NCBI RefSeq assembly: GCF_900104895.1
Contig: NZ_LT629742.1
Coordinates: 2,976,001 to 3,040,000 of the forward strand
DNA: 64,000 nt
Source of the DNA: Microterricola viridarii
Lineage (GTDB): Bacteria > Actinomycetota > Actinomycetes > Actinomycetales > Microbacteriaceae
Direction: 5' to 3'
The notes beneath the pieces are model-generated. The model did not search any database and was not told the DNA's origin. It saw nothing but the letters and a program-made list of their open reading frames with translations. A program made the position numbers and the translations under genes. Below, piece after piece: positions 1 through 64,000 of this stretch (positions are counted from its first letter, which is position 1; every line of letters begins with the position of its first letter).

Positions 1-165
1 CTTGAGGCTCCCCGATCCGAGCGAGGCCGGACGGATGGCGTCGTGGCGCCGGGCCCAGGCATTCTTTGGCACAAATCGACTTCACCTCGTCGATGCTCGA
101 CTCAATGCCCGAGATGCTTCAATTCGCCTAGAGTCCCTAGCGACCACAGACATCAATCCGTGTTT

Positions 166-863
166 TCAGGCCCTCATCTTGTCGCGCCGTCTCATCCCCG
201 AAATCTCGACATTCAGCGTTTCGACATCGCGAGAGCTAAGGCCAGTGATCACCGTATCGGCCGAAGCGCTCGACGCAACAATGCCGATATGGGAACTCGC
301 CGTCTCGTCCATCGACCAAATGCCCCTGTCAACTTTCTTGCCCGCGAACTTTGATGCTCGAAGACGCATAGAACCCGCCTCAGTGGCTGCTCGCTCAGCA
401 GCCTGGATCGCCGTCGATGACTCTGTTGACGCGGTTGACGGAAGCCCGGCGATTTGGGGGCCGAGCACGGTCACCCTGATAGATGCACGACTGCAAATAG
501 TCGAGATGGCCATCGATCAGACAATGCAGCATGTTGAGATGCCTAATTCGCGGCTTGCAAGCGTTAGCTCCTCCGTTAGGGCATTGCGCGCGTGGCTGGC
601 CCAACCACCAGAGCCAAACCGGAAATCTCTTGAATCACATTCGGCCCTTCAGCTGTTGAGGCACCAATGGGCACATTGGGGACCAGTTCCACGCCACCCG
701 TTGGTAGTCGACGACCAGCGGCCCTTGGCCCCGCAACGACAACCTGGCTTGAGAGCGCGACCTGAGACCGGACGATACTCGACAATCTAAGCGATTCGGC
801 TGACTGCTCCACGGTTCGCATGCAGCGCGCTGGACCCGTGACATGTCCGCAGCCATCGGGCAA
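166..863 (-). pseudogene. Possible decayed gene remnant
   Basis: The first 0.87 kb has no convincing intact gene. On the minus strand a coding-like stretch runs from about 863 to 580 and ends in ...VVGPATRAMP. After a one-base shift it continues as ATRANALTEELTLASRELG, meets an in-frame TGA at 517-519, and goes on for 115 more codons to a stop at 166. The codon bias of the last part looks protein-like, with an Ala/Ser-rich start and a basic end. I do not recognise the family. The block is clearly lower in G+C than the NAD operon nearby. One frameshift plus one nonsense codon fits a degraded acquired gene, but a chance open frame cannot be excluded. Confidence 0.25.
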
Positions 864-869
864 AAACAG

Positions 870-1385
870 CTACGCCAGCAGACTGGCGATCGTCGCTTCT
901 GCATCCGCGACGGTGACAAACATCACTCGTGCGCTGTCAGGCACGAGCGTGAAACCGAACTTGAGATAGAACTGTTCCGCGCTCGCACTGATGGCATGCA
1001 CTACCAACGCGCGAGCACCAACAATCCGTGACGCCTCGATGCCCTTTAGAATCGCGTCCTGCAGAAGCGATACTCCGAGACCGAGCCCTCTAAACTCCGC
1101 ATCTACCGCGAGCCGACCGATCAGGATTACGGGAATTGGGCTCGGCATATTGCGTCGCAGGCTAGACGTGGCCTCCTCATGGCCAAGCGAGCTGGCAGAC
1201 AGGCAGTAGTACCCAGCGACCCGACCAGAAGCTGCCTCAATGCTGACAAATGTTCGAGACGCACCGGTCTTCTCGTTCTTGAGCGCACGCGTCCGCACCC
1301 ACTCGTCCAGCGTGAGCTCTCCGCAGTCAAAACTTGAGTAGTCGTCGCCCGGCTGGATCGCCCGGGGTCGTGCGAATGAGCTCAA
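870..1385 (-). CDS. GNAT acetyltransferase toxin, TacT/AtaT type
   Basis: 171 residues, the usual size for TacT-like toxins, which acetylate the amino group of charged tRNAs and block translation (family knowledge). The acetyl-CoA loop is seen as RGLGLG at residues 99-104, and the tyrosine expected near the active site is Y140 in EQFYLKFGF. Its ATG overlaps the stop of the upstream DUF1778 gene by 4 bp (1382-1385), the standard antitoxin-first operon layout with translational coupling. It lies in a lower-GC accessory patch, so it was probably acquired horizontally. The substrate tRNA cannot be told from sequence. Confidence 0.9.
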   Translation of the reverse strand: MSSFARPRAIQPGDDYSSFDCGELTLDEWVRTRALKNEKTGASRTFVSIEAASGRVAGYYCLSASSLGHEEATSSLRRNMPSPIPVILIGRLAVDAEFRGLGLGVSLLQDAILKGIEASRIVGARALVVHAISASAEQFYLKFGFTLVPDSARVMFVTVADAEATIASLLA

Positions 1386-1657
1386 TCGTTGAACACGGAG
1401 GGTCGACGAAGCAGATCGGCCAGCCCCGACAGCGGCTTGGCGGGCTCATCCAGAATCCGATTGAATGCATCCCAGGCGCTCTTTGACATCTTGAGCTCTC
1501 TCTCCTGACGAATGACCTCGGTGGCCTCGTCGACAAGCAGCGGAATTGAAAAATCCGTGACTGATCGACCTGAAATGGCTGCAGCTCGCTCGATATCCGT
1601 CTTCTGCTCGCGAGTCAGACGCAGCTCGAGTCGCTCGCTTTTCATCACTGTGACCAT
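1382..1657 (-). CDS. DUF1778 antitoxin, TacA type (RHH)
   Basis: 91 residues from the ATG giving MVTVMKSERLELRLT. The N-terminal ribbon-helix-helix segment (ERLELRLTREQKTDIERAA) binds DNA. The C-terminal tail (residues ~60-91) should wrap and neutralise the toxin encoded immediately downstream. A start 30 bp further upstream (1687) is possible, but it would place the inverted repeat at 1667-1685 inside the gene; with the 1657 start that repeat sits in the promoter, as expected for an autoregulated antitoxin. The pair is typical of DUF1778/GNAT modules. Confidence 0.88.
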   Translation of the reverse strand: MVTVMKSERLELRLTREQKTDIERAAAISGRSVTDFSIPLLVDEATEVIRQERELKMSKSAWDAFNRILDEPAKPLSGLADLLRRPSVFND

Positions 1658-1666
1658 GGGAGTATC

Positions 1667-1685
1667 GTACGGCACATTTCCGTAC
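1667..1685. promoter_or_regulatory. Inverted repeat, candidate TacA operator
   Basis: GTACGG (1667-1672) and CCGTAC (1680-1685) form a perfect 6-bp inverted repeat with a 7-bp spacer, 10 bp upstream of the antitoxin start. RHH antitoxins of this kind repress their own promoter by binding such dyads. Binding is inferred from position only. Confidence 0.5.
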
Positions 1686-1741
1686 ATTGCTAGAGCCGCA
1701 TCGCCAAGGCACCGCGGAGCGTCGTCACAGAATTGCCTTCA

Positions 1742-1754
1742 GGTCAACATGACC
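1742..1754. promoter_or_regulatory. Operator-like dyad 1 of the NAD operon
   Basis: GGTCA-ACA-TGACC is a perfect 5-bp dyad around a 3-bp spacer. It shares the GTCA-N3-TGAC core with the second dyad 35 bp downstream (centre to centre), and both precede nrtR. Candidate NrtR site. Confidence 0.5.
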
Positions 1755-1775
1755 ATAAGATGGAGCCCTGACTTA

Positions 1776-1790
1776 GAGTCAATCTGACTC
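1776..1790. promoter_or_regulatory. Operator-like dyad 2 of the NAD operon
   Basis: GAGTCA-ATC-TGACTC is a perfect 6-bp dyad, extended by flanking TT/AA, ending 28 bp before the nrtR start codon. The position and shared core with dyad 1 suggest autoregulation by the Nudix-type repressor encoded next to it. Confidence 0.6.
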
Positions 1791-1818
1791 CAAGGTGTCC
1801 CCGAATGGCGGATGACGC

Positions 1819-2550
1819 ATGAGCCCGGCCCAGCGCAGCACACCGGCGCACGAACCCGCCACGGCGGAGCTCGCCGTCTCGACCGTCATCTTCGCCCTGC
1901 ACACCGAGGCGGATGCCGCCCTGCCCTCGCTGTGGTTGCCGCTCGTGCGGCGCACGCGCGAGCCGTTCCAGGGCCAGTGGGCGCTGCCGGGCGGCTGGCT
2001 TCCCGTGGACGAGGAGCTCGGCAAGGCCGCCGCGCGCACCCTCAACGAGACCACCGGGCTGACCCCGAAGTACCTGGAGCAGCTCTACACCTTCGGCGCA
2101 CTGGACCGCTCCCCCGGCCGCCGCGTCGTCTCGGTCGTCTACTGGGCGCTGGTGCAGTCCGACGAGGCCGCGCGCACAGCCGAGGGCGAGAACGTGCGCT
2201 GGTTCCCGGCCGACGACCTGCCCGAGCTGGCCTTCGACCACAACCTCATCGTCGACTACGCCCTCTGGCGGCTGCGCACCAAGCTCGAGTACTCCCGCAT
2301 CGCGCACGCCTTCCTCGGCGAGACGTTCACGCTCGCCCAGCTGCGCGAAGTGCACGAGGCCGTGCTGCAGCGGCCGATCGACCCGGCGAACTTCCGCCGC
2401 ACCCTCGAGGCGTCCAAGACCGTCATCGCCACCGACGAGTACCTGGCCGGCACCCCGCACCGGCCGCCCCGCCTCTACCGCTTCGACTCAACCATCGACC
2501 CCGCAGACCTCGGCCCCCTCGGCCGCGCCACCCCTGGGAAGGCATCATGA
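1819..2550 (+). CDS. nrtR: Nudix-related transcriptional regulator NrtR
   Basis: 243 residues: an N-terminal Nudix fold (~15-150) followed by a winged-helix-like C-terminal part (~160-230, TFTLAQLREVHEAVL). The Nudix box is present but degenerate: GGW at 59-61 is followed by RTLNETTGL where hydrolases have REUXEEXGU. This loss of catalytic acids is typical of NrtR regulators that sense ADP-ribose instead of cleaving it. It overlaps nadA by 4 bp (ATGA), so it is the first gene of the NAD operon. Two GTCA-N3-TGAC dyads lie upstream. Role: repressor of NAD synthesis (inferred from family plus context). Confidence 0.88.
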   Translation: MSPAQRSTPAHEPATAELAVSTVIFALHTEADAALPSLWLPLVRRTREPFQGQWALPGGWLPVDEELGKAAARTLNETTGLTPKYLEQLYTFGALDRSPGRRVVSVVYWALVQSDEAARTAEGENVRWFPADDLPELAFDHNLIVDYALWRLRTKLEYSRIAHAFLGETFTLAQLREVHEAVLQRPIDPANFRRTLEASKTVIATDEYLAGTPHRPPRLYRFDSTIDPADLGPLGRATPGKAS

Positions 2551-3914
2551 GCACCACCGCGACGAACCCCGCCCCCACGAACCCCGCTCTGACCGCTTCG
2601 GTCGACCGCGTCATCCAGCTGATCGGGAGTGGCGGCTCGACCGCCGAGAGCTGTTCCCCCGAGCTCGCCAAGGGCCCGTGGGAGTTCGACGCCGGCCCCG
2701 TCTCCTACGGCCCCGGCTCCTCGATGAGCGACGTCATCCCGACCGGCTCGCCCCGCCAGGGCGCCCTGCCGGCCGAGTACAAGACTGCCAGCGACGAGGA
2801 GCTCGACGCCCGGGTGCGCGCCGCGAAGGCGACGCTCGGCGACCGGGTGCTCGTGCTCGGCCACTTCTACCAGCGCGACGAGGTCGTGGCCCACGCCGAC
2901 TACATCGGCGACTCGTTCCAGCTGGCCGGCGCCGCCCGGTCGCGGCCGGATGCCGAAGCGATCGTGTTCTGCGGCGTGCACTTCATGGCCGAGACCGCCG
3001 ACCTGCTCTCGACCCCGGAGCAGGCCGTCATCCTGCCAAACCTCGCCGCCGGCTGCTCGATGGCCGACATGGCCGACATCGACTCGGTCACCGAGTGCTG
3101 GGAGGCGCTCGAGGAGCTCTACGGCACCGAGCCAGACGAGACCGGCCGCGTGCCCGTCATCCCCGTCACCTACATGAACTCCTCTGCTGCCCTCAAGGCG
3201 TTCTGCGGCGAGCGCGGCGGCATCGTCTGCACCTCCTCCAACGCCGAGACTGTGTTGGAGTGGGCGTTCGAGCGCGGCCAGCGGGTGCTGTTCTTCCCCG
3301 ACCAGCACCTCGGCCGCAACACGGCCAAGGCGATGGGCGTGCCGCTGGAGCGGATGCCGATGTGGAACCCGCGCAAGAGCCTCGGCGGCAACACCGCGGA
3401 GGAGCTCGACGCCGCCCGGGTGATCCTCTGGCACGGCTTCTGCAGCGTGCACAAGCGCTTCACCGTCGCCCAGATCGAGCAGGCACGCGCCAGCCACCCC
3501 GGCGTGCGCGTCATCGTGCACCCCGAGTGCCCGATGCCCGTCGTCGACGCGGCCGACGAGTACGGCTCCACCGACTACATCACGAAGGCGATCCAGGCCG
3601 CCCCGGCCGGCTCGACCTTCGCGATCGGCACCGAGATCAACCTCGTGCAGCGCCTCGCCGCCCAGCACCCGGAGCACACCATCTTCTGCCTCGACCCCGT
3701 GGTCTGCCCGTGCTCGACGATGTACCGCATCCACCCCGGCTACCTCGCCTGGGTGTTGGAGTCGCTCGTGGCCGGCGAGGTCGTCAACCAGGTGTCGGTC
3801 AGCGCCGAGGTGGCGGAGCCGGCCCGGCTCGCCCTGGAGCGGATGCTGGCCGCCAAGCCGCCGGCGAACGGCGGCGGGGCCGCGGCCGCTGCCACCACCA
3901 CCACGGCGGCCTGA
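2547..3914 (+). CDS. nadA: Quinolinate synthase NadA
   Basis: 455 residues; condenses iminoaspartate with dihydroxyacetone phosphate to quinolinate, using a 4Fe-4S cluster. Conserved blocks are visible: LVLGHFYQRDEV (103-114), FCGVHFMAETADLL (C142), HPECPMPV (C328), PVVCPCSTMYRI (C387, C389), and TYMNSSAALKA in the middle. The first ~75 residues are a variable extension seen in actinobacterial homologues. The start overlaps the nrtR stop (ATGA). Only 1 bp separates its stop from nadB, so the genes are co-translated. The Ala/Thr-rich C-terminal tail is probably disordered. Confidence 0.97.
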   Translation: MSTTATNPAPTNPALTASVDRVIQLIGSGGSTAESCSPELAKGPWEFDAGPVSYGPGSSMSDVIPTGSPRQGALPAEYKTASDEELDARVRAAKATLGDRVLVLGHFYQRDEVVAHADYIGDSFQLAGAARSRPDAEAIVFCGVHFMAETADLLSTPEQAVILPNLAAGCSMADMADIDSVTECWEALEELYGTEPDETGRVPVIPVTYMNSSAALKAFCGERGGIVCTSSNAETVLEWAFERGQRVLFFPDQHLGRNTAKAMGVPLERMPMWNPRKSLGGNTAEELDAARVILWHGFCSVHKRFTVAQIEQARASHPGVRVIVHPECPMPVVDAADEYGSTDYITKAIQAAPAGSTFAIGTEINLVQRLAAQHPEHTIFCLDPVVCPCSTMYRIHPGYLAWVLESLVAGEVVNQVSVSAEVAEPARLALERMLAAKPPANGGGAAAAATTTTAA

Positions 3915-3915
3915 G

Positions 3916-5547
3916 ATGACCAGCGTTCTGGTGATCGGCAGCGGGCTCGGCGGGCTGTTCGCCGCGGTGCGCGCCGCCGATGCCGGCCACAGCGTCACCC
4001 TGGTGACCAAGGGCGCCCTGGCCGAGAGCAACACCGGCCACGCCCAGGGCGGCATCGCCGCCTCCCTCTTCCCCGACGACTCCCCCAGCGCCCACCTGCT
4101 GGACACCCTGCTGGCTGGCGCCGGGCTGAGCGACGCCGCGGCCGCCCAGGTGCTCTGCGACGAGGGCCCCGCCCGGGTGCGCGACTTGATCCGCTTCGGG
4201 GCGCACTTCGACCAGGACGAGTCCGGGCTGGCCCGCGGGCTCGAGGCGGCCCACCTCCGCGCCCGGGTGCTGCACGCCGGCGGAGACGCGACCGGCGCCG
4301 AGATCGCGCGCGCCATGCTCGACGCCCTCTCCCGCCGGCCGATCACCGTGCGCGAGCACACCCTCTTGGTCGAGCTGCTGACGGAGGCCGGCCGCGTGGT
4401 CGGCGCCGAGGTGCAGACGGCCGACGGGCGCCGCGAGGCGCTGCACGCCGACGCCGTGGTGCTCGCCACCGGCGGGGCCGGGCAGCTGTTCCTGCACACC
4501 ACCAACCCGGCCATCGCGACCGGGGACGGCGTCGCCGCCGCGTGGCGGGCCGGCGCCGCCCTCCGCGACCTCGAGTTCGTGCAGTTCCACCCGACCGCGC
4601 TGGACGTGCCCGGCACCCCGCTCGTCTCCGAGGCGGTGCGCGGCGAGGGCGCCGTGCTGCTGAACGCCGCCGGGGAGCGGTTCATGCTCGGCCGGCATCC
4701 GCTCGCCGAGCTCGCGCCCCGCGACATCGTCGCCCGCGAGATCGCGACCGAGATGGCGGCCCAGGGCGGCCGGCCCGTGCTGCTGGACGCCACCGCTCTC
4801 GCCCCAACCCCGGCCGCCAACGCGGCGCTGCTCGCCCGGCGCTTCCCCACCATCTCGGCCGCCTGCGACCGGAACGGCCTGGACTGGGCTGCCTCCCCCG
4901 TCGCCGTGACGCCGGCCGCGCACTACTGGATGGGCGGCGTTGAAACCGACCTCTGGGGCCGCAGCTCGCTGCCCGGCCTGTTCGCCGTCGGCGAGGCCGC
5001 CTGCACCGGCGTGCACGGCGCCAACCGGCTCGCCTCGAACTCGCTGCTGGAGGCGGCGGTCTTCGCCGAGCGGGCCGTGCAGGCGCTGACGGCGGATGCC
5101 ACCGAGCGCCCCGCCGATCTGCCAGTCAGCGGATGCGAGACGCGACACGCCGCACCCGGCGCCTCCGAGCACGGCGCGTCGCACGCCGCATCCGCGGACC
5201 GGCCGCGGGACGCGGGGCAGGCCGGGGCGGCGGAGACGGATGCCGGGCTGCGCGCGCGCATCCAGACGCTGCTCTGGGACGCGGCCGGCCTGCAGCGGGA
5301 CGGAGCGACCCTGGCCGCGGCCGCGGCGACACTCGCGGCCCTCCCCCGCCCGCACACCGGCGCCGGGGCGAGCCGCCGCGCCGTCGAGGACGCCAACCTG
5401 CTCGACCTCTCCCGCCTGCTGGTGGCCGCGGCGAGCGCCCGCACCGCGTCGGTCGGCGCCCACTTCCGGCGCGACGCCGCACCCGCCGAGAACCACGACG
5501 AATCCGCCGACTCCTCGGCCACCCGAGAGGATGCCCTCGCATGCTGA
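3916..5547 (+). CDS. nadB: L-aspartate oxidase NadB
   Basis: 543 residues; FAD flavoprotein that oxidises L-aspartate to iminoaspartate, the substrate of NadA. The dinucleotide-binding motif GSGLGGLFAA lies at residues ~8-17. Family blocks follow: GHAQGGIAA, HPTALDVPG, SEAVRGEGA (substrate-binding Arg), HYWMGGVETD and GVHGANRLASNSLLEA (FAD binding). The C-terminal domain has an Ala/Arg-rich insertion (~400-445) of low complexity. It lies between nadA (1-bp gap) and nadC (7-bp overlap). No truncation. Confidence 0.97.
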   Translation: MTSVLVIGSGLGGLFAAVRAADAGHSVTLVTKGALAESNTGHAQGGIAASLFPDDSPSAHLLDTLLAGAGLSDAAAAQVLCDEGPARVRDLIRFGAHFDQDESGLARGLEAAHLRARVLHAGGDATGAEIARAMLDALSRRPITVREHTLLVELLTEAGRVVGAEVQTADGRREALHADAVVLATGGAGQLFLHTTNPAIATGDGVAAAWRAGAALRDLEFVQFHPTALDVPGTPLVSEAVRGEGAVLLNAAGERFMLGRHPLAELAPRDIVAREIATEMAAQGGRPVLLDATALAPTPAANAALLARRFPTISAACDRNGLDWAASPVAVTPAAHYWMGGVETDLWGRSSLPGLFAVGEAACTGVHGANRLASNSLLEAAVFAERAVQALTADATERPADLPVSGCETRHAAPGASEHGASHAASADRPRDAGQAGAAETDAGLRARIQTLLWDAAGLQRDGATLAAAAATLAALPRPHTGAGASRRAVEDANLLDLSRLLVAAASARTASVGAHFRRDAAPAENHDESADSSATREDALAC

Positions 5548-6407
5548 CCGCTGCCGCCATCACCGCCGTCGTCTCGGCCGCCCTGCTCGAGGACGCCCCG
5601 TGGGGCGACGTCACCTCCGAGCTGCTCATCCCCGCGGACGCCACCGCGACGGCCGAGCTGGTCGCCCGGGAGCGCGGCGTGTTCAGCGGCGCCGCCCTCG
5701 TGCGGGCCGCCTTCGTGCTCACCGACCCGGCGATCGCCGTCGAGATGCTGGTGCCGGATGCCGCCGCCTTCGAGCGCGGCGCCGTGCTCGCCCGGGTCAG
5801 CGGCCCGGCCCGCGGCATCCTGCAGGCCGAGCGCGTCGCCCTCAACCTGGTGCAGCGGATGAGCGGCATCGCCACGCTCACCGCCCGCTACGTCGCCGAG
5901 ACCGAGGGAACCGGCGCGCGCATCGTCGACACCCGCAAGACCACGCCGGGGCTGCGCGCGCTGGAGCGCCAGGCCGTGCGCGACGGCGGCGGCCACAACC
6001 ACCGCTTCAGCCTGAGCGACGCCGTCATGGCCAAGGACAACCACCTGGCCGTGCTCACCGCCGGCGGCCTCTCCGTCACCGACGCCCTGCTCGCCCTCCG
6101 CGCCCGCCTCTCGCACACCACCCACCTCGAGGTGGAGGTCGACCGGCTCGACCAGATCGAGCCGGTGCTGGCCGCCGGCGTCGACACGATCATGCTCGAC
6201 AACTTCAGCCCGGAGCAGCTGCGCGCGGGCGTCGCGCAGGTCGCCGGCCGGGCCATCGTCGAGGCCAGCGGCGGGGTCAGCCTCGACACGGTGCGGGCGA
6301 TCGCGGCATCCGGGGTCGACATCATCTCGGTCGGCGCCCTCACCCACAGCGTGCGCGCGCTCGACCTGGGCCTCGACGTGGTGCTCCACCACGCCCTCGC
6401 CGACTGA
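5541..6407 (+). CDS. nadC: Nicotinate-nucleotide pyrophosphorylase NadC
   Basis: 288 residues; converts quinolinate and PRPP to nicotinic acid mononucleotide. Typical motifs: EDAPWGDVTSELL near the N terminus, ERVALNLVQRMSGIAT, DTRKTTPGLRALE, VRDGGGHNHRFSLSD, AVMAKDNHL and the barrel-closing EASGGVSLDTV. The ATG lies inside the last codons of nadB (ATGCTGA), indicating coupled translation. Completes the aspartate-to-NaMN route with nadA and nadB. Confidence 0.97.
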   Translation: MLTAAAITAVVSAALLEDAPWGDVTSELLIPADATATAELVARERGVFSGAALVRAAFVLTDPAIAVEMLVPDAAAFERGAVLARVSGPARGILQAERVALNLVQRMSGIATLTARYVAETEGTGARIVDTRKTTPGLRALERQAVRDGGGHNHRFSLSDAVMAKDNHLAVLTAGGLSVTDALLALRARLSHTTHLEVEVDRLDQIEPVLAAGVDTIMLDNFSPEQLRAGVAQVAGRAIVEASGGVSLDTVRAIAASGVDIISVGALTHSVRALDLGLDVVLHHALAD

Positions 6408-6418
6408 CAGGCCCTCCG

Positions 6419-7609
6419 ATGAGCCAGCCGAGCAGCGACCCGCGTTCCCTCTACGGCGACGCGATCTACCTCGACCACGCGGCGAGCGCCCCCGTGCGCC
6501 CCGAGGCCCTGCAGGCGATGTGGCCGTGGTTGAGCGGCGAGTTCGGCAACCCGTCCAGCCGCCACCGGGCCGGGGAGACCGCCGCCGCCGCGCTGGAGGT
6601 TGCCAGGTCCGACGTTGCCGCCGTGCTCGGCTGCCGGGCCGGCGAGGTGCTGTTCACGTCCGGCGGCACCGAGTCCGCCAACCTCGCCGTCAAGGGGCTG
6701 GCGCTCGGCCGGCCGCGCGGCCGGCACATTGTCAGCACGCCGCTGGAGCACGAGGCGGTGCTCGAGTCGCTGGACTACCTGCGCCGCCTGCACGGGTTCG
6801 CGATCGACTTCCTGCACCCGGATGCCGCAGGGCTCGTCGACCCCGCGGAGCTCTCCGCCCTGCTCCGCCCGGACAGCACGCTCGCCAGCGTGCACTATGC
6901 CAACAACGAGATCGGCACCGTGCAGCCGATCGCGGAGCTCGCCGCCGTCGCGGCCGCCGCGCGGGTGCCGCTGCACAGCGACGCCGTGCAGGCCGCCGGC
7001 TGGCTGACGCTGGACGTGCGGGCGCTCTGCGTGGACGCGCTCGGCATCTCCGGCCACAAGGTCGGCGCTCCCAAGGGCGTCGGCGCGCTGTTCGTGCGCG
7101 GCCGGCTGCCGCTGGAACCGCTGCTGCACGGCGGCGGGCAGGAGCGGGGCCGGCGCAGCGGCACCGAGAACGTCGCCGGGGCCGTCGCGCTGGCGACCGC
7201 GCTCCGCCTGGCGGAGGCCGAGCGTCTGGCCGGCGCCGCTGAGGGTTCCGCGGCCCTCCGCGACGCGTTCATCGGGTCGGTGCTTGCCGCGGTGCCCCAG
7301 GCCAGCCTCACCGGGCACCCCAGCCAGCGCCTGCCCGGCTCCGCCTCCTTCGTCTTCGCCGGCACCAGCGGCGAAGCGGTGCTGGTGGAGTTGGAGCGAC
7401 GCGGCATCATCTGCTCGAGCGGCTCGGCCTGCGCGGCCGGCTCCGACGAGGCCTCCCCCGTGCTGACGGCGATCGGCCTCCCCGCCGAGCTGGCGCAGAC
7501 GGCGGTGCGCTTCACCCTCTCCCCGGCCACCAGCGCGGAGCAGCTCCAGCTGGCCGCCGCCGCGGTCGTGGGCGCGGTCGCGGCCGTCACCGGCATCGCC
7601 GCGCGCTGA
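6419..7609 (+). CDS. Cysteine desulfurase of the NAD operon (NadS/IscS-like)
   Basis: 396 residues, class V PLP fold. The Schiff-base lysine is in SGHKVGAPKG and the catalytic cysteine in ICSSGSACAAGSDEAS (persulfide loop). N-terminal YLDHAASAPVRPEAL and FGNPSSRH are classic IscS/NifS signatures. It starts 11 bp after nadC and is the last operon gene. The place suggests it supplies sulfur for the NadA 4Fe-4S cluster, as described for NadS in other bacteria; this partner is inferred from context. It could also serve general Fe-S or tRNA thiolation needs. Confidence 0.92.
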   Translation: MSQPSSDPRSLYGDAIYLDHAASAPVRPEALQAMWPWLSGEFGNPSSRHRAGETAAAALEVARSDVAAVLGCRAGEVLFTSGGTESANLAVKGLALGRPRGRHIVSTPLEHEAVLESLDYLRRLHGFAIDFLHPDAAGLVDPAELSALLRPDSTLASVHYANNEIGTVQPIAELAAVAAAARVPLHSDAVQAAGWLTLDVRALCVDALGISGHKVGAPKGVGALFVRGRLPLEPLLHGGGQERGRRSGTENVAGAVALATALRLAEAERLAGAAEGSAALRDAFIGSVLAAVPQASLTGHPSQRLPGSASFVFAGTSGEAVLVELERRGIICSSGSACAAGSDEASPVLTAIGLPAELAQTAVRFTLSPATSAEQLQLAAAAVVGAVAAVTGIAAR

Positions 7610-7831
7610 CGGCCCGCCGCCGGCCGGCCCGCGCTGTTCCCGGGGCATGCGTTCCGCCGGGTTCCGGCGTGAAACGGCGTGCCGAAGCCGACGGCATCCG
7701 GCGCGCACCCCGGTGGCACGATCGGGGCAGGGTCCAGTCGCGGTTCGGGGATGCCACGGATGCCGGGGGCCGCGCTCGGGCGCACGCTCGTATGGGTCGC
7801 CACCCGGGCGGCACGAAAGGACACATTCCCC

Positions 7832-8305
7832 ATGCGCACGCTTTACGCCGTCGTGGCCACACTGCTGACGGCATCCGTCATGCTGCAGCTGTATTTCGCG
7901 GCTGTCGGAGTCTTCAGCAATCCCGACGATGAACTCTTCGCCATCCACGGCACGAACGGCCGCATGGTGCTGCCGCTCCTCGCGCTGCTGACGCTGATCT
8001 GCGCCGCCATCGCCCGACTCGGCAAGCGGATGGTCTGGCTGAGCGCCCTCCCCCTGGTCCTGATCCTGCTGCAGACCGTCATCTTCATCCTGACCGGGGT
8101 GATCTTCGGTGTCGGACCCGACTCCCACGCGAGCCCGCCGCTGGCCGCCACCCTGTTCGTCTCGCTCCACGCCCTCAACGGCCTCGCCATCGTGCTGCTC
8201 AGCCTGTACCTCGCCCGCGTCGGCTGGAAGCTGGCCGGATCCCTCGGATCCCGGCGGCTCGCACCCGAGAACCCCGCGGCCGAGAACCTCTCGGCCCGAC
8301 TCTAG
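7832..8305 (+). CDS. DUF6220-like four-helix membrane protein
   Basis: 157 residues from MRTLYAVVAT; AAAGGA 10 bp upstream of the ATG supports this start over longer upstream options. Four hydrophobic helices at ~5-28, 44-65, 71-95 and 108-130, with a conserved-looking IHGTNGRMVLPLLALLTL (second helix) and SLHALNGLAIVLL (last helix). Resembles the DUF6220 group of actinobacterial membrane proteins. It sits 70 bp upstream of the multicopper oxidase in the same direction, so the two may act together in copper or redox chemistry at the membrane; no catalytic residues can be named. Confidence 0.75.
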   Translation: MRTLYAVVATLLTASVMLQLYFAAVGVFSNPDDELFAIHGTNGRMVLPLLALLTLICAAIARLGKRMVWLSALPLVLILLQTVIFILTGVIFGVGPDSHASPPLAATLFVSLHALNGLAIVLLSLYLARVGWKLAGSLGSRRLAPENPAAENLSARL

Positions 8306-8375
8306 CGGGCTCGGCACCGTTGCTCACCTCACAACACCCGGAAGCCGTGACACCCCGAATGCCCGGTGACCTCCG

Positions 8376-10433
8376 ATGAGCACAGTTACCCTGCTCGTCC
8401 TCGACCTCGCGCTGACCATCGTCGGCGCGGGGTCGTGGCTTGCCGCCCTGAGCTTCGCCGCCGGAACCATCGCCCCCAAACGGGCCCGGCTGGCGCTCCT
8501 CTTCTCCGGCCTCGCCACCCTCGCACTGCTGGCGCGGGTCCCGCTCGTTCTCGCCCTCTCCGGCAGCGGCTGGTGGTTCGTGCAGGAGAAGCTCACGTTC
8601 TCCCTCCCGCTGCAGGCCCTCGCCACGGCCGCGGCACTCGCACTCGCCGTACCCGCGCTGCTGCAGGCCGCGCGCCGGGCGGCACCGGCACCGGATGCCG
8701 CAGCGGACGGCGAGCGGGAGGGCGCCGCCCCGAGCACCCAACGCCTGCCGGCCCGCGCCCCGACCGCACTCCTCGGCGCCGCCCTCGCCTGCGCCGCCGG
8801 GCTGCTCGCGAGCACGCTCATCGGCTACCCGCTGGACCTCGGCGCCGCGGCCGTGCTCGCCGTGCTGGTGCTGCTGGGCACCGGCGTCGGCTACGCCGTG
8901 TTCGCCCGGGCCGGCCGCCGGATGCTGGTCGGCTTCGCCGGGCTCGGCGCCCTCGTGCTCGTGGCGGCCGTCGCGTTCTCCTGGATGACGAGCATGGTGC
9001 CGCCCGACTTCGCCGAGGCGCAGCCGGGCGGCGGGCACGCAAGCGCCCACGGGCTCGCCGCCGCCGGCCCCACCTCCTCCGCCGGCCCCGCGTCCACGGC
9101 CGGCACCCCCGACGAGCTCGGCGTGGACAGCCTGCGCACCCCGGCAGACGTGGCCGGGCCGCGAAAGGAGTTCACGCTGCGCGCCGCCACCGAGACGCTC
9201 ACGCTCGCCTCCGGCGACGAGGTCGAGTCGTGGAACTACGGCGCTCTGCCCGGCCCCGAACTGCGCGTGCAACAGGGCGACGTCGTCGAGGTGCACCTGG
9301 AGAACGTCGATGTCGAGGCCGGCGTGACGATCCACTGGCACGGCTACGACGTGCCCAACGGCGAGGACGGCGTCGCCGGCGTCACCCAGGACTCGGTGCT
9401 GCCCGGCGAAAGCTTCGACTACCGTTTCGTCGCCGAGCAGGCCGGAACGTACTGGTACCACACGCACCAGAACGCCTCCCGGGGTGTGCAGCGCGGCCTC
9501 TTCGGCGTGCTCATCGTCGAGCCGGCCGGCGGCATCCCCGAGCGGCACGACCTCGTCGTGCCGCTGCACACGATCGGCGACTCGGTGTTGCTCGGCACCT
9601 CCGACCGGCCGAGCGGCATCGGCGTGCCGACGGGCGAGAGCGTGCGGCTGCGGCTCGTGAACACCGACATGCTGCCGACCAGCTTCCACCTGGCCGGCAC
9701 CCCGTTCACCGTCGTCGCCGTCGACGGGCAGGACGTCGCCTCCCCCACCCCGGTCGACGGGCGGGCGCTCCGGCTGCCGGCCGGCGGCCGCGTCGATCTG
9801 GCCTTCACCATGCCGGACGAGCGGGTGGCCCTGACGACGGATGCCACGGCGAGCGCCTGGCTCGCCCTGACGCCGGGCCAGGCGGCATCCGGCCCCGCGT
9901 CCGGCCCCGCCTCGGAGCGCCCGCCGGACCGCTCGGCCGAGCCCGAGCTGGACCTGCTGGCCTACGGCGGCGGGCCCGCCGCGACGCTGCCGGCCGGGCC
10001 GCTGGTGCGCGCCGAGATGGTGCTGGACCGCAACCCGCGCTTCCTGCAGGGGGTGCCCGTCAACGGCTACACCGTGAACGGCGCCGTTTACCCGCAGATC
10101 CCGAGCATCACGGTGGACGGGGGCGACGTCGTCGAGCTGACGGTGGCGAACCGTGGCTGGGAGACGCACCCGATGCACGTGCACGGCCACCACGTGCTGG
10201 TGCTCTCCCGCAACGGGGAGCCGGCGACGGGGGCGCCGCTGCTGCTGGACACGTTCGACGTGCGCCCCGGCGAAGTGTGGGTGGTGGCGCTGGTGGCCGA
10301 CAACCTCGGCATCTGGATGGACCACTGCCACAACCTCGACCACGCCGCGGAGGGCATGATGATGGCGCTGCACTACCGCGGGGTCATCACGCCGTACGAG
10401 CACGGCGGCGCGCACGGCAACCGGTCGGAGTGA
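8376..10433 (+). CDS. Membrane-anchored multicopper oxidase
   Basis: 685 residues in two parts. Residues 1-215 hold about six transmembrane helices. Residues ~260-680 form a laccase-type multicopper oxidase. Copper ligands are all seen: HWHG (H320, H322), HTHQ (H362, H364), HPMHVHGHH (H598, H601, H603) and DHCHNLDHAAEGMM (H650, C651, H652, with type 1 Met downstream). Oxidation of metal ions or phenols with reduction of O2 to water is the family reaction; the substrate is unknown. The integral membrane front, instead of a secretion signal, is uncommon and tethers the enzyme outside the cell. Confidence 0.9.
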   Translation: MSTVTLLVLDLALTIVGAGSWLAALSFAAGTIAPKRARLALLFSGLATLALLARVPLVLALSGSGWWFVQEKLTFSLPLQALATAAALALAVPALLQAARRAAPAPDAAADGEREGAAPSTQRLPARAPTALLGAALACAAGLLASTLIGYPLDLGAAAVLAVLVLLGTGVGYAVFARAGRRMLVGFAGLGALVLVAAVAFSWMTSMVPPDFAEAQPGGGHASAHGLAAAGPTSSAGPASTAGTPDELGVDSLRTPADVAGPRKEFTLRAATETLTLASGDEVESWNYGALPGPELRVQQGDVVEVHLENVDVEAGVTIHWHGYDVPNGEDGVAGVTQDSVLPGESFDYRFVAEQAGTYWYHTHQNASRGVQRGLFGVLIVEPAGGIPERHDLVVPLHTIGDSVLLGTSDRPSGIGVPTGESVRLRLVNTDMLPTSFHLAGTPFTVVAVDGQDVASPTPVDGRALRLPAGGRVDLAFTMPDERVALTTDATASAWLALTPGQAASGPASGPASERPPDRSAEPELDLLAYGGGPAATLPAGPLVRAEMVLDRNPRFLQGVPVNGYTVNGAVYPQIPSITVDGGDVVELTVANRGWETHPMHVHGHHVLVLSRNGEPATGAPLLLDTFDVRPGEVWVVALVADNLGIWMDHCHNLDHAAEGMMMALHYRGVITPYEHGGAHGNRSE

Positions 10434-10504
10434 GCGCCGGCCGGCGGCGGCCGAGCCGCGAAGTCGAGGTTTACGTCGGAAACGATCACGGCTAGGGTGA
10501 AAAA

Positions 10505-10642
10505 ATGAGCACTCCAGCATCCACCCCAGACCGAGATGACCACGACCTCTCGGACGAGGAGCTGCTGGCGCCCGAGGAGTCGATTCTGAAGGGGTGGCTG
10601 CCCAGCCCGACTCCGACCGATGGGCCGGCGCCCGCTCCCTGA
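10505..10642 (+). CDS. 45-residue acidic leaderless small protein
   Basis: Short ORF starting MSTPASTPDRDDHDLSDEELL and ending in PAPAP; acidic centre and Pro-rich tail, no membrane segment. A TAGGGT hexamer ends exactly 6 nt before the ATG with an A-rich leader (GAAAAA), the same arrangement as at a dozen other genes of this window, so leaderless expression is plausible. Family not recognised. It lies between the oxidase and the MFS exporter. Evidence is promoter spacing plus clean codon use. Confidence 0.5.
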   Translation: MSTPASTPDRDDHDLSDEELLAPEESILKGWLPSPTPTDGPAPAP

Positions 10643-10967
10643 GCACGCCTCCCCCTCGCCGCGGCCCCACTGCTCGGGCCCGCGGCACCGCACGAGTGCA
10701 CCGCCGCGATCATCTGTCGGTGGTCGGGAATAGATTCTGCATTGCCGGCGCTGACCTGATCTGTAGATCTGCTGAGCTGTAGATTTGCTGATCTGTAGAT
10801 CCGCGGTCGCTGGCTGACTTGCCCATCGGTATCCGGCACCACCTCGACGAGGTGTCCGCGGCATCCCCGGCGGCCCGCCCGCCGCTGCTTCGCCGGCCAT
10901 CAGCCGACGCACATTGCTCTCACCGTGCATTACGCCCTCTCAACCTTCATCGAAACGAAAACTGACT
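10643..10967 (+). promoter_or_regulatory. Regulatory intergenic region with three tandem palindromes
   Basis: This 325-bp gap holds three 12-bp units at 10758-10769, 10774-10785 and 10790-10801 on an exact 16-bp period. Units 1 and 3 are the perfect palindrome GATCTGTAGATC; unit 2 is GAGCTGTAGATT. They lie ~170-210 bp upstream of the MFS gene. Repeated palindromes at a fixed period look like cooperative repressor sites. No regulator gene is adjacent. No ORF is supported here. Confidence 0.6.
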
Positions 10968-12455
10968 GTGACTGAACGCACTGCCCCCGACGCCGAGTCT
11001 CTCGATACGAGCTCCGTCCCCCTCCCACTCGACCCCGCAGTGGAACGCCGCAACAACAAGGTCATCTGGCTGCTCGTCGCCTCGACCTTCGTCGTGTTCC
11101 TCAACGAGACCACGATGGGCGTCGCCCTCCGCCCGATCATGGAGAGCCTGCACGTCGACGAGCGCGCCGGCCAGTGGCTGACCACCGCGTTCCTGCTGAC
11201 CATGGCCGTCGTCATCCCGATCACCGGCTACCTGCTGCAGCGCTTCAACACCCGGCCGATCTACATCGCCGCCATGTCGCTGTTCTCCGTCGGCACGGCG
11301 ATCGCCCTCTTCGCCCCGAGCTTCGAGGTGCTGCTCGCGGCGCGCGTCGTGCAGGCATCCGGAACGGCGATCATGATGCCGCTGCTCATGACCACCCTGA
11401 TGACGCTGGTGCCGCCGCACCACCGCGGCAAGATGATGGGCAACGTGTCCATCGTCATGTCGGTGGCCCCGGCCATCGGCCCGACCTTCTCCGGCCTCAT
11501 GCTGAACAGCCTCGGCTGGCGCGGCATCTTCGGCGTCATGCTGCCCATCGGCCTGGCAATGCTCGCCTACGGCATGCGCAAGGTCGAGAACGTCAGCGAG
11601 CCCCGGAAGGTGCCGCTGGACGTGCTCTCGGTGGTGCTCTCGGCGATCGGCTTCGGCGGGCTCATCTACGGCCTGAGCGCCGTCGGCCAGGAGTCCACCA
11701 GCGCGATCGACCCGGCCATGGTCGGCCTGATCGGCGGCGGCATCGCCCTCGTGCTGTTCGTGCTGCGCCAGCTGGTGCTGCAGCGCCGCGACGAGGCGCT
11801 GCTCGACCTGCGCACCTTCCATTTCCCGCAGTTCACGATCTCGCTGGCCATGATGCTGGTGATGATGGCCTCGCTGTTCGGCGTCATCATCGTGCTGCCG
11901 CTGTTCATGCTCGGCGTGCTGGGCCTGGACCCGGTCACGGCCGGACTGCTGCTGCTGCCCGGCGGCATCCTGATGGGTGTCATCGCGCCGTTCGTCGGCC
12001 GGCTGTTCGACCGCTTCGGGCCGCGACCGCTGCTGGTGCCCGGCACGGTTCTGGTCAGCGCGGTGCTCTGGACGCTCACCATCGTCGACGAGAACACCTC
12101 GATCTGGTTCCTGCTCGCCGCCCACGTGGTGATGAGCTTCGGCCTCGCCCTGATCTTCACGCCGCTGTTCACCTCGGCGCTCGGTGCCGTATCACCGCGG
12201 TTCTACTCGCACGCCAGCGCCATGCTCTCGACGCTGCAGCAGCTGGCCGGCGCGGCCGGGACGGCCCTGTTCATCACCGTGCTCGCCAGCCAGACCGCAC
12301 AGTTGCTCGCGGGCGGGGCAACGGCGGATGCCGCGGCGGCCGGCGGCACCCGGGCGGCGTTCACGATCGGCGCGATCATCTCGCTGCTGGCCATCGTCGG
12401 CGCCTTCTTCGTGAAGAAGCCGGCCGACATGGAGGGCGTGCACGCCGGGCACTGA
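10968..12455 (+). CDS. MFS multidrug exporter, DHA2 family
   Basis: 495 residues from GTG (MTERTAPDAES); a TTG 54 bp upstream is an alternative start. Fourteen hydrophobic segments are expected for DHA2 drug/H+ antiporters and about that many are seen. Typical pieces: WLLVASTFVVFLNETTMGVAL (helix 1), QWLTTAFLLTMAVVIPITGYL (helix 2, motif D1 region) and SGTAIMMPLLMTTLMTLVPPHHRGKMMG (helices 4-5, motif C neighbourhood). Three operator-like palindromes lie upstream, so it is probably drug-inducible. Substrate unknown. Confidence 0.9.
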   Translation: MTERTAPDAESLDTSSVPLPLDPAVERRNNKVIWLLVASTFVVFLNETTMGVALRPIMESLHVDERAGQWLTTAFLLTMAVVIPITGYLLQRFNTRPIYIAAMSLFSVGTAIALFAPSFEVLLAARVVQASGTAIMMPLLMTTLMTLVPPHHRGKMMGNVSIVMSVAPAIGPTFSGLMLNSLGWRGIFGVMLPIGLAMLAYGMRKVENVSEPRKVPLDVLSVVLSAIGFGGLIYGLSAVGQESTSAIDPAMVGLIGGGIALVLFVLRQLVLQRRDEALLDLRTFHFPQFTISLAMMLVMMASLFGVIIVLPLFMLGVLGLDPVTAGLLLLPGGILMGVIAPFVGRLFDRFGPRPLLVPGTVLVSAVLWTLTIVDENTSIWFLLAAHVVMSFGLALIFTPLFTSALGAVSPRFYSHASAMLSTLQQLAGAAGTALFITVLASQTAQLLAGGATADAAAAGGTRAAFTIGAIISLLAIVGAFFVKKPADMEGVHAGH

Positions 12456-12544
12456 GTGCGCCGTGCCTCTCCCCACGTCGGCTGAGGGCGCCGCGCCTCT
12501 CCCCACGCCGGCTAGAGGGCACCGCGCCCCTCCCCACGTCGGCT

Positions 12545-12660
12545 GAGGGCGCCGCGCCGCGACGAAGGAGCAGCGCAGCGCCCGAAGCCCCGGAGCCAAC
12601 CCGATCGGGTAGCCCGGGGCTGTTGGCTTCGGTCGCTGGCGCTCCCTCGAGCCAACGTGG
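12545..12660. repeat. 116-bp palindromic repeat, copy A
   Basis: Runs from GAGGGCGCCGCGCCGCGACG to CTCGAGCCAACGTGG. The centre can fold into a long hairpin: CGAAGCC pairs with GGCTTCG at the ends, and CCAACCCGAT with a near-copy (CGGGTAGCC here, CGGGTTG in copies B and C) in the middle. A REP-like element; no protein coded. Confidence 0.85.
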
Positions 12661-12732
12661 AGTGGCGCTCCCTCGAGCCGACGTGCATACCCCCGCCGGC
12701 CGGAGGACGCCGCGCCTCCCCCACGCCGGCTA

Positions 12733-12848
12733 GAGGGCGCCGCGCCGCGACGAAGGAGCAGCGCAGCGCCCGAAGCCCCGGAGCCAACCCGATCGGGTTG
12801 CCTGGGGCTGTTGGCTTCGGTCGCTAGCGCTCCCTCGAGCCAACGTGG
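12733..12848. repeat. 116-bp palindromic repeat, copy B
   Basis: Same as copy A apart from a few base changes; its core CAACCCGATCGGGTTG is a perfect 16-bp palindrome. Preceded by CCCCACGCCGGCTA, the same context that precedes copy C before the IS entered. Confidence 0.85.
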
Positions 12849-12896
12849 GAATCCACGTCGGCTGGAGGGCGCCGCGCCTCCCCCACGCCGGCTAGA

Positions 12897-14011
12897 TGTA
12901 CTGCCCAGGGACGTTGGTTGAATCGGTGTGACGACTCGCTGTAGTCCTTCGGGAATGAGTGAGGACCTCCTGCTGCAGAGTGGAGCTGCTTAGAAACCAG
13001 TTCTGCGAGACCAGGAGGCCCTCATGTCCCACGCTAACGCTGCGCTGACTCCACGCCAAAGGCTGCGCATGGCGCGCCTGATCGTGGACGACCGTTGGCC
13101 GATCTCGCAGGCCGCGAGACAGTTCAACTGCTCCTGGCCGACCGCCAAGCGGTGGGCTGAACGTTACGCGGCGATGGGTGAGGACGGCATGCAGGACCGC
13201 TCCTCCCGGCCGCACCGGAACCCGAACAGGACCCCGCAGCGGCTGGTGCGGAAGATCGTGCATCTGCGGTGGAAGAAGCGTTTGGGGCCGGTCGCGATCG
13301 GCGCGAAAGTGGGCATGCCCGCGTCGACCGTGCACGCCGTGTTGACCCGGTGCCGGCTGAACCGGTTGAGTCACGTCGACAAGCGCACCGGGGAAGTCGT
13401 GCGGCGCTACGAGCACGACAAGCCGGGGGCGATGATCCACGTCGACGTGAAGAAGCTCGGCAACATCCCCGATGGCGGCGGCTGGCGTTACCTGGGCAAG
13501 CAGCAGGGCGGCAAGAACCGGGCCGCGACCGTTGGCGCGGGCCGGAGCAAGCGCCGGCAGCCGCTGGTCGGGACGGCGTTCGTGCACACCGTCATCGACG
13601 ACCACTCCCGCGTCGCCTACGCCGAGATCCACGCCGACGAGCAAGCGGTCACCGCCGTGGGTGTGCTCCGCCGGGCCGTGTCCTGGTTCGCCGCCCGAGG
13701 CATCACGGTCGAACGGGTCCTCTCCGACAACGGCTCTGCCTACAAGTCCCACCTCTGGCGCGACACCTGCACCGAGTTGAACATCACACCCAAGAAGACC
13801 CGCCCCTACCGGCCACAGACCAACGGGAAGATCGAACGCTTCCACCGCACCCTCGCCGACGGCTGGGCATTCTCACGGTTCTACGCGTCCGAGTCAGCCC
13901 GCCGGAACGCCCTCCCGGCCTGGCTCCACGAATACAATCACCACAGGCCCCACACGGCCATCGGGAGCAAACCACCCATCAGCCGGTTAACCAACCTTGC
14001 TGGGCAGTACA
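12897..14011 (+). mobile_element. IS481-family insertion sequence, copy 1 (1115 bp)
   Basis: Bounded by perfect 12-bp terminal inverted repeats, TGTACTGCCCAG (left) and CTGGGCAGTACA (right). Flanked by the 6-bp direct duplication GCTAGA (12891-12896 and 14012-14017), which matches the NCTAGN target known for IS481. One transposase gene. Inserted at the left edge of the third 116-bp repeat. Differs from copy 2 at one base seen so far (13634). Confidence 0.97.
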
Positions 14012-14016
14012 GCTAG
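13024..14016 (+). CDS. IS481-family transposase (copy 1)
   Basis: 330 residues; GGAGG lies 5-9 bp before the ATG. An N-terminal helix-turn-helix (LTPRQRLRMARLIVDDRWPI to ~70) is followed by an integrase catalytic core with DDE triad D141 (HVDVKKLG), D235 (VLSDNGS) and E271 (KIERFHRT), spacing D-x93-D-x35-E. The sequence of the IS proper ends after GQY plus one base; the last codon and the TAG stop come from the duplicated target GCTAGA. Residue 204 is Ala, where copy 2 has Asp. Looks intact. Confidence 0.96.
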   Translation: MSHANAALTPRQRLRMARLIVDDRWPISQAARQFNCSWPTAKRWAERYAAMGEDGMQDRSSRPHRNPNRTPQRLVRKIVHLRWKKRLGPVAIGAKVGMPASTVHAVLTRCRLNRLSHVDKRTGEVVRRYEHDKPGAMIHVDVKKLGNIPDGGGWRYLGKQQGGKNRAATVGAGRSKRRQPLVGTAFVHTVIDDHSRVAYAEIHADEQAVTAVGVLRRAVSWFAARGITVERVLSDNGSAYKSHLWRDTCTELNITPKKTRPYRPQTNGKIERFHRTLADGWAFSRFYASESARRNALPAWLHEYNHHRPHTAIGSKPPISRLTNLAGQYS

Positions 14017-14131
14017 AGGGCGCCGCGCCGCGACGAAGGAGCAGCGCAGCGCCCGAAGCCCCGGAGCCAACCCGATCGGGTTGCCCGGGGCTGTTGGCTT
14101 CGGTCGCTAGCGCTCCCTCGAGCCAACGTGG
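14016..14131. repeat. 116-bp palindromic repeat, copy C
   Basis: Near-identical to copies A and B, with the perfect core CAACCCGATCGGGTTG. Its first bases overlap the right IS target duplication, so the IS landed at the repeat boundary. It is followed to ~14190 by shorter CTCGAGCCAACG direct repeats. Confidence 0.85.
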
Positions 14132-14230
14132 AGCGGCGCTCCCTCGAGCCAACGTGCAGCGGCGCTGCCTCGAGCCAACGCGGAGGGCCGCCCCGGCATC
14201 CGCTCGCACGCCATCGGCATGCGTCGAGAG

Positions 14231-14275
14231 GACAGCTGAACGTGTTCCCGGTGCCCGGGAAGACGTTGAACTGTC
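14231..14275 (-). terminator. Hairpin downstream of the RhtA-like gene
   Basis: GACAGCTGAACGTGTTCCCGG pairs with its near-complement ending ACGTTGAACTGTC across a 3-bp loop (18 of 21 positions). It lies 13 bp beyond the stop of the exporter. No T-tract, so termination efficiency is uncertain. Confidence 0.5.
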
Positions 14276-14287
14276 GTGTCGGCGTGG

Positions 14288-15199
14288 CTAGAGCTGGGCC
14301 TCGGCGGAGAGCTCCAGGTCGGTGGCGGGGCGCTGGCGCTGCGTGGCAATCGCCGTCGCGGCGGCCGCGCAGACCAGGCCGATGGCCACGATCTGCATGC
14401 CGCTGAACTGCTCAGCGAGGATCAGCCAGCCGAACAGCGCGGCGATGGCCGGGCCGCAGGCGGTGATGATCGCGTACACCCGGGTGTCGACGCGGCGCAG
14501 GATGAAGGTGTCCAAGCTGTACGGAAGCGCGGAGGACAGCACGCCGATCGCGACGAGCAGGCCCACGATGCCGAGGTTCAGCGTGGTGGCGTCGAACGTG
14601 AAGACGGCGACGGGGATCACGAGCACGAGGCTGACGATTCCGGCGACGGTGAGCCCTTCCAGCCCGGGCAGTGTCAGGGCGACTCGGCGGGTGAGCAGGA
14701 TGTAGCCGGCCCAGGCCGCTCCGGCGATCAACGCGAGCGCAATGCCCAAAAGGTCGACCTTGCCGTCGAGGCCGGTGAGCAGCACAACCCCCACCCCGGC
14801 CGCGAGCGCGCAGACGAAGTCGAGCAGGCGGCGGCTCACGGCGAGCGCCAGCGCGAGCGGGCCGAGGAACTCGATGGTCGCGGCCAGGCCGAGGCCAATG
14901 ATGTGCACGGAGGCGTAGAAGCTGAGGTTCATGACGGCGAGCACGACCCCGAGCGCGACGGCCGGCCACAGCCTGGCCCAGCTGAGCTCCGCCCGCTTCG
15001 GCCGGTACAGCGGCAGCAAGACGATCGTCATCACGATCTGGCGCACGGCGACGACCACGGGCGCGCCGACCAGCGGCATCGCGATGCCGGCCAACGCCGA
15101 ACCGAGGTTGATGCTCACCTCGGTGCCGACCTGGGTGATGGCGCCGATCGTGCCGCGTCTGGCGATGTGAGCCTCATGCTCAGTGCGCTGCGTACTCAT
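14288..15199 (-). CDS. EamA/RhtA-like amino-acid or metabolite exporter
   Basis: 303 residues with about ten hydrophobic helices in two EamA halves, matching the drug/metabolite transporter fold. IEFLGPLALALAVSRRLLDF and the late stretch GPAIAALFGWLILAEQFSG are characteristic of the RhtA (threonine/homoserine efflux) branch. GAAGGGG upstream is a fair ribosome site. Inner-membrane efflux is inferred from the family; the substrate is not evident. It stands alone. Confidence 0.85.
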   Translation of the reverse strand: MSTQRTEHEAHIARRGTIGAITQVGTEVSINLGSALAGIAMPLVGAPVVVAVRQIVMTIVLLPLYRPKRAELSWARLWPAVALGVVLAVMNLSFYASVHIIGLGLAATIEFLGPLALALAVSRRLLDFVCALAAGVGVVLLTGLDGKVDLLGIALALIAGAAWAGYILLTRRVALTLPGLEGLTVAGIVSLVLVIPVAVFTFDATTLNLGIVGLLVAIGVLSSALPYSLDTFILRRVDTRVYAIITACGPAIAALFGWLILAEQFSGMQIVAIGLVCAAAATAIATQRQRPATDLELSAEAQL

Positions 15200-15376
15200 G
15201 CCGAAGGGGCCCTTCTTGTCACGGATGCGGACAAGCCCTGTCGATCCAACTCTGCCCGGCCGAGCGGCCGAGACAGCTTTCCAGTTTAGGCGCTGTCAGC
15301 GTCCCAGCCGACACGGCCGGCATCCGGCCCTCTCGCGGGCCTTTCGGTGGCGGATGCCGCTGGCTACCCTCGAAGC

Positions 15377-15649
15377 ATGTGCCGAAACATCCACACACTG
15401 CACAATTTCGAGCCAGAGGCGAGCGACGACGAGGTGCACGCCGCGGCGCTGCAGTACGTGCGCAAGATCAGCGGCTCCAGCAAGCCGTCGCAGGCGAACG
15501 CCGCCGCGTTCGAGCGGGCCGTCGCCGAGATCGCCCACGCGACGCGGCACCTGCTCGAGGACCTGGTGAGCTCCGCCCCGCCGAAGAACCGCGAGGAGGA
15601 GGCGTTGAAGGCGCACGCCCGTGCGGTGCAGCGCTTCGGCCCGGCCTGA
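15377..15649 (+). CDS. DUF2277 protein
   Basis: 90 residues beginning MCRNIHTLHNFEP, the strongly conserved start of DUF2277. The rest (EVHAAALQYVRKISG, FERAVAEIAHATRHLLEDL) fits the all-helical family. TACCCT ends 6 nt before the ATG, indicating a leaderless transcript and fixing this start over an upstream one at 15347. Function unknown. Confidence 0.9.
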   Translation: MCRNIHTLHNFEPEASDDEVHAAALQYVRKISGSSKPSQANAAAFERAVAEIAHATRHLLEDLVSSAPPKNREEEALKAHARAVQRFGPA

Positions 15650-15781
15650 GCACGGCCGAGCCCGGGCAGGGCCCCGGCAGAGCCCGGCCGAGCGGGGCCG
15701 GAGCCCGGTGGGGCGGGCGCTCAGCGCGGGCGCGTACTCTGGAGGGACCGCTCATCGGCGCGGACCTTCGAAAGGCCCTCC

Positions 15782-16129
15782 GTGGACATCTCCCTGCTCC
15801 GGCACTACGTCACAGTGGCGACCGAGCTCGACCTGGCCAAGGCCGCGACCGCTCTCGGCGTCTCGCACGCCACTCTCAGCGGCTCGCTGAACCAGCTGGA
15901 GGCGCTCGTCGGCGCGCAGCTGGTGAACCGCACGACGAGCAGCATGAGCCTCACCGAGGCCGGCGAGCTCTTCCTCGCGACAGCGACCGCCGAAATCGCC
16001 GCCTTCGACGCCGCCAACAAGCCCCCGGCTCCGAAGGCCGGCGGCAAGGCGAAGGCCAACAAGGGCAAGGGCCGCGCTCCCCGGGTCAAGGGCGAGCCGC
16101 TGCCGTACAAGAAGCGCCAGTCCCGCTAA
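15782..16129 (+). CDS. Orphan LysR-type HTH protein with basic tail
   Basis: 115 residues from GTG. Residues 1-62 are a LysR-type helix-turn-helix (LLRHYVTVATELDLAKAATA, GVSHATLSGSLNQLEALVGA, SLTEAGELFL). The usual ~200-residue effector-binding domain is absent. Instead a Lys/Ala/Pro-rich tail (~80-115, KAGGKAKANKGKGRAP) ends in KKRQSR. Either a truncated regulator that has become a small nucleoid-like DNA binder, or a natural short form. GAAAGG precedes the start. Neighbours do not suggest a target. Confidence 0.8.
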   Translation: MDISLLRHYVTVATELDLAKAATALGVSHATLSGSLNQLEALVGAQLVNRTTSSMSLTEAGELFLATATAEIAAFDAANKPPAPKAGGKAKANKGKGRAPRVKGEPLPYKKRQSR

Positions 16130-16168
16130 CGCGGCCGGTCGGTCGCGCCACGGTGGCGCGGCGTCCGC

Positions 16169-16471
16169 TCAGTCCAGCAGTCCCTCGGTGATGGCCCGCA
16201 GCGCACGCAAGTGCTGCTGGTAGGCGCGATGCCCCTGCGCGCTCGCCTGCACCCACGTGCGCGGCCGATTGCCGACATAGCCCTTGGTCACCGTGACGTA
16301 GCCGAGCTTCTCGAGGTGCGAGACGGCCTTGCTGAGCACCGAGTCGTCGGCCTCCAGCAGCTCCCGCAGCGTGCGGAAGTCGATCTGGGCGGTGCGGCCG
16401 AGCGCCGCCATCAGCGAGAAGCGGACGGGTGTTTGGAACGCGTCATTCAGTTCGTGGCGCGGATGGGCCAT
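16169..16471 (-). CDS. Winged-helix regulator (HTH_34 type)
   Basis: 100 residues from MAHPRHELNDAFQTP. The recognition region is RTLRELLEADDSVLSKAVSHLEKLGYV, followed by a wing (VTVTKGYVGNRPRTWVQAS) and a final helix; this is the short DNA-binding family often paired with a membrane protein. Its ATG lies 5 bp after the stop of the upstream membrane gene, so the two are one operon. It likely represses the operon at the palindrome over the first gene's start codon. Confidence 0.85.
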   Translation of the reverse strand: MAHPRHELNDAFQTPVRFSLMAALGRTAQIDFRTLRELLEADDSVLSKAVSHLEKLGYVTVTKGYVGNRPRTWVQASAQGHRAYQQHLRALRAITEGLLD

Positions 16472-16476
16472 GGCGC

Positions 16477-17346
16477 TCAGCGCGCCTTGGCGCGGGTCGG
16501 CAGCACGGATGCGGCCAGCATGAGGAGCAGCGCGACCGCCCCGGCCGCGATCGACACGGGTGTCGTCACCCAGAGCGTGCGCGAGAGCAGCACGCCCATC
16601 AGGAACAGGATGCTCATCGTGACGCCGAACGCACCCCAATGCAGCGGGCCCCACTCGAAGCCGGTGCGCAGCAGGCCCCAGGGAGCCCGCCAGCCCAGGA
16701 GCACTGCGACGAGGAACAGCATGCTGACGAGCGATGCGTACGCGTACCAGCTCTCGCTGCTCGTGGCCAGGAGCACCGCGGAGGTCACGCCGATGAGCGC
16801 CGTCATCCAGCGCACCGCGGGGCTGAGGGGTTGATTGGCCCAGCGTTCATCGACGGATGACGCAGGCGCCCGGCGCAGCTGCTGGAGTGGCTCGTACGCC
16901 AGCGTGATGAAGACGGCCACCGCGAGCATCGGGTTGAGCAGCCAGGGGTAGTCGACTCCGAACAGGTTGAGCACGAGCAGCAGCACGAATGCCCCGAGCG
17001 CGAGGCCCTTCGCGACCCAGCCGGACCCGGCGGCCCGGCTGCGGATGCTGAACCGCTCCTGCGCCCCGCGGACCAGGGCGCCGAAGAGCAGGAACGGGAA
17101 AACCAGCATGTTCGAGTACAGCCCGCTGCCCGCACCACTGCCCCCGGCCGCTGGATCGCCCGATGTCAGGGAGAAGGAGAGCAGGAAGGCGGCCATGTAC
17201 ACGGCCAGGGCGAGCGCGCCCCACACCGTCAACAGCGCGTACGACCGCGAGGGGCCGAGGTGCTCGACGCGCTCGCGCATCTCGCCGTGGCTGCGCAGCA
17301 GCTCGGCGGCAGCCTCCGGCGACGGCACGCGCGATTCACTTTCCAT
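16477..17346 (-). CDS. Multi-pass membrane protein paired with winged-helix regulator
   Basis: 289 residues; a charged N-terminal ~35 residues (LRSHGEMRERVEHLGPSRSY), then about seven hydrophobic helices. TATACT ends 6 nt before the ATG, so the message is probably leaderless. A near-perfect palindrome (17338-17355) covers the start codon. The downstream regulator gene is only 5 bp away. No enzyme or transporter signature is seen; family membership is not recognised beyond this recurrent pairing. Confidence 0.8.
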   Translation of the reverse strand: MESESRVPSPEAAAELLRSHGEMRERVEHLGPSRSYALLTVWGALALAVYMAAFLLSFSLTSGDPAAGGSGAGSGLYSNMLVFPFLLFGALVRGAQERFSIRSRAAGSGWVAKGLALGAFVLLLVLNLFGVDYPWLLNPMLAVAVFITLAYEPLQQLRRAPASSVDERWANQPLSPAVRWMTALIGVTSAVLLATSSESWYAYASLVSMLFLVAVLLGWRAPWGLLRTGFEWGPLHWGAFGVTMSILFLMGVLLSRTLWVTTPVSIAAGAVALLLMLAASVLPTRAKAR

Positions 17347-17355
17347 TTGGAAAGT
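17338..17355. promoter_or_regulatory. Palindrome over a leaderless start codon
   Basis: ACTTTCCATTTGGAAAGT is an 18-bp dyad with one mismatched central pair. It contains the ATG of the membrane protein gene and touches the -10 TATACT on the minus strand. A bound repressor would block both RNA polymerase and, in a leaderless message, the start itself. Candidate target of the co-transcribed winged-helix protein. Confidence 0.6.
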
Positions 17356-17466
17356 ATATGCGCGTCGGAAGGCTCAGCGGAGGGGTGCGCTCCGACATCC
17401 GCCGCCGCGTGTTTGCGCCAGCTCGGGGCGCGGACGGGGCGCGACCCGGCCCCGAGGCCGCGGCGG

Positions 17467-19137
<1,671 letters not shown>

Positions 19138-19178
19138 CCGTCAACCCTATGCGGCGCTGCGCGGTGCCCGGCGCAGCC

Positions 19179-20591
19179 TCAGCTGCGCCCGGCCGGCTCG
19201 CCCCGCCCGCCCGGGGCGGCGCCGGCATCCGCCTGTGCATTCGCCTCGGCGTTGGCCTCGGAATCCCCCGCGACCATGTCGATCGGCGGCCGCCGCACCA
19301 GGAGCGCGGTCGCCACGCTGAGCGAGATCGCGAAGGCGCCCATGAGCAGGAAGCTGGGGGCCCACTCGCCGGATGCCGTGTGCACGACGCCGACGAGCAG
19401 CGAGCCCGCACCGGCCAGGATGTAGCCGACTCCCTGCCCGATCGCCGAGACCGCTCCGGCGGTGGCCGCATTGGCGGACAGGCCGACGATGAGGCTGATC
19501 GCCAGGCCGAAGGCGGCGCTCTGCACCGCGCCGAGCAGCCCGACGACGAAGAGGTACTGCCCGCCGTCTGCGACGAACAGCCAGGCCAGGCCGATCGCGA
19601 CCGCGAGCCCCAGGCCCGGGCCGAACCAGCGGAGCACCCGGGGGCGCCTGGCGATGATGGGGGTGACCAGGGTCGGCAGGAAGCCGGCGATGCTGAACCA
19701 GGCGAGCAGCCAGCCGCGCACCGCCGTCGGCTCGCCGCGGTCGGCGAGGAAGACCGGCAGCCACGCGGTCACCGCGAAGTAAAGCAGCGCCTGCAGGCCG
19801 AAGACGAGCGTGACCAGCGCGAGGGTGTGCACTCCACCGGCGGGCAGCCGCAGGCGGGGCAGGGCTCCGGCGCGCTGCGCCGTGAGCTCGCGCCGCTCGC
19901 GGCCGGCCCGGGCGCCGACGAGGCCCATCGCCAGAGCGGCTGCGATCGCGGGCACCGCCCAGATGGCGAGGGCGGCTGGCACGCTCTCCCCCGTCGCCCG
20001 GTGCAGCGGAACGGCGAGGCCGGCGCCGAGCGCCGCACCGACCCCGAAGGACATGCTGCTCAGCCCGACCCAGAGGCCGCCGGCGTTCAGCGATTTCAGG
20101 TACTGCGGCAGCAGGGTGCCTGCGGCCATGATCGCAATGCCGACGACGGCGGTGCCGAGCAACAGCTGCCCCGGCAGCAGCACGCGCAGGGCGATGGCGG
20201 CCGCGAGGGCGACCATCGCCCAGCCGAGCGCCCCGGCCACGCCGATGCGCCTGGCCAGCCAGGGGCCGAGCGGCGCGGTGAATCCGAACGCGATGACCGG
20301 CAGCGTCACCAGCGCCGTCACCTCGCCCGCGCTCAGCTCGAAGTGCGCCGTCACCTCGCCGACCAGCGCGGCCACCGAGGTGATCGCCGGGCGGAGGTTC
20401 ACCCCGACCAGGAGCGCGGCGATCAGCCCGAGCGTCGCCGCACGGGGCGTGAGCGTTCGCGATTTCCCCGCTCGAGGCTTCCCCGCTCGGGCCCTCCCCG
20501 CGCGGGAGTTCGTCTGTCCTACGGCTGCGGCATCCGCGCCGCCGGTGCTAGCGGCCGAGGACACGGAGCCCGTCGGCGACGACGCGGCCAT
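19179..20591 (-). CDS. CynX/NimT-type MFS transporter
   Basis: 470 residues; a disordered Ala/Arg-rich first ~45 residues, then twelve predicted helices. GLIAALLVGVNLRPAITSVA and LLPQYLKSLNAGGLWVGLSS are typical of the CynX (cyanate/nitroimidazole) branch of the MFS. The ATG lies 44 bp inside the end of the amidohydrolase gene; a GTG at 20564 would shorten the overlap to 17 bp. The coupling suggests it imports the substrate of the deaminase or exports its product. Confidence 0.88.
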   Translation of the reverse strand: MAASSPTGSVSSAASTGGADAAAVGQTNSRAGRARAGKPRAGKSRTLTPRAATLGLIAALLVGVNLRPAITSVAALVGEVTAHFELSAGEVTALVTLPVIAFGFTAPLGPWLARRIGVAGALGWAMVALAAAIALRVLLPGQLLLGTAVVGIAIMAAGTLLPQYLKSLNAGGLWVGLSSMSFGVGAALGAGLAVPLHRATGESVPAALAIWAVPAIAAALAMGLVGARAGRERRELTAQRAGALPRLRLPAGGVHTLALVTLVFGLQALLYFAVTAWLPVFLADRGEPTAVRGWLLAWFSIAGFLPTLVTPIIARRPRVLRWFGPGLGLAVAIGLAWLFVADGGQYLFVVGLLGAVQSAAFGLAISLIVGLSANAATAGAVSAIGQGVGYILAGAGSLLVGVVHTASGEWAPSFLLMGAFAISLSVATALLVRRPPIDMVAGDSEANAEANAQADAGAAPGGRGEPAGRS

Positions 20592-21759
20592 TGTGGATGA
20601 CAGTGCGGTCGGTACCCCGGTCCATCACGGCGCTCGTCGGCGTCTCGCCGTCGACGAGCAGAAGCTCGGCCCGGTCGCCGACGGCGACGCCCTGGCGGCT
20701 GCCCAGACCGGAGACGCGGGGGGCCTCGTGGGACATGATGCTGGCGCCGCCGAGCGTGGCCACCGCGAGGGCGAGCTCGACGTGCTCGTCGCGCCGGAAT
20801 CCGCTGGTGAACGACAGCTGCCAGGTGCGGTCGAGCATGTCGCAGTTGCCGTAGGGGCTCCAGTAGTCGCGCTGGCCGTCCTCGCCGAGCCCGACCCGCA
20901 CACCGGCCTCGACGAGCTGCAGCAGGGAGAGCGGCCGGCGGGCCGCCGGGGCGATCGTGGCCATCGCGATGTCGAGCTCGGCGAACTCCTCGATGAGGCG
21001 GCGGCTGACGGCATCCGACACGGAGCCGAGCTCGTAGGCGTGCGAGAGGGTGACCTTGCCCTGCATGCCGAGGGCCCGGGTGCGCTCCAAGATCAGCTCG
21101 GTGCTGAACACGCCCAGCTCGCCCGGCTCGTGCAGGTGGATGTCGATCTCGACCTGGTACTTCTCGGCGAGGCCGAAGACGATGTCGAGGTGCCGGGCCG
21201 GGTCGCGGTCGAGCTGGCTCGGGTCGATGCCGCCCATGACGTCGGCGCCCTGCTTCAGCGACTCCTCAAGCACCTCGACGGTGCCGGGCTCGCGCAGGAT
21301 GCCGGCCTGCGGGAACGTCATGATCTGCACCTCGGCCTGCTCGGCGAAGGCCTCCTTCGCCGCGAGCACGGCCTCGAACTTCTCCAGCCTGCAGTCGACG
21401 TCAACCTGCGCGTAGCTGCGCACCCGGGTCGTGCCCTTGGCGATCATCTGCTCGAGCGTGCCGGCCACCCGCTCTGGCAGGCCGATCTCGGCGTCACGCC
21501 AGTTGTTCCTGTCGTTCAGCATCATCGCCCACACCCCGGGGCTGCCGGTGTGCTCGCGGAACGGCAGCCCGATGCGCGTCGAGTCCAGGTGCACGTGCAC
21601 GTCGCTGAACGCGGGCAGCAGCAGGCGGCCGCGGCCGTCCACGACATCCGCGCCGCCCGTGGCGAGCGGGTCGTGGGCGCGCACCTCGGTGATCGCGCCG
21701 TCGGCGATCTCGACATCGGCTGCGGGGCCACCCCACGGGCGGGCGTTGCGAATGAGCAT
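20548..21759 (-). CDS. Amidohydrolase, cytosine deaminase-like
   Basis: 403 residues from MLIRNARPWGG, chosen because GGAAGGA lies 7 bp upstream. Metal ligands of the amidohydrolase barrel: HVHLDS (near 60), IDIHLHEPGE, LSHAYELG and the late Asp in GLGEDGQRDYWSP. Resembles CodA-type deaminases acting on cytosine, isoguanine or related rings. Overlaps the CynX-like transporter. The divergent GntR gene and TTGGGATACC sites on the shared promoter imply substrate-responsive control. The exact substrate is not decided. Confidence 0.87.
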   Translation of the reverse strand: MLIRNARPWGGPAADVEIADGAITEVRAHDPLATGGADVVDGRGRLLLPAFSDVHVHLDSTRIGLPFREHTGSPGVWAMMLNDRNNWRDAEIGLPERVAGTLEQMIAKGTTRVRSYAQVDVDCRLEKFEAVLAAKEAFAEQAEVQIMTFPQAGILREPGTVEVLEESLKQGADVMGGIDPSQLDRDPARHLDIVFGLAEKYQVEIDIHLHEPGELGVFSTELILERTRALGMQGKVTLSHAYELGSVSDAVSRRLIEEFAELDIAMATIAPAARRPLSLLQLVEAGVRVGLGEDGQRDYWSPYGNCDMLDRTWQLSFTSGFRRDEHVELALAVATLGGASIMSHEAPRVSGLGSRQGVAVGDRAELLLVDGETPTSAVMDRGTDRTVIHNGRVVADGLRVLGR

Positions 21760-21838
21760 GGCGTCGGTCCTTCCACATCTGGATGCCGGCGACAGCACCG
21801 GCCTGCGTCGAGCCCACCGGCCCGCGCACTGGCGTTAA

Positions 21839-21858
21839 TGGTATCCCAAATGGAATAC
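21839..21858. promoter_or_regulatory. GntR operator-like site 1
   Basis: GTATCCCAAATGGAATAC (21841-21858) is an 18-bp imperfect dyad (7 of 9 pairs). Preceded by TG, its left arm reads TGGTATCCCAAA, the reverse complement of site 2. It lies ~80 bp before the amidohydrolase start on the divergent promoter. Confidence 0.5.
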
Positions 21859-21909
21859 ACAGCCCCTTGTACCCAGAAAGACACGGAGATTCGGGGGAAC
21901 ACTCTGCTA

Positions 21910-21923
21910 TTTTGGGATACCAA
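21910..21923. promoter_or_regulatory. GntR operator-like site 2
   Basis: TTTTGGGATACCAA contains the dyad TTGG-GATA-CCAA and is inverted relative to site 1. About 50 bp before the GntR start, so it probably serves autoregulation. Confidence 0.5.
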
Positions 21924-21971
21924 GACGGGGCGGGCTCGCTGCGACGCGCCGCCGACGAGCGAGGAGACGCC

Positions 21972-22724
21972 ATGCGGCAACCGCCGACCCACACACCCCC
22001 GGCGGGCCCCACCGCCGACGGCGCCGACACCGACGCCGCCGTCGACAGCGCTGACATGGCCGACGCCGCCGTCGAGCGCGAGGCCCGCCCCGACGGCGTG
22101 TATCGCGCTCTGTTGCGCTCGATCATCGCCGGCGAGGCCGCGCCGGGCAGCAGGCTCAAGGAGCGCGAGCTCTCCGAGCGCTTCGAGGTCTCCCGCATCC
22201 CCGTCCGTCAGGCGCTGCAGCGGCTGGAGTCCGAGGGCTTCGTGGTGGCGGAACCGCGTCGCGGGGCCGTCGTCAGGCCGATGACCCGGCACGACGTGGA
22301 GGAGCTCTTCGACGCGCGGCTCTGCATCGAGCCCTTCGCCACGCGGCAGGCGGCCCTCCGGCTCTCTGCCGGCATCGAGGCGGCCGATTCCCTGGTCGAG
22401 AGCCTCGCCAGCGCCCAGACCCAGTTCGCCGGTGGCGACGAGGCCGAGGGGATCTCCTCGAATCTGCGCTTCCACGCCGAGATCGTGCGGCTCTCCGGCA
22501 ACAGTCTGCTGGTGCGGAGCCTGCAGCCGATGCTCGGCCGGATGGAGTGGATCTTCCGCCTCACCCACGGAGCCCGCGAGGGTGACCAGGCCGGCGAGCA
22601 CCGCCAGCTCTACGACGCGCTCGTGCAGGGCAAGGCCGAGCTCGCCGCCGCCCAGGCGTACGCGCACATCGAGCTCGGCCGCGCGCCGACGCTCGCAGCG
22701 CTCGCCCCGTATCTCACCCGGTAG
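21972..22724 (+). CDS. GntR-family regulator, FCD subfamily
   Basis: 250 residues from MRQPPTHTPP; the first ~40 are Ala/Asp-rich and probably disordered. The winged helix follows (YRALLRSIIAGEAAPGSRLK, RELSERFEVSRIPVRQALQR, LESEGFVVAEPRRGAVV). An all-helical FCD ligand domain comes next, with metal-binding residues in DARLCIEPFA, RFHAEIVRLSGN and the final HIELG segment. Divergent from the deaminase/transporter pair. Two TTGGGATACC sites lie in the shared promoter region. Likely repressor relieved by the pathway substrate. Confidence 0.9.
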   Translation: MRQPPTHTPPAGPTADGADTDAAVDSADMADAAVEREARPDGVYRALLRSIIAGEAAPGSRLKERELSERFEVSRIPVRQALQRLESEGFVVAEPRRGAVVRPMTRHDVEELFDARLCIEPFATRQAALRLSAGIEAADSLVESLASAQTQFAGGDEAEGISSNLRFHAEIVRLSGNSLLVRSLQPMLGRMEWIFRLTHGAREGDQAGEHRQLYDALVQGKAELAAAQAYAHIELGRAPTLAALAPYLTR

Positions 22725-22736
22725 CGGGCGGTCGGC

Positions 22737-23126
22737 CTAGGGGGCCGGCTGGGTTTGGGCGATCCACTGCCGCAGCACCCCGCCCAGCGCCTCGCGGATG
22801 CCCTCCAACTGCTCGGCGTCCCGCACGATGACGACGGCGCGGTCCGTGCCCTTCCACTCGAGCAGCCCATCGGCGCCGGCGACCGTGACGACGAGGGGCT
22901 CCGACAGCTTCTTCGCCCCGGTGTGCAGCACCAGTCGGAGCTGGCCCCGCGGCGACAGCCCGGTCGTGGCGAAGTGCTCGGCGATGAAGAAACTCGGGGC
23001 GTTCCACTTGATCGTCTCCTGCACGCGCGGGTCGGCGGCGCGCACGATTGCGCACAGCTCGGCCAGCGTGCCCGCCTGCGGGTGGTCGAGCTCCGACAGA
23101 TACCGGTCGACCTCAGCCCTGGTCAT
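22737..23126 (-). CDS. DUF1801 (YdhG-like) protein
   Basis: 129 residues. VDRYLSELDHPQAGTLAELC, ETIKWNAPSFF and the beta-rich end (LLEWKGTDRAVVIVRDAEQL) match the DUF1801 fold, which has no assigned biochemical role. It shares its direction with the next gene upstream (46-bp gap). A second DUF1801-like protein is at 42982. Convergent with the GntR gene, 12 bp apart. Confidence 0.85.
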   Translation of the reverse strand: MTRAEVDRYLSELDHPQAGTLAELCAIVRAADPRVQETIKWNAPSFFIAEHFATTGLSPRGQLRLVLHTGAKKLSEPLVVTVAGADGLLEWKGTDRAVVIVRDAEQLEGIREALGGVLRQWIAQTQPAP

Positions 23127-23171
23127 CGACGCCTCCGTCCTGGCCCCGCGCGTTCACCGCGTCGTTGGCTC

Positions 23172-23717
23172 TCATAGGCCCAGCAGTCCGACCCGCTCGG
23201 CGAGATAGCTCTCCAACGGCACGAGGCCGTCCTCCCCCGCGCCCGCCCGCCAGCGCACCAGTGCGCTCGCACCGCGCAGCACGAGCGGGCCGGTCGCCGT
23301 GCGCAGCGCGCCCGGGGTCAGCTCGATCTCCTCGACGTCGAAGTTCACGGTCTCGCCGCGCTCGAACGGCCCGCGAAAGGCTGCCGCCCTGAAACCGCGG
23401 CGTTCCTCGGCAGAGACCGACTGGTAGCCCGGATGCCGCGGGTCCACCGCCCGGGTGGTGTGCCCGGTCGCGTACAGCGCGCCGTCGGCCCCGAGCAGGA
23501 ACACGCCGAGCCGCCACACGCGGCCGAGCGGCACCATCTGGGCCTCGCGGGTGAACAGCAGGGCGCGGCGCCGCGGCGGCTCGAAGCGGGCGAGCGCCTC
23601 GGTGGCGGCATCCGCCCCGCTCAGGCGCTCGACGGCGTCGGCGAGCGCCCGCTCGATAGACGCGCGCGCCTCGCGGTCGGCTGCACCGGCCTGCCCGCTC
23701 GCACCCTGCTCACTCAC
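23172..23717 (-). CDS. Conserved hypothetical protein, actinobacterial
   Basis: 181 residues from the GTG at 23717 (VSEQGASG). TAAACT ends 7 nt before it, so this start is preferred to a longer one at 23768 that would run into the divergent promoter. An alpha-helical start is followed by a beta-rich body (RRRALLFTREAQMVPLGRVW, GALYATGHTTRAVDPRHPGY, FDVEEIELTPGAL). No motif or membrane segment recognised. Function unknown. Confidence 0.7.
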   Translation of the reverse strand: MSEQGASGQAGAADREARASIERALADAVERLSGADAATEALARFEPPRRRALLFTREAQMVPLGRVWRLGVFLLGADGALYATGHTTRAVDPRHPGYQSVSAEERRGFRAAAFRGPFERGETVNFDVEEIELTPGALRTATGPLVLRGASALVRWRAGAGEDGLVPLESYLAERVGLLGL

Positions 23718-23777
23718 GCTCTCGAGTTTAGGGTGGGGGCTAGCGGCGGGGGTCAGAGTCTGGGCCATACTGAGGCC

Positions 23778-24674
23778 ATGGGATCAGCGTTGACCACCAT
23801 CGGATTGCCCGTCGCCCTCGGCATCATCATGTTCGGGCTGGGCCTGAGCCTGACGCCGCGCGACTTCGGCCGCGTCGCCAAAGCGCCGAAAGCGGTGGTC
23901 ATCGCCCTCGTCTGCCAGCTGCTGATCCTGCCGTTCGTCTGCTTCGGCTTGGTGCTCGCGTTCGAGCTGCCGCCCGTGCTGGCGGTCGGCATGCTGCTGC
24001 TCTCGGCTTCCCCGGGCGGCACGACCGCGAACCTGTACAGCCACCTGTTCCGCGGCGACGTCGCCCTGAACATCTCGCTCACCGCCCTCAACTCCGTGAT
24101 CGCCGTCATCACGCTGCCGCTCATCACGAATCTGGCGATCGCCTACTTCATGCCGGGCAACACCTCGCTCGGGCTGCAACTGGCCAAGACCGTCGAGGTG
24201 TTCGTCATCGTGCTGGCCCCTGTCGGGCTGGGCATGCTGGTGCGACGCTGGCGCACCAGCTTCGCCGACGCCATGGACAAGCCGGTGCGCATCGCCTCGA
24301 TCGTCATCCTCATTGTGGTGATCGCCGGCGCCATCGTCTCGAACAAGGACATCCTGCTGGCCAATCTCGGCCAGCTGGCCCTGATCACCACACTGTTCTG
24401 CCTGCTCAGCCTGAGCATCGGCTTCTTCGTGCCGCGGCTGTTCCGGGTGGAGCGGCGCCAGGCCGTCGCGAGCTCCTTCGAGATCGGCATCCACAACGCG
24501 ACGCTCGCGATCGTGATCGCGCAGACGGTGCTCGGCAGCCTCGAGCTCAGCCTGCCGGCCGCCGTGTACGGCGTGCTGATGTTCTTCATCGCGCTCGCGT
24601 TCGGCTTCGGGCTGCGTGCGGCCGACCGCTCGCGGGCGGATGACGCGCCAGAGGCCGTGACGGCGAGCGCGTGA
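23778..24674 (+). CDS. Bile acid:sodium symporter (BASS) family transporter
   Basis: 298 residues, about nine or ten helices. The family hallmark LLLSASPGGTTANLYSHLF (helix-break, Na+ site) is clear, followed by FRGDVALNISLTALNSVIAV, and a late EIGIHNATLAIVIAQTVLG. Solute import coupled to Na+ is the family role; bacterial members move keto acids, pantoate or similar. CATACT lies 6 nt before the ATG. The stop overlaps the next gene (GTGA). Confidence 0.9.
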   Translation: MGSALTTIGLPVALGIIMFGLGLSLTPRDFGRVAKAPKAVVIALVCQLLILPFVCFGLVLAFELPPVLAVGMLLLSASPGGTTANLYSHLFRGDVALNISLTALNSVIAVITLPLITNLAIAYFMPGNTSLGLQLAKTVEVFVIVLAPVGLGMLVRRWRTSFADAMDKPVRIASIVILIVVIAGAIVSNKDILLANLGQLALITTLFCLLSLSIGFFVPRLFRVERRQAVASSFEIGIHNATLAIVIAQTVLGSLELSLPAAVYGVLMFFIALAFGFGLRAADRSRADDAPEAVTASA

Positions 24675-25669
24675 GCGGGCGGATGCCGAGGCGCATCGAG
24701 GTGCTGATCGTCGGCTGGGAGCAGCAATGCTGCGGCGTGCCCGCCCGACTGGGCGAGACGGTGAGCTACCGGCTCGCGGCGCTCGACCCGGGGCTCGACC
24801 CGGCAATTGACCCTGCGCTCGAGCCGGCAATCGACCCCGCCCTCGCCCTCGATGCCGCGGCCGATGTGGCCGTGCCGCGCCTCCTCAGCGACAATCACGG
24901 CGAGGAATCTGCGGAGACGCCGCGGCTGAACATTTCGGGTCTTGTCGCCGGCATCACCGGTGTCACCTATCCGAGCGTCCCGGTGGCGGGCATGCCGGGC
25001 ACCCGCACCTCGGATACCGCCCACCCGCAGCTGCACCCGTTGAGTGAGCTCGGCACGGGCGACGACGCCGAGATGAACGACTATCTGGTGCTACTCGACA
25101 TCCCTGGCGACACCGTGCTGCCGCTCTTCGTGCCGAGCGCAGAGCGCACCGTGCATCAGGACCGGGAGGCGCACACCGCCCGGCTGCGCGCGCTGCGCGC
25201 CCAGGGCGAAGTGGGGATGCTGCTGCGCGCGCTCGCGGATGACGCCGCCACGCGTTTGGGCGCTCGCGCCCGCATCCTGCGCTCAGACGACGCCGCGGCC
25301 GTCACGATCGAGCCGCGGCGGGCCGGGGCGGCCGCCCTGCACTGGATGCGCTCCGCGGAGGACGGAGCCGACGGCATCCGGGTTCACCTCGGCGACGGCG
25401 TCTGGAACCTGCCCGCCGACGTCGACCAGGTGGAGCTGCTGCGGGAGTTTCTGGATGCCGCGGCGGCTGGCCGGGTCGAGGAACGGATCGTGCAGGGCGG
25501 GGACGGGTTCGGCCCGCTGCAGACGGTCGCCACCACAGCCGATGGCCGCAGCTGGACGGCGACGACGGATCGCCTCGCGCGCTTCGGCAGCGGCGGCGTG
25601 TTCGCGATGGCCGGGCCGCTCGCGCTGCGCCTGGAGCGCGGATCCCACCGTTACGTCGCCTGGGAGTAG
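24671..25669 (+). CDS. DUF6578 protein
   Basis: 332 residues from a GTG overlapping the transporter stop by 4 bp. The N-terminal IEVLIVGWEQQCCGVPARLG with a Cys-Cys pair is typical of DUF6578. A short acidic Asp-Pro repeat (LDPGLDPAIDPALEPAIDPA) at ~38-57 interrupts it. The C-terminal half (~200-330) is a mixed domain with HLGDGVWNLPADVDQVELLR. No enzyme motif. Translational coupling to the BASS gene may be only regulatory. Confidence 0.75.
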   Translation: MSGRMPRRIEVLIVGWEQQCCGVPARLGETVSYRLAALDPGLDPAIDPALEPAIDPALALDAAADVAVPRLLSDNHGEESAETPRLNISGLVAGITGVTYPSVPVAGMPGTRTSDTAHPQLHPLSELGTGDDAEMNDYLVLLDIPGDTVLPLFVPSAERTVHQDREAHTARLRALRAQGEVGMLLRALADDAATRLGARARILRSDDAAAVTIEPRRAGAAALHWMRSAEDGADGIRVHLGDGVWNLPADVDQVELLREFLDAAAAGRVEERIVQGGDGFGPLQTVATTADGRSWTATTDRLARFGSGGVFAMAGPLALRLERGSHRYVAWE

Positions 25670-25689
25670 CCGCACACGGCTGCACCGGT

Positions 25690-25809
25690 CACGGCCCGTC
25701 GCGGCCCGTCACGGCCCGTCACGGAGCGTCGCGGAGCGTCGCGGCCCGCGTTGTGTCTCGCGGCCCCCGGTATGACGCGGGCCGCGAGACGAAACGAGGG
25801 CCGCGAGTG
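25690..25809. repeat. Decamer tandem repeat and GGCCGCGAGAC palindrome, copy 1
   Basis: 25690-25750 is a run of ~10-bp units of the type GTCACGGCCC / GTCGCGGAGC. It joins the inverted repeat GTCTCGCGGCCC (25755-25766) / GGGCCGCGAGAC (25779-25790), 12-bp loop, followed by another GGGCCGCGAG. The same arrangement recurs at 41627-41697. Confidence 0.75.
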
Positions 25810-25834
25810 CGTGGTGGCCGGCGGGCGGATGCGG

Positions 25835-26023
25835 CTACTCGGGCGAGGGCTCGATGCGCCACTGCCCGACGGGCACGTAGGCCGTGTCCGAGAGGGTCTC
25901 GTGGGTGCCCTCGACCAGTTCGTAGTGCTTGAGGTTGCCGGCCCAGTAGCGCAGGATGCGGGAGAGCTCCGCCTCCGGCTCGCCGGTCAGTGCGTCCATG
26001 TCGACGGTGAGTGTGAACTGCAT
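25835..26023 (-). CDS. Small hypothetical protein (62 residues)
   Basis: Starts MQFTLTVDMDALTGEPEAEL and ends VPVGQWRIEPSPE. Acidic, no membrane segment; the pattern suggests a compact beta-alpha-beta fold. Codon use follows the host. 35 bp downstream of the convergently read hydrolase terminus, same strand. Not recognised. Confidence 0.65.
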   Translation of the reverse strand: MQFTLTVDMDALTGEPEAELSRILRYWAGNLKHYELVEGTHETLSDTAYVPVGQWRIEPSPE

Positions 26024-26058
26024 CCGTCCACGCTAGGCAGCGCCCGGCGAATCCGCAA

Positions 26059-26940
26059 TCAGTCCCAATCCCAGCGGACCGGGCCGTCCCCGTCCAGCCG
26101 GCTGAGCAGGTCGCCGAGCACGGCGGACCACTCCGCGGTCGCGTCCAGGTGCGCGTCGTGGCTGCCCGCTCCGAGGTCCACCCGCAGCGTGCCGGGCCGC
26201 GCCTCGAGGAAGGCGAGCTTGCGCTCCTCGTCGAACATGCCGTCCGGGGCGAACACGGCCGCCGTCGGCACCGTGAGGTTCTCCCACTCCTCCCAGCGGG
26301 CCTGCGCGTGCAGCGCCGCGATCGAGGCCTGCAGGAACGCCGGCTCGAAGCGCGGCCGCAGCCCGCCCTCGCACGGCTCGAGGTCGGCCAGCCAGGCCCG
26401 GCCGATGACGCTGTCGCCGAGGAAGGCACCGGCCGCCGCGGCATCCGCGAACGGCACCGGCCAGGAGGCGAAGTATCCGCCAATCCGCTCGGCGGCCTCG
26501 GGCGGCGAGGACTGCACGTCACCCTCCAGCAGCACCAACATGCGCACCAGGTCCGCGCGCGCGGCGGCCACGAGCAGCGCCGTGTGCGCGCCCATCGACT
26601 GGCCGACGAGGGCGACGCCCGCCGGCCCCGTCGAATCGGACGCGTTCAGGTGCTCGAGCACGGCGATCACGTCGCGCACGTAGGCTTCCCGAGAGGCGTC
26701 GGCCGGATGCCGGGTGCTGCGGCCGTGCCCGCGCAGCTCGACCAGCACCGAGTTGTAGCCGACGCCGAGGGCGGCGGCGGTCGGAAGGAACTCGGTGGCG
26801 CTTCCCGCCAGGCCGTGCAGGAACACGACGGTGGGGCGGGCGGCGCCGGATGCGGGTGCGTCGGCTGCGGGTGCGTCGGCCGCACCGGCATCCGTCAGGA
26901 AGCTGATCGTGACGTCGCCGAGGGCGAGATCCTGGCGCAC
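26059..26940 (-). CDS. Alpha/beta hydrolase
   Basis: 293 residues. Oxyanion motif HGLAG (~41-45), nucleophile elbow GQSMG (Ser), and a terminal His in GSHDAHLD complete the triad; an acid is likely in the FAPDGMFDE loop. A lid insertion spans ~150-210. An Ala/Asp/Pro-rich linker (~18-34) precedes the fold. Substrate unknown. Its start is 4 bp from the stop of the PhnA-like gene, so the two are co-transcribed. Confidence 0.88.
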   Translation of the reverse strand: MRQDLALGDVTISFLTDAGAADAPAADAPASGAARPTVVFLHGLAGSATEFLPTAAALGVGYNSVLVELRGHGRSTRHPADASREAYVRDVIAVLEHLNASDSTGPAGVALVGQSMGAHTALLVAAARADLVRMLVLLEGDVQSSPPEAAERIGGYFASWPVPFADAAAAGAFLGDSVIGRAWLADLEPCEGGLRPRFEPAFLQASIAALHAQARWEEWENLTVPTAAVFAPDGMFDEERKLAFLEARPGTLRVDLGAGSHDAHLDATAEWSAVLGDLLSRLDGDGPVRWDWD

Positions 26941-26943
26941 CGG

Positions 26944-27300
26944 CTAGACCTTCTTGACGACGCTGGACTTCAGCTGGGTCGGGCCGACCCCGTCGACCTT
27001 GCAGTCGATGTCGTGGTCGCCGACGCCGGGCAGCAGGCGGATGCCGCGCACCTTGGTGCCGACCTTGATCACCGTGGAGCTGCCCTTGACCTTCAGGTCT
27101 TTGATGACCGTCACCGTGTCGCCGTCGGCGAGCACGTTGCCGACCGCGTCCTTGATGACCGGCTCGGCGGTCGCGTCATCCGACTCGTCAGCGGCTGCGG
27201 CCGCCCATTCGTGCCCGCACATCGGGCAGACCAGCAGCGCGCCCATCTCGTAGGCGTGTTCGCTGGAGCATTCGGGGCAGTGCGGCAGGGAGTCAGTCAC
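26944..27300 (-). CDS. PhnA/YjdM-type zinc-ribbon protein
   Basis: 118 residues from a GTG with TACGCT ending 6 nt upstream (leaderless). N-terminal zinc ribbon [22 protein letters not shown] (split here only by family spacing), then the PhnA domain [20 protein letters not shown] with [13 protein letters not shown] and a VVKKV end. Members were named for phosphonate use, but their function is not settled. Length is normal for the family. Confidence 0.9.
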
Positions 27301-27363
27301 CGGTCCAGCGTATCGGGCGCGTAACACTGGCCGTTCGAGCCGGATCTCGCCTAGTTTTTTCGT

Positions 27364-27807
27364 ATGAGCGAGAACGAGCAGCCCCAGCGCATCACCGAGA
27401 GCGGCGGCCTGCGTGTGCTGCACGTCGACCCGGCCGGCCCGCCGATCGTCAGCTCGGAGGACACCTCCGACCTGATCGGCAACGCCTGGGTCGACAACGC
27501 GGACGTCATCGCGCTGCCGGTGTCCCGGCTCGATGCGGAGTTCTTCCGGCTGGCGTCCGGGCAGGCCGGGGCGATCCTGCAGAAGGTCGCGAATTACCAG
27601 CTCAAGTTGGCCGTCATCGGCGACATCGGCGCGCAGCTGGCCGCCAGCGGGGCGCTGCGCGACTTCGTCTGGGAGTCCAACCGCGGCGAGCACATCTGGT
27701 TCTTCGACGAGACGTCCGAGCTCGGGCAGAAGCTCGAGCAGAGGAAGGCCGTGCTCGACGCGGCGCTGGCCGCACAGGCGGCACGAACGGCCGGTGCCGC
27801 GGGCTAG
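27364..27807 (+). CDS. DUF4180 protein
   Basis: 147 residues. Conserved DUF4180 features: [52 protein letters not shown] and [17 protein letters not shown] ends 6 nt before the ATG (leaderless). Its TAG stop lies inside the NCTAGN target used by IS copy 2, so the insertion abuts the gene but the 6-bp duplication leaves the reading frame and stop unchanged. Function unknown. Confidence 0.9.
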
Positions 27808-27808
27808 C

Positions 27809-28923
27809 TGTACTGCCCAGGGACGTTGGTTGAATCGGTGTGACGACTCGCTGTAGTCCTTCGGGAATGAGTGAGGACCTCCTGCTGCAGAGTGGAGCTG
27901 CTTAGAAACCAGTTCTGCGAGACCAGGAGGCCCTCATGTCCCACGCTAACGCTGCGCTGACTCCACGCCAAAGGCTGCGCATGGCGCGCCTGATCGTGGA
28001 CGACCGTTGGCCGATCTCGCAGGCCGCGAGACAGTTCAACTGCTCCTGGCCGACCGCCAAGCGGTGGGCTGAACGTTACGCGGCGATGGGTGAGGACGGC
28101 ATGCAGGACCGCTCCTCCCGGCCGCACCGGAACCCGAACAGGACCCCGCAGCGGCTGGTGCGGAAGATCGTGCATCTGCGGTGGAAGAAGCGTTTGGGGC
28201 CGGTCGCGATCGGCGCGAAAGTGGGCATGCCCGCGTCGACCGTGCACGCCGTGTTGACCCGGTGCCGGCTGAACCGGTTGAGTCACGTCGACAAGCGCAC
28301 CGGGGAAGTCGTGCGGCGCTACGAGCACGACAAGCCGGGGGCGATGATCCACGTCGACGTGAAGAAGCTCGGCAACATCCCCGATGGCGGCGGCTGGCGT
28401 TACCTGGGCAAGCAGCAGGGCGGCAAGAACCGGGCCGCGACCGTTGGCGCGGGCCGGAGCAAGCGCCGGCAGCCGCTGGTCGGGACGGCGTTCGTGCACA
28501 CCGTCATCGACGACCACTCCCGCGTCGCCTACGCCGAGATCCACGACGACGAGCAAGCGGTCACCGCCGTGGGTGTGCTCCGCCGGGCCGTGTCCTGGTT
28601 CGCCGCCCGAGGCATCACGGTCGAACGGGTCCTCTCCGACAACGGCTCTGCCTACAAGTCCCACCTCTGGCGCGACACCTGCACCGAGTTGAACATCACA
28701 CCCAAGAAGACCCGCCCCTACCGGCCACAGACCAACGGGAAGATCGAACGCTTCCACCGCACCCTCGCCGACGGCTGGGCATTCTCACGGTTCTACGCGT
28801 CCGAGTCAGCCCGCCGGAACGCCCTCCCGGCCTGGCTCCACGAATACAATCACCACAGGCCCCACACGGCCATCGGGAGCAAACCACCCATCAGCCGGTT
28901 AACCAACCTTGCTGGGCAGTACA
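27809..28923 (+). mobile_element. IS481-family insertion sequence, copy 2 (1115 bp)
   Basis: Same length, termini and gene as copy 1. Target duplication GCTAGC at 27803-27808 and 28924-28929. The left target copy holds the stop codon of the DUF4180 gene. The near-identity of the two copies shows recent movement. Confidence 0.97.
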
Positions 28924-28928
28924 GCTAG
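27936..28928 (+). CDS. IS481-family transposase (copy 2)
   Basis: 330 residues, intact DDE triad D141, D235, E271. Residue 204 is Asp (HDDEQ), the residue commonly seen after DDHSR...AE in this family; copy 1 has Ala (GCC versus GAC, base 28546). As in copy 1, the TAG stop (28926-28928) is donated by the right target duplication, not by the element. Confidence 0.96.
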   Translation: MSHANAALTPRQRLRMARLIVDDRWPISQAARQFNCSWPTAKRWAERYAAMGEDGMQDRSSRPHRNPNRTPQRLVRKIVHLRWKKRLGPVAIGAKVGMPASTVHAVLTRCRLNRLSHVDKRTGEVVRRYEHDKPGAMIHVDVKKLGNIPDGGGWRYLGKQQGGKNRAATVGAGRSKRRQPLVGTAFVHTVIDDHSRVAYAEIHDDEQAVTAVGVLRRAVSWFAARGITVERVLSDNGSAYKSHLWRDTCTELNITPKKTRPYRPQTNGKIERFHRTLADGWAFSRFYASESARRNALPAWLHEYNHHRPHTAIGSKPPISRLTNLAGQYS

Positions 28929-29027
28929 CGACACTGACCGCTGCCGCGAGAACGACTTCTCGAGCCCTGTGCGTTTGGCCGAACTCCTGCGAGACTGGGA
29001 CACACTCCGAGGATCACGAGGTGGATC

Positions 29028-29303
29028 ATGCAGAAGCAATCGAAGCGGCAGATGCAGAAGCGCAAGCAGGTGCGCAAGAAGATGCAGAAGCAGCGCTGGG
29101 AAGACATGAGCACGGGTCAACGCGCCGGAACTCTCGTCGCCGGGGCCGTGCAGATCGCGCTGGCCGTCACCGCTTGGGTCGACCTGGCCAAGCGCCCGGC
29201 CGAGCAGGTCAACGGGCGCAAGTGGGTGTGGGGCGCGGTCATCGCCATCAACTACGTCGGCCCGATCGCCTACTTCCTCGGCGGGCGCCGCCACTCCGAC
29301 TGA
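29028..29303 (+). CDS. Small two-helix membrane protein (PLDc_N-like)
   Basis: 91 residues. A very basic Gln/Lys-rich start (MQKQSKRQMQKRKQVRKKMQ) precedes two helices (GTLVAGAVQIALAVTAWVDL and WVWGAVIAINYVGPIAYFLG). The second helix resembles the phospholipase-D N-terminal (PLDc_N) domain found in small actinobacterial proteins. GAGGTGG lies just upstream of the ATG; an internal start at 29106 would remove the basic part. No nuclease domain follows. Confidence 0.8.
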   Translation: MQKQSKRQMQKRKQVRKKMQKQRWEDMSTGQRAGTLVAGAVQIALAVTAWVDLAKRPAEQVNGRKWVWGAVIAINYVGPIAYFLGGRRHSD

Positions 29304-29347
29304 GTCCGCGCTCTGCGGATGTCGCAGGCGTCGCGTATCCTGCCGCC

Positions 29348-30049
29348 ATGGACATCGTGCTGGTACCCGGATTCTGGTTGGACGCCTCCTCGTGGGATGA
29401 GGTGACGCCGCCGCTCGTCGCGGCCGGCCACCGGGTGCACCCGCTCACCCTGCCCGGGCTGGAATCCGCCGACGCCCCGCGCGCCGGCATCGGTCTCCAG
29501 ACGCACATCGACGCGGTGACGGCCGTCGTCGACGGTCTCGAGGGGCCCGTCGTGCTGGTCGGCCATTCGGGCGGCGGCGCGATCATCTACGGGGTGACGG
29601 ATGCCCGACCCGACCGCATCGCGCGGGCGGTGTACGTCGATTCCGGGCCCCTCGGCGCTGGCCAGTCGATCAACGACGAGCTCCCCGCTGAGGGTGACGA
29701 CGTGCCGCTGCCGGCGTGGGACGTGTTCGAGGATGAGGACCTCGTCGACCTGGACGAGGGGCTCCGCGCCGCGTTCCGGGCCCGGGCGATCCCGCAGCCG
29801 AGGGGCGTCGCCCAGGACGCCATGCAGCTGCACGACGAGCGACGCCTGACCGTGCCGACGACGGTCATCGCGTGCGAGTTCACGGCCGCCCAGCTGGCCG
29901 AGTGGGTCGCCGCCGGTGCGCCGTTCGTGGCGGAGCTCGGCCTGATGAGCGACACCGAGTACGTTGACCTGCCGACCGGGCACTGGCCGCAGTTCACCAA
30001 GCCGGCCGAGCTGGCTGCGGCGATCCTCGCCGCGGTCGACCGACAGTAG
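29348..30049 (+). CDS. Alpha/beta hydrolase (EstC-like)
   Basis: 233 residues. IVLVPGFWLDASSWDEV and the elbow GHSGGGAI (Ser) are clear; a catalytic His is likely in LPTGHWPQFTKP at the end, as in plant-type small esterase relatives. TATCCT ends 6 nt before the ATG, placing it in the leaderless set. Convergent with the anti-sigma-like gene; a strong hairpin separates them. Substrate unknown. Confidence 0.88.
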   Translation: MDIVLVPGFWLDASSWDEVTPPLVAAGHRVHPLTLPGLESADAPRAGIGLQTHIDAVTAVVDGLEGPVVLVGHSGGGAIIYGVTDARPDRIARAVYVDSGPLGAGQSINDELPAEGDDVPLPAWDVFEDEDLVDLDEGLRAAFRARAIPQPRGVAQDAMQLHDERRLTVPTTVIACEFTAAQLAEWVAAGAPFVAELGLMSDTEYVDLPTGHWPQFTKPAELAAAILAAVDRQ

Positions 30050-30074
30050 CTCGCTGGCCGCTGGCGCAGAAAGT

Positions 30075-30119
30075 GCACTCTCGCCGCACCTGGGCTGATG
30101 CCCGGTGCGGCGAGAGTGC
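30075..30119. terminator. Bidirectional hairpin terminator
   Basis: GCACTCTCGCCGCACC (30075-30090) and GGTGCGGCGAGAGTGC (30104-30119) make a perfect 16-bp stem with a 13-bp loop, between convergent genes. Confidence 0.8.
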
Positions 30120-30174
30120 GGAGGCCGCGGGTGCTCCGTCCCCCGACGAGCGGCCCGCGACGTGTGGCCGCAGG

Positions 30175-31620
30175 CTAGTTGCCCGCGAAGTTCAGCATCG
30201 AGTCGGCGACGGCGATGACCGACCAGGTGCCGCCGTCGGCATCCGTCAGCTCGTAGGCCGGGATGACGAGCACGCTGCCGTCCGGCTGCCACTGGCTCGC
30301 CAGGCCCAGTCGGGCGCTGACGACCTCGACGTCGTTCGTCGGCCAGGAGACGCTGGCGCCTGCCGACGGGGTCGCCGGCGGCTCGGTCGGCGGCACCCAC
30401 TCCGTGCCGTCGAGGAACGGCTCCGCCTGGCCGCGCATGCTCAGGGGCAAGGCCGTCATCTGGGCGCCGAAGCGCGGGTCGGAGAGCCGTTCGAATGCCT
30501 GCTGCTCGCTCACCACGTCGTAGTCGCCGAGCGGCACCAGTGTGGCCAGCGCCCCGTAGACGCTGGAGATTCCGGCATCCGTCATCTCGAGGTACCACGC
30601 CTGGTCGACGCGCTGGCCGTCGACGAGCGGGTACGCCTGGGCACTCCGGGTGTAGGAGCCCTCCCAGGTCTCAGAGGTGAACTCGAACGTGTCGGCGTCG
30701 CGACCGGCGGCGGTGACGATGCCGCGCAGCGCGTCGATCGCGGCCTGCTCGCTGGGAAGGCTGGTCGGCAGCGGGCACATCCCCGTGGCGTCGGGCTGGT
30801 CGCACTGCCACGGGCTGATCGCAGGGTTGTTGAAGTTGAAGCCGAGGGTGCCGTCGAGGCTCACGTAGACCGCGGGCCCGGAGCCGTCCTGCGGCCCCAC
30901 CTGCCATGCGCCGTCTTTGAACTCGGGGGTTCCCTCGACGCCGAGGGAGGCGGCGAGCGCCGCGATCCGCTCGGGGGTCGACGCCGAGCGGGCGTCGTAG
31001 GCGTAGCCGGCGGCGCTCCCGGTCTGCGTGGACAGCCCGGAGGCGCTGAAGCTGTTGCGGCCGAATCCCCACGGCGCCATCTTCGTGTCGCTCAGGGCGC
31101 CGGATGCGGCCTGCTGGCCCAGACCGGAGACGCGGCCCTGCCCGCCCGCGACCTCGGGAGCCGTGCCGCCAGCGCCCAGCCCGGACTGCAGCGAGATGGG
31201 AGGAGCCGCGCCCTCGGCGCCGCCCAGCGGTCCGCCGGCCATGTTGCTGTTGCTGACGCTTGCGCCGAGGCCGAATCCGGCGCCGCCGACGATCGCGATG
31301 GAGGCGGCGACTGCCGCGATCGGCAGCCAGCGGGGGCGGCGGCGTGCCCGCTCGGCCGTCAAGTCGTGCACCGGGGCGGGTTCGGAGGCCGCGGTCGAGC
31401 CGGCGCCTGCCGCCCCGACAGTGCGGGCGAGCACCGCGTCGACGAAGCCGGCGCTGGGCTCGAGGCCGATGGCGGGGTCCGCAGCGCGCAGCCGGGCCTC
31501 CGCGTCGAGCCCGGTGTCGGCGCTGCCCGCATCGTTCCCGGCAGCGTTCGCTCCGCCAGCGGCGTTCGCGCCGGCGTCGTCGTGGTCGTTGTCGTTCATG
31601 TTGGCGTTCATGTCGTTCAC
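30175..31620 (-). CDS. Membrane-tethered partner of the ECF sigma factor
   Basis: 481 residues. Residues 1-95 are cytoplasmic (Asn/Ala-rich start, then DAEARLRAADPAIGLEPSAG and a basic ERARRRPRW), followed by one helix (LPIAAVAASIAIVGGAGFGL, ~98-118) and a large outer domain. Encoded 60 bp downstream of the sigma gene and preceded by its own copy of the same TGCAAG-N17-CATATTCC promoter. The topology fits an anti-sigma or sensor, but no zinc anti-sigma motif is present. The outer domain is not recognised. Confidence 0.75.
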   Translation of the reverse strand: MNDMNANMNDNDHDDAGANAAGGANAAGNDAGSADTGLDAEARLRAADPAIGLEPSAGFVDAVLARTVGAAGAGSTAASEPAPVHDLTAERARRRPRWLPIAAVAASIAIVGGAGFGLGASVSNSNMAGGPLGGAEGAAPPISLQSGLGAGGTAPEVAGGQGRVSGLGQQAASGALSDTKMAPWGFGRNSFSASGLSTQTGSAAGYAYDARSASTPERIAALAASLGVEGTPEFKDGAWQVGPQDGSGPAVYVSLDGTLGFNFNNPAISPWQCDQPDATGMCPLPTSLPSEQAAIDALRGIVTAAGRDADTFEFTSETWEGSYTRSAQAYPLVDGQRVDQAWYLEMTDAGISSVYGALATLVPLGDYDVVSEQQAFERLSDPRFGAQMTALPLSMRGQAEPFLDGTEWVPPTEPPATPSAGASVSWPTNDVEVVSARLGLASQWQPDGSVLVIPAYELTDADGGTWSVIAVADSMLNFAGN

Positions 31621-31643
31621 CCTCCGTGAGTGCGGTTCACTGG

Positions 31644-31674
31644 GGAATATGTGCCCAGGGGCCCAAAGCTTGCA
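31644..31674 (-). promoter_or_regulatory. ECF-type promoter for the sigma partner gene
   Basis: Read on the minus strand: TGCAAG, 17 bp, CATATTCC. The downstream ATG is 24 bp away. Identical hexamer/octamer and spacing precede the sigma gene itself (32297-32327). Confidence 0.7.
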
Positions 31675-31680
31675 GGTGGT

Positions 31681-32241
31681 CTAGAAGGAGAGGCGTTCGT
31701 GCCAGGCGTCCCGCAGCCGTTTGCGGGCGCGGGAGAGGGCGGCATCCGCCCCAGAGCGCGAGATGCCGAGCACCTCGGCGAGCTCGACCCCGTCCAGGCC
31801 CTCCCACGCGTTCAGCAGCAGGATGTGCCGGTCGCGCTCCCCCACGCTGGCGAGGGCGCCGCGGAGTTCCGCGTCGAACAGCAGGCTCAGCTCGGGGTCG
31901 TCGCCGACCCGCACCGACCCCGTCTCGGGCACCTCGTCGACCGGCAGGTCGACGAGTTTGCGGCGGTGGTTGGCGAGCGTGAAACCCGCCGTGCGGTACA
32001 GCCAGGGCAGCACGGCATCCGTCGGCACGTCGCCGCGGCGGCGCCACGCGGTCGCGAAGACCTCGGCGGCGAGGTCCTCGGCGTCCTGACGGGGGCCGCG
32101 GCGGGCGAAGTAGCGCACCAGCGCCGCCCCATGCTCGCGCACCACCGCGGTGAACCAGGCCCCGTCGTCGCGTGATGCGGCGGGCGCGGGCGCGTCGGGC
32201 TGCACGTCGCGCTGCACGTCTTCGTCGGTGCGCTCAGGCAT
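31681..32241 (-). CDS. ECF sigma factor (sigma-70 family)
   Basis: 186 residues from ATG with GAGGGGGAGG just upstream; a GTG at 32292 would lie only 4 bp from the -10 element and is rejected. Region 2 (ALVRYFARRGPRQDAEDLAA, EVFATAWRRRGD) and region 4 (HILLLNAWEGLDGVELAEVL, ISRSGADAALSRARKRLRDA) are both present. Its promoter copy (32297-32327) and that of the membrane partner are identical, suggesting positive autoregulation. Stimulus unknown. Confidence 0.92.
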   Translation of the reverse strand: MPERTDEDVQRDVQPDAPAPAASRDDGAWFTAVVREHGAALVRYFARRGPRQDAEDLAAEVFATAWRRRGDVPTDAVLPWLYRTAGFTLANHRRKLVDLPVDEVPETGSVRVGDDPELSLLFDAELRGALASVGERDRHILLLNAWEGLDGVELAEVLGISRSGADAALSRARKRLRDAWHERLSF

Positions 32242-32296
32242 CGCCTCCCCCTCGCTCGCATCGGCCACGGCTGTCTCGTTGTCGATCGTCACGCTT

Positions 32297-32327
32297 GGAA
32301 TATGTCGTGACCTCGCCGATTCTTGCA
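32297..32327 (-). promoter_or_regulatory. ECF-type autoregulatory promoter
   Basis: Minus-strand TGCAAG (32327-32322), 17-bp spacer, CATATTCC (32304-32297). Transcription would start near 32290, leaving a ~50-nt leader before the ATG at 32241. The spacer sequence differs from the other copy, so only the recognition elements are conserved. Confidence 0.7.
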
Positions 32328-32342
32328 CCGGATGCCGCAGAT

Positions 32343-32381
32343 CCCGTTTCGTGCGCGCGAGCCTCGGGCGCACGAAACGGG
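32343..32381. terminator. Hairpin terminator
   Basis: CCCGTTTCGTGCGC (32343-32356) pairs perfectly with GCGCACGAAACGGG (32368-32381), 14 bp, loop 11. It lies 15 bp after the stop of the lipoprotein gene and upstream of the sigma promoter, so it insulates the sigma unit. Confidence 0.8.
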
Positions 32382-32395
32382 CGACGGCACGATTC

Positions 32396-33089
32396 CTACG
32401 CGCAGTACTCGCTCGGCGGCCGGGGAGTATCGCGCACAAAGATCGCGCCAACGACCTCCTCGTACACGGAAAAGACCAGCCAGACCCCGGCGGGGTTCTG
32501 CAGTGCGTAGTAGAGGGTGGGAGTCCCGCCGCCATACTCCCCCGACTTCGTGATCGTCGGGTAGGCAGCGAGCATCTCGCCCAGTGTGGAGCCGATCCCG
32601 ATGCCTTCCGCCGTGCGTGGGGAGCTCTCGGTGGTGGCAGCCGGATCGGCCCCGCCACCTACGAACATTCCCGTGACCGTGGCGAAGTCCTCGTCCAGCG
32701 TGGCCACCACCGTCGGGCCGCCCGCGCGGTCAAATTGTGCGACAGGGCACCATTCGGGCATCGCGCGTTCGGAGAAGGCGCCCATCGCCGGCCGCACATC
32801 GACGATCTGCGCGCCGCGATCGATCGGCCCGATGCCCTCAAAGCCGATCAGCCACGTGCCCGGGTTCTCGAGGTCGATCGCGGGAGCCGCCGGCTGCTCG
32901 GGCTGCGCCGGCGTGCCCACCGGCGTCGGGCGCGGCGCCGAGGTCTCCGCTGGGGGTGCCACCGTCTGGCCATCGCTGCGAGGCGGTTCCGCCCCCGGCC
33001 CGATGGCGCACCCGCTGAGCAGCGCCGCCACGATGCCGGCGCTGAGCACGGTCGCCAGAGCTGGCTTGGTCCCCCCAAGTGTTCGCATG
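32396..33089 (-). CDS. Lipoprotein, paralogue 1
   Basis: 230 residues from MRTLGGTKPA; TACAGT ends 7 nt before this ATG, so it is preferred to the ATG 6 bp upstream. Signal peptide with lipobox LLSGC; a Pro/Thr linker; then a domain with PRTAEGIGIGSTLGEMLAAYP and a C-terminal VGAIFVRDTPRPPSEYCA. The same blocks occur in the next lipoprotein upstream, so they are tandem paralogues. Cell-surface, function unknown. Confidence 0.85.
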
Positions 33090-33158
33090 GCCATCACTGT
33101 AGGCGATCGCAAGCCGTCATCGTGCACGCTGCAGGCCACGGCATGTCGAGCCGCCCGC

Positions 33159-33800
33159 TCAGCTGCAGTACTCGCGGTTGACGACGGGCATGTCGCGCAC
33201 GACGATGGTCTGCACGACGTCCTCGTACAGCGTGAAGAGGATCCAGTGCCCCGCCTCATCCGACAACCCGTAGTGCGGGGTGGGTGGGTCGCCCTGGAAC
33301 TCGATGTCCGGGTACGCGGCCCGGAGCTCGGTGAGGCTCGACCCGACGCCGATGCCCTCTGCGGTTCGCGGCGCCCCCTCGGCGAGCCCGAGCTCGTCCA
33401 CATTGCCCATCAGCACGATCTGTTCGACGAGCCCCGTACCCAGGCGGTCGGGGATCACGATGGTCGGCACGTGCGCCTTCTCGAAGGCGACAACTGATTC
33501 GCATCCCTCGTAGACGGCGCGGGTGAAGCCGTCCATGCTCCGATCGACGGAGGCGATCTCGGACCCGAGCGTGATCGGACCCACACTGGCGAAACCGATC
33601 GTCCAGACGGCCGGTTCCTCCGGTGCGGTCGGGGTCGGCGTTGGCGTTGGCGCTGGCGCGACCCGCGCTGCGCTCGGCGGGGTGGACGCCCTGGGGGCGG
33701 CCGCGTCGGTCTGTGCCGTCGCGCAGCCCGTCAGCAACAGGATCGCGGATGCTGCCGCAACCAGCACCAGTCCGCGCATGCGCGAACTCGATGCGATCAT
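33159..33800 (-). CDS. Lipoprotein, paralogue 2
   Basis: 213 residues; GAGGAGG upstream fixes the ATG at 33800. Lipobox LLLTGC after a helical signal, a linker of (PT)n repeats (PAPTPTPTPTAP), then PRTAEGIGVGSSLTELRAAYP and the terminal VRDMPVVNREYCS. Shares fold and end with paralogue 1, including a conserved final YC pair that may form a disulfide with an upstream Cys (EGCESV here, PEWCPV there). Function unknown. Confidence 0.85.
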   Translation of the reverse strand: MIASSSRMRGLVLVAAASAILLLTGCATAQTDAAAPRASTPPSAARVAPAPTPTPTPTAPEEPAVWTIGFASVGPITLGSEIASVDRSMDGFTRAVYEGCESVVAFEKAHVPTIVIPDRLGTGLVEQIVLMGNVDELGLAEGAPRTAEGIGVGSSLTELRAAYPDIEFQGDPPTPHYGLSDEAGHWILFTLYEDVVQTIVVRDMPVVNREYCS

Positions 33801-33853
33801 GATCCGGTTCCTCCTCGTCGCCGCGCCGGCCACACGTTACACCCGAGTGGGGA

Positions 33854-34186
33854 CTACAGCGAGAACGGTACCGCGAAGCCGCCGGAAAACAGAACCGTCC
33901 CGATCCCGAGCAGGCAGAGCACGCCGAGCACGATATAGGCGGGCGCAGCCAGCCAGCCGCGCTGGTGCGGGCGCTCGGCCACGAATGCAAGTGCCAGCAG
34001 CGGCAGCAGGAGCAGCGCCCCGTAGCTCAGGGCGGGTGCGAGACGCACGTCGGGTGCCGGGCAGGTGAAGGCCAGTGCACACACCGTCGGGATCCCCTGC
34101 GCCAGCGCCATGAGCGCCCAGGTGACGAGCACGACGATGACGGGCGGCAACAGCACGCGGCGCCACGCAGGAGTCTCCACGGTCAT
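33854..34186 (-). CDS. Small integral membrane protein
   Basis: 110 residues from MTVETPAWRR; three helices (LPPVIVVLVTWALMALAQGI, LSYGALLLLPLLALAFVAER, APAYIVLGVLCLLGIGTVLF). A Cys pair in the first outer loop (VCALAFTCPAP). Overlaps nothing; its start lies ~110 bp from the phosphatase stop. Family not recognised. Confidence 0.7.
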   Translation of the reverse strand: MTVETPAWRRVLLPPVIVVLVTWALMALAQGIPTVCALAFTCPAPDVRLAPALSYGALLLLPLLALAFVAERPHQRGWLAAPAYIVLGVLCLLGIGTVLFSGGFAVPFSL

Positions 34187-34295
34187 ATGCCCACACTGGC
34201 ATGTGTGGCCTCGACGGTCAGCGGAGCGCCGCAAACGTTGTCGCTTCGTGACACCCGCCACGTGCCACCGGAGAGAACGGGTGCGTCGAGAGCGC

Positions 34296-35264
34296 TCAGC
34301 CGAGCGAGAGCGCGACGCCGTCCAGGATGTCGTGTTCGCTCGTCGTGACGAACTCGAGCGGGTGCCCGGCGGCGGCCGTCGCCTCCGCGATCCGTTGCAG
34401 CACCGTCGACCAGATCACCGCACCGGCCACGATCACGTCGACCCGTCCCGGGTGCATGAATGGCAGTGCGGCGCGCTCGGCGCGCGGCATCCGGGCCAGT
34501 GAGTCGCAGGCTGCGAGCACGACGCCCAGCGGCAGCCTGCTGCCGTTGATCAGCTCGGGCCGGTACGCGTCGAGGCGCAGGGCGTGCGCGGTGATCGACG
34601 TCACCGTGCCGGCCACACCGACGACATCGGTCGCGAGCGACACGTCGACGGTGGCGGAGGCCGCGTCCAGCGCGGCGTTCACGTCGGCGCGCAACGCGGC
34701 GAATGCGGCGTCGTCTCGTGCCACGTCGCCGTCCACCCCGGCGCCGAGGTGCCGCTCGGTCATGCGCACGCAGCCGATGTCCATCGAGATCGCGGCCTCG
34801 GGGCCCTGCCGGCCGAGCACCAGCTCGGTCGAACCGCCGCCGAGGTCGATGACGAGGTGCCGCGCCGCAGCATCCGCCCCGGCGCCGGCCACCGCGGTGA
34901 GCGCGCCACGGAAGGAGAGCTCGGCCTCCTCGGTGCCGGGGATCACCTCGGCGGGCACGCCGAGGATCTGCTGCACAGCATCGGTGAACTCGTCGCGGTT
35001 GGCGGCGTCCCGGGTGGCGGAGGTCGCGACGAACCGGGCGCGCTCGACGCCGTGCTCGCGGCACAGCTCGGCGTACCGGCGGGTGGCGTCCAGGGTGCGG
35101 GCGAGCGCGTCATCCGCAAACCGGCCGGTGCGGTCGACCCCCTGCCCGAGCCGCACAACCTCGAGGGTGCGCAGCACGTCGGTGAGGCCGCCCTGCCCGT
35201 CGAGGTCGGCGATGAGGAGGCGGATCGAGTTGGTTCCGCAGTCGATGGCGGCTACACGGGTCAT
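34296..35264 (-). CDS. Ppx/GppA-family exopolyphosphatase
   Basis: 322 residues. ASKHA-type nucleotide/phosphate loops: AAIDCGTNSIRLLIAD (N-terminal), SATRDAANRDEF, and LVIDLGGGSTELVLG (phosphate 2); the catalytic Glu is in PGTEEAELSF. Short form without the HD-like C-terminal domain, as is usual in actinobacteria (two Ppx homologues; this resembles the one next to eno/ispD regions). Hydrolyses polyphosphate or pppGpp. Polyphosphate is the likelier substrate. Confidence 0.92.
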   Translation of the reverse strand: MTRVAAIDCGTNSIRLLIADLDGQGGLTDVLRTLEVVRLGQGVDRTGRFADDALARTLDATRRYAELCREHGVERARFVATSATRDAANRDEFTDAVQQILGVPAEVIPGTEEAELSFRGALTAVAGAGADAAARHLVIDLGGGSTELVLGRQGPEAAISMDIGCVRMTERHLGAGVDGDVARDDAAFAALRADVNAALDAASATVDVSLATDVVGVAGTVTSITAHALRLDAYRPELINGSRLPLGVVLAACDSLARMPRAERAALPFMHPGRVDVIVAGAVIWSTVLQRIAEATAAAGHPLEFVTTSEHDILDGVALSLG

Positions 35265-35368
35265 GGGTTTCAGGGCTCTCTGTCGACGGTTCGGTGCCCC
35301 TCGAGGCTATCCCGCGGATGCCGCCCGCAGGTCGCCCCGGCCTCTTCGCCGCTCCACACCGCACCGAC

Positions 35369-35416
35369 AAGCAAGAAAGCGCACGAAGACTCGTCTCTTG
35401 ATGCGTTTTCTTGCTT
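35369..35416. terminator. Bidirectional hairpin
   Basis: AAGCAAGAAAGCGCA (35369-35383) pairs with TGCGTTTTCTTGCTT (35402-35416), 14 of 15 bp, with A/T-rich arms on both sides, so it can act as a terminator in either direction. It lies between the lipoprotein stop (35490) and the phosphatase start. Confidence 0.7.
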
Positions 35417-35489
35417 CTCGATGCGGCGGGCTGTTGGGGACTCGTGTAGTGCGCACCTCGTTGGCGCGCGGGCCGGCAGTTCGAGCAGC

Positions 35490-36011
35490 CTAGGACGGGA
35501 TCTCGACGCTGACGGGCGCGGCCTCGCTCGGCCCGCCGCACTGCTCGCTGCCGCCCACGCGCCGCCAGTCGAGTGCGACCTCGTGCTCCACAAGAACGTC
35601 GCCAGTTGAGGACAGCGCGCGAATCGTGGCCGTCTCCGGGGCCGCCATGTCCAACGCGATGCGCCACGTGCTCTCGTTCGTGCGGATGAAGGAGAAGATC
35701 GGGGGAACCGCTGTGGGCAACGGCGAGGCCTCGCGAGGAGCCGGGGAGAACGTCTGCAGGTCGATCGGCTCCAACGTCGTGAGAGGCAAGGGTTCGTCGG
35801 GCAACGGTTGAACGTCGGTCGATGCGGCGCACATGCCATCGATGCAGAACTCCAGCGCGGCGACGTCGTCAACGTTCCCGGTGAGGTTCACCGTTGCGCG
35901 GTTGAACCACGCGATTGCGGGGCATACCCCGGGGGTCACGAGAGTACATCCCGACAGCGCCACACTCAACAGCAGCGCGCCGGTGAAGCCCACCCGCCGA
36001 ACGTTCCTCAT
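35490..36011 (-). CDS. Lipoprotein (intact paralogue of the 39-kb pseudogene)
   Basis: 173 residues; lipobox ALSGC after a short signal. Conserved blocks: CPAIAWFNRATVNLTGNVDD, LEFCIDGMCAASTD, STWRIALDMAAPETATIRAL and a near-invariant end (VALDWRRVGGSEQCGGPSEA). The same blocks are found in the broken gene at 38990-39466. Six Cys suggest disulfides. Lower G+C than the core; at the left edge of the accessory island. Function unknown. Confidence 0.82.
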   Translation of the reverse strand: MRNVRRVGFTGALLLSVALSGCTLVTPGVCPAIAWFNRATVNLTGNVDDVAALEFCIDGMCAASTDVQPLPDEPLPLTTLEPIDLQTFSPAPREASPLPTAVPPIFSFIRTNESTWRIALDMAAPETATIRALSSTGDVLVEHEVALDWRRVGGSEQCGGPSEAAPVSVEIPS

Positions 36012-36084
36012 GCCGGCCAACCATAGCAACCCGCTGTGGACGCGCGTCGGCATCCGGAGTCCGGGTGGCCCCGCGTGCGCCTGG

Positions 36085-36540
36085 CTACACGCGTCGGGAG
36101 AAACCCACTCGGTGCGTTCTCGCTCTCAACAGCATGAGCCCGAAAGCGCTGCCGAAGATGAGCGCGAACAGCCAGAGAGACCCAGCGAGATCGACGCTCG
36201 CCATCTGTCCCAGAGCGGCGAACAGGGCGACACCCGGCGCGACGGCACCGGTACCGGCAACCAGCCCCTGAGCGAGGGGGGAACGCCGCAACCGAGAATC
36301 CCCGATCCAGAGCGCCTACAATGCGCCGACGCTTGCCGCGAGTCCGAACACGAATCCGCCGAAGGTGGAGAAGATGATCGACATCATGAGTGACTGCGTG
36401 GCGGCACCGCTGCTGGACGAGAACGCGTGCAGGAGATGGGCGCCGATGGCAATGAGGGCGCCCGCGACGCCGCCGAGGCCGACTCCGAGGGCGAAGGTGC
36501 CCGCTATCGCGCCCGGATTGCAGCCTCCCAGATGGGGCAT
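36085..36540 (-). pseudogene. Membrane protein gene interrupted by TAG
   Basis: One reading frame codes a four-helix membrane protein: MPHLGGCNPGAIAG to FVFGLAASVGAL, then an in-frame TAG at 36316-36318, then ALWIGDSRLRRSP to HRVGFSRRV. The frame is otherwise continuous, so a single base change explains it. Start at 36540 or 36576. Both halves have helix pairs, and the downstream half has its own ATG-less continuation. Probably inactivated; not recognised. Confidence 0.55.
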
Positions 36541-36576
36541 CGTCTGAACCGTCACACCGACACTGTGGCAGACCAC

Positions 36577-36960
36577 CCCGACGATCGGGCATGTTTATCG
36601 CTACTACCCCGAAATTGCAGTCCGCCCTGGATCGTGACCGTGACGGTAGTTGGCTCTGAGCCCACCGCGAATGCCACGGTCACCTGGTCGGGCGGCGAGG
36701 GAGGGCTGCACGACATCGCGAGGCAGAATGCCCCGTCACCGCCCAGCGGTGGTCCCTGACTCCGTGCTGATCGTCGTCGTGTTCCTGCGTCACGGCGTGC
36801 CTCTAAGCGGCAAGAGCAGAAGATGAGGTGCTCCGCCATCGAATCGTCTGATCATCGGCCATTCCACGTTTGCTGATTTCGTTGCGTCGCCACGACCACC
36901 TCAGAAAAGGCCACGCCTGCCGAAGCAGGCAGGGCCGTCCCAGAACGGAGCGAGCGCCGG
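36577..36960. other. Intergenic remnant DNA
   Basis: No gene is supported. A minus-strand stretch reading VTVAFAVGSEPTTVTVTIQG (~36610-36700) may be a fossil of an exported protein. 36909-36943 carries a copy of the ychF terminator hairpin (GCCTGCCGAAGCAGGC core). Confidence 0.5.
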
Positions 36961-36984
36961 GCCTTGAAGCGGGGCTCCACCGCG
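36961..36984 (-). repeat. ychF-tail repeat copy (a)
   Basis: Minus strand translates as AVEPRFKA, matching the ychF end VVEFRFNV. Together with the terminator-like sequence at 36909-36943 it reproduces the ychF 3' end in the same order. The VOC gene stop is 6 bp to its right. Confidence 0.65.
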
Positions 36985-36989
36985 CCCCG

Positions 36990-37400
36990 TCAGCGGGCCT
37001 CGTGTGGGCGCGGCGGGTTGTGCATGAATTCGATCCGGATGCCGTTGTCGTCCTCGACGAAGGAGGCGTAGTACCGCTCCGTGAACCGGGGGTACTCTTT
37101 CGGGTCGCGCACGACGGTCCACCCGGTGTCCGTCGCGATCCGATGCAGGCGGTCGACCTCCTCGCGGGAATCTACGGCGAACGCCAGGTGCTGCCACCCG
37201 ACTCGCCCGTGACGGTGCGGACCGGTGCCCGGGTCCCGAGCCGGCATGAGGATGAGCTCCGGCTCGCCGTCGAGGTTCCAGGAGACCGAGCCGTTGGCGT
37301 CATACCGGGCGAAACCGAGCGCCGCCAGCACCGGGTCGAACTGCTCGATTGCCCGCGGGACGTCGTCGACGGTGATGCCGAGATGATCGAAAATGGCCAT
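36990..37400 (-). CDS. VOC-family protein (glyoxalase/bleomycin-resistance fold)
   Basis: 136 residues from MAIFDHLGITVDD. Two beta-alpha-beta-beta-beta modules; metal-type residues H5 (FDHLGI), E in GEPELILM, H in WQHLAFAVD and E in IRIEFMHN. Actinobacterial lactoylglutathione-lyase-like; the reaction is unknown. Cargo of the interval between tail copies (a) and (b). One of three unrelated-looking VOC genes in the island. Confidence 0.88.
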   Translation of the reverse strand: MAIFDHLGITVDDVPRAIEQFDPVLAALGFARYDANGSVSWNLDGEPELILMPARDPGTGPHRHGRVGWQHLAFAVDSREEVDRLHRIATDTGWTVVRDPKEYPRFTERYYASFVEDDNGIRIEFMHNPPRPHEAR

Positions 37401-37518
37401 GAGCTGACGCGACCGGATGCATCCGCCCGGGCCATGGGCCACGTCCGGCGCCACGGGCGGCCGACAGGCGTCTCCACACGCGTCGCGGGGACCAGGCTCG
37501 GCGTCAGCGTATGTTGCT

Positions 37519-37543
37519 CGACTTTGAAGCGGAACTCCACCAC
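37519..37543 (-). repeat. ychF-tail repeat copy (b)
   Basis: TTTGAAGCGGAACTCCACCA CG on the plus strand; the minus strand reads VVEFRFKV, differing from the ychF end at one residue. The stop codon is lost, so the frame runs on. Confidence 0.75.
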
Positions 37544-37673
37544 GTGGCGCTATCGAGAAGCCTCAGAAATGTTCAGCATTCGACACGCTCTCTTGACGTT
37601 TGCCACCGCCGTCCACACGCACCTCTGAGAGCCGAACGGACGCAGCGCGGACTGTCGGCATCCCGCGAAGCAG

Positions 37674-38132
37674 GTGGCATGCGGAGTCCCCAACAATGTC
37701 TACCTGCCAATTTCGAGCTTCACGCCTCCTGTGCGCACTAACTTCGCTGACGACGCTCAGTGGTTTGCCTTGCTCGAGGGGGTCGCAAAGGAGTCCGATC
37801 ACGGGTTCCGCGCAGACGTACAAGCGATCAATAACGCCGACTTCAGGAACGCCGAATGGCAAAGCCAGCAAGCGGCTGTCCCGCAAAACAGGTTCGGCGC
37901 CGCAATTCTGCTTGTCGCCGAAACCGCCGCCTTCAGTTCACCCGATTTTCCAATTCTCGTTGTCGACACACTTCGGGACAGAATTCCATTTCGTTGCATC
38001 GCAGCCGAGCTATGGGCTGTTGAGAACAACCTCAATCTCGCGAGCATGGACTGGCAGGATTTCACGACCTCGGCCGATCAGGACGAGGTGTTCCGCGGCT
38101 TTTCGAGTCCCGCGACGTTGCTGCGCCAATAA
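37674..38132 (+). CDS. DUF6924 protein
   Basis: 152 residues from a GTG (VACGVPNNVY). VRTNFADDAQWFALLEGVAK, GFRADVQAINNADFRNA, AAILLVAETAAFSSPDFPIL and the final ASMDWQDFTTSADQDEVFRG match the DUF6924 pattern, which often occurs alone or next to toxins in actinobacteria. G+C ~55%, far below the chromosome. Lies between tail copies (b) and (c), on the opposite strand to most cargo. Function unknown. Confidence 0.82.
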   Translation: MACGVPNNVYLPISSFTPPVRTNFADDAQWFALLEGVAKESDHGFRADVQAINNADFRNAEWQSQQAAVPQNRFGAAILLVAETAAFSSPDFPILVVDTLRDRIPFRCIAAELWAVENNLNLASMDWQDFTTSADQDEVFRGFSSPATLLRQ

Positions 38133-38311
38133 CCCGGCGAACAGATGAAGGGCCGAGTTGTCGGTTCAAATTCTGGATGCAGTTGAGCTCGAAGTTGCCA
38201 CGCATCTCCACCGATTCGCCTCGTACTGTCTCCTCGGTGCGACCAGCTTCCTCGACTACAGAATTGGCCCCATCTTTAGACGCAGAGAGGGCCAATTCGA
38301 AGCTCAGATTG

Positions 38312-38339
38312 TTAGACGTTGAATCCAGACTCCACCCCG
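38312..38339 (-). repeat. ychF-tail repeat copy (c)
   Basis: TTAGACGTTGAATCCAGACT CCACCCCG; the minus strand reads GVESGFNV followed by a TAA stop, so the tail peptide and its stop position are both preserved. 47 bp left of the next VOC stop. Confidence 0.65.
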
Positions 38340-38385
38340 TTCCGCCACAGAACAACCTTTGGCTCTGGCCTAAACGGCAGGGCTC

Positions 38386-38775
38386 CTACGGCTGCACCGG
38401 AGTCATCACCTCAAGGCGATTGCCGAAACCATCACGCGTATGGAAGCGAATGTACCCCTCGAACGTATCCCGTTCCGCCCAAGAGAGCTCATACCCGCCG
38501 AGCCGCACACGCTCCGCGGTCGCTTCCAGTTCCTCACGTGACGCGCAAACAAGGCCCGGATGCGCCTTTGCGGCAGGGACAAACGGATCGTCGGCGCCGA
38601 GATGGATCTCCGCAACGACGACCTCACCGTCGAAAGCACGGAACCAGCAGCCACCTCTGCCGGCCAAGGATGGCGGCTTCTGAACTTCATGCAGCCCGAT
38701 CGCTTCGCCATAGAAGCGACGTGCCTCAGCTTCCTGACCACGCGGCATGGAGACCTGAACATGATGGAGCTTCAT
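38386..38775 (-). CDS. VOC-family protein
   Basis: 129 residues; GAGGGGG precedes the ATG at 38775. MKLHHVQVSMPRGQEAEARR with a first-strand His, GCWFRAFDGEVVVAEIHLGA and FGNRLEVMTPVQP with the late Glu fit metal-binding VOC proteins. Resembles small glyoxalase-like proteins of actinobacteria. Low G+C. Cargo of interval (c)-(d). Confidence 0.86.
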   Translation of the reverse strand: MKLHHVQVSMPRGQEAEARRFYGEAIGLHEVQKPPSLAGRGGCWFRAFDGEVVVAEIHLGADDPFVPAAKAHPGLVCASREELEATAERVRLGGYELSWAERDTFEGYIRFHTRDGFGNRLEVMTPVQP

Positions 38776-38920
38776 ACCCAACCCCCTCACATTCGTCTTG
38801 ACATCAAGATAAATGTAGCAAGAGTGCGTGCGACCGAGCGAGCGAGCCCAAGACGGGGACCACATGAAAGCACCCCGGCTTTGGGGCGATGGGCTCGCCA
38901 GAAGTTGGACCGGGCCGCGA

Positions 38921-38948
38921 CTAGACGTTCAAGCGGAACTCCATCACG
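38921..38948 (-). repeat. ychF-tail repeat copy (d)
   Basis: CTAGACGTTCAAGCGGAACT CCATCACG matches the true ychF end at 26 of 28 positions, including the stop. The minus strand reads VMEFRLNV-stop. Confidence 0.85.
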
Positions 38949-38989
38949 TTCCGAAGCCAATTAGTATCTGGGCCGTTCGTTTGAACAGG

Positions 38990-39466
38990 TTACGACGGGA
39001 TGTCAAGGGTCACTGGGCCAGCCTCGCTCGGACCGCCGCATTGCTCGCTGCCACCTACGCGCCGCCAATCGAGCTGAACTTCCTGCTCGACGAGGACGGA
39101 GTCAGTTCACGCCACGGCACGAAGCGTGATCTTGTCGGGTGCGGCGAGAACATAAGTGACGCGCCACGTGGTTTCGTCCTCACGGGTGACGGAGAACACC
39201 GATGACTGAGGTGCCGAACCCTTCGGCCCGGTCTGCCGAAGGTCCGCGGAGCCCCGCTTCAGGTCGAGCGGGCCCACAGTCGACGAGGTACACACACCGT
39301 CCTCGCACACGTCAACTGAGGCAACGTCGTCAACGGCCCCGGCGAGGCTTACTGTGACGTGATTGAACCAGCCAATTTCAGGGCATGCCTCCGGTGTTCT
39401 GCAGCCGGACACCGCGAAGCCCACCAGCAGCGCGACGGCAACCCCCAAGACTCGAGCTCTCCCCAT
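38990..39466 (-). pseudogene. Lipoprotein gene interrupted by an in-frame TGA
   Basis: From ATG 39466 (TAGGGT ends 7 nt upstream): signal peptide, lipobox AVSGC, CPEIGWFNHVTVSLAGAVDD, TTWRVTYVLAAPDKITLRAV, then TGA at 39107-39109, then in the same frame TDSVLVEQEVQLDWRRVGGS and EQCGGPSEAGPVTLDIPS-stop. The part after the TGA matches the intact paralogue at 35490-36011 (LDWRRVGGSEQCGGPSEA), proving that the original gene extended through it. Promoter, signal and tail are intact, so the lesion is recent or read through. Confidence 0.85.
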
Positions 39467-39835
39467 GCTGGCAACCCTAGCCACCGGACGCGGACGCGGC
39501 GCAGCATCCGCAGCCGGGCAGCACAGAAACGACCCCGCCTGCCGAAGCAGACGGGGCCGTTCCAGGAGCGAAAACGAACCACACGTTGAAGCGGACCTCC
39601 ACCACGCCCCGGCGCCGAACAACGTTTGAACGTGCAGAGTTCCCCTCCAGAAACACCGTCTCCCCTCGGTGAAGCCCGATTGACGTTCGTTCAGGTGCCC
39701 CACTAGATTCGACGGTGATGATGACCAGTCAGGCCCCGCTCGGCCGTTCCCGGAACGGCAACCTGGTCGTTCCCTGACCCGTGCGCCTCCTTGCGTGAGT
39801 GACCCGAAATCACCCACCACACGACAAGGAGAATC
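39467..39835. other. Intergenic region with terminator copy and tail copy (e)
   Basis: No gene is supported. Holds the leaderless promoter of the lipoprotein pseudogene at its left end, a near-perfect copy of the ychF terminator (39533-39560), the tail copy (39581-39607), and the promoter region of the next VOC gene, whose ribosome site AAGGAG lies at the right end. Confidence 0.6.
39581..39607 (-). repeat. ychF-tail repeat copy (e)
   Basis: CACACGTTGAAGCGGACCTC CACCACG; the minus strand reads VVEVRFNV. The terminator hairpin CCCCGCCTGCCGAAGCAGAC GGGGCCG follows at the genuine distance (39533-39560), so ~75 bp of the ychF 3' region is duplicated here. Confidence 0.88.
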
Positions 39836-40210
39836 ATGACAGCGCTCTTCAACCACACGATCATCGCCGCGAAAGACCCCACTGAGATGGGCCAGTTCTA
39901 TCGCGATCTACTCGAAGCCGACGAAGCCCCCAGCTGGGGCCCGTTCGTCAACATTCAGATCGGAGGCGGTGTCCTGCTCCAGTTCGCGGCCCCGCCGTTC
40001 GAGTTCCCGCCCCAGCACTACGCCTATCTGCTCGATGATGCCCACTTCGATCGGGCACACACCAAGATCAGTGGCAGCCGGCAGGAGTACTGGGCCGACC
40101 CCCAACGCTCCCGCCCGGGCGAGATCAACAACGATCACGGCGGGCGCGGCGTGTACCTGCTCGACCCGTCCGGGCACTACCTCGAGTTGATCACGCAGCC
40201 CTATCTGTAG
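39836..40210 (+). CDS. VOC-family protein
   Basis: 124 residues; AAGGAG 6 bp before the ATG. FNHTIIAAKDPTEMGQFYRD with a first-strand His, FEFPPQHYAYLLDDAHFD, HGGRGVYLLDPSGHYLELIT with His and Glu near the end. Typical of small dioxygenase-like VOC proteins of unknown substrate. Higher G+C than its left neighbours. Cargo right of copy (e), sharing the interval with the kinase gene (convergent). Confidence 0.88.
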   Translation: MTALFNHTIIAAKDPTEMGQFYRDLLEADEAPSWGPFVNIQIGGGVLLQFAAPPFEFPPQHYAYLLDDAHFDRAHTKISGSRQEYWADPQRSRPGEINNDHGGRGVYLLDPSGHYLELITQPYL

Positions 40211-40472
40211 GGCGGCGGGTTTGCATACTCACGTACTGCCGGGCCTCCCCGCTGGTGTGGATGCCGGGCACAACCGGCATCCGCACCGGGCCGGCAAGCG
40301 GGCGACACATTGTTAGAGGTGTGAATCCCACGGTCTCGGAGCCGAATCACACGATAACTCGTGTGGACCTCCAGAAGCACAACTGTGGCCGGCGCTCTCT
40401 CGGCGTGGATTCGCACACGCACGCTTCGCCGTCCGGCGCTCACCGTCTCCAGTGACGGCGTATGGCGCGCAT

Positions 40473-40943
40473 TCAGCGGGCGACGACGCTTATCGGCCCC
40501 TCGTCAGGAGTCGGTGGTTCAAAGTGGTCGAAGTAGTCTGCAGCGGTCACCGGGTCCAAGGCGAAATCGTCGCCATGCGCGCGAGAACGGGCGGCCACGC
40601 GTGCCAGGCACGTGGCCCGGTCCGTTGCAATGTAGATCGTCTCCGGGACTATTCCGTGAGACCGCACGAGATGGCGCCAATCGTCCCGCATGGCCCGCGA
40701 CCAAAAGGAGAAGTCGAGAACGACGTCCCTCTCTTCGCCGATGAGACGAAGCAGACGATGACGGAGATATTCCTCCACATCGCGCTGCACATCGTCGGAG
40801 AGTGGCATGTGTTGAATGCCGCGCTCCCATGCTTCCTGGTCGAACGAAAGCCTGACCATGCCCTCAGTCTCGAGGCAGCGCGCCACCGTCGATTTCCCCG
40901 AGCCTGCAGGGCCGCACATGAAGACAACTCGCGTCACAGCCAC
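40473..40943 (-). CDS. P-loop AAA_33-type kinase
   Basis: 156 residues. Walker A GPAGSGKST (11-19), a DxxxW-type acceptor (SFDQEAWERGI), Walker B-like VVLDFSFWSRAMRD and a lid with RATCLARVAARSRA. Size and layout fit small kinases/zeta-toxin-like or chloramphenicol-phosphotransferase-like proteins of the AAA_33 group. Substrate not decidable; a resistance or nucleotide-modifying role is possible. No antitoxin-like gene is adjacent. Confidence 0.85.
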   Translation of the reverse strand: MAVTRVVFMCGPAGSGKSTVARCLETEGMVRLSFDQEAWERGIQHMPLSDDVQRDVEEYLRHRLLRLIGEERDVVLDFSFWSRAMRDDWRHLVRSHGIVPETIYIATDRATCLARVAARSRAHGDDFALDPVTAADYFDHFEPPTPDEGPISVVAR

Positions 40944-41003
40944 ACCCTAGCGCCAGGGGCGCTTCCCGCTGACCGCCAGCAGGCGTCGTGGTGAAATGCG
41001 GCC

Positions 41004-41029
41004 CGACCTTGAAGCCGAACTCCACCGCA
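41004..41029 (-). repeat. ychF-tail repeat copy (f)
   Basis: CGACCTTGAAGCCGAACTCC ACCGCA; the minus strand reads AVEFGFKV. 14 bp left of the DUF2695 gene stop. No terminator copy beside it. Confidence 0.65.
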
Positions 41030-41042
41030 TTCTGAAACCGAA

Positions 41043-41471
41043 TTACCGGTACCGCGGGCGGAAAACGCGCTCCCAGTTCGTGCATGGCTTGGTCGAGCCC
41101 CGTCGTGTCGTCCCGCACGGAGGCATCCTGTCGGGTGGCTTGAAGTCCACCCGTTCACCCCACTCCTCCGAGTCGACCGATTCCTGCACCGGCGTCCACA
41201 GCCGCGCGGCGGGCTCGTAGCTGTTCATGAACATCTCACAATCGCAGCAGCATGCGCCCATCGCTGAGAGTCGCGAGAGCAGTGCCGTGGCGCGAGGCGC
41301 AACGCTGTCTCGATAGTGCGAAATAAACCGGTGGGTGCCGTCGCACCCGAACTCGTCGAGCTGGCGAGCCACGAAGCAGACGAGACATTCGCCGGCCGTG
41401 GGTGTCGTGAGGGTCGAGGCGGCATCGTGAAGGATCCGCTCGGCCCGTTCCGTGATCTCTGTGCGTTCCAT
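41043..41471 (-). CDS. DUF2695 protein
   Basis: 142 residues. ECLVCFVARQLDEFGCDGTH and SRLSAMGACCCDCEMFMNSY carry the DUF2695 cysteine/histidine pattern (GCDGTHR and CDCE), which may bind metal. The C-terminal ~45 residues (from VDFKPPDRMPPCG) are unlike the family and may derive from the junction with the repeat. Cargo nearest to ychF, so it is the most recent unit if accretion is at ychF. Confidence 0.8.
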   Translation of the reverse strand: MERTEITERAERILHDAASTLTTPTAGECLVCFVARQLDEFGCDGTHRFISHYRDSVAPRATALLSRLSAMGACCCDCEMFMNSYEPAARLWTPVQESVDSEEWGERVDFKPPDRMPPCGTTRRGSTKPCTNWERVFRPRYR

Positions 41472-41513
41472 GAGTGAACCGTGCCACGAGCCACCGACAC
41501 CGCGGCCGACCTC

Positions 41514-41556
41514 GGCATCCGCATCGGCATCGGCATCGGCATCGGCATCGGCCCTA
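41514..41556. repeat. GGCATC hexanucleotide microsatellite
   Basis: Six tandem 6-bp units (GGCATC with one GCATCC variant) upstream of the DUF2695 gene. A slippage-prone tract in the promoter area. Confidence 0.8.
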
Positions 41557-41626
41557 CCGGACGGGCCGCTCGGCCGCGCCAGGCCCGCCCGTTCGGCTGC
41601 GCGCCGTTCGTCGGGATCCGCCCCGC

Positions 41627-41697
41627 CGTCGCGGCCCGTGAAATGTCTCGCGGCCCGCGATATGTCGGGGGCCGCGAGACATTTCGGGGGCCGCGAG
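41627..41697. repeat. GGCCGCGAGAC palindrome, copy 2
   Basis: AAATGTCTCGCGGCCC (41641-41656) and GGGCCGCGAGACATTT (41669-41684): perfect 16-bp stem, 12-bp loop, flanked by further GCGGCCCG and GGGCCGCGAG half-sites, exactly the arrangement at 25728-25809. Confidence 0.8.
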
Positions 41698-41724
41698 CGC
41701 GAAGCCAGCGGGCGAAAACCGGAA

Positions 41725-41754
41725 CGGCCCCGCCTGCCGAAGCAGACGGGGCCG
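41725..41754 (-). terminator. ychF intrinsic terminator
   Basis: CGGCCCCG and CGGGGCCG plus inner CCTGC/GCAG pairs around CGAA; on the minus strand it follows the ychF stop by 20 bp and is followed by a T-rich GGTTTTCG stretch. Copied at 36909 and 39533. Confidence 0.75.
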
Positions 41755-41773
41755 TCCCAGAAACTAGCGAAGG

Positions 41774-42847
41774 CTAGACGTTGAAGCGGAACTCCACCAC
41801 GTCGCCGTCCTGCATGACGTACTCCTTGCCCTCCATGCGGGCCTTGCCCTTGGCGCGTGCCTCGGCGACCGAGCCGGTCTCGACGAGGTCCTCGAAGGAG
41901 ATGACCTCGGCCTTGATGAAGCCGCGCTCGAAGTCGGTGTGGATGACGCCGGCCGCCTGCGGAGCCTTGGCGCCCTTGGGGATCGTCCAGGCGCGGGTCT
42001 CCTTCGGGCCAGCCGTCAGGTAGGTCTGCAGGCCGAGGGTGTCGAAGCCGATGCGGGCGAGCTGGTTCAGGCCGGACTCGGTCTGGCCGGTCGAGGCGAG
42101 CATCTCGGCGGCATCCTCGTCGTCCAGGTCGATCAGCTCGGATTCCAGCTTGGCGTCGAGGAAGATGGCCTTGGCCGGGGCGACGAGGGCGGCCAGCTCG
42201 GCGAGCTTGGCGTCATCCTGCAGGACGGCCTCGTCAACGTTGAAGACGTAGATGAAGGGCTTGGCCGTCAGGAGGCCGAGCTCCTTGATGGGCTCGAGGT
42301 CGACGGATGCCGCAGACAGCGGGGTTCCGGTGTTCAGCGCGTCGCGGGCCTCGTTGGCGGCCACGAGCACCTCCGGGCCGAGCTTCTTGCCCTTGATCTC
42401 CTTCTCGAAGCGCGGGATCGCCTTCTCGAGGGTCTCCAGGTCGGCGAGGATCAGCTCGGTGTTGATGGTCTCCATGTCGCCGGCCGGGTTGACCTTGCCG
42501 TCGACGTGCACCACGTCGGAGTCGGCGAAGCCGCGCACGACCTGCGCGATGGCGTCGGCCTCGCGGATGTTGGCGAGGAACTTGTTGCCCAGGCCCTCAC
42601 CCTCGCTGGCGCCGCGCACGATGCCGGCGATGTCGACGAACGACACCGCAGCCGGCAGGATGCGCTCGCTGCCGAAGATCTCGGCGAGTTTCTCCAGCCG
42701 GGCGTCGGGCAGGTTGACGACACCGATGTTGGGCTCGATCGTGGCGAACGGGTAGTTCGCCGCGAGAACCTGGTTCTTCGTCAGAGCGTTGAAAAGGGTT
42801 GACTTGCCGACGTTGGGCAGACCAACGATTCCAATAGTAAGAGCCAC
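41774..42847 (-). CDS. ychF: Redox-regulated ATPase YchF (Obg family)
   Basis: 357 residues from GTG ([14 protein letters not shown]). P-loop GLPNVGKST (G1), switch region [11 protein letters not shown]3 [10 protein letters not shown] and the NVDEA segment replacing NKxD, which makes it an ATPase rather than GTPase. The C-terminal TGS domain ends [16 protein letters not shown]. The last 28 bp of this gene are the prototype of the repeats in the island to its left. Housekeeping ribosome-associated protein; intact. Confidence 0.97.
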
Positions 42848-42981
42848 GGTCGAACAGTCTACCTTTCGGGGGCGGCTCCGTCGTCTGACCGGCGGATGCC
42901 GCGGCAAAGCATTGACGGCGCTGCGACCGCGCAGTAGCCTCGCACCGCCCGCGACACCCCGGCCACGGAGGAGAGCAGTCC

Positions 42982-43344
42982 ATGCGCAACAGAGACTTCG
43001 ACGTCTTCGCCGAGGCCAGACTCACGCCCGCGTACCGCGAGGTCTTCGAGTCGCTGCGGCGCCTCGTCGAGGAGACCGTTCCGAGCGCACACGAGGTGGT
43101 CAGCACGGGTTCGCCCGCGTGGCAGGGCACCCGCATCCTCGCGAGCGTCAGCCCCAGCGCGCAGTACCTGATTCTCGTCTTCGAGCGCGGCGCAGCCTTC
43201 ACCGACGAGCACGGGCTCCTCGAGGGCACCGGGTACAACACCCGGCACGTCAAGCTCTGGCCAGAGGAACCCGTGCCCCTCGACGCCCTCCGGGACTACT
43301 TCACCCAGGCGGCCGCCATCGACGCGCCGGCCGCCCGCGCCTAG
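42982..43344 (+). CDS. DUF1801-like protein
   Basis: 120 residues; GGAGGAG ~9 bp before the ATG. YREVFESLRRLVEETVPSAH, EVVSTGSPAWQGTRILASVS and YLILVFERGAAF are DUF1801 features. The end (LDALRDYFTQAAAIDAPAAR) is helical. No catalytic role known. Divergent from ychF. Confidence 0.82.
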   Translation: MRNRDFDVFAEARLTPAYREVFESLRRLVEETVPSAHEVVSTGSPAWQGTRILASVSPSAQYLILVFERGAAFTDEHGLLEGTGYNTRHVKLWPEEPVPLDALRDYFTQAAAIDAPAARA

Positions 43345-43486
43345 CAGGGCGCTCTGCGTGGAGCGGGGCCACCTGTCGGTTGAACACGGCACGGCGATTT
43401 GTTTCGACGACGGCGCTGTGTGAGATTGGGCACGGCTACGTCACATTGCGTCTTGCGATCTCGGGCCCCGCGAACGAAACGGCACC

Positions 43487-46400
43487 ATGCACGAGAACGC
43501 CACCACATCGCCGACCACCCGCGCCCCCGCGCTTCCGCTGCGGGACTGGCGATTCCAGGGCACGCTGCGCGGCTATCAGGCCGAGGTGCTCCAGCAGGTC
43601 ACAACGACGCCCGACGACCCTCTGCACATCGTCGCACCGCCCGGCTCTGGCAAGACTTTGCTCGCACTGTTGCTCGCTGTGCGCGACGGCCGCCGCGCGC
43701 TCGCCCTGGCACCGACGGTGACCATCCGCCAGCAGTGGCAGCGCACCGCACTGCAACTCGCACCAGACGCCGAGCAGGTCTCCAGCACTCCCGATCGCCT
43801 GGCCGACCTCACCGTCCTGACCTACCAGATGCTCAGCATCGTCGCGGCCGACACGTCCCCGTTCGAGGATCTGGCGCGGCTCACCTGGGTGGACGAGCTC
43901 GTGCAGTCCGGCCGGGTCCAGGCGGATGCCGAGGCCTGGTTGTCAGAGCTGCGCGACAAGAATGCCGCACAGTACCGCAGCGGCATCCGCCGTCGTTCGC
44001 GTCGAGTGCGGCGCCAGCTCGTGCAGCAGGAGCCGTCCGAGCTGGCCCGCGTCCTTCACCCGAACGCGCTGGCGCTGCTGGAAAACCTGGTCGAGCACGG
44101 CGTCGAGACGATCATCCTCGATGAGTGCCACCACCTGCTCGACCACTGGGCCTTCGTCGTGGCCTACCTCGCCGGTCGCATCCGCGAGCGGGGCGGCAGC
44201 CCACACCTGATCGGCCTGACGGCAACCCTGCCCTCGACCGAGGACGACGAGGCGTACGAGATCTACACCCAGCTGCTCGGCGACGTCGACTACGAGGTGC
44301 CGACCCCGGCCGTCGTCAAGGAGGGCCACCTGGCGCCCTACCGCGACTTCGCCTGGTTCACCGAGCCGATCCCCAGCGAGCTCGCCTTCATCCGCAAGCA
44401 CGAGAAGCGCCTGCACACGCTGGTTGGCGAACTGCTCGCCACCGAGACCGGGATCGCGTTCCTCGTCGACAAGCTGCAGCCGCCGGCCGCGGATGCCGCG
44501 CTGGGAGCAGGATCCGGCACCGGCGAGCGCGTCACCCCCGCTCCCCCGCCTGCCGCCGCGCCCACTCCCGACGACATGCTCGCCGCCCTGGACCGCGCGC
44601 TGGCGCAGGACTTCTACCTGGCGCGCTCGGCCGGGCTGGCGCTGCGTGAGGTGGCGCCGCGGCATCCGCTCATCGGAATGCTGCCGGCGGCCCTGCTCGA
44701 CCGCTGCACGAGCGACGATCTCCTCAGCGTGCTCGGCCGCTACTCCTTGGAGCGACTGCTCACCGACCCCGAGGCGCAGCCGCTCTGGGCCGAGGCCAAG
44801 CGCGCCCTCGCCGACTTCGGCTACCACCTGACCGATCGCGGCATCCGGCGCGGCCGCAACCCGATCGAGCTGACGCTGGCCACCTCTCAGTCGAAGGACC
44901 AGGCTGCGGCGACGATCCTGCGCCACGAGCTCGGCCGCCCAGACGGCGAGCGCATTCGCGCCGTGGTGATCACCGATTTCGCCGTGCACGGCAGCCAGCG
45001 CAGCACCTCGGACGGCGAGCCCGCCGGGGCGCTGCGCTGTTTCGCCTCACTCAGCGCCGACCCCGTCATCGCCGGGCTGCGGCCGGTCCTGCTCACCGCG
45101 CAGCTCCTGCGGGTGCGCGCAGCGGACGCCGAGCTGCTGGCAGACGCCCTCTCCGACGAGCTCGGCCAGCCCGTGCAGGTTGAGCCGACGGACGCCGGCG
45201 CAGCCGACCTGAACGCGCCGGGCGTTGGCAGCGGCCGCCTCGTCGAGGCGGTGTCGGCGCTCGTCGCCCGCGGCACCGTGCGCCTGATCGTCGGCACCCG
45301 CGGCCTGCTCGGCGAAGGCTGGGACTGCCCGCCCGTGAACACCCTGATCGACCTGACCGCCGTCGCCACGTCCTCGGCCACCCAGCAGCTGCGCGGCCGA
45401 TCGCTGCGGCTGGACCCGGCCTGGCCGGGCAAGGTGGCGCACAACTGGTCGGTCGCCTGCCTGATCCCGGCGAACGTCGCCATCGACACCCCCAGTGAGA
45501 TGGCCCGACTGCGCCGCAAGCACCGGCACCTGTGGGGGCTCAGCGCCGAGGACAACTCGGCGATCATCAGCGGGCTCGGCCACGCCCTGCATCCGGATGA
45601 GCTCGGCCTGCTGACACGGCTGCTCGGCAAGGAGAAAGGCGCGAGCGCCGACCAGGTCAATTCCGGCGTCCTGGCGCGGATGCGCACCCGCGCGCAGAGC
45701 CACGCCGATTGGCGGGTCGGCGGGCCCTACGCGGGGCACGAGCAGGAGCTCGTCGCGCTGAGCCCCGACCGCTCACACCCCGTCCTGCGCAGCGGCCCTA
45801 CGCTGGCGCTCCTGCTCACGACGTTCTTCGCCTGCACGGCCGCGGTGTTCGGATTCGCGATGTCAACCCTGGCGCGCAGCGGGGCGCACTCCCTCGGCGC
45901 CGAGGCCGTCCTCTGGCTCAGCATCCTGCTCACCGCCGTGGTCTCAGGCGCGGTTTTCGCGCCCGCCTTCCTCCGCGCCTACCGGCAGCGCGCCCAGCCG
46001 ACCGTGGTGTATCGCGGGGCCGCGCTCGCCATAGCGCGCACCCTGCACGAGGCGGGGCGCGTGGGCGAGTTCGGCGAGGGCAACATCGTGGTGCAGGAGC
46101 AGCGCTCTGGCTCGGGTCGCAACGGCAAGAGCGTGGTGAGCGGCATCACCGTCGAGTTCAACGGTGGCAGCGCCGCCGACCGGGCGGTGCTCGCCGACGC
46201 CCTCGCCGAGCTCTTCGGCCCGGTGCAGAAGCCCCGCTTCCTGGTGCGCGTCGACCGGGGCCCGATCGGCCGGCTGAGCACCGTCTTCGCCGGGCCGATC
46301 GCCGTGATCGAGCGGATGCTGCCGACCCGCACCCTGCTCAGCGTCCCGGCCGCGATCGGGCGCCGCAAGGCGGATGCCGAGCTGTTTGCCCGGCACTGGG

Positions 46401-46528
46401 CGAAGAGCGTCGGCGCCTGCACCCTGCACGAGGTCACGGGTGTCGAGGGTGTCGCGCAGCTGCGCGAGGCCCGTGCGGCATCCGGTCGTCTCAACCGTTT
46501 CGAACCCCGCGGCCGCAGCTGGGCCTAG
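43487..46528 (+). CDS. SF2 helicase with two internal transmembrane helices
   Basis: 1013 residues. Helicase core: GYQAEVLQQV (Q-like), Walker A APPGSGKT (50-57), DECHH (212-216), LTATLP (motif III), and QLRGRSLRLD (motif VI, ~634). A ~110-residue charged insertion separates motifs III and IV. At ~772-795 (LALLLTTFFACTAAVFGFAM) and ~806-830 (AVLWLSILLTAVVSGAVFAP) are two membrane helices, followed by a soluble C-terminal domain (~835-1013). A membrane-tied SF2 helicase of this layout is unusual. It stands alone. Defence, DNA uptake or envelope-linked DNA processing are possible; none is proven. Confidence 0.9.
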   Translation: MHENATTSPTTRAPALPLRDWRFQGTLRGYQAEVLQQVTTTPDDPLHIVAPPGSGKTLLALLLAVRDGRRALALAPTVTIRQQWQRTALQLAPDAEQVSSTPDRLADLTVLTYQMLSIVAADTSPFEDLARLTWVDELVQSGRVQADAEAWLSELRDKNAAQYRSGIRRRSRRVRRQLVQQEPSELARVLHPNALALLENLVEHGVETIILDECHHLLDHWAFVVAYLAGRIRERGGSPHLIGLTATLPSTEDDEAYEIYTQLLGDVDYEVPTPAVVKEGHLAPYRDFAWFTEPIPSELAFIRKHEKRLHTLVGELLATETGIAFLVDKLQPPAADAALGAGSGTGERVTPAPPPAAAPTPDDMLAALDRALAQDFYLARSAGLALREVAPRHPLIGMLPAALLDRCTSDDLLSVLGRYSLERLLTDPEAQPLWAEAKRALADFGYHLTDRGIRRGRNPIELTLATSQSKDQAAATILRHELGRPDGERIRAVVITDFAVHGSQRSTSDGEPAGALRCFASLSADPVIAGLRPVLLTAQLLRVRAADAELLADALSDELGQPVQVEPTDAGAADLNAPGVGSGRLVEAVSALVARGTVRLIVGTRGLLGEGWDCPPVNTLIDLTAVATSSATQQLRGRSLRLDPAWPGKVAHNWSVACLIPANVAIDTPSEMARLRRKHRHLWGLSAEDNSAIISGLGHALHPDELGLLTRLLGKEKGASADQVNSGVLARMRTRAQSHADWRVGGPYAGHEQELVALSPDRSHPVLRSGPTLALLLTTFFACTAAVFGFAMSTLARSGAHSLGAEAVLWLSILLTAVVSGAVFAPAFLRAYRQRAQPTVVYRGAALAIARTLHEAGRVGEFGEGNIVVQEQRSGSGRNGKSVVSGITVEFNGGSAADRAVLADALAELFGPVQKPRFLVRVDRGPIGRLSTVFAGPIAVIERMLPTRTLLSVPAAIGRRKADAELFARHWAKSVGACTLHEVTGVEGVAQLREARAASGRLNRFEPRGRSWA

Positions 46529-46543
46529 CCGCCCGCTCGGGGC

Positions 46544-47461
46544 TCACGCCGACGCGGAATCTCGCTGCTGCGCCGCTCCGCCGCGCGCTCCGCCGCGCCG
46601 CGCCGGCCTGCTGGTCAGCACGATGCCCGCCAGCACGAGCACGCCCCCGGCGATGAGCGCCGGCGTCAGCGCCTGGCCGAGCAGCACTGAGATCAGCACG
46701 GTGAAGACGGGGAGCAGGTTGAGGAAGACGCCGGCCCGCGCCGGGCCGATGCGGCGCGCGCCGAGGTTCCAGAGCGCGTAGGCGGCGACGGAGGGGAACA
46801 GGATGATGTACGCCAGACCGGCGAAGCCAGCGGCATCCGCGGGCAGCTGCAGGCCGAAGAGCGCCACGAATGGGGCGAGCAGGATGACGGCGAACACCGC
46901 CTGCACCGCGGTCGCCGTGACCGGCGGCGTCGTGAGGCGGCGGCCGACGAGCGTGTAGCCGGTCCAGGAGAGCATGGCGGCGACAATCAGCAGGTCGCCG
47001 GGGTTGAGGCCGTTCTCGAGGATGCGGGCGATGTCGCCGCCGCTCAGCACGATGAGCGCCCCGCCGAAGGCGAGCACGAGCCCGAGGATGCGCGCGGCGC
47101 CCAGCTTGTCGCCAAGGAACAGCGCCGCGGCGAGCGCGATCAGCGCTGGGTTCGCCGCGCTGATGACGGCGGCGGTCAGCGGGGTGGTGAAGCCGAGCGC
47201 CCAGTACAGGAACAGTGTGTAGCCGAGCAGCCCCAGGGTGGACTGCAGGGCGTGCAGCCTCCACTCGGCGAGCGCCCTCCGCCACGGCACACGCTCGATC
47301 AGCCAGGCCAGCGGCACGAGCAGGAAGGATGCGCAGAACCAGCGGCTGAAGGTGAGCGAGATCGGCGAGACCTGCGTGACGACCATCGCCCCCAACACGA
47401 AGTTGCCCGCCCAGAAGAGATTGGCGAGCGCCAGGAAGAGGTAGACCCTGGCGTGCTTCAC
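46544..47461 (-). CDS. EamA-family exporter (DMT superfamily)
   Basis: 305 residues from GTG (VKHARVYLFLALANLFWAGN), ten predicted helices in two EamA repeats; PLTAAVISAANPALIALAAA and PARAGVFLNLLPVFTVLISV are the two repeat hallmarks. Convergent with the helicase, 15 bp apart. General metabolite efflux; substrate unknown. The tail is Arg/Gly-rich. Confidence 0.88.
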   Translation of the reverse strand: MKHARVYLFLALANLFWAGNFVLGAMVVTQVSPISLTFSRWFCASFLLVPLAWLIERVPWRRALAEWRLHALQSTLGLLGYTLFLYWALGFTTPLTAAVISAANPALIALAAALFLGDKLGAARILGLVLAFGGALIVLSGGDIARILENGLNPGDLLIVAAMLSWTGYTLVGRRLTTPPVTATAVQAVFAVILLAPFVALFGLQLPADAAGFAGLAYIILFPSVAAYALWNLGARRIGPARAGVFLNLLPVFTVLISVLLGQALTPALIAGGVLVLAGIVLTSRPARRGGARGGAAQQRDSASA

Positions 47462-47546
47462 CACCCCAGTCTGGCAGGGCGGATGCGGAAGCCCGCGCCC
47501 TGTCCGCTCCAAGCCGACTGTCACCGCTGCGTGAGAACATGGTTTC

Positions 47547-48164
47547 GTGCCCCTAGATTTCACCGCGATCGACTTCGAAACCGCCAACTCCTCCGCCGCC
47601 TCCGCCTGCTCGGTGGGCCTGGTCAAGGTGCGCGACGGCCGCGTCGTCGACGAGGCGAACTGGTTCATCAAGCCCGCGCCGCCGCATGACGAGTTCGTCG
47701 AGTGGAACACCCGCATCCACGGCATCCGGGCGTCGGATGTCGCCGGCGCCGCGAACTGGGCCGGGCAGCTGCCCGATCTGCTCGACTTCGTCGGCGGAGA
47801 CCACCTGGTCGCCCACAACGCCAGCTTCGACCTCGGCGTGATCAAGGCGGCCACGATCGCGAGCGGGCTCGTCGTGCCCGACCTCCGCTACGTCTGCAGC
47901 CTGCAGGTGGCCCGGCGCACCTACCACCTCGACTCCTACCGCCTGCCCGTCGCGGCGATGGCGGCCGGCTTCGAGGACTTCCGGCACCACGATGCTCTCG
48001 CCGACGCGGAGGCATGCGCCGCCATCATCGTGCACGCCGCCGGCCGGCACGAGGCGGAAGACCTCGAGCGCCTGGCGCACATCACCCGGGTGAAGATCGG
48101 CGTGATCGGGCCCGTCGCCACCGCCGAGCGGGCCAGCACCCACGGCCCGATGGCGCTGCAGTAG
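47547..48164 (+). CDS. DEDDh exonuclease (DnaQ-like)
   Basis: 205 residues from GTG. Exonuclease I: FTAIDFETANSS (D and E), Exo II: HNASFDLGVIK (D), Exo III: HHDALADAEACA (H and D), so all four acidic residues and the His are present. The C-terminal ~45 residues (from LERLAHITRVK) are a helical extension. Not a polymerase subunit because the fold is followed by no tau-binding tail; likely a 3'-5' exonuclease of DNA repair or RNA trimming. Precedes rmuC. Confidence 0.88.
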   Translation: MPLDFTAIDFETANSSAASACSVGLVKVRDGRVVDEANWFIKPAPPHDEFVEWNTRIHGIRASDVAGAANWAGQLPDLLDFVGGDHLVAHNASFDLGVIKAATIASGLVVPDLRYVCSLQVARRTYHLDSYRLPVAAMAAGFEDFRHHDALADAEACAAIIVHAAGRHEAEDLERLAHITRVKIGVIGPVATAERASTHGPMALQ

Positions 48165-48275
48165 CGCCGCCTTCACGCAGATTCCGGCCCAATCCCGCGC
48201 CGCCTGCCGGCCGCGCCGGCGCCGCAGCCGCCTGTCGCAGCCGACCCTGTCGGTGGCAGCTGATTCACTTGCAGT

Positions 48276-49694
48276 ATGGAACCTCTTCTGATGCTCGTGC
48301 TCGGCCTGCTGCTCGGGGCCGCCGTCGGCGTGATCGCCACCTGGGTGTACGCCCGCCGGGGCGCAGCAGGCGGCCTGACCGACGCGGCGCAGTCGCCGGA
48401 GGTGCTGGCCGCGCGGCACGCGCTGGAGCTCTCCGAGGTGCGGGCCGGGGCGGCATCCGCCCACGCCGGCCTGCAGGCCGAGCTGGCCGCGGCCGACGCG
48501 ACCGTCGACAGCCTGCTCGCCCAGATCGAGGCGCAGAAGCTGCAGTTCGGCGAGCTCGCCGAGCGGCACCGCGCCGACCGCATCGAGCAGGCGGAGCGGG
48601 AGCGCCGCGAGAGCGCCGTGCTGCAGGCCCTCGGCCCGGTGCGCGAGACGTTGAACACCATGCAGACAACCGTCACCGAGCTGGAGAAGCAGCGCAGCGA
48701 GCAGTTCGGCTCGCTCGCCGAGCAGCTCAAGCAGGCGCAGCTCTCCGACGAGCAGCTGCGCGGCGCGACCGAGTCGTTGGCCAGCGCCCTGCGCTCCAAC
48801 AGCACGCGCGGCGTGTGGGGCGAGACGCAGCTGCGCCGCGTGGTGGAGGCGGCGGGCCTGGCCCAGTACGTCGACTTCGACGTGCAGCAGACGATCACGA
48901 CGGATGCCGGCATCGGCCGCCCCGACATGGTGATCCGGCTGCCCGGCGGCAAGTCCATCGCCGTCGACGCGAAGGTGCCGCTGGAGCACTACCTCGAGGC
49001 CAGCCAGATCGCCGTCACCGCGACCGGCGAGGAGGGCGCCCGGCGCAAGGCGCTCGTCGACCGGCACGTCAAGGCGGTGCGCGGGCACATCGATGCCCTC
49101 GCCAAGAAGACCTACTGGGAGGGCCTGGACGCCAGCCCCGAGTTCGTCGTCGCGTTCATCCCGAGCGAATCGCTGCTCTCCTCCGCGCTGGAGGCCGACC
49201 CGGCGATCCTGGAGTACTCCTTCAGCAAGCGGGTCGCGCTCGCCTCCCCGGTGAACCTCTGGGCGGTGCTGAAGACCGTCGCCTACACCTGGCAGGAGCA
49301 AGCGCTGACGGATGACGCCAAGAAGCTGTTCGAGCTGGGCAAGGCGCTCTACGCCCGGCTCGGCACGCTCAGCACGCACGCCGACGGGCTGCGCAAGGCG
49401 ATCGAGCGCACCGTGGACAGCTACAACAAGTTCGCGAACTCGCTCGAGACCCGCGTGCTCGTGACCGCGCGGCAGTTCCCCGGCATCGACGAGACGAAGC
49501 TCGACCTGCTGATCGCGCCGGCACCCATCCACGAGGTGCCGCGCAAGCTCACCGCCGTCGAGCTGGAACTCCCCGAGGCCGACCTCGAGCTGGACCTCCC
49601 GGAGGCCGACCCGCTTGAGCTGGAACGGTCCAACACCGAACCGGAGCAGCCGAGCGCCCGGCACAGCCTGCCGGAGTACTCCCCCGCCGACTGA
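48276..49694 (+). CDS. rmuC: DNA recombination protein RmuC
   Basis: 472 residues. One N-terminal helix (MLVLGLLLGAAVGVIATWVY), a coiled coil (~30-160), then the RmuC nuclease-like domain: RGVWGETQLRRVVEAAGLAQ, RPDMVIRLPGGKSIAVDAKV, EFVVAFIPSESLLSSALEAD and SPVNLWAVLKTVAYTWQEQ. The C-terminal acidic tail (ELELPEADLELDLPEADPLE) contains two PEAD-type repeats. Limits DNA inversions at short inverted repeats. Confidence 0.93.
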   Translation: MEPLLMLVLGLLLGAAVGVIATWVYARRGAAGGLTDAAQSPEVLAARHALELSEVRAGAASAHAGLQAELAAADATVDSLLAQIEAQKLQFGELAERHRADRIEQAERERRESAVLQALGPVRETLNTMQTTVTELEKQRSEQFGSLAEQLKQAQLSDEQLRGATESLASALRSNSTRGVWGETQLRRVVEAAGLAQYVDFDVQQTITTDAGIGRPDMVIRLPGGKSIAVDAKVPLEHYLEASQIAVTATGEEGARRKALVDRHVKAVRGHIDALAKKTYWEGLDASPEFVVAFIPSESLLSSALEADPAILEYSFSKRVALASPVNLWAVLKTVAYTWQEQALTDDAKKLFELGKALYARLGTLSTHADGLRKAIERTVDSYNKFANSLETRVLVTARQFPGIDETKLDLLIAPAPIHEVPRKLTAVELELPEADLELDLPEADPLELERSNTEPEQPSARHSLPEYSPAD

Positions 49695-49705
49695 GCGTCT
49701 GCCGC

Positions 49706-49783
49706 TGGCCGAGTAGGCGCGCCAGCGCCGTATCGAGACCTCGCAAGCCGGTCTCGATACGCTCGTTCCTCGCTACTCGACCA
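49706..49783. repeat. Palindromic TGGTCGAGTAG-type repeat
   Basis: TGGCCGAGTAG ... CGTATCGAGACC (49706-49740), a 9-bp turn, then GGTCTCGATACG ... CTACTCGACCA (to 49783). The arms are reverse complements at both ends, with unpaired bulges between. This repeat class is widespread in Microbacteriaceae genomes. Lies between rmuC and glpX stops, likely a bidirectional terminator. Confidence 0.8.
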
Positions 49784-49828
49784 ACGGGTGGTCGCGCGCT
49801 CCCCGGCTTCGGCGGGGCTAGCGGCGCG

Positions 49829-50821
49829 CTACTTCAGCCACTTGGAGACGAGGTGGTCCGCCGTGATGCGGCGGATCGTGCCCGACTTGCCGCGGAGGAT
49901 GATGCTCTCGGTGCGGATGTGGGTGCGGCCGACCTTGCGCGGCCCGGCCAGCAGCCCGCCGTCGGTCACGCCCGTGGCGACGAAGAAGGTGTTGCCGCCC
50001 TTGACCAGGTCGTCCGCGTCGTACACCCGGTCGCAGTCGAGGCCGGCGGCCTCGCCGCGGGCGCGCTCTGCGTCGTCCTTGGGCGCCATGCGGGTCTGCA
50101 TGAAGCCGCCGAGTGCCTTGATGGCGCAGGCGGTGGTGATGCCCTCCGGGCTGCCGCCGATGCCGACGCACATGTCGATGCGGGAGTCGTAGCGGGCAGC
50201 GTTGATGCCGCCGGCGACGTCGCCGTCGCTCATCAGGCGGGTGCCGGCGCCGGCGGCGCGGATGTCGTCGATGAGCTGCTCGTGCCGGGGGCGGTCCAGC
50301 ACGGCGATGCGCATGTCGCCGACCTCCATGTCCTTGGCCTTGGCCAGGGCGCGGATGTTCTCGCCGATCGGCCGGCTGATGTCGATGACGCCGTGCCCCT
50401 CCGGTCCGGTGACGATCTTGTCCATGTAGAACACGCTGGACGCGTCGAGCATGGTGCCCCGGTCGGAGACGGCGATCACCGAGATCGCGTTCTGCCGTCC
50501 GACGGCGGTCAGACTGGTGCCGTCGATCGGGTCGACCGCGATGTCGCAGGCGGGGCCGCGGCCGTTGCCGACGCGCTCACCGTTGAAGAGCATCGGCGCG
50601 GCATCCTTCTCACCCTCGCCGATCACGACGAGCCCGTCGAAGTTGACGGTTCCGAGGAAGGCCCGCATCGCGTCGACGGCGGCGCCGTCTGCGGCGAGCT
50701 TGTCGCCGCGGCCGATCCACGGCACGGCACGGATGGCCGCCGCCTCCGTGGCCCGAACGAGTTCCATCGCGAAGTTGCGGTCGGGGTGCAGGTAGATGCT
50801 GGCGGTATCGGTGCTCGTCAT
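49829..50821 (-). CDS. glpX: Class II fructose-1,6-bisphosphatase GlpX
   Basis: 330 residues from [15 protein letters not shown], with GGGAGGA 7 bp upstream. Metal-binding motifs: [40 protein letters not shown] and [20 protein letters not shown]. Converts fructose-1,6-bisphosphate to fructose-6-phosphate in gluconeogenesis. Divergent from fba, the enzyme just before it in the pathway; the shared 286-bp region may hold joint control. Intact. Confidence 0.96.
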
Positions 50822-51020
50822 GGTGGGTCCTCCCGGACGCGATGGTGAAAGGCTTCGGGTGCGTGTGTGCGCCAGAATGCTCGCCAGCGAGTTGGCGAGC
50901 CGCCACACTCAGGGTATTTCACCGTCGCTCGCTGTGGCGCAAGAATCCACGCGGCAAATCGGAAAGAATCGTGAACTTTAACAGAACAGACAAGTTCAAG
51001 CCGATCCTTCACGCGCGTCC

Positions 51021-51038
51021 GCCCGCGGTACCGCGGGC
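51021..51038. promoter_or_regulatory. 18-bp palindrome in the glpX-fba promoter region
   Basis: GCCCGCGGTACCGCGGGC is a perfect palindrome, extended by GTCC/GCGG. It lies 28 bp before a -10-like TAGACT (51066-51071), which is 37 bp before the fba start. Could be an operator or a roadblock hairpin. Confidence 0.45.
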
Positions 51039-51107
51039 GCGGATGTGGACGAGGCCGGGGCTGGCTAGACTTTGCTCACACTCTCAGACCAACGCCAAGG
51101 AGCCTCC

Positions 51108-52133
<1,026 letters not shown>

Positions 52134-52143
52134 TACCCGCATC

Positions 52144-52770
52144 ATGACTGAGAACGAGGCCGCTTCCACCCCCGATCCCTCGAAGCCTGATCCTTCGAAG
52201 GCGGATGAGCGGCCTCGTCCTCGGTACGGCGAGCTCGCGCCGGAGGGCTGGACCTGGCAGCCGCCGGTCCCGCCCACGGCCGAGCCACCGCAGCCGCCGG
52301 CAGCGCCGGCGCCCACCGGCATGGCCGCCCCGCGGCATTCGGCACCACCCGCACCGCCCGCCCCGCCGGCAGCTCACACTCCCGCACTGGCGAAGACGCC
52401 CGCGGACGCGCTCCGCACCGACCGCCGCATCACGATCGCCCTGCTCGTGTTCGGCCTGTTCGGCTTGTGGATCGCCATCAGCACCCTCAATTCGATTCCC
52501 GAGGCGATCCAGATGCTGCACAGCCAGCAGGGCCTCGCCGACTACGTCGCGAGCCAGGACGACATGCGCACCATCCTGATCGGCAACGTGCTGCAGGGCA
52601 TCCTCTGGGTGGCAACGGCCGCCTGGGCCGTGCTCCGGCTGCAGAAGTCTCGGCGCGCCTTCTGGGTGCCGCTGGTCGGTGGCGCGCTCTCGGTCATCCT
52701 GCTCTTCGCCATCGTGTCGATCGTCGCCGCGAATGACCCCCTGCTGATGCAGCTGGGCGGCGCCCTCTAG
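52144..52770 (+). CDS. DUF6264 membrane protein
   Basis: 208 residues. A disordered Pro/Ala-rich first ~95 residues contain the family mark RPRYGELAPEGWTW. Then three helices (ITIALLVFGLFGLWIAISTL, TILIGNVLQGILWVATAAWA, VPLVGGALSVILLFAIVSIV). Starts 11 bp after fba. Lineage-specific, unknown role; probably transcribed with fba. Confidence 0.82.
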   Translation: MTENEAASTPDPSKPDPSKADERPRPRYGELAPEGWTWQPPVPPTAEPPQPPAAPAPTGMAAPRHSAPPAPPAPPAAHTPALAKTPADALRTDRRITIALLVFGLFGLWIAISTLNSIPEAIQMLHSQQGLADYVASQDDMRTILIGNVLQGILWVATAAWAVLRLQKSRRAFWVPLVGGALSVILLFAIVSIVAANDPLLMQLGGAL

Positions 52771-52859
52771 GCACTCCGCGGGCGCGGTATCCGGGCTGCG
52801 CCGACGCTGGTGCGCGCGCGTGCGCGGTGGCAGAATCGGGTGCACGGGAGGCAAACCTC

Positions 52860-53240
52860 ATGCGATTCACGCTGCTGATGTACTACGCCGAACAGGGCGA
52901 CACGGGGATGACCGAAGAAGAGATGGCGCCGTGGCGCGATGCCTTCAATCGCTACGCACGCGAGCTCGACGACGCCGGGGTGATGGTCGCGGCCGAGGTG
53001 TTGCAGCCGTCGACCGAGTCGGCCACGCTGTCGTTGCAGGGCGGCAACCGGGTCAACCTCGTCGGCCCGTTCCAGGACACCCCGGAGAAGCTCGGTGGCT
53101 TCTTCGTGATCGAGGCGCACGACCCGGCCGCGGCGCTGGAGTGGGCGGAGAAGTGCCCGGCCGCCCAGTGGGGCACGCTGGAGATCCGCCCGACATCCGT
53201 CAGCTGGTCGCACGACGACGGCTGGCGCACCCCGAACTGA
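52860..53240 (+). CDS. YciI-family protein (DGPF/YCII domain)
   Basis: 126 residues; GGGAGG ~9 bp before the ATG. MRFTLLMYYAEQGDTGMTEE, LQPSTESATL and LGGFFVIEAHDPAAALEWAE fit the YCII/PhnB-like DGPF fold, often linked to ECF sigma factors in actinobacteria. A possible role for H-x-D residues (EAHDPAAA) is not proven. Convergent with ispH. Confidence 0.88.
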   Translation: MRFTLLMYYAEQGDTGMTEEEMAPWRDAFNRYARELDDAGVMVAAEVLQPSTESATLSLQGGNRVNLVGPFQDTPEKLGGFFVIEAHDPAAALEWAEKCPAAQWGTLEIRPTSVSWSHDDGWRTPN

Positions 53241-53273
53241 GGTGCGCCGAGCCGGCGTCGAGTGCCCGAGGCG

Positions 53274-54377
53274 CTACTTGGTGTTGCAGTCGGAGTCGGC
53301 CGCGGCCGGGGTGTTCCGGCCGCCGAGCGCGCGCGGGTCCTGCTTGCCGGAGCGCCCCGTGCGCAGTTCCTTGGGCAGGCTGAAGACGAGGTCTTCCTCG
53401 GCCGTCTTCACTTCCTGCACGGTGCCGTAGCCGGCATCCGCCAGGTCGCGCAGCAGCTCCTGCACGAGTTCGTCCGGCACCGAGGCGCCGCTGGTGACGC
53501 CGACGGTTGCGACGCCGTCCAGCCACTCCTGCTTGACCTCGCTGGCGTAGTCGACCCGGTAGGCGGCCTTCGCGCCGTACTCCAGCGCGACCTCGACGAG
53601 GCGCACGCTGTTGGAGCTGTTGGCCGAGCCGACCACGATGACGAGCTCCGCGTCGCGGGCAACCTTCTTGATGGCCACCTGGCGGTTCTGCGTCGCGTAG
53701 CAAATGTCGTCGCTGGGCGGATCCTGCAGCTTGGGGAACTTCTGCCGCAGGCGGCGCACCGTCTCCATGGTCTCGTCCACGCTGAGCGTGGTCTGCGAGA
53801 GCCAGACCACCTTGTCCGGGTCCTTGACCTCAATGTTGTCGACATCGTCCGGGCTGTTCACGATGGTGACGTGGTCGGGTGCCTCACCGGCGGTTCCCTC
53901 GACCTCCTCGTGGCCCTCGTGCCCGATCAGCAGGATCTCGAAGTCGTCGCGGGCGAAGCGCACCGCCTCGCGGTGCACCTTGGTGACCAGCGGGCAGGTG
54001 GCGTCGATCGCCTGCAACCCGCGGTCGGCCGCGGCATTGACGACGGCCGGCGAGACGCCGTGCGCGCTGAAGACGAGGTGCGAGCCCTCCGGCACCTCGT
54101 CGACCTCTTCGACGAAGATGGCGCCGAGCGCCTCCAGCTCGGTGACAACATGGATGTTGTGCACGATTTGCTTGCGCACGTAGATCGGAGCGCCGTAGTG
54201 CTCCAGGGCTTTCTCCACGGCGATCACGGCGCGGTCAACGCCCGCGCAGTATCCACGCGGGGCGGCGAGCAGCACCTTCTTCTCGCCGGGAACAGGATTG
54301 TTTTTAAGGTGCCCTCGGCGGCTGGGAATGCGGGGCATCCCGAGGCCGATAATGGTGGCGTCCGTCAGATTCGTCAC
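53274..54377 (-). CDS. ispH: 4-hydroxy-3-methylbut-2-enyl diphosphate reductase IspH
   Basis: 367 residues. The three Fe-S cysteines are in [25 protein letters not shown] and [13 protein letters not shown] context (second and third with [10 protein letters not shown]). Terminal step of the MEP isoprenoid pathway. TAGACT ends exactly 6 nt before the GTG start, so it is leaderless. Divergent from xseA; the promoters share ~80 bp. The C-terminal tail after ~335 is disordered. Confidence 0.95.
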
Positions 54378-54460
54378 CCCCCAAGTCTAGGCTGGGAGCC
54401 TGAGAAGATGTGGCGCGCCCCGGCGCCGCACCGGCCGGCGACATTCTGGAGGAAACCCGC

Positions 54461-55681
54461 GTGAGCGACGCAACACCCACCCTCGAGGCGCCCTGGCCGG
54501 TTGCCGTGCTGTCGCAGAAGATCCGCGGCTACATCGAGCGGCTCGGCACTGCCTGGGTCGAGGGTGAGATCACCCAGTGGGGCGTCTCCGGCGGCAACGT
54601 CTACGGCAAGCTGAAAGACCTCGGCGAGGACGCTACGGTCAGCTTCACCGTCTGGTCGTCGGTGCGCGCGAAACTCGACGGCGACTTCAAGCAGGGCGAC
54701 CGCGTGATCGCCCTCGTCAAGCCGAACTACTGGGTGAAGGGCGGCACGCTCACCATGCAGGTGTTCGAGCTGCGCCACGTCGGTCTCGGCGACCTGCTCG
54801 AACGGCTGGAGCGCCTGCGCAAGCAGCTCGCCTCCGAGGGGCTCTTCGACCCGGCCCGCAAGAAGCCGCTGCCGTTCCTGCCGCACTGCATCGGCCTGAT
54901 CACCGGCAAGGACTCGGATGCCGAGAAAGACGTCATCCGCAATGCCCAGCTCCGCTGGCCCGCCGTGAACTTCCGGGTGGTGCACGCCGCGGTGCAGGGC
55001 GACCGCACCGTCGGCGAGGTGTCGGCTGCGATCGAGCGGCTGGACGCCGACCCCGAGGTCGACGTGATCATCATCGCCCGCGGCGGCGGCGACTTCCAGA
55101 ACCTGCTCGGCTTCAGCGACGAGCGGGTCGTCCGCGCTGCGGCCGCCGCCCGCACCCCCATCGTCAGCGCGATTGGGCACGAGGCCGACCGGCCGCTGCT
55201 CGACGACGTCGCCGACCTGCGCGCCTCGACCCCGACCGACGCCGCGAAGCGGGTGGTTCCGGACGTCGCCGAGGAGCTCTCCCGGGTGCAGCAGGCCCGC
55301 GCCCGCATCGGCAGCCGCCTCACCGGCATCCTCTCCGCCGAGATCGACCGGATCGCCCAGCTGCGCAGCCGCCCCGTGCTGGCCGACTCGGCCTGGATCA
55401 TCGAGTCCCGCAGCCAGGACCTCACCCGCTACGTCGCCCGCGGCGCCGAGCTGGTCGAGCGCAGCATCGAGCGGGCCGGCAACCAGACCGCGGAGCTGCG
55501 CGCGCAGCTGCGCGCACTCTCGCCGCAGGCCACCCTCGACCGCGGCTACGCCATCGCGCAGCTGCCCGACGGCAACGTGCTGCGCGCCGCCGACCAGGCC
55601 CCGGCCGGCACCGCGCTGCGCATCACCGTCGCCGACGGCAGCATCACGGCCGAGTCCACCGGGCCGGCCGCGAAGCGCTGA
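54461..55681 (+). CDS. xseA: Exonuclease VII large subunit XseA
   Basis: 406 residues from GTG (VSDATPTLEA); GGAGGAA 8 bp upstream. OB fold (WVEGEITQWGVSGGNVYGKL), then the catalytic domain with VEVDVIIIARGGGDFQNLLG-type block (residues 205-225 region), SAIGHEADRPLLDDVADLRA and STPTDAAKRVVPDVAEEL. The coiled-coil C terminus recruits XseB. Paired with xseB 114 bp downstream. Degrades single-stranded DNA. Confidence 0.95.
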   Translation: MSDATPTLEAPWPVAVLSQKIRGYIERLGTAWVEGEITQWGVSGGNVYGKLKDLGEDATVSFTVWSSVRAKLDGDFKQGDRVIALVKPNYWVKGGTLTMQVFELRHVGLGDLLERLERLRKQLASEGLFDPARKKPLPFLPHCIGLITGKDSDAEKDVIRNAQLRWPAVNFRVVHAAVQGDRTVGEVSAAIERLDADPEVDVIIIARGGGDFQNLLGFSDERVVRAAAAARTPIVSAIGHEADRPLLDDVADLRASTPTDAAKRVVPDVAEELSRVQQARARIGSRLTGILSAEIDRIAQLRSRPVLADSAWIIESRSQDLTRYVARGAELVERSIERAGNQTAELRAQLRALSPQATLDRGYAIAQLPDGNVLRAADQAPAGTALRITVADGSITAESTGPAAKR

Positions 55682-55795
55682 CGGCCGGGCTCCGAACGAC
55701 GGGTGTCGTGCCCCGGGGCCCCAGCAGCGGCGGGGGCCAGACGGCGGGATCGGGTTCCGAACCGCGCTGTCGGCCAAGCCGCATAGAATCGAGGC

Positions 55796-56038
55796 ATGCC
55801 CACGAACGACGACCGCGCTGAACTGAGCCTCGCAGACCTGAGCTACGAGCAGGCCCGCGACGAACTGATTCGGGTGGTGAGCGAGCTCGAGCAGGGCTCC
55901 TCCACGCTGGAGCAGTCCCTCGCCCTCTGGGAGCGCGGTGAGGCGTTGGCCCGCCGCTGCGAGGAGTGGCTGATCGGGGCCAAGGAGCGCCTGGACGCCG
56001 CGAGGGCCGGGGCAGAAGCCGCGGCATCCGCCGAATGA
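55796..56038 (+). CDS. xseB: Exonuclease VII small subunit XseB
   Basis: 80 residues. [20 protein letters not shown] and [20 protein letters not shown] are standard. TAGAAT ends exactly 6 nt before the ATG (leaderless), so it has its own promoter despite lying behind xseA. Stop overlaps the DUF4245 start by 4 bp. Confidence 0.95.
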
Positions 56039-56718
56039 GCACCCCGACGGTGAACCCGCCCCAGCAGAACAAGGCCAAGGCCCCGCGCGTCGTCGCGGAG
56101 CTCGGTCGCCCGGAGACCCCAGAGGAGACCGCGGCCCGCAAGGCCGAGAACTCGCGCAAGCACCGCGCCAAGCAGACCATCAACAACCTGGTGCTCTCGC
56201 TTGCGGCCACGCTCGGCCTCGTCATCGTGATCGTGCTGATCGTTCCGCGCAGCGACAAGCCGATCGAGCGCGCCGTGGACTGGTCCTCCGTGGCCGCCGA
56301 GCTGCAGCCGACCGTCGACGTGACGCTGGTTGACCCGGCGCTGCCCGCCGGCTGGACCGCGAACTCCACCGAGCTCAGCACCGACAAGGCCGGCATCACC
56401 AGCTGGTACATCGCTCTGATCAGCCCCGAGAAGCAGTACCTCGGCATCCACCAGGGCATCGACACCGACGCCAGCTGGCTCGCCGCCAAGCTGGACGGCA
56501 ACTCCCCGGTGTCGACCGCCGTGATCGACGGCGTCAGCTGGGACGTGTACTCAAACCCGAAACCCGCCGACGAGCGCGGACTGTTCCACTACGCCCTCGT
56601 GACCGAGGCCGGGCCGAGCACGATCGTGCTGCTCGGCGAGGCAGGCCCCGAGGTGTTCGATTCCGTTGCAACAGAACTGGCCCCCGATGTGCGGGCCGCC
56701 CAGGAGGATGCTCGATGA
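56035..56718 (+). CDS. DUF4245 protein
   Basis: 227 residues from [20 protein letters not shown], with ATGA overlap to xseB and another to the carbonic anhydrase. One helix ([20 protein letters not shown], ~50-69) after a basic region, then an extracellular domain typical of DUF4245 ([32 protein letters not shown]). The xseB-DUF4245-carbonic anhydrase string is conserved in actinobacteria. Role unknown. Confidence 0.88.
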
Positions 56719-57371
56719 GCGCAGGCCACACGACCGCAACACCCAGCACCACCCCCGCCCAGGCTTGGGCGGAGATGCGTGCGGGCAACGAGCGATTCGT
56801 GGCCGGCAAGCCGCTGCACCCGCACCAGGACGTCGACAGCCGGCGCTCGCTCGCCGGCGCGCAGGGCCCGCGCGCCGCGCTGTTCGGCTGCGCCGACTCG
56901 CGTCTGGCCGCCGAGATCATCTTCGACGTTGGCCTCGGCGACCTCTTCGTCGTGCGCAACGCCGGCCAGGTGATCGGATCCTCGATCATCGGCTCGCTCG
57001 AGTACGCGGTCGGCGTGCTGCACGTGCCGCTCATCGTCGTGCTCGGCCACGACTCCTGCGGCGCCGTCCAGGCCGCCATCGAGTCCAAGCTTCCGGATGC
57101 CGCGCCGCTGCCGCACTTCATCGACAAGCTCGTACAGAAGATCGTGCCCGCCGTGGAGCGGGTCACCGGCGGCCGCGAGATCGCCAACGCCAGCCAGGTG
57201 GATGCCGGCTTCGTCGGCCGCGAACACCTGCGCGACACCGTGTCGGAGCTGCTCGCGTCATCCGAGATGATCAGCGACGCCGTCGCGGCGGGCACCCTCG
57301 CCGTCGTCGGCGCCAACTACCGCCTCTTTGAGGGCCGGGCCGAGACCGACGCCGTCGTCGGCGTCGTCTGA
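56715..57371 (+). CDS. Beta-class carbonic anhydrase
   Basis: 218 residues. Zn ligands: FGCADSRLAAE (Cys-Asp-Ser-Arg) and LGHDSCGAV (His and Cys), with DLFVVRNAGQ as the beta-CA block. Interconverts CO2 and bicarbonate. Overlaps DUF4245 by 4 bp. The 15-bp tandem repeat array starts 19 bp after its stop. Confidence 0.95.
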   Translation: MSAGHTTATPSTTPAQAWAEMRAGNERFVAGKPLHPHQDVDSRRSLAGAQGPRAALFGCADSRLAAEIIFDVGLGDLFVVRNAGQVIGSSIIGSLEYAVGVLHVPLIVVLGHDSCGAVQAAIESKLPDAAPLPHFIDKLVQKIVPAVERVTGGREIANASQVDAGFVGREHLRDTVSELLASSEMISDAVAAGTLAVVGANYRLFEGRAETDAVVGVV

Positions 57372-57390
57372 GCCGCCCCCACCACTTCTT

Positions 57391-57480
57391 CACTTCGAAC
57401 AGCAACACTTCGAACAGCAACACTTCGAACAGCAACACTTCGAACAGCAACACTTCGATCAGCAACACTTCGAACAGCAA
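57391..57480. repeat. 15-bp tandem repeat array (6 units)
   Basis: Six head-to-tail copies of CACTTCGAACAGCAA; the fifth has CACTTCGATCAGCAA. Each unit contains TTCGAA. Lies in the 156 bp between the carbonic anhydrase and fumC. In one plus frame it reads as (HFEQQ)n, but no gene start or ribosome site supports translation. Confidence 0.95.
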
Positions 57481-57527
57481 CACCGAGACCGGACTCCCCA
57501 GTCTCAGAACACACCGAAAGGGCAACC

Positions 57528-58931
57528 GTGAGCAATTCAGCTGACGCGGAATTCCGCATCGAACACGACACCATGGGCGAGGTGCGCGTGCCCGTCAACG
57601 CGCTGTACAGTGCGCAGACGCAGCGTGCCGTTGAGAACTTCCCGATCTCGGGGTCGACGCTGGAGTCGGCCCAGATCGTGGCGCTGGCGCGCATCAAGAA
57701 GGCTGCCGCGCAGGCGAATGCGAAGCTCGGCCGCCTGGACCAGGGCATCGCCGACGCCATCGCCTCGGCCGCCGACGAGATCATCGGGGGCGCACACCTC
57801 GAGCAGTTCCCGATCGACGTCTACCAGACCGGGTCCGGCACGTCGACGAACATGAACATGAACGAGGTGCTCGCGAGCCTCGCCACGGCGCGCCTCGGCA
57901 GCCCGGTTCACCCCAACGACCACGTGAACGCCTCGCAGTCCTCCAACGACGTGTTCCCGACCTCCGTGCACATCGCTGTGACCGGCGCGCTCATCGACGA
58001 GCTGATCCCCTCCCTCGACCACCTCGCCGTGGCCCTCGAGGCGAAGGCCGTGCTGTGGGCGGATGCCGTCAAGGCCGGCCGCACGCACCTGATGGACGCC
58101 ACCCCCGTCACCCTCGGCCAGGAGTTCGGCGGTTACGCCCGCCAGATGCGCCTCGGCATCGAGCGTGTGCGCTCGGCCCTCCCCCGCGTCGCCGAGGTGC
58201 CGCTCGGCGGCACCGCCGTCGGCACCGGCATCAACACCCCGCTCGGCTTCCCGCAGCTGGTGCTCGAGCTGCTCACCGCCGAGACCGAGCTGCCGATCAC
58301 CGAGGCGAAGGACCACTTCGAGGCCCAGGCCAACCGCGACGGCCTCGTCGACGCCTCCGGCGCCCTGCGCACCATCGCCGTGAGCCTGACCAAGATCTGC
58401 AACGACATCCGCTGGATGGGCTCTGGCCCGAACACCGGCTTCGGCGAGCTGCACATCCCCGACCTGCAGCCGGGCTCCTCGATCATGCCGGGCAAGGTCA
58501 ACCCCGTCATCCCCGAGGCCGTCCTCATGGTCTGCTCGCGCGTGATCGGCAACGACGCGGCGATCGCGTGGGGCGGCGCGTCCGGCTCCTTCGAGCTCAA
58601 CGTGCAGATCCCCGTCATGGGCACCGCCCTGCTCGAGTCGATCCGCCTGCTTGGCAACTCCGCGCGCGTGCTCGCCGACAAGACCATCGACGGTCTCGAG
58701 GCCAACCTCGAGCGCGCCGCGGCCCTCGCCGGCATGTCGCCGTCGATCGTCACCCCGCTGAACAAGATCATCGGCTACGAAGAGGCCGCCAAGATCGCGA
58801 AGTACTCGGTCAAGCAGGGCGTCACCGTGCGCGAGGCCGTCATCGAGATGGGCTACGTCGAGAAGGGCGCGATCACCCTCGAGCAGCTCGACGCCTCGCT
58901 CGACCTGCTGAGCATGACGCACCCCGGCTAG
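57528..58931 (+). CDS. fumC: Class II fumarate hydratase FumC
   Basis: 467 residues from GTG; GAAAGGG upstream. [20 protein letters not shown] start, [36 protein letters not shown], and the signature [16 protein letters not shown]. Interconverts fumarate and malate in the citric acid cycle without Fe-S. The tandem array sits in its leader/promoter. Intact. Confidence 0.96.
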
Positions 58932-58957
58932 GCAGCCGGACCGCAGCCGCAGCACCC

Positions 58958-58991
58958 AGCGCCGCCCCACGCACCCGCGTGGGGCGGCGCT
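58958..58991 (+). terminator. fumC intrinsic terminator
   Basis: AGCGCCGCCCCACGC (58958-58972) and GCGTGGGGCGGCGCT (58977-58991) form a perfect 15-bp stem with a 4-nt loop, followed by TTCTG. Confidence 0.9.
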
Positions 58992-59020
58992 TCTGCGTGG
59001 GCTGCGTGGCTGCCGGCCCG

Positions 59021-59983
59021 TCAGGCGACGGATGCGGCGGGCACCGGCATCCGCCGGGGTCCGGGCACCAGCGCGATCAGCACGGCCGCGACGAAGGCCA
59101 GCGCGCCGACGGCCGAGAGCGCCTGACCCTGCCACGAGCGGCCGCCGGCGTAGGGCGGGATCGTGTCGGAGATGCTCATGCCGAGCGAGAAGCCCGACCA
59201 GCCCTGGAAGAAGATGATGACGGCGCCGAGCAGCAGGGCGGAGACCGTGACGCGGCGCGGGGTGAGCAGCACGTTCAGGGCACGTGCGAAGCGGCCGCGC
59301 AGCAGGCAGAGCACGAGCAGGGCCACGACGGCCACGCCCCAGAACACCAGCCAGACCAGCGCCATCGCGATGCCCGAGGAGCGATCCGCAGGGCTGAGCA
59401 GCGCGTAGATCTCATCGATCTCGTAGCCGGGGGCCAGCGCCAGCGGGCTCAGCACCAGCGTCTCGTAGCCGCCGAAGGCGAGGAGGCCGGCGAGGCCAGC
59501 GAAGGCGATCCGCCCGGCGCGCGCCCGCGTGCCCGAATCGGTGGGGGCCGGCGCGGCGCGCGCCGGCAGCTCGACGCGCGCGAGCCCGCGGGCGAAGCCG
59601 ATGAGGGCGAGGATGGCGCCGACGGTGGCCAGCACGAGCAGCACCGGAATCGAGGTGGCGAGGACGCCGTTCCGGTACACCCAGTCCGTCCCGGGCAGCA
59701 TCGTCGCGAGCGCGGCCGGCACGATGACGCCGAGCAGCCCGAGCGCGACCAGCGCGGTGCCGACCGTCGCCAGGCGATTCGCGCCGCGCGCCGCGGCAAT
59801 GAGCAGCAGGAACCCGAGCGCCAAAGCCGCCAGGCTCAGCCCACCGGAACCGGCGACGAGCAGGGCAAGCGGGCTGCCGGGCTCGGCGTTCAGGGTTCCC
59901 GTCACCCAGAGCGTCGCCAGCACGACCGGAGCGCTGACGACGAGCGCCAGCCCCCAACGCATGCGCCGCATCGTCCGATCCAT
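59021..59983 (-). CDS. Multi-pass membrane protein
   Basis: 320 residues from MDRTMRRMRW; TAGAGT ends exactly 6 nt before this ATG, so it beats the GTG 6 bp upstream. About nine helices in two halves separated by an Ala/Pro linker (RAAPAPTDSGTRARA, ~155-170). No transporter signature. Function unknown. Confidence 0.75.
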   Translation of the reverse strand: MDRTMRRMRWGLALVVSAPVVLATLWVTGTLNAEPGSPLALLVAGSGGLSLAALALGFLLLIAAARGANRLATVGTALVALGLLGVIVPAALATMLPGTDWVYRNGVLATSIPVLLVLATVGAILALIGFARGLARVELPARAAPAPTDSGTRARAGRIAFAGLAGLLAFGGYETLVLSPLALAPGYEIDEIYALLSPADRSSGIAMALVWLVFWGVAVVALLVLCLLRGRFARALNVLLTPRRVTVSALLLGAVIIFFQGWSGFSLGMSISDTIPPYAGGRSWQGQALSAVGALAFVAAVLIALVPGPRRMPVPAASVA

Positions 59984-60010
59984 GCGCACACTCTAGTGAC
60001 ATCCGGCGCC

Positions 60011-60064
60011 GAGACTGCGCGACGTGCCGTTCGGAGGCACCTGAACGACAAGTCGCGCAGTCTC
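60011..60064. terminator. Hairpin with an inner stem
   Basis: GAGACTGCGCGAC (60011-60023) pairs perfectly with GTCGCGCAGTCTC (60052-60064); the loop holds a second hairpin GTGCC ... GGCAC. Downstream of PhoH2, 19 bp past its stop. REP-like or terminator. Confidence 0.7.
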
Positions 60065-60082
60065 GATGAGCGGACGGGGAGG

Positions 60083-61483
60083 TCAGGCGAGCTCGTTGGA
60101 CTCCAGCATCTCGGTGACGAGGGCGGCGATCGCCGAGCGCTCCGAGCGGGTGAGCGTGACGTGCGCGAACAGCGGGTGCCCCTTGAGCGTCTCGATCACG
60201 CTGGCGACGCCGTCGTGCCGGCCGACGCGGAGGTTGTCGCGCTGGGCGACATCGTGGGTGAGCACCACCCTCGAGTGCTGCCCGATCCGACTGAGCACCG
60301 TGAGCAGCACATTGCGCTCGAGCGACTGTGCCTCGTCGACGATCACGAAGGCGTCGTGCAGGCTGCGCCCGCGGATGTGGGTGAGCGGCAGCACCTCGAG
60401 GATGCCGCGGTCCAGCACCTCCTCGAGCACGTTGTCGGAGACGAGGGCGCCGAGGGTGTCGAAGACGGCCTGCGCCCACGGGTTCATCTTCTCGGTGGCG
60501 TCGCCGGGCAGGTAGCCGAGCTCCTGACCGCCGACCGCGTAGAGCGGCCGGAACACCATGATCTTCTTGTGCTGCTGGCGCTCCAGCACCGCCTCGAGGC
60601 CGGCGCAGAGCGCGAGCGCCGACTTGCCTGTTCCCGCGCTGCCGCCGAGGGAGAGGATACCGATCTCCGGGTCGAGCAGCAGGTCGATCGCGAGGCGCTG
60701 CTCCGCCGAGCGGCCGTGCAGCCCGAACACGTCGCGGTCGCCGCGCACCAGCTTGAACTCACCACGCGCGGTCACGCGACCGAGCGCGCTGCCCCGCTCG
60801 GAGTGCACGACCAGCCCCGTGTTCACCGGCATATCCTGCACGAGTCGCGTCTGCATCCGTTCGTTCTCGTACAGCGCGGCCATCTGCTCGCCGTTCAGCG
60901 TGATCTCGTCCATGCCGGTCCACCCGGAGTCCACGGCGAGCTCGTGCTTGTACTCCTCGGCGGCGAGGCCGATCGAGGCCGCCTTCACACGCAGCGGCAG
61001 GTCTTTGGAGACCACCGTGACGGCCAGCCCGTCGTTGGCGAGGTTCAGCGCCACCGCCAGGATCCGCGTGTCGTTGTCGTTCAGCTGCAGGCCGCTCGGC
61101 AGCACGCCCTGGTTGGAGTGGTTGAGCTCGACCCGCAGGGTGCCGCCGTCGCCAACGGGGATCGGGAAGTCCAGGCGCTCGTGTTTGATGCGCAGGTCGT
61201 CGAGGTTGCGCAGCGCGCGTCTGGCGAAGTAGCCGATCTCCGGGTCGTTGCGCTTCGATTCCAGCTCGGTGATGACGACGACCGGCAGCACGACGGCATG
61301 CTCGGCGAAGCGGAACATCGACGAGGGGTCAGACAACAAAACCGAGGTGTCTAAGACGTAGACACGCTCGGTTTGTTTGATCTCCCGCGGCCCGGATTCC
61401 CCGGCCCGCGGTTCCCGTTCCGGGCTTGCCTGCCCCGACCCTCGATTGCCCCTAGACGGCTGACCAACTGTGACCACAACCAC
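60083..61483 (-). CDS. PhoH2: PIN domain fused to PhoH ATPase
   Basis: 466 residues from the first GTG (a second at 61477 fits the GGGAG spacing better). PIN ribonuclease N terminus ([20 protein letters not shown], acids D and E in [10 protein letters not shown]), then PhoH ATPase (~245-460) with Walker [13 protein letters not shown] and Walker [12 protein letters not shown]. Sequence-specific RNA helicase/RNase of the PhoH2 type. Standing alone here; in some genomes it is part of a toxin-like pair. Confidence 0.92.
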
Positions 61484-61739
61484 TCCCGCCTCGGCATTTC
61501 TGCCCAGTGTTGCGATTCGGCCACGTGGTTTCGAGTCGAACTTATGTGGCCGTCTCGATCAGGCGCTCGCCTGATGCACCTGACGCTACGACCGCGGGCG
61601 GCGGCGTGCACTGCGACACGCCACCGTGCAGGCAATATTTACCGAACGGATGCCGAGCACACAGCCGGGTGGCCGCGGTGTCGGCTTCGGTCGCAGGATC
61701 CATCTCACCGACGGGACTGCGGCGGGACGCCGGAGCTCG

Positions 61740-62867
61740 TCAGTAGGTGGCAGCGCTCGCGTAGGAGGTGAAGGCGCCCCGCACCATGTCGACGGTTTCT
61801 TCCTCCAGCACGGCGTGCACGCTGAGCCGCACCGAGCCCTCGCGCACGGTCGCGGTCACGCCGTGGTTGAACAGCGAGGCGCTGAGCAGTGTGAGGTGCT
61901 CGCGCGGCGGCTCGAGCACGAGGATGCCGGCCCGCTCCCGCTCGTTGCGCGAGCTGGCGACGGGGATGGCGAACTCGTCGGCCAGGTCGATCATGCGCGA
62001 GCCGTTGGCGGCGACGGCCGCCTGGATCTGGCCGACACCGACCGCGGCGATCTCCTCGAGGGCGGCAGCCAGCCGGGCCTCGGCGATGCCGTCCGGGTTG
62101 GAGGTGCGGAACGCCCGGGCCCCGGCGCTCGGCGGCGGGGTCGGGATCGTGTCCCATATCTCGTCCTCGTCGGTGCCGGTGAACCCGGAGAAGACCGGCG
62201 TCAGGCGGGCGAGGGCCCGCTCGCTGAGCGCCATCACACCCGTGCCCCAGCCGGCGCGGCACCACTTCTGGCCACCGCTGACGACGACATCCGCCAGTTC
62301 GTAGGGGGCGTCCACGACGCCGAAGCCCTGGATGGCGTCGACGATGAGCAGCCGGTCGCCGATCACCTGGCGGATGCCCTCGAGGTCGGCCAGGTAGCCG
62401 GTGCGCGAGTCGACCAGGCTCAGCGCGACGGCGGCCGTGCCGGCGCCGAGCTGCGCCTTGACCTGGCCGGGCGTGACTGTCCCGTGGTCGGTGCTCAGCC
62501 ACTGCGGCTTCGCCACGTGCAGCGCCTCGTGTGCGCGGGAGGCGGCGATCGGCAGGCTGGGGAACTCCCCCGGCGAGAGCAGAACGTCGCCGGTCAGGCC
62601 GAACATGGCGTGCAGCAGCCCGGTCGTGGTGTTCGGGATCGCGACGATCTGCTCGGCCGGCTGGCCGAGCAGCGTGCCGGCCGCGGCGCGCAGGCGCTCA
62701 TCTTGGTCGAGGATCCCCTGCAGGCTGCCGAAACGCGCGCGGCCGAGGGTCTCGATGAGCCCGGTCGATTCCGCGGACGCCGCGGCGGAGATCGGCCCGA
62801 TGCGGCCGTAGTCGAGGTAGCCGGGCTCTTCGCCGAAACCGGCGGTGTAGTCATCCCAGGTGGTCAT
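61740..62867 (-). CDS. Class V aminotransferase-like PLP enzyme
   Basis: 375 residues. Pocket motifs: NTTTGLLHAMFGLTG, DAIQGFGVVDAPYELAD and the PLP lysine in SGGQKWCRAGWG. Similar to selenocysteine-lyase/isopenicillin-N-epimerase-like enzymes; no catalytic persulfide cysteine is in the expected loop, so desulfurase activity is doubtful. Substrate unknown. Starts 41 bp from the next gene's stop, same strand. Confidence 0.87.
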   Translation of the reverse strand: MTTWDDYTAGFGEEPGYLDYGRIGPISAAASAESTGLIETLGRARFGSLQGILDQDERLRAAAGTLLGQPAEQIVAIPNTTTGLLHAMFGLTGDVLLSPGEFPSLPIAASRAHEALHVAKPQWLSTDHGTVTPGQVKAQLGAGTAAVALSLVDSRTGYLADLEGIRQVIGDRLLIVDAIQGFGVVDAPYELADVVVSGGQKWCRAGWGTGVMALSERALARLTPVFSGFTGTDEDEIWDTIPTPPPSAGARAFRTSNPDGIAEARLAAALEEIAAVGVGQIQAAVAANGSRMIDLADEFAIPVASSRNERERAGILVLEPPREHLTLLSASLFNHGVTATVREGSVRLSVHAVLEEETVDMVRGAFTSYASAATY

Positions 62868-62908
62868 TGTTTCCTTTCGGCGGCCTCGGGTGGGCGCGCC
62901 TGGTCGAG

Positions 62909-63694
62909 CTATCCGCCGAAGCGGCGGTTGCGCTTCGCGTAGTCACGCAGGGCGCGGAGGAAGTCCACCTGGCGCAGGTCCGGGCCGAGCGCCTCGACGA
63001 AGTAGAACTCGCTGTGCGCGCTCTGCCAGAGCATGAAGTCGCTGAGTCGTTGTTCGCCGGAGGTGCGGATGACGAGATCGGGGTCGGGCTGGCCACCGGT
63101 GTAGAGGTGCTCGCCGATCAGATCGGGGGTGAGCCGCTCGGCGAGGTCTTCGAGGCTGCCGCCGCCGGCGTGGTGATCGGCGACGATGCTGCGCATGGCA
63201 TCCGTGATCTCCTTGCGCCCGCCGTAGCCGACCGCGAGGTTCACGTGCAGGCCGGTCTTGTTCATGGTGCGGGTCTCGGCCGCGCCGAGCGCCGCGACGA
63301 GCGGCTCGGGCAGGCCGGCGGTGGAGCCGACGTGCTGCACCCGCCAGTCCCGGTAGCGGGAGAGGTCGTCGGCGAGCTCGGCGATGATCTCGATCAGCGC
63401 GGCGAGCTCATCGGAGGAGCGATTCGTGAGGTTGTCGCTGGAGAGCAGGTAGAGCGTGACCGTGGAGATACCCAGGTCGTCGCACCACTCCAGGAACTCG
63501 CGCATCTTCGCCGCGCCGGCCCGATGGCCGTGGGCGGCGGTGTCGTAACCGAGTTGTTTGGCCCAGCGACGGTTGCCGTCGATGATCATGGCGACGTGGC
63601 GTGGAAGGGTCTCCGCAGTGAGCCCCCGCCGTAGCCGGTTCTGGTAGAGGCCGTAGAGGATACCCCGGCCCAATGATTCATCGCGCGTGTGCAC
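62909..63694 (-). CDS. Cis-prenyltransferase (short-chain Z-FPP/UPP synthase type)
   Basis: 261 residues. Catalytic Asp in MIIDGNRRWAKQLG, LYLLSSDNLTNR and the end RTSGEQRLSDFMLWQSAHSE (SxxNxxR and diphosphate motifs). Actinobacteria carry two such enzymes; this one is divergent from a hemolysin III gene, as Rv1086 (Z-farnesyl diphosphate synthase) is from Rv1085c, so it is probably the short-chain type. TAACGT ends 6 nt before the GTG. Undecaprenyl synthesis remains possible. Confidence 0.92.
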   Translation of the reverse strand: MHTRDESLGRGILYGLYQNRLRRGLTAETLPRHVAMIIDGNRRWAKQLGYDTAAHGHRAGAAKMREFLEWCDDLGISTVTLYLLSSDNLTNRSSDELAALIEIIAELADDLSRYRDWRVQHVGSTAGLPEPLVAALGAAETRTMNKTGLHVNLAVGYGGRKEITDAMRSIVADHHAGGGSLEDLAERLTPDLIGEHLYTGGQPDPDLVIRTSGEQRLSDFMLWQSAHSEFYFVEALGPDLRQVDFLRALRDYAKRNRRFGG

Positions 63695-63765
63695 AGAATT
63701 ACGTTAGTGCACTCCCCTGCAGACACCCACATTTCTCGCGCTGATGTGTGTCGTATCCTGAGCAC

Positions 63766-64000
63766 ATGGCACTGCATGATCCCGCTGTGGACAGCCCCGT
63801 CGACGTCAAGCCGCTCTGGCGCGGGTGGATTCATGCCGGCACCTTCCCGGTGACGATCGCAGCCGGAATCGTGCTCATCTCCCTCGCCCAGGGCGCCCCG
63901 GCAAAGTGGGCGAGCGCCGTGTTCATGCTCACGTCGATGCTGCTGTTCGGCAACTCGGCGCTCTACCACCGCTTCAACTGGAAGCCGCGCACCAAGATGC
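63766..64000 (+). CDS. Hemolysin III/TrhA family protein (partial)
   Basis: The first 78 codons are inside the window: MALHDPAVDSPVDVKPLWRG, a first helix (FPVTIAAGIVLISLA), a second (AVFMLTSMLLFGNSALYHRF) with the family SALYHRFNW motif. TATCCT ends exactly 6 nt before the ATG. Seven-helix PAQR-like membrane protein, zinc-linked. Divergent from the prenyltransferase; cut by the window end. Confidence 0.9.
   Translation, partial: MALHDPAVDSPVDVKPLWRGWIHAGTFPVTIAAGIVLISLAQGAPAKWASAVFMLTSMLLFGNSALYHRFNWKPRTKM

What the first reader, a model, noticed from the sequence alone, without database searches (positions are those of the whole stretch)
36909..41801. Array of cargo genes separated by degenerate copies of the ychF 3' end
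Seen directly: the last 28 bp of ychF (41774-41801) recur six times to its left, always in the ychF orientation, at 36961, 37519, 38312, 38921, 39581 and 41004. Translated on the minus strand they read AVEPRFKA, VVEFRFKV, GVESGFNV-stop, VMEFRLNV-stop, VVEVRFNV and AVEFGFKV, against [12 protein letters not shown] in ychF. Two copies also carry the ychF terminator hairpin (36909, 39533) in the right place. Each interval holds one or two small low-GC genes (VOC, DUF6924, VOC, lipoprotein, VOC plus kinase, DUF2695). The four minus-strand cargo genes next to a copy stop 6-47 bp from it. Inference: repeated integration at the ychF 3' end, each event restoring ychF and leaving the old end as a scar, as SCC elements do at rlmH. 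No recombinase is visible, so it would be supplied in trans, and the array would be a cassette-like system not described for ychF as far as I know.
Basis: partly seen in the sequence, partly recalled or inferred. Interest (0 to 1): 0.85.

Follow-up and report, generated by a model that had tools for sequence, protein, structure and literature searches.

The report
SCC-like element array behind ychF
In this family of actinobacteria, small mobile DNA pieces seem to have landed one after another at the end of the conserved gene ychF, each rebuilding the gene's end and leaving the old end as a scar, much as resistance cassettes of staphylococci do at another gene.

Summary
In detail: six degenerate copies of the ychF 3' end lie behind ychF, all in its orientation, with no others in the window or (at 3 mismatches or fewer) the genome. 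It recurs across Microbacteriaceae: 80 loci picked only by YchF similarity hold 18 downstream copies in the ychF orientation, none opposite, none upstream. A strict scar pattern hits 24 of 398 genomes in 18 of 85 genera, reversed control 0. The likely recombinase is a large serine integrase: 11 lie beside a scar-type site and one beside ychF itself, and the flank on the integrase side resembles the scars here. G318 and G079 carry 7.0- and 7.7-kb integrase elements directly at ychF; in G318 an integrase-less 0.8-kb interval follows. Related genomes lack exactly the expected intervals. The window array has no integrase; the genome's two large serine recombinases lie elsewhere and score lower. 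So: SCC-like arrays at a different gene with a non-Ccr integrase. Tyrosine recombinases also occur at this site. Whether small cassettes move in trans or are decayed remnants is open. Eight literature searches found no such report.

The parts
41774..42847 (-). ychF; its last ~28 bp act as the proposed attachment site (attB)
   Evidence: ORF; tblastn with its product locates ychF in 102 related loci
41723..41765 (-). terminator-like hairpin behind ychF
   Evidence: repeat family D3; sequence
41002..41029 (-). scar 1 (6 mismatches of 28), AVEFGFKV; element-side flank at 41029-41063
   Evidence: flank score reached by 0.4% of random sites
39579..39606 (-). scar 2 (3 mismatches), VVEVRFNV, followed by a hairpin copy; element-side flank at 39606-39640
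   Evidence: flank score reached by 0.04% of random sites
38921..38948 (-). scar 3 (2 mismatches), VMEFRLNV-stop; element-side flank at 38948-38982
   Evidence: flank score reached by none of 50,000 random sites
38312..38339 (-). scar 4 (6 mismatches), GVESGFNV-stop; element-side flank at 38339-38373
   Evidence: flank score reached by none of 50,000 random sites
37517..37544 (-). scar 5 (2 mismatches), VVEFRFKV; element-side flank at 37544-37578
   Evidence: flank score reached by none of 50,000 random sites
36957..36984 (-). scar 6 (7 mismatches), AVEPRFKA, followed by a hairpin copy; weakest copy
   Evidence: flank score reached by 1.2% of random sites
39528..39570 (-). hairpin copy behind scar 2
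   Evidence: D3
36906..36948 (-). hairpin copy behind scar 6
   Evidence: D3
41043..41471 (-). DUF2695 protein, interval 1
   Evidence: Pfam PF10905; the interval is also in G002
40473..40943 (-). AAA_33 kinase-like protein, interval 2
   Evidence: Pfam PF13671
39836..40210 (+). VOC-like protein, interval 2
   Evidence: Glyoxalase 17.2 bits, below the cut-off of 20.6
39107..39466 (-). small lipoprotein-like protein, interval 3
   Evidence: ORF only, no Pfam match; 71% identical DNA repeat of 35470-35701
38386..38865 (-). VOC protein, interval 4
   Evidence: Pfam PF00903
37674..38132 (+). DUF6924 protein, interval 5
   Evidence: Pfam PF21962
36990..37454 (-). VOC protein, interval 6
   Evidence: Pfam PF00903; also behind ychF in G001, G002, G004

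Best explanation
The 3' end of ychF is an attachment site for integrative elements of Microbacteriaceae that encode, or once depended on, a large serine integrase. Crossover falls in the conserved GGTGGAG core about 20 bp before the ychF stop. The element supplies the last codons (EFRFNV-stop or a variant), so ychF stays intact. The displaced old end stays at the far border as a hybrid: element half-site on one side, old ychF end on the other. Because the element's other half must encode the YchF C-terminus, it resembles the half it replaces, so the rebuilt ychF end can be used again and elements pile up. Autonomous elements (7.0 kb in G318, 7.7 kb in G079) carry the integrase beside the far site. 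The window holds six integrase-less intervals. SHOWN by sequence: the repeats, their orientation and place, the shared element-side motif, integrases beside it, occupied/empty pairs. INFERRED: that such integrases made these scars, the crossover point, stepwise growth, reuse of the site.
For:: 51 same-orientation copies downstream of ychF, 1 opposite, 0 upstream in 102 loci; 18/0/0 in the 80 loci picked only by YchF similarity; scar pattern in 24 of 398 genomes, reversed control 0 of 398; ten serine recombinases beside a tail, pointing away. Of the 30 best-scoring loci of the profile search, 6 of the top 7 have the tail by the gene start; of the other 23 one has a 4-mismatch match, probably chance; a matrix of the ten integrase-side flanks puts 54 of 85 tails, but 5 of 102 ychF ends, above the 99th percentile of random sites; the same for the window scars; a pattern search made without regard to integrases found one viral contig (L242), with an integrase 65% identical to that of L159 beside the site. 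G318 and G079 have ychF, integrase and scar in one stretch. G002 lacks the four intervals (3.49 kb) between scars 1 and 5. Agromyces L058/L059 and Curtobacterium L101/L117 occupied/empty pairs.
Against: No integrase in the window array; the genome's two large serine recombinases are far away, not at tails, and lower-scoring (286 and 217 bits against 386 and more). Tyrosine recombinases also lie at or near the site: viral contigs L150, L152, L155, L161, fragments in the Curtobacterium L101 array, a gene near L116, and one on the other side of the tail in L159 itself. The tail-adjacent integrases do not form one clade in the tree. 31 of 85 tails do not pass the flank threshold. In one search only 17 of 103 comparisons align from within the tail. 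G004 has the VOC gene behind ychF and its terminator with no scar, which the model does not simply explain. In G002 a deletion between repeats would look the same. The four viral integrases came from a search for an exact ychF end, so their right halves are ychF-like by choice.
Confidence: 0.8

Rival explanations
1. Remnants: same integration mechanism, but each interval was once a full-size autonomous element that lost its integrase and most genes by deletion, so small cassettes never moved as such and no recombinase in trans is needed.
For: The HigBA block starts right behind a tail or ychF in nine loci but its right border differs. Of 249 interval pairs with 250 bp or more in common, 4 match at both ends, all within a genus. 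Some window scars are badly decayed. Full-size integrase elements exist at the same place.
Against: In G318 a 0.8-kb interval with its own good scar stands behind an integrase element. A nearly whole ~700-bp interval is next to ychF in G376 and G103 but behind the fourth scar in G255, though all three belong to one genus group. G002 and the window differ by whole intervals.
Confidence: 0.5
2. The scars were made by tyrosine-recombinase phages or islands that use the same end of ychF.
For: Tyrosine-recombinase genes lie at or near the ychF end in L150, L152, L155 and L161, in fragments in L101, and near L116. The G144 array has a copy with some 60 bp of ychF-like sequence (L134), unlike the 28-bp scars.
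Against: The integrase-side flank of serine-integrase sites matches the window scars, whereas L150, L152, L154, L160 and L161 carry a longer ychF-like stretch at the site. G358 has an array and only two tyrosine recombinases, which I take, untested, for XerC and XerD.
Confidence: 0.1
3. Duplication, slippage or homologous recombination among short repeats, with no site-specific recombinase.
For: The absence of four intervals in G002 could be a deletion between 28-bp repeats. A lipoprotein-like stretch is duplicated nearby.
Against: Repeats end sharply after about 28 bp in unrelated loci, share a flank motif that ychF lacks, keep one orientation and lie only downstream, and have integrases beside them.
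Confidence: 0.04

Closest known systems
Staphylococcal cassette chromosome (SCC, SCCmec) at rlmH/orfX
   Same: Serine recombinase, 3' end of a conserved gene restored, tandem elements separated by old ends, elements without a recombinase, varied cargo including defence (SCC features recalled). The G079 element has a Prim-Pol/AAA gene; a primase-helicase pair is reported for SCCmec (PMC7581432, start of the abstract in the listing only).
   Different: Other gene (ychF), other phylum, integrases that match the Ccr models at only 30-65 bits against cut-offs of 700-900; many intervals of the window type are 0.3-1.5 kb.
Integron gene cassette arrays
   Same: Rows of one- or two-gene intervals separated by short repeats in one orientation; toxin-antitoxin and defence genes among the cargo.
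   Different: Serine, not tyrosine, recombinase beside the sites; genes in both orientations; landing site inside a housekeeping gene; no integrase gene at the head of the window array.
Serine-integrase prophages of actinobacteria
   Same: Integrases of the same domain make-up; viral contigs L151, L153, L157, L159 and L242 have the ychF end beside the integrase. Closest named phages found: Microbacterium phages SuMoo, Percival, Caron, Gretchen, 40-44% identity.
   Different: In those four and in Mycobacterium phage LastHope I found no ychF end by the integrase start (5 of 1071 matching records looked at; Caron has one 5-mismatch match behind the gene, probably chance). The array intervals hold no phage genes that I recognised.
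Pneumococcal prophage at ychF
   Same: ychF neighbourhood as integration site (passages of PMC6375853).
   Different: It sits upstream, at a 14-bp site, and alters the ychF promoter; no array is described in the passages seen.

Membership tests
SCC | Insertion at the 3' end of rlmH (recalled) | tested here: not met
   The target is ychF
SCC | ccrA/ccrB or ccrC recombinase | tested here: not met
   No ccr in the window array; five tail-adjacent integrases score 30-65 bits on the CcrA/B/C models, cut-offs 700-900
SCC | Target gene end restored, old end kept as direct repeat | tested here: met
   ychF is intact and six old ends lie in one orientation; 51 such copies in 102 loci
SCC | Excision as a circle | not testable with these tools
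   Needs reads or PCR
Integron | IntI tyrosine integrase beside the array | tested here: not met
   A profile of 30 tyrosine recombinases finds none in the window, and in the ychF loci only fragments in L101 and a gene near L116
Integron | attC sites that fold as hairpins | not tested
   An inverted repeat (CGGAAC/GTTCCG) round the core was seen by eye; no folding was run
Large serine integrase elements (general) | Integrase with Resolvase and Recombinase domains beside its attachment site | tested here: met
   Met in related elements, not in the window: PF00239 and PF07508 in five of five tested, beside tails
Large serine integrase elements (general) | Recombination activity on these sites | not testable with these tools
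   Needs an assay

The most novel reading that the evidence does not exclude
A serine-integrase counterpart of the integron. The end of a near-universal gene is the landing site, and small integrase-less cassettes bearing an element-side half-site are moved in trans by passing phages or autonomous elements. Because the other half must encode the YchF C-terminus, integration rebuilds the landing site and the scars stay close to the donor site; one enzyme could then insert and excise cassettes without a directionality factor, which would be unusual for this enzyme class.
Probability: 0.3. Interest if true: 0.9.

Novelty: new variant of a known kind. Interest (0 to 1): 0.72.

Why it matters
It would be a family-wide landing place for accessory genes, defence and toxin-antitoxin genes among them, in a large group of soil, plant and water bacteria, at a gene not described as such in the papers searched. 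It gives a second, independent case of SCC-like arrays, with a simple and testable reason why the site can be used again and again, and it points to serine integrases with a very conserved natural target, which would be useful for genome engineering.

Tried and rejected
Considered and dropped: Xer recombination (G358 has an array and only two tyrosine recombinases; taken, untested, for XerC/XerD, so Xer itself is not formally excluded); a tRNA target (no tRNA in the window). A regex found no tyrosine recombinase where a profile later found several. A longer element-side pattern found nothing in viral contigs. A codon-based gene caller missed atypical cargo, so longest ORFs were used; some are surely wrong-strand ORFs. 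Nine of ten ORFs tried from the G318 region gave no Pfam match. Plasmid records held only relatives at 31% identity or less among the 15 rows shown for the G318 integrase. No structure prediction was run. Families outside Microbacteriaceae were not searched for arrays. No background was computed for the cargo, so enrichment for defence is not claimed.

Literature: eight searches of the held library. Passages were read of PMC6375853 and PMC12884075; every other paper was seen only in a listing. SCC and integron features not tied to a call are recalled.
Full report
What was checked. The six copies of the ychF end are real and in the ychF orientation: six plus ychF at 7 mismatches of 28 or fewer in the window, none on the other strand, 0.02 hits per shuffled query; four places, all in this array, at 3 of 25 or fewer in the 3.84-Mb genome, reversed control 0. 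The hairpin region behind ychF recurs behind scars 39579 and 36957. Cargo annotation was mostly confirmed. The GC and gene-spacing claims hold only in part.

Is it a family phenomenon? In 102 ychF loci of Microbacteriaceae each locus's own last 28 bp (7 mismatches or fewer) recurs 51 times downstream in the same orientation, once downstream in the opposite one (L149), never upstream. Seventeen of those loci came from genomes chosen for several matches. The 80 chosen only by YchF similarity (the best 80 of 554) have 18 copies in 15 loci, none opposite, none upstream. A 23-base pattern with up to 2 mismatches hits 294 of 398 genomes, ychF itself included as a rule. By my hand count of that table 53 of 398 have two or more matches on one strand, some of these on different contigs or far apart; the reversed pattern gives 7 single hits. 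A strict pattern with an element-type left side, which the ychF flank at one mismatch escapes, hits 24 of 398 genomes, 18 of 85 genera, 29 places, reversed control 0. It misses the window's decayed scars, so it undercounts; not every one of its places was checked for a neighbouring ychF. Longer arrays exist: G255 has four tails within 14 kb of ychF and a fifth 3.4 kb further; G376 has five at 4 mismatches or fewer over two contigs, and up to ten at 5, one of the contigs being linked to ychF only by inference.

What makes the sites. Lined up, copies resemble ychF over about 28 bp; similarity falls to chance beyond the stop codon and, upstream, beyond about -32. The upstream flank has a motif of its own, roughly GTTNTTCNGNNNCGGAAC or GCCTAACNNTNNCGTAAC. 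Large serine recombinases (PF00239 and PF07508) start within roughly 50 bp of such sites and point away from them: viral contigs L151, L153, L157, L159 and genome G143, G092, G260, G318, G038 and G079. In the profile search over 398 genomes 6 of the 7 best loci have a tail by the gene start (not G313); of the next 23 only L219 has a match, at 4 mismatches, probably chance. A matrix of the ten flanks puts 54 of 85 tails above the 99th percentile of random sites, against 5 of 102 ychF ends. For the window scars, in order from ychF, the share of 50,000 random sites scoring as high is 0.0043, 0.0004, 0, 0, 0 and 0.012; for ychF itself 0.065. As a test, flank plus tail was searched in viral contigs without regard to integrases: one contig, L242, was found, and an integrase 65% identical to that of L159 lies beside the site. 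In Microbacterium hominis (L073) a close relative of the G318 integrase starts just behind ychF itself, on the other side of the site from the rest, which I cannot explain.

How arrays form. In G318 ychF is followed by 7.0 kb that end in the integrase and a scar, then by an 817-bp interval with a PIN-domain gene and a second scar. In G079 the 7.7 kb from ychF to a scar carry a Prim-Pol/AAA protein, a resolvase and the integrase. G002 aligns with the window up to scar 41002 (94.8%) and again from scar 37517 on (90.9%), lacking the four intervals between, 3.49 kb. Agromyces luteolus has directly behind ychF what A. cavernae has behind a scar 632 bp further on (80%), and Curtobacterium L117 relates in the same way to L101 (5.1 kb; 75%). 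Of 103 comparisons of a region behind a scar with a region behind a ychF, 17 align from within the tail; the rest begin further in. The VOC gene of 36990 lies behind ychF in G001, G002 and G004 too; in G004 it follows ychF and its terminator with no scar between. It may thus be an old resident of the place, and scar 36957, the weakest copy, is the least certain.

Cargo. Of 117 intervals (a lenient cut, duplicates of three genomes included) the median is 1.27 kb. Among 127 ORFs: Abi_2/AbiD in 3, short-chain dehydrogenases in 4, AAA_33 in 4, alpha/beta hydrolases in 3, glyoxalases in 3, HepT-like in 2, and a type I restriction set. A HigBA pair (for HigB; the partner matches HTH_3) starts right behind a tail or ychF in L061, L069, L071, L122, L123, L131, L132, L136 and L240.

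What is not shown. Nothing here proves activity. The genome has two large serine recombinases elsewhere, at 286 and 217 bits against 386 and more for the tail-adjacent ones in searched genomes; whether either acts here is unknown. Tyrosine recombinases lie at or near the site too: L150, L152, L155, L161, fragments in L101, a gene near L116, and one on the other side of the tail in L159. The tree does not unite the tail-adjacent enzymes, and some of its rows are faulty. Whole intervals shared between genomes are few, 4 of 249 pairs, all within a genus, so movement of small cassettes as units stays open.

Comparison. It works like SCC: serine recombinase, conserved gene end restored, tandem scars. 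It is not SCC: other gene, and the Ccr models stay far under their cut-offs. It resembles integron arrays in layout only. In the held papers (eight searches) I found a prophage upstream of ychF in pneumococcus (passages) but nothing on the 3' end of ychF in actinobacteria; most subscription papers are not held. A passage of PMC12884075 reports tandem plasmid copies that integration at a reconstituted attB might explain, which is the step proposed here.

Noticed in passing
35470-35701 and 38970-39201: A 232-bp direct repeat (71%): the lipoprotein-like gene of interval 3 has a diverged twin just beyond the array.
   Followed up: no
41624-41701: A large near-perfect hairpin (two 37-nt arms, 86% complementary, 4-nt loop) behind the ychF terminator; G002 and G004 have a similar stretch behind ychF.
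   Followed up: no
L154, L160, L161: Related viral contigs carry the ychF end followed within about 70 bp by an inverted, diverged copy of it; L161 also has a weak tyrosine-recombinase match at the site.
   Followed up: partly
L073, L075, L124, L229: ychF ends in EFRHS-stop instead of EFRFNV or EFRFNN, and in L075, L124 and L229 an ordinary old end lies further downstream: elements seem to have changed the YchF C-terminus.
   Followed up: partly
L102, L127, L130, L138, L144, L147 behind ychF or a scar: A recurrent CTGACCAGGGGTTTT-like stretch 1-15 bp behind the stop, perhaps part of the element's end or a terminator.
   Followed up: no
L147: A type I restriction system lies within the array behind ychF.
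   Followed up: partly
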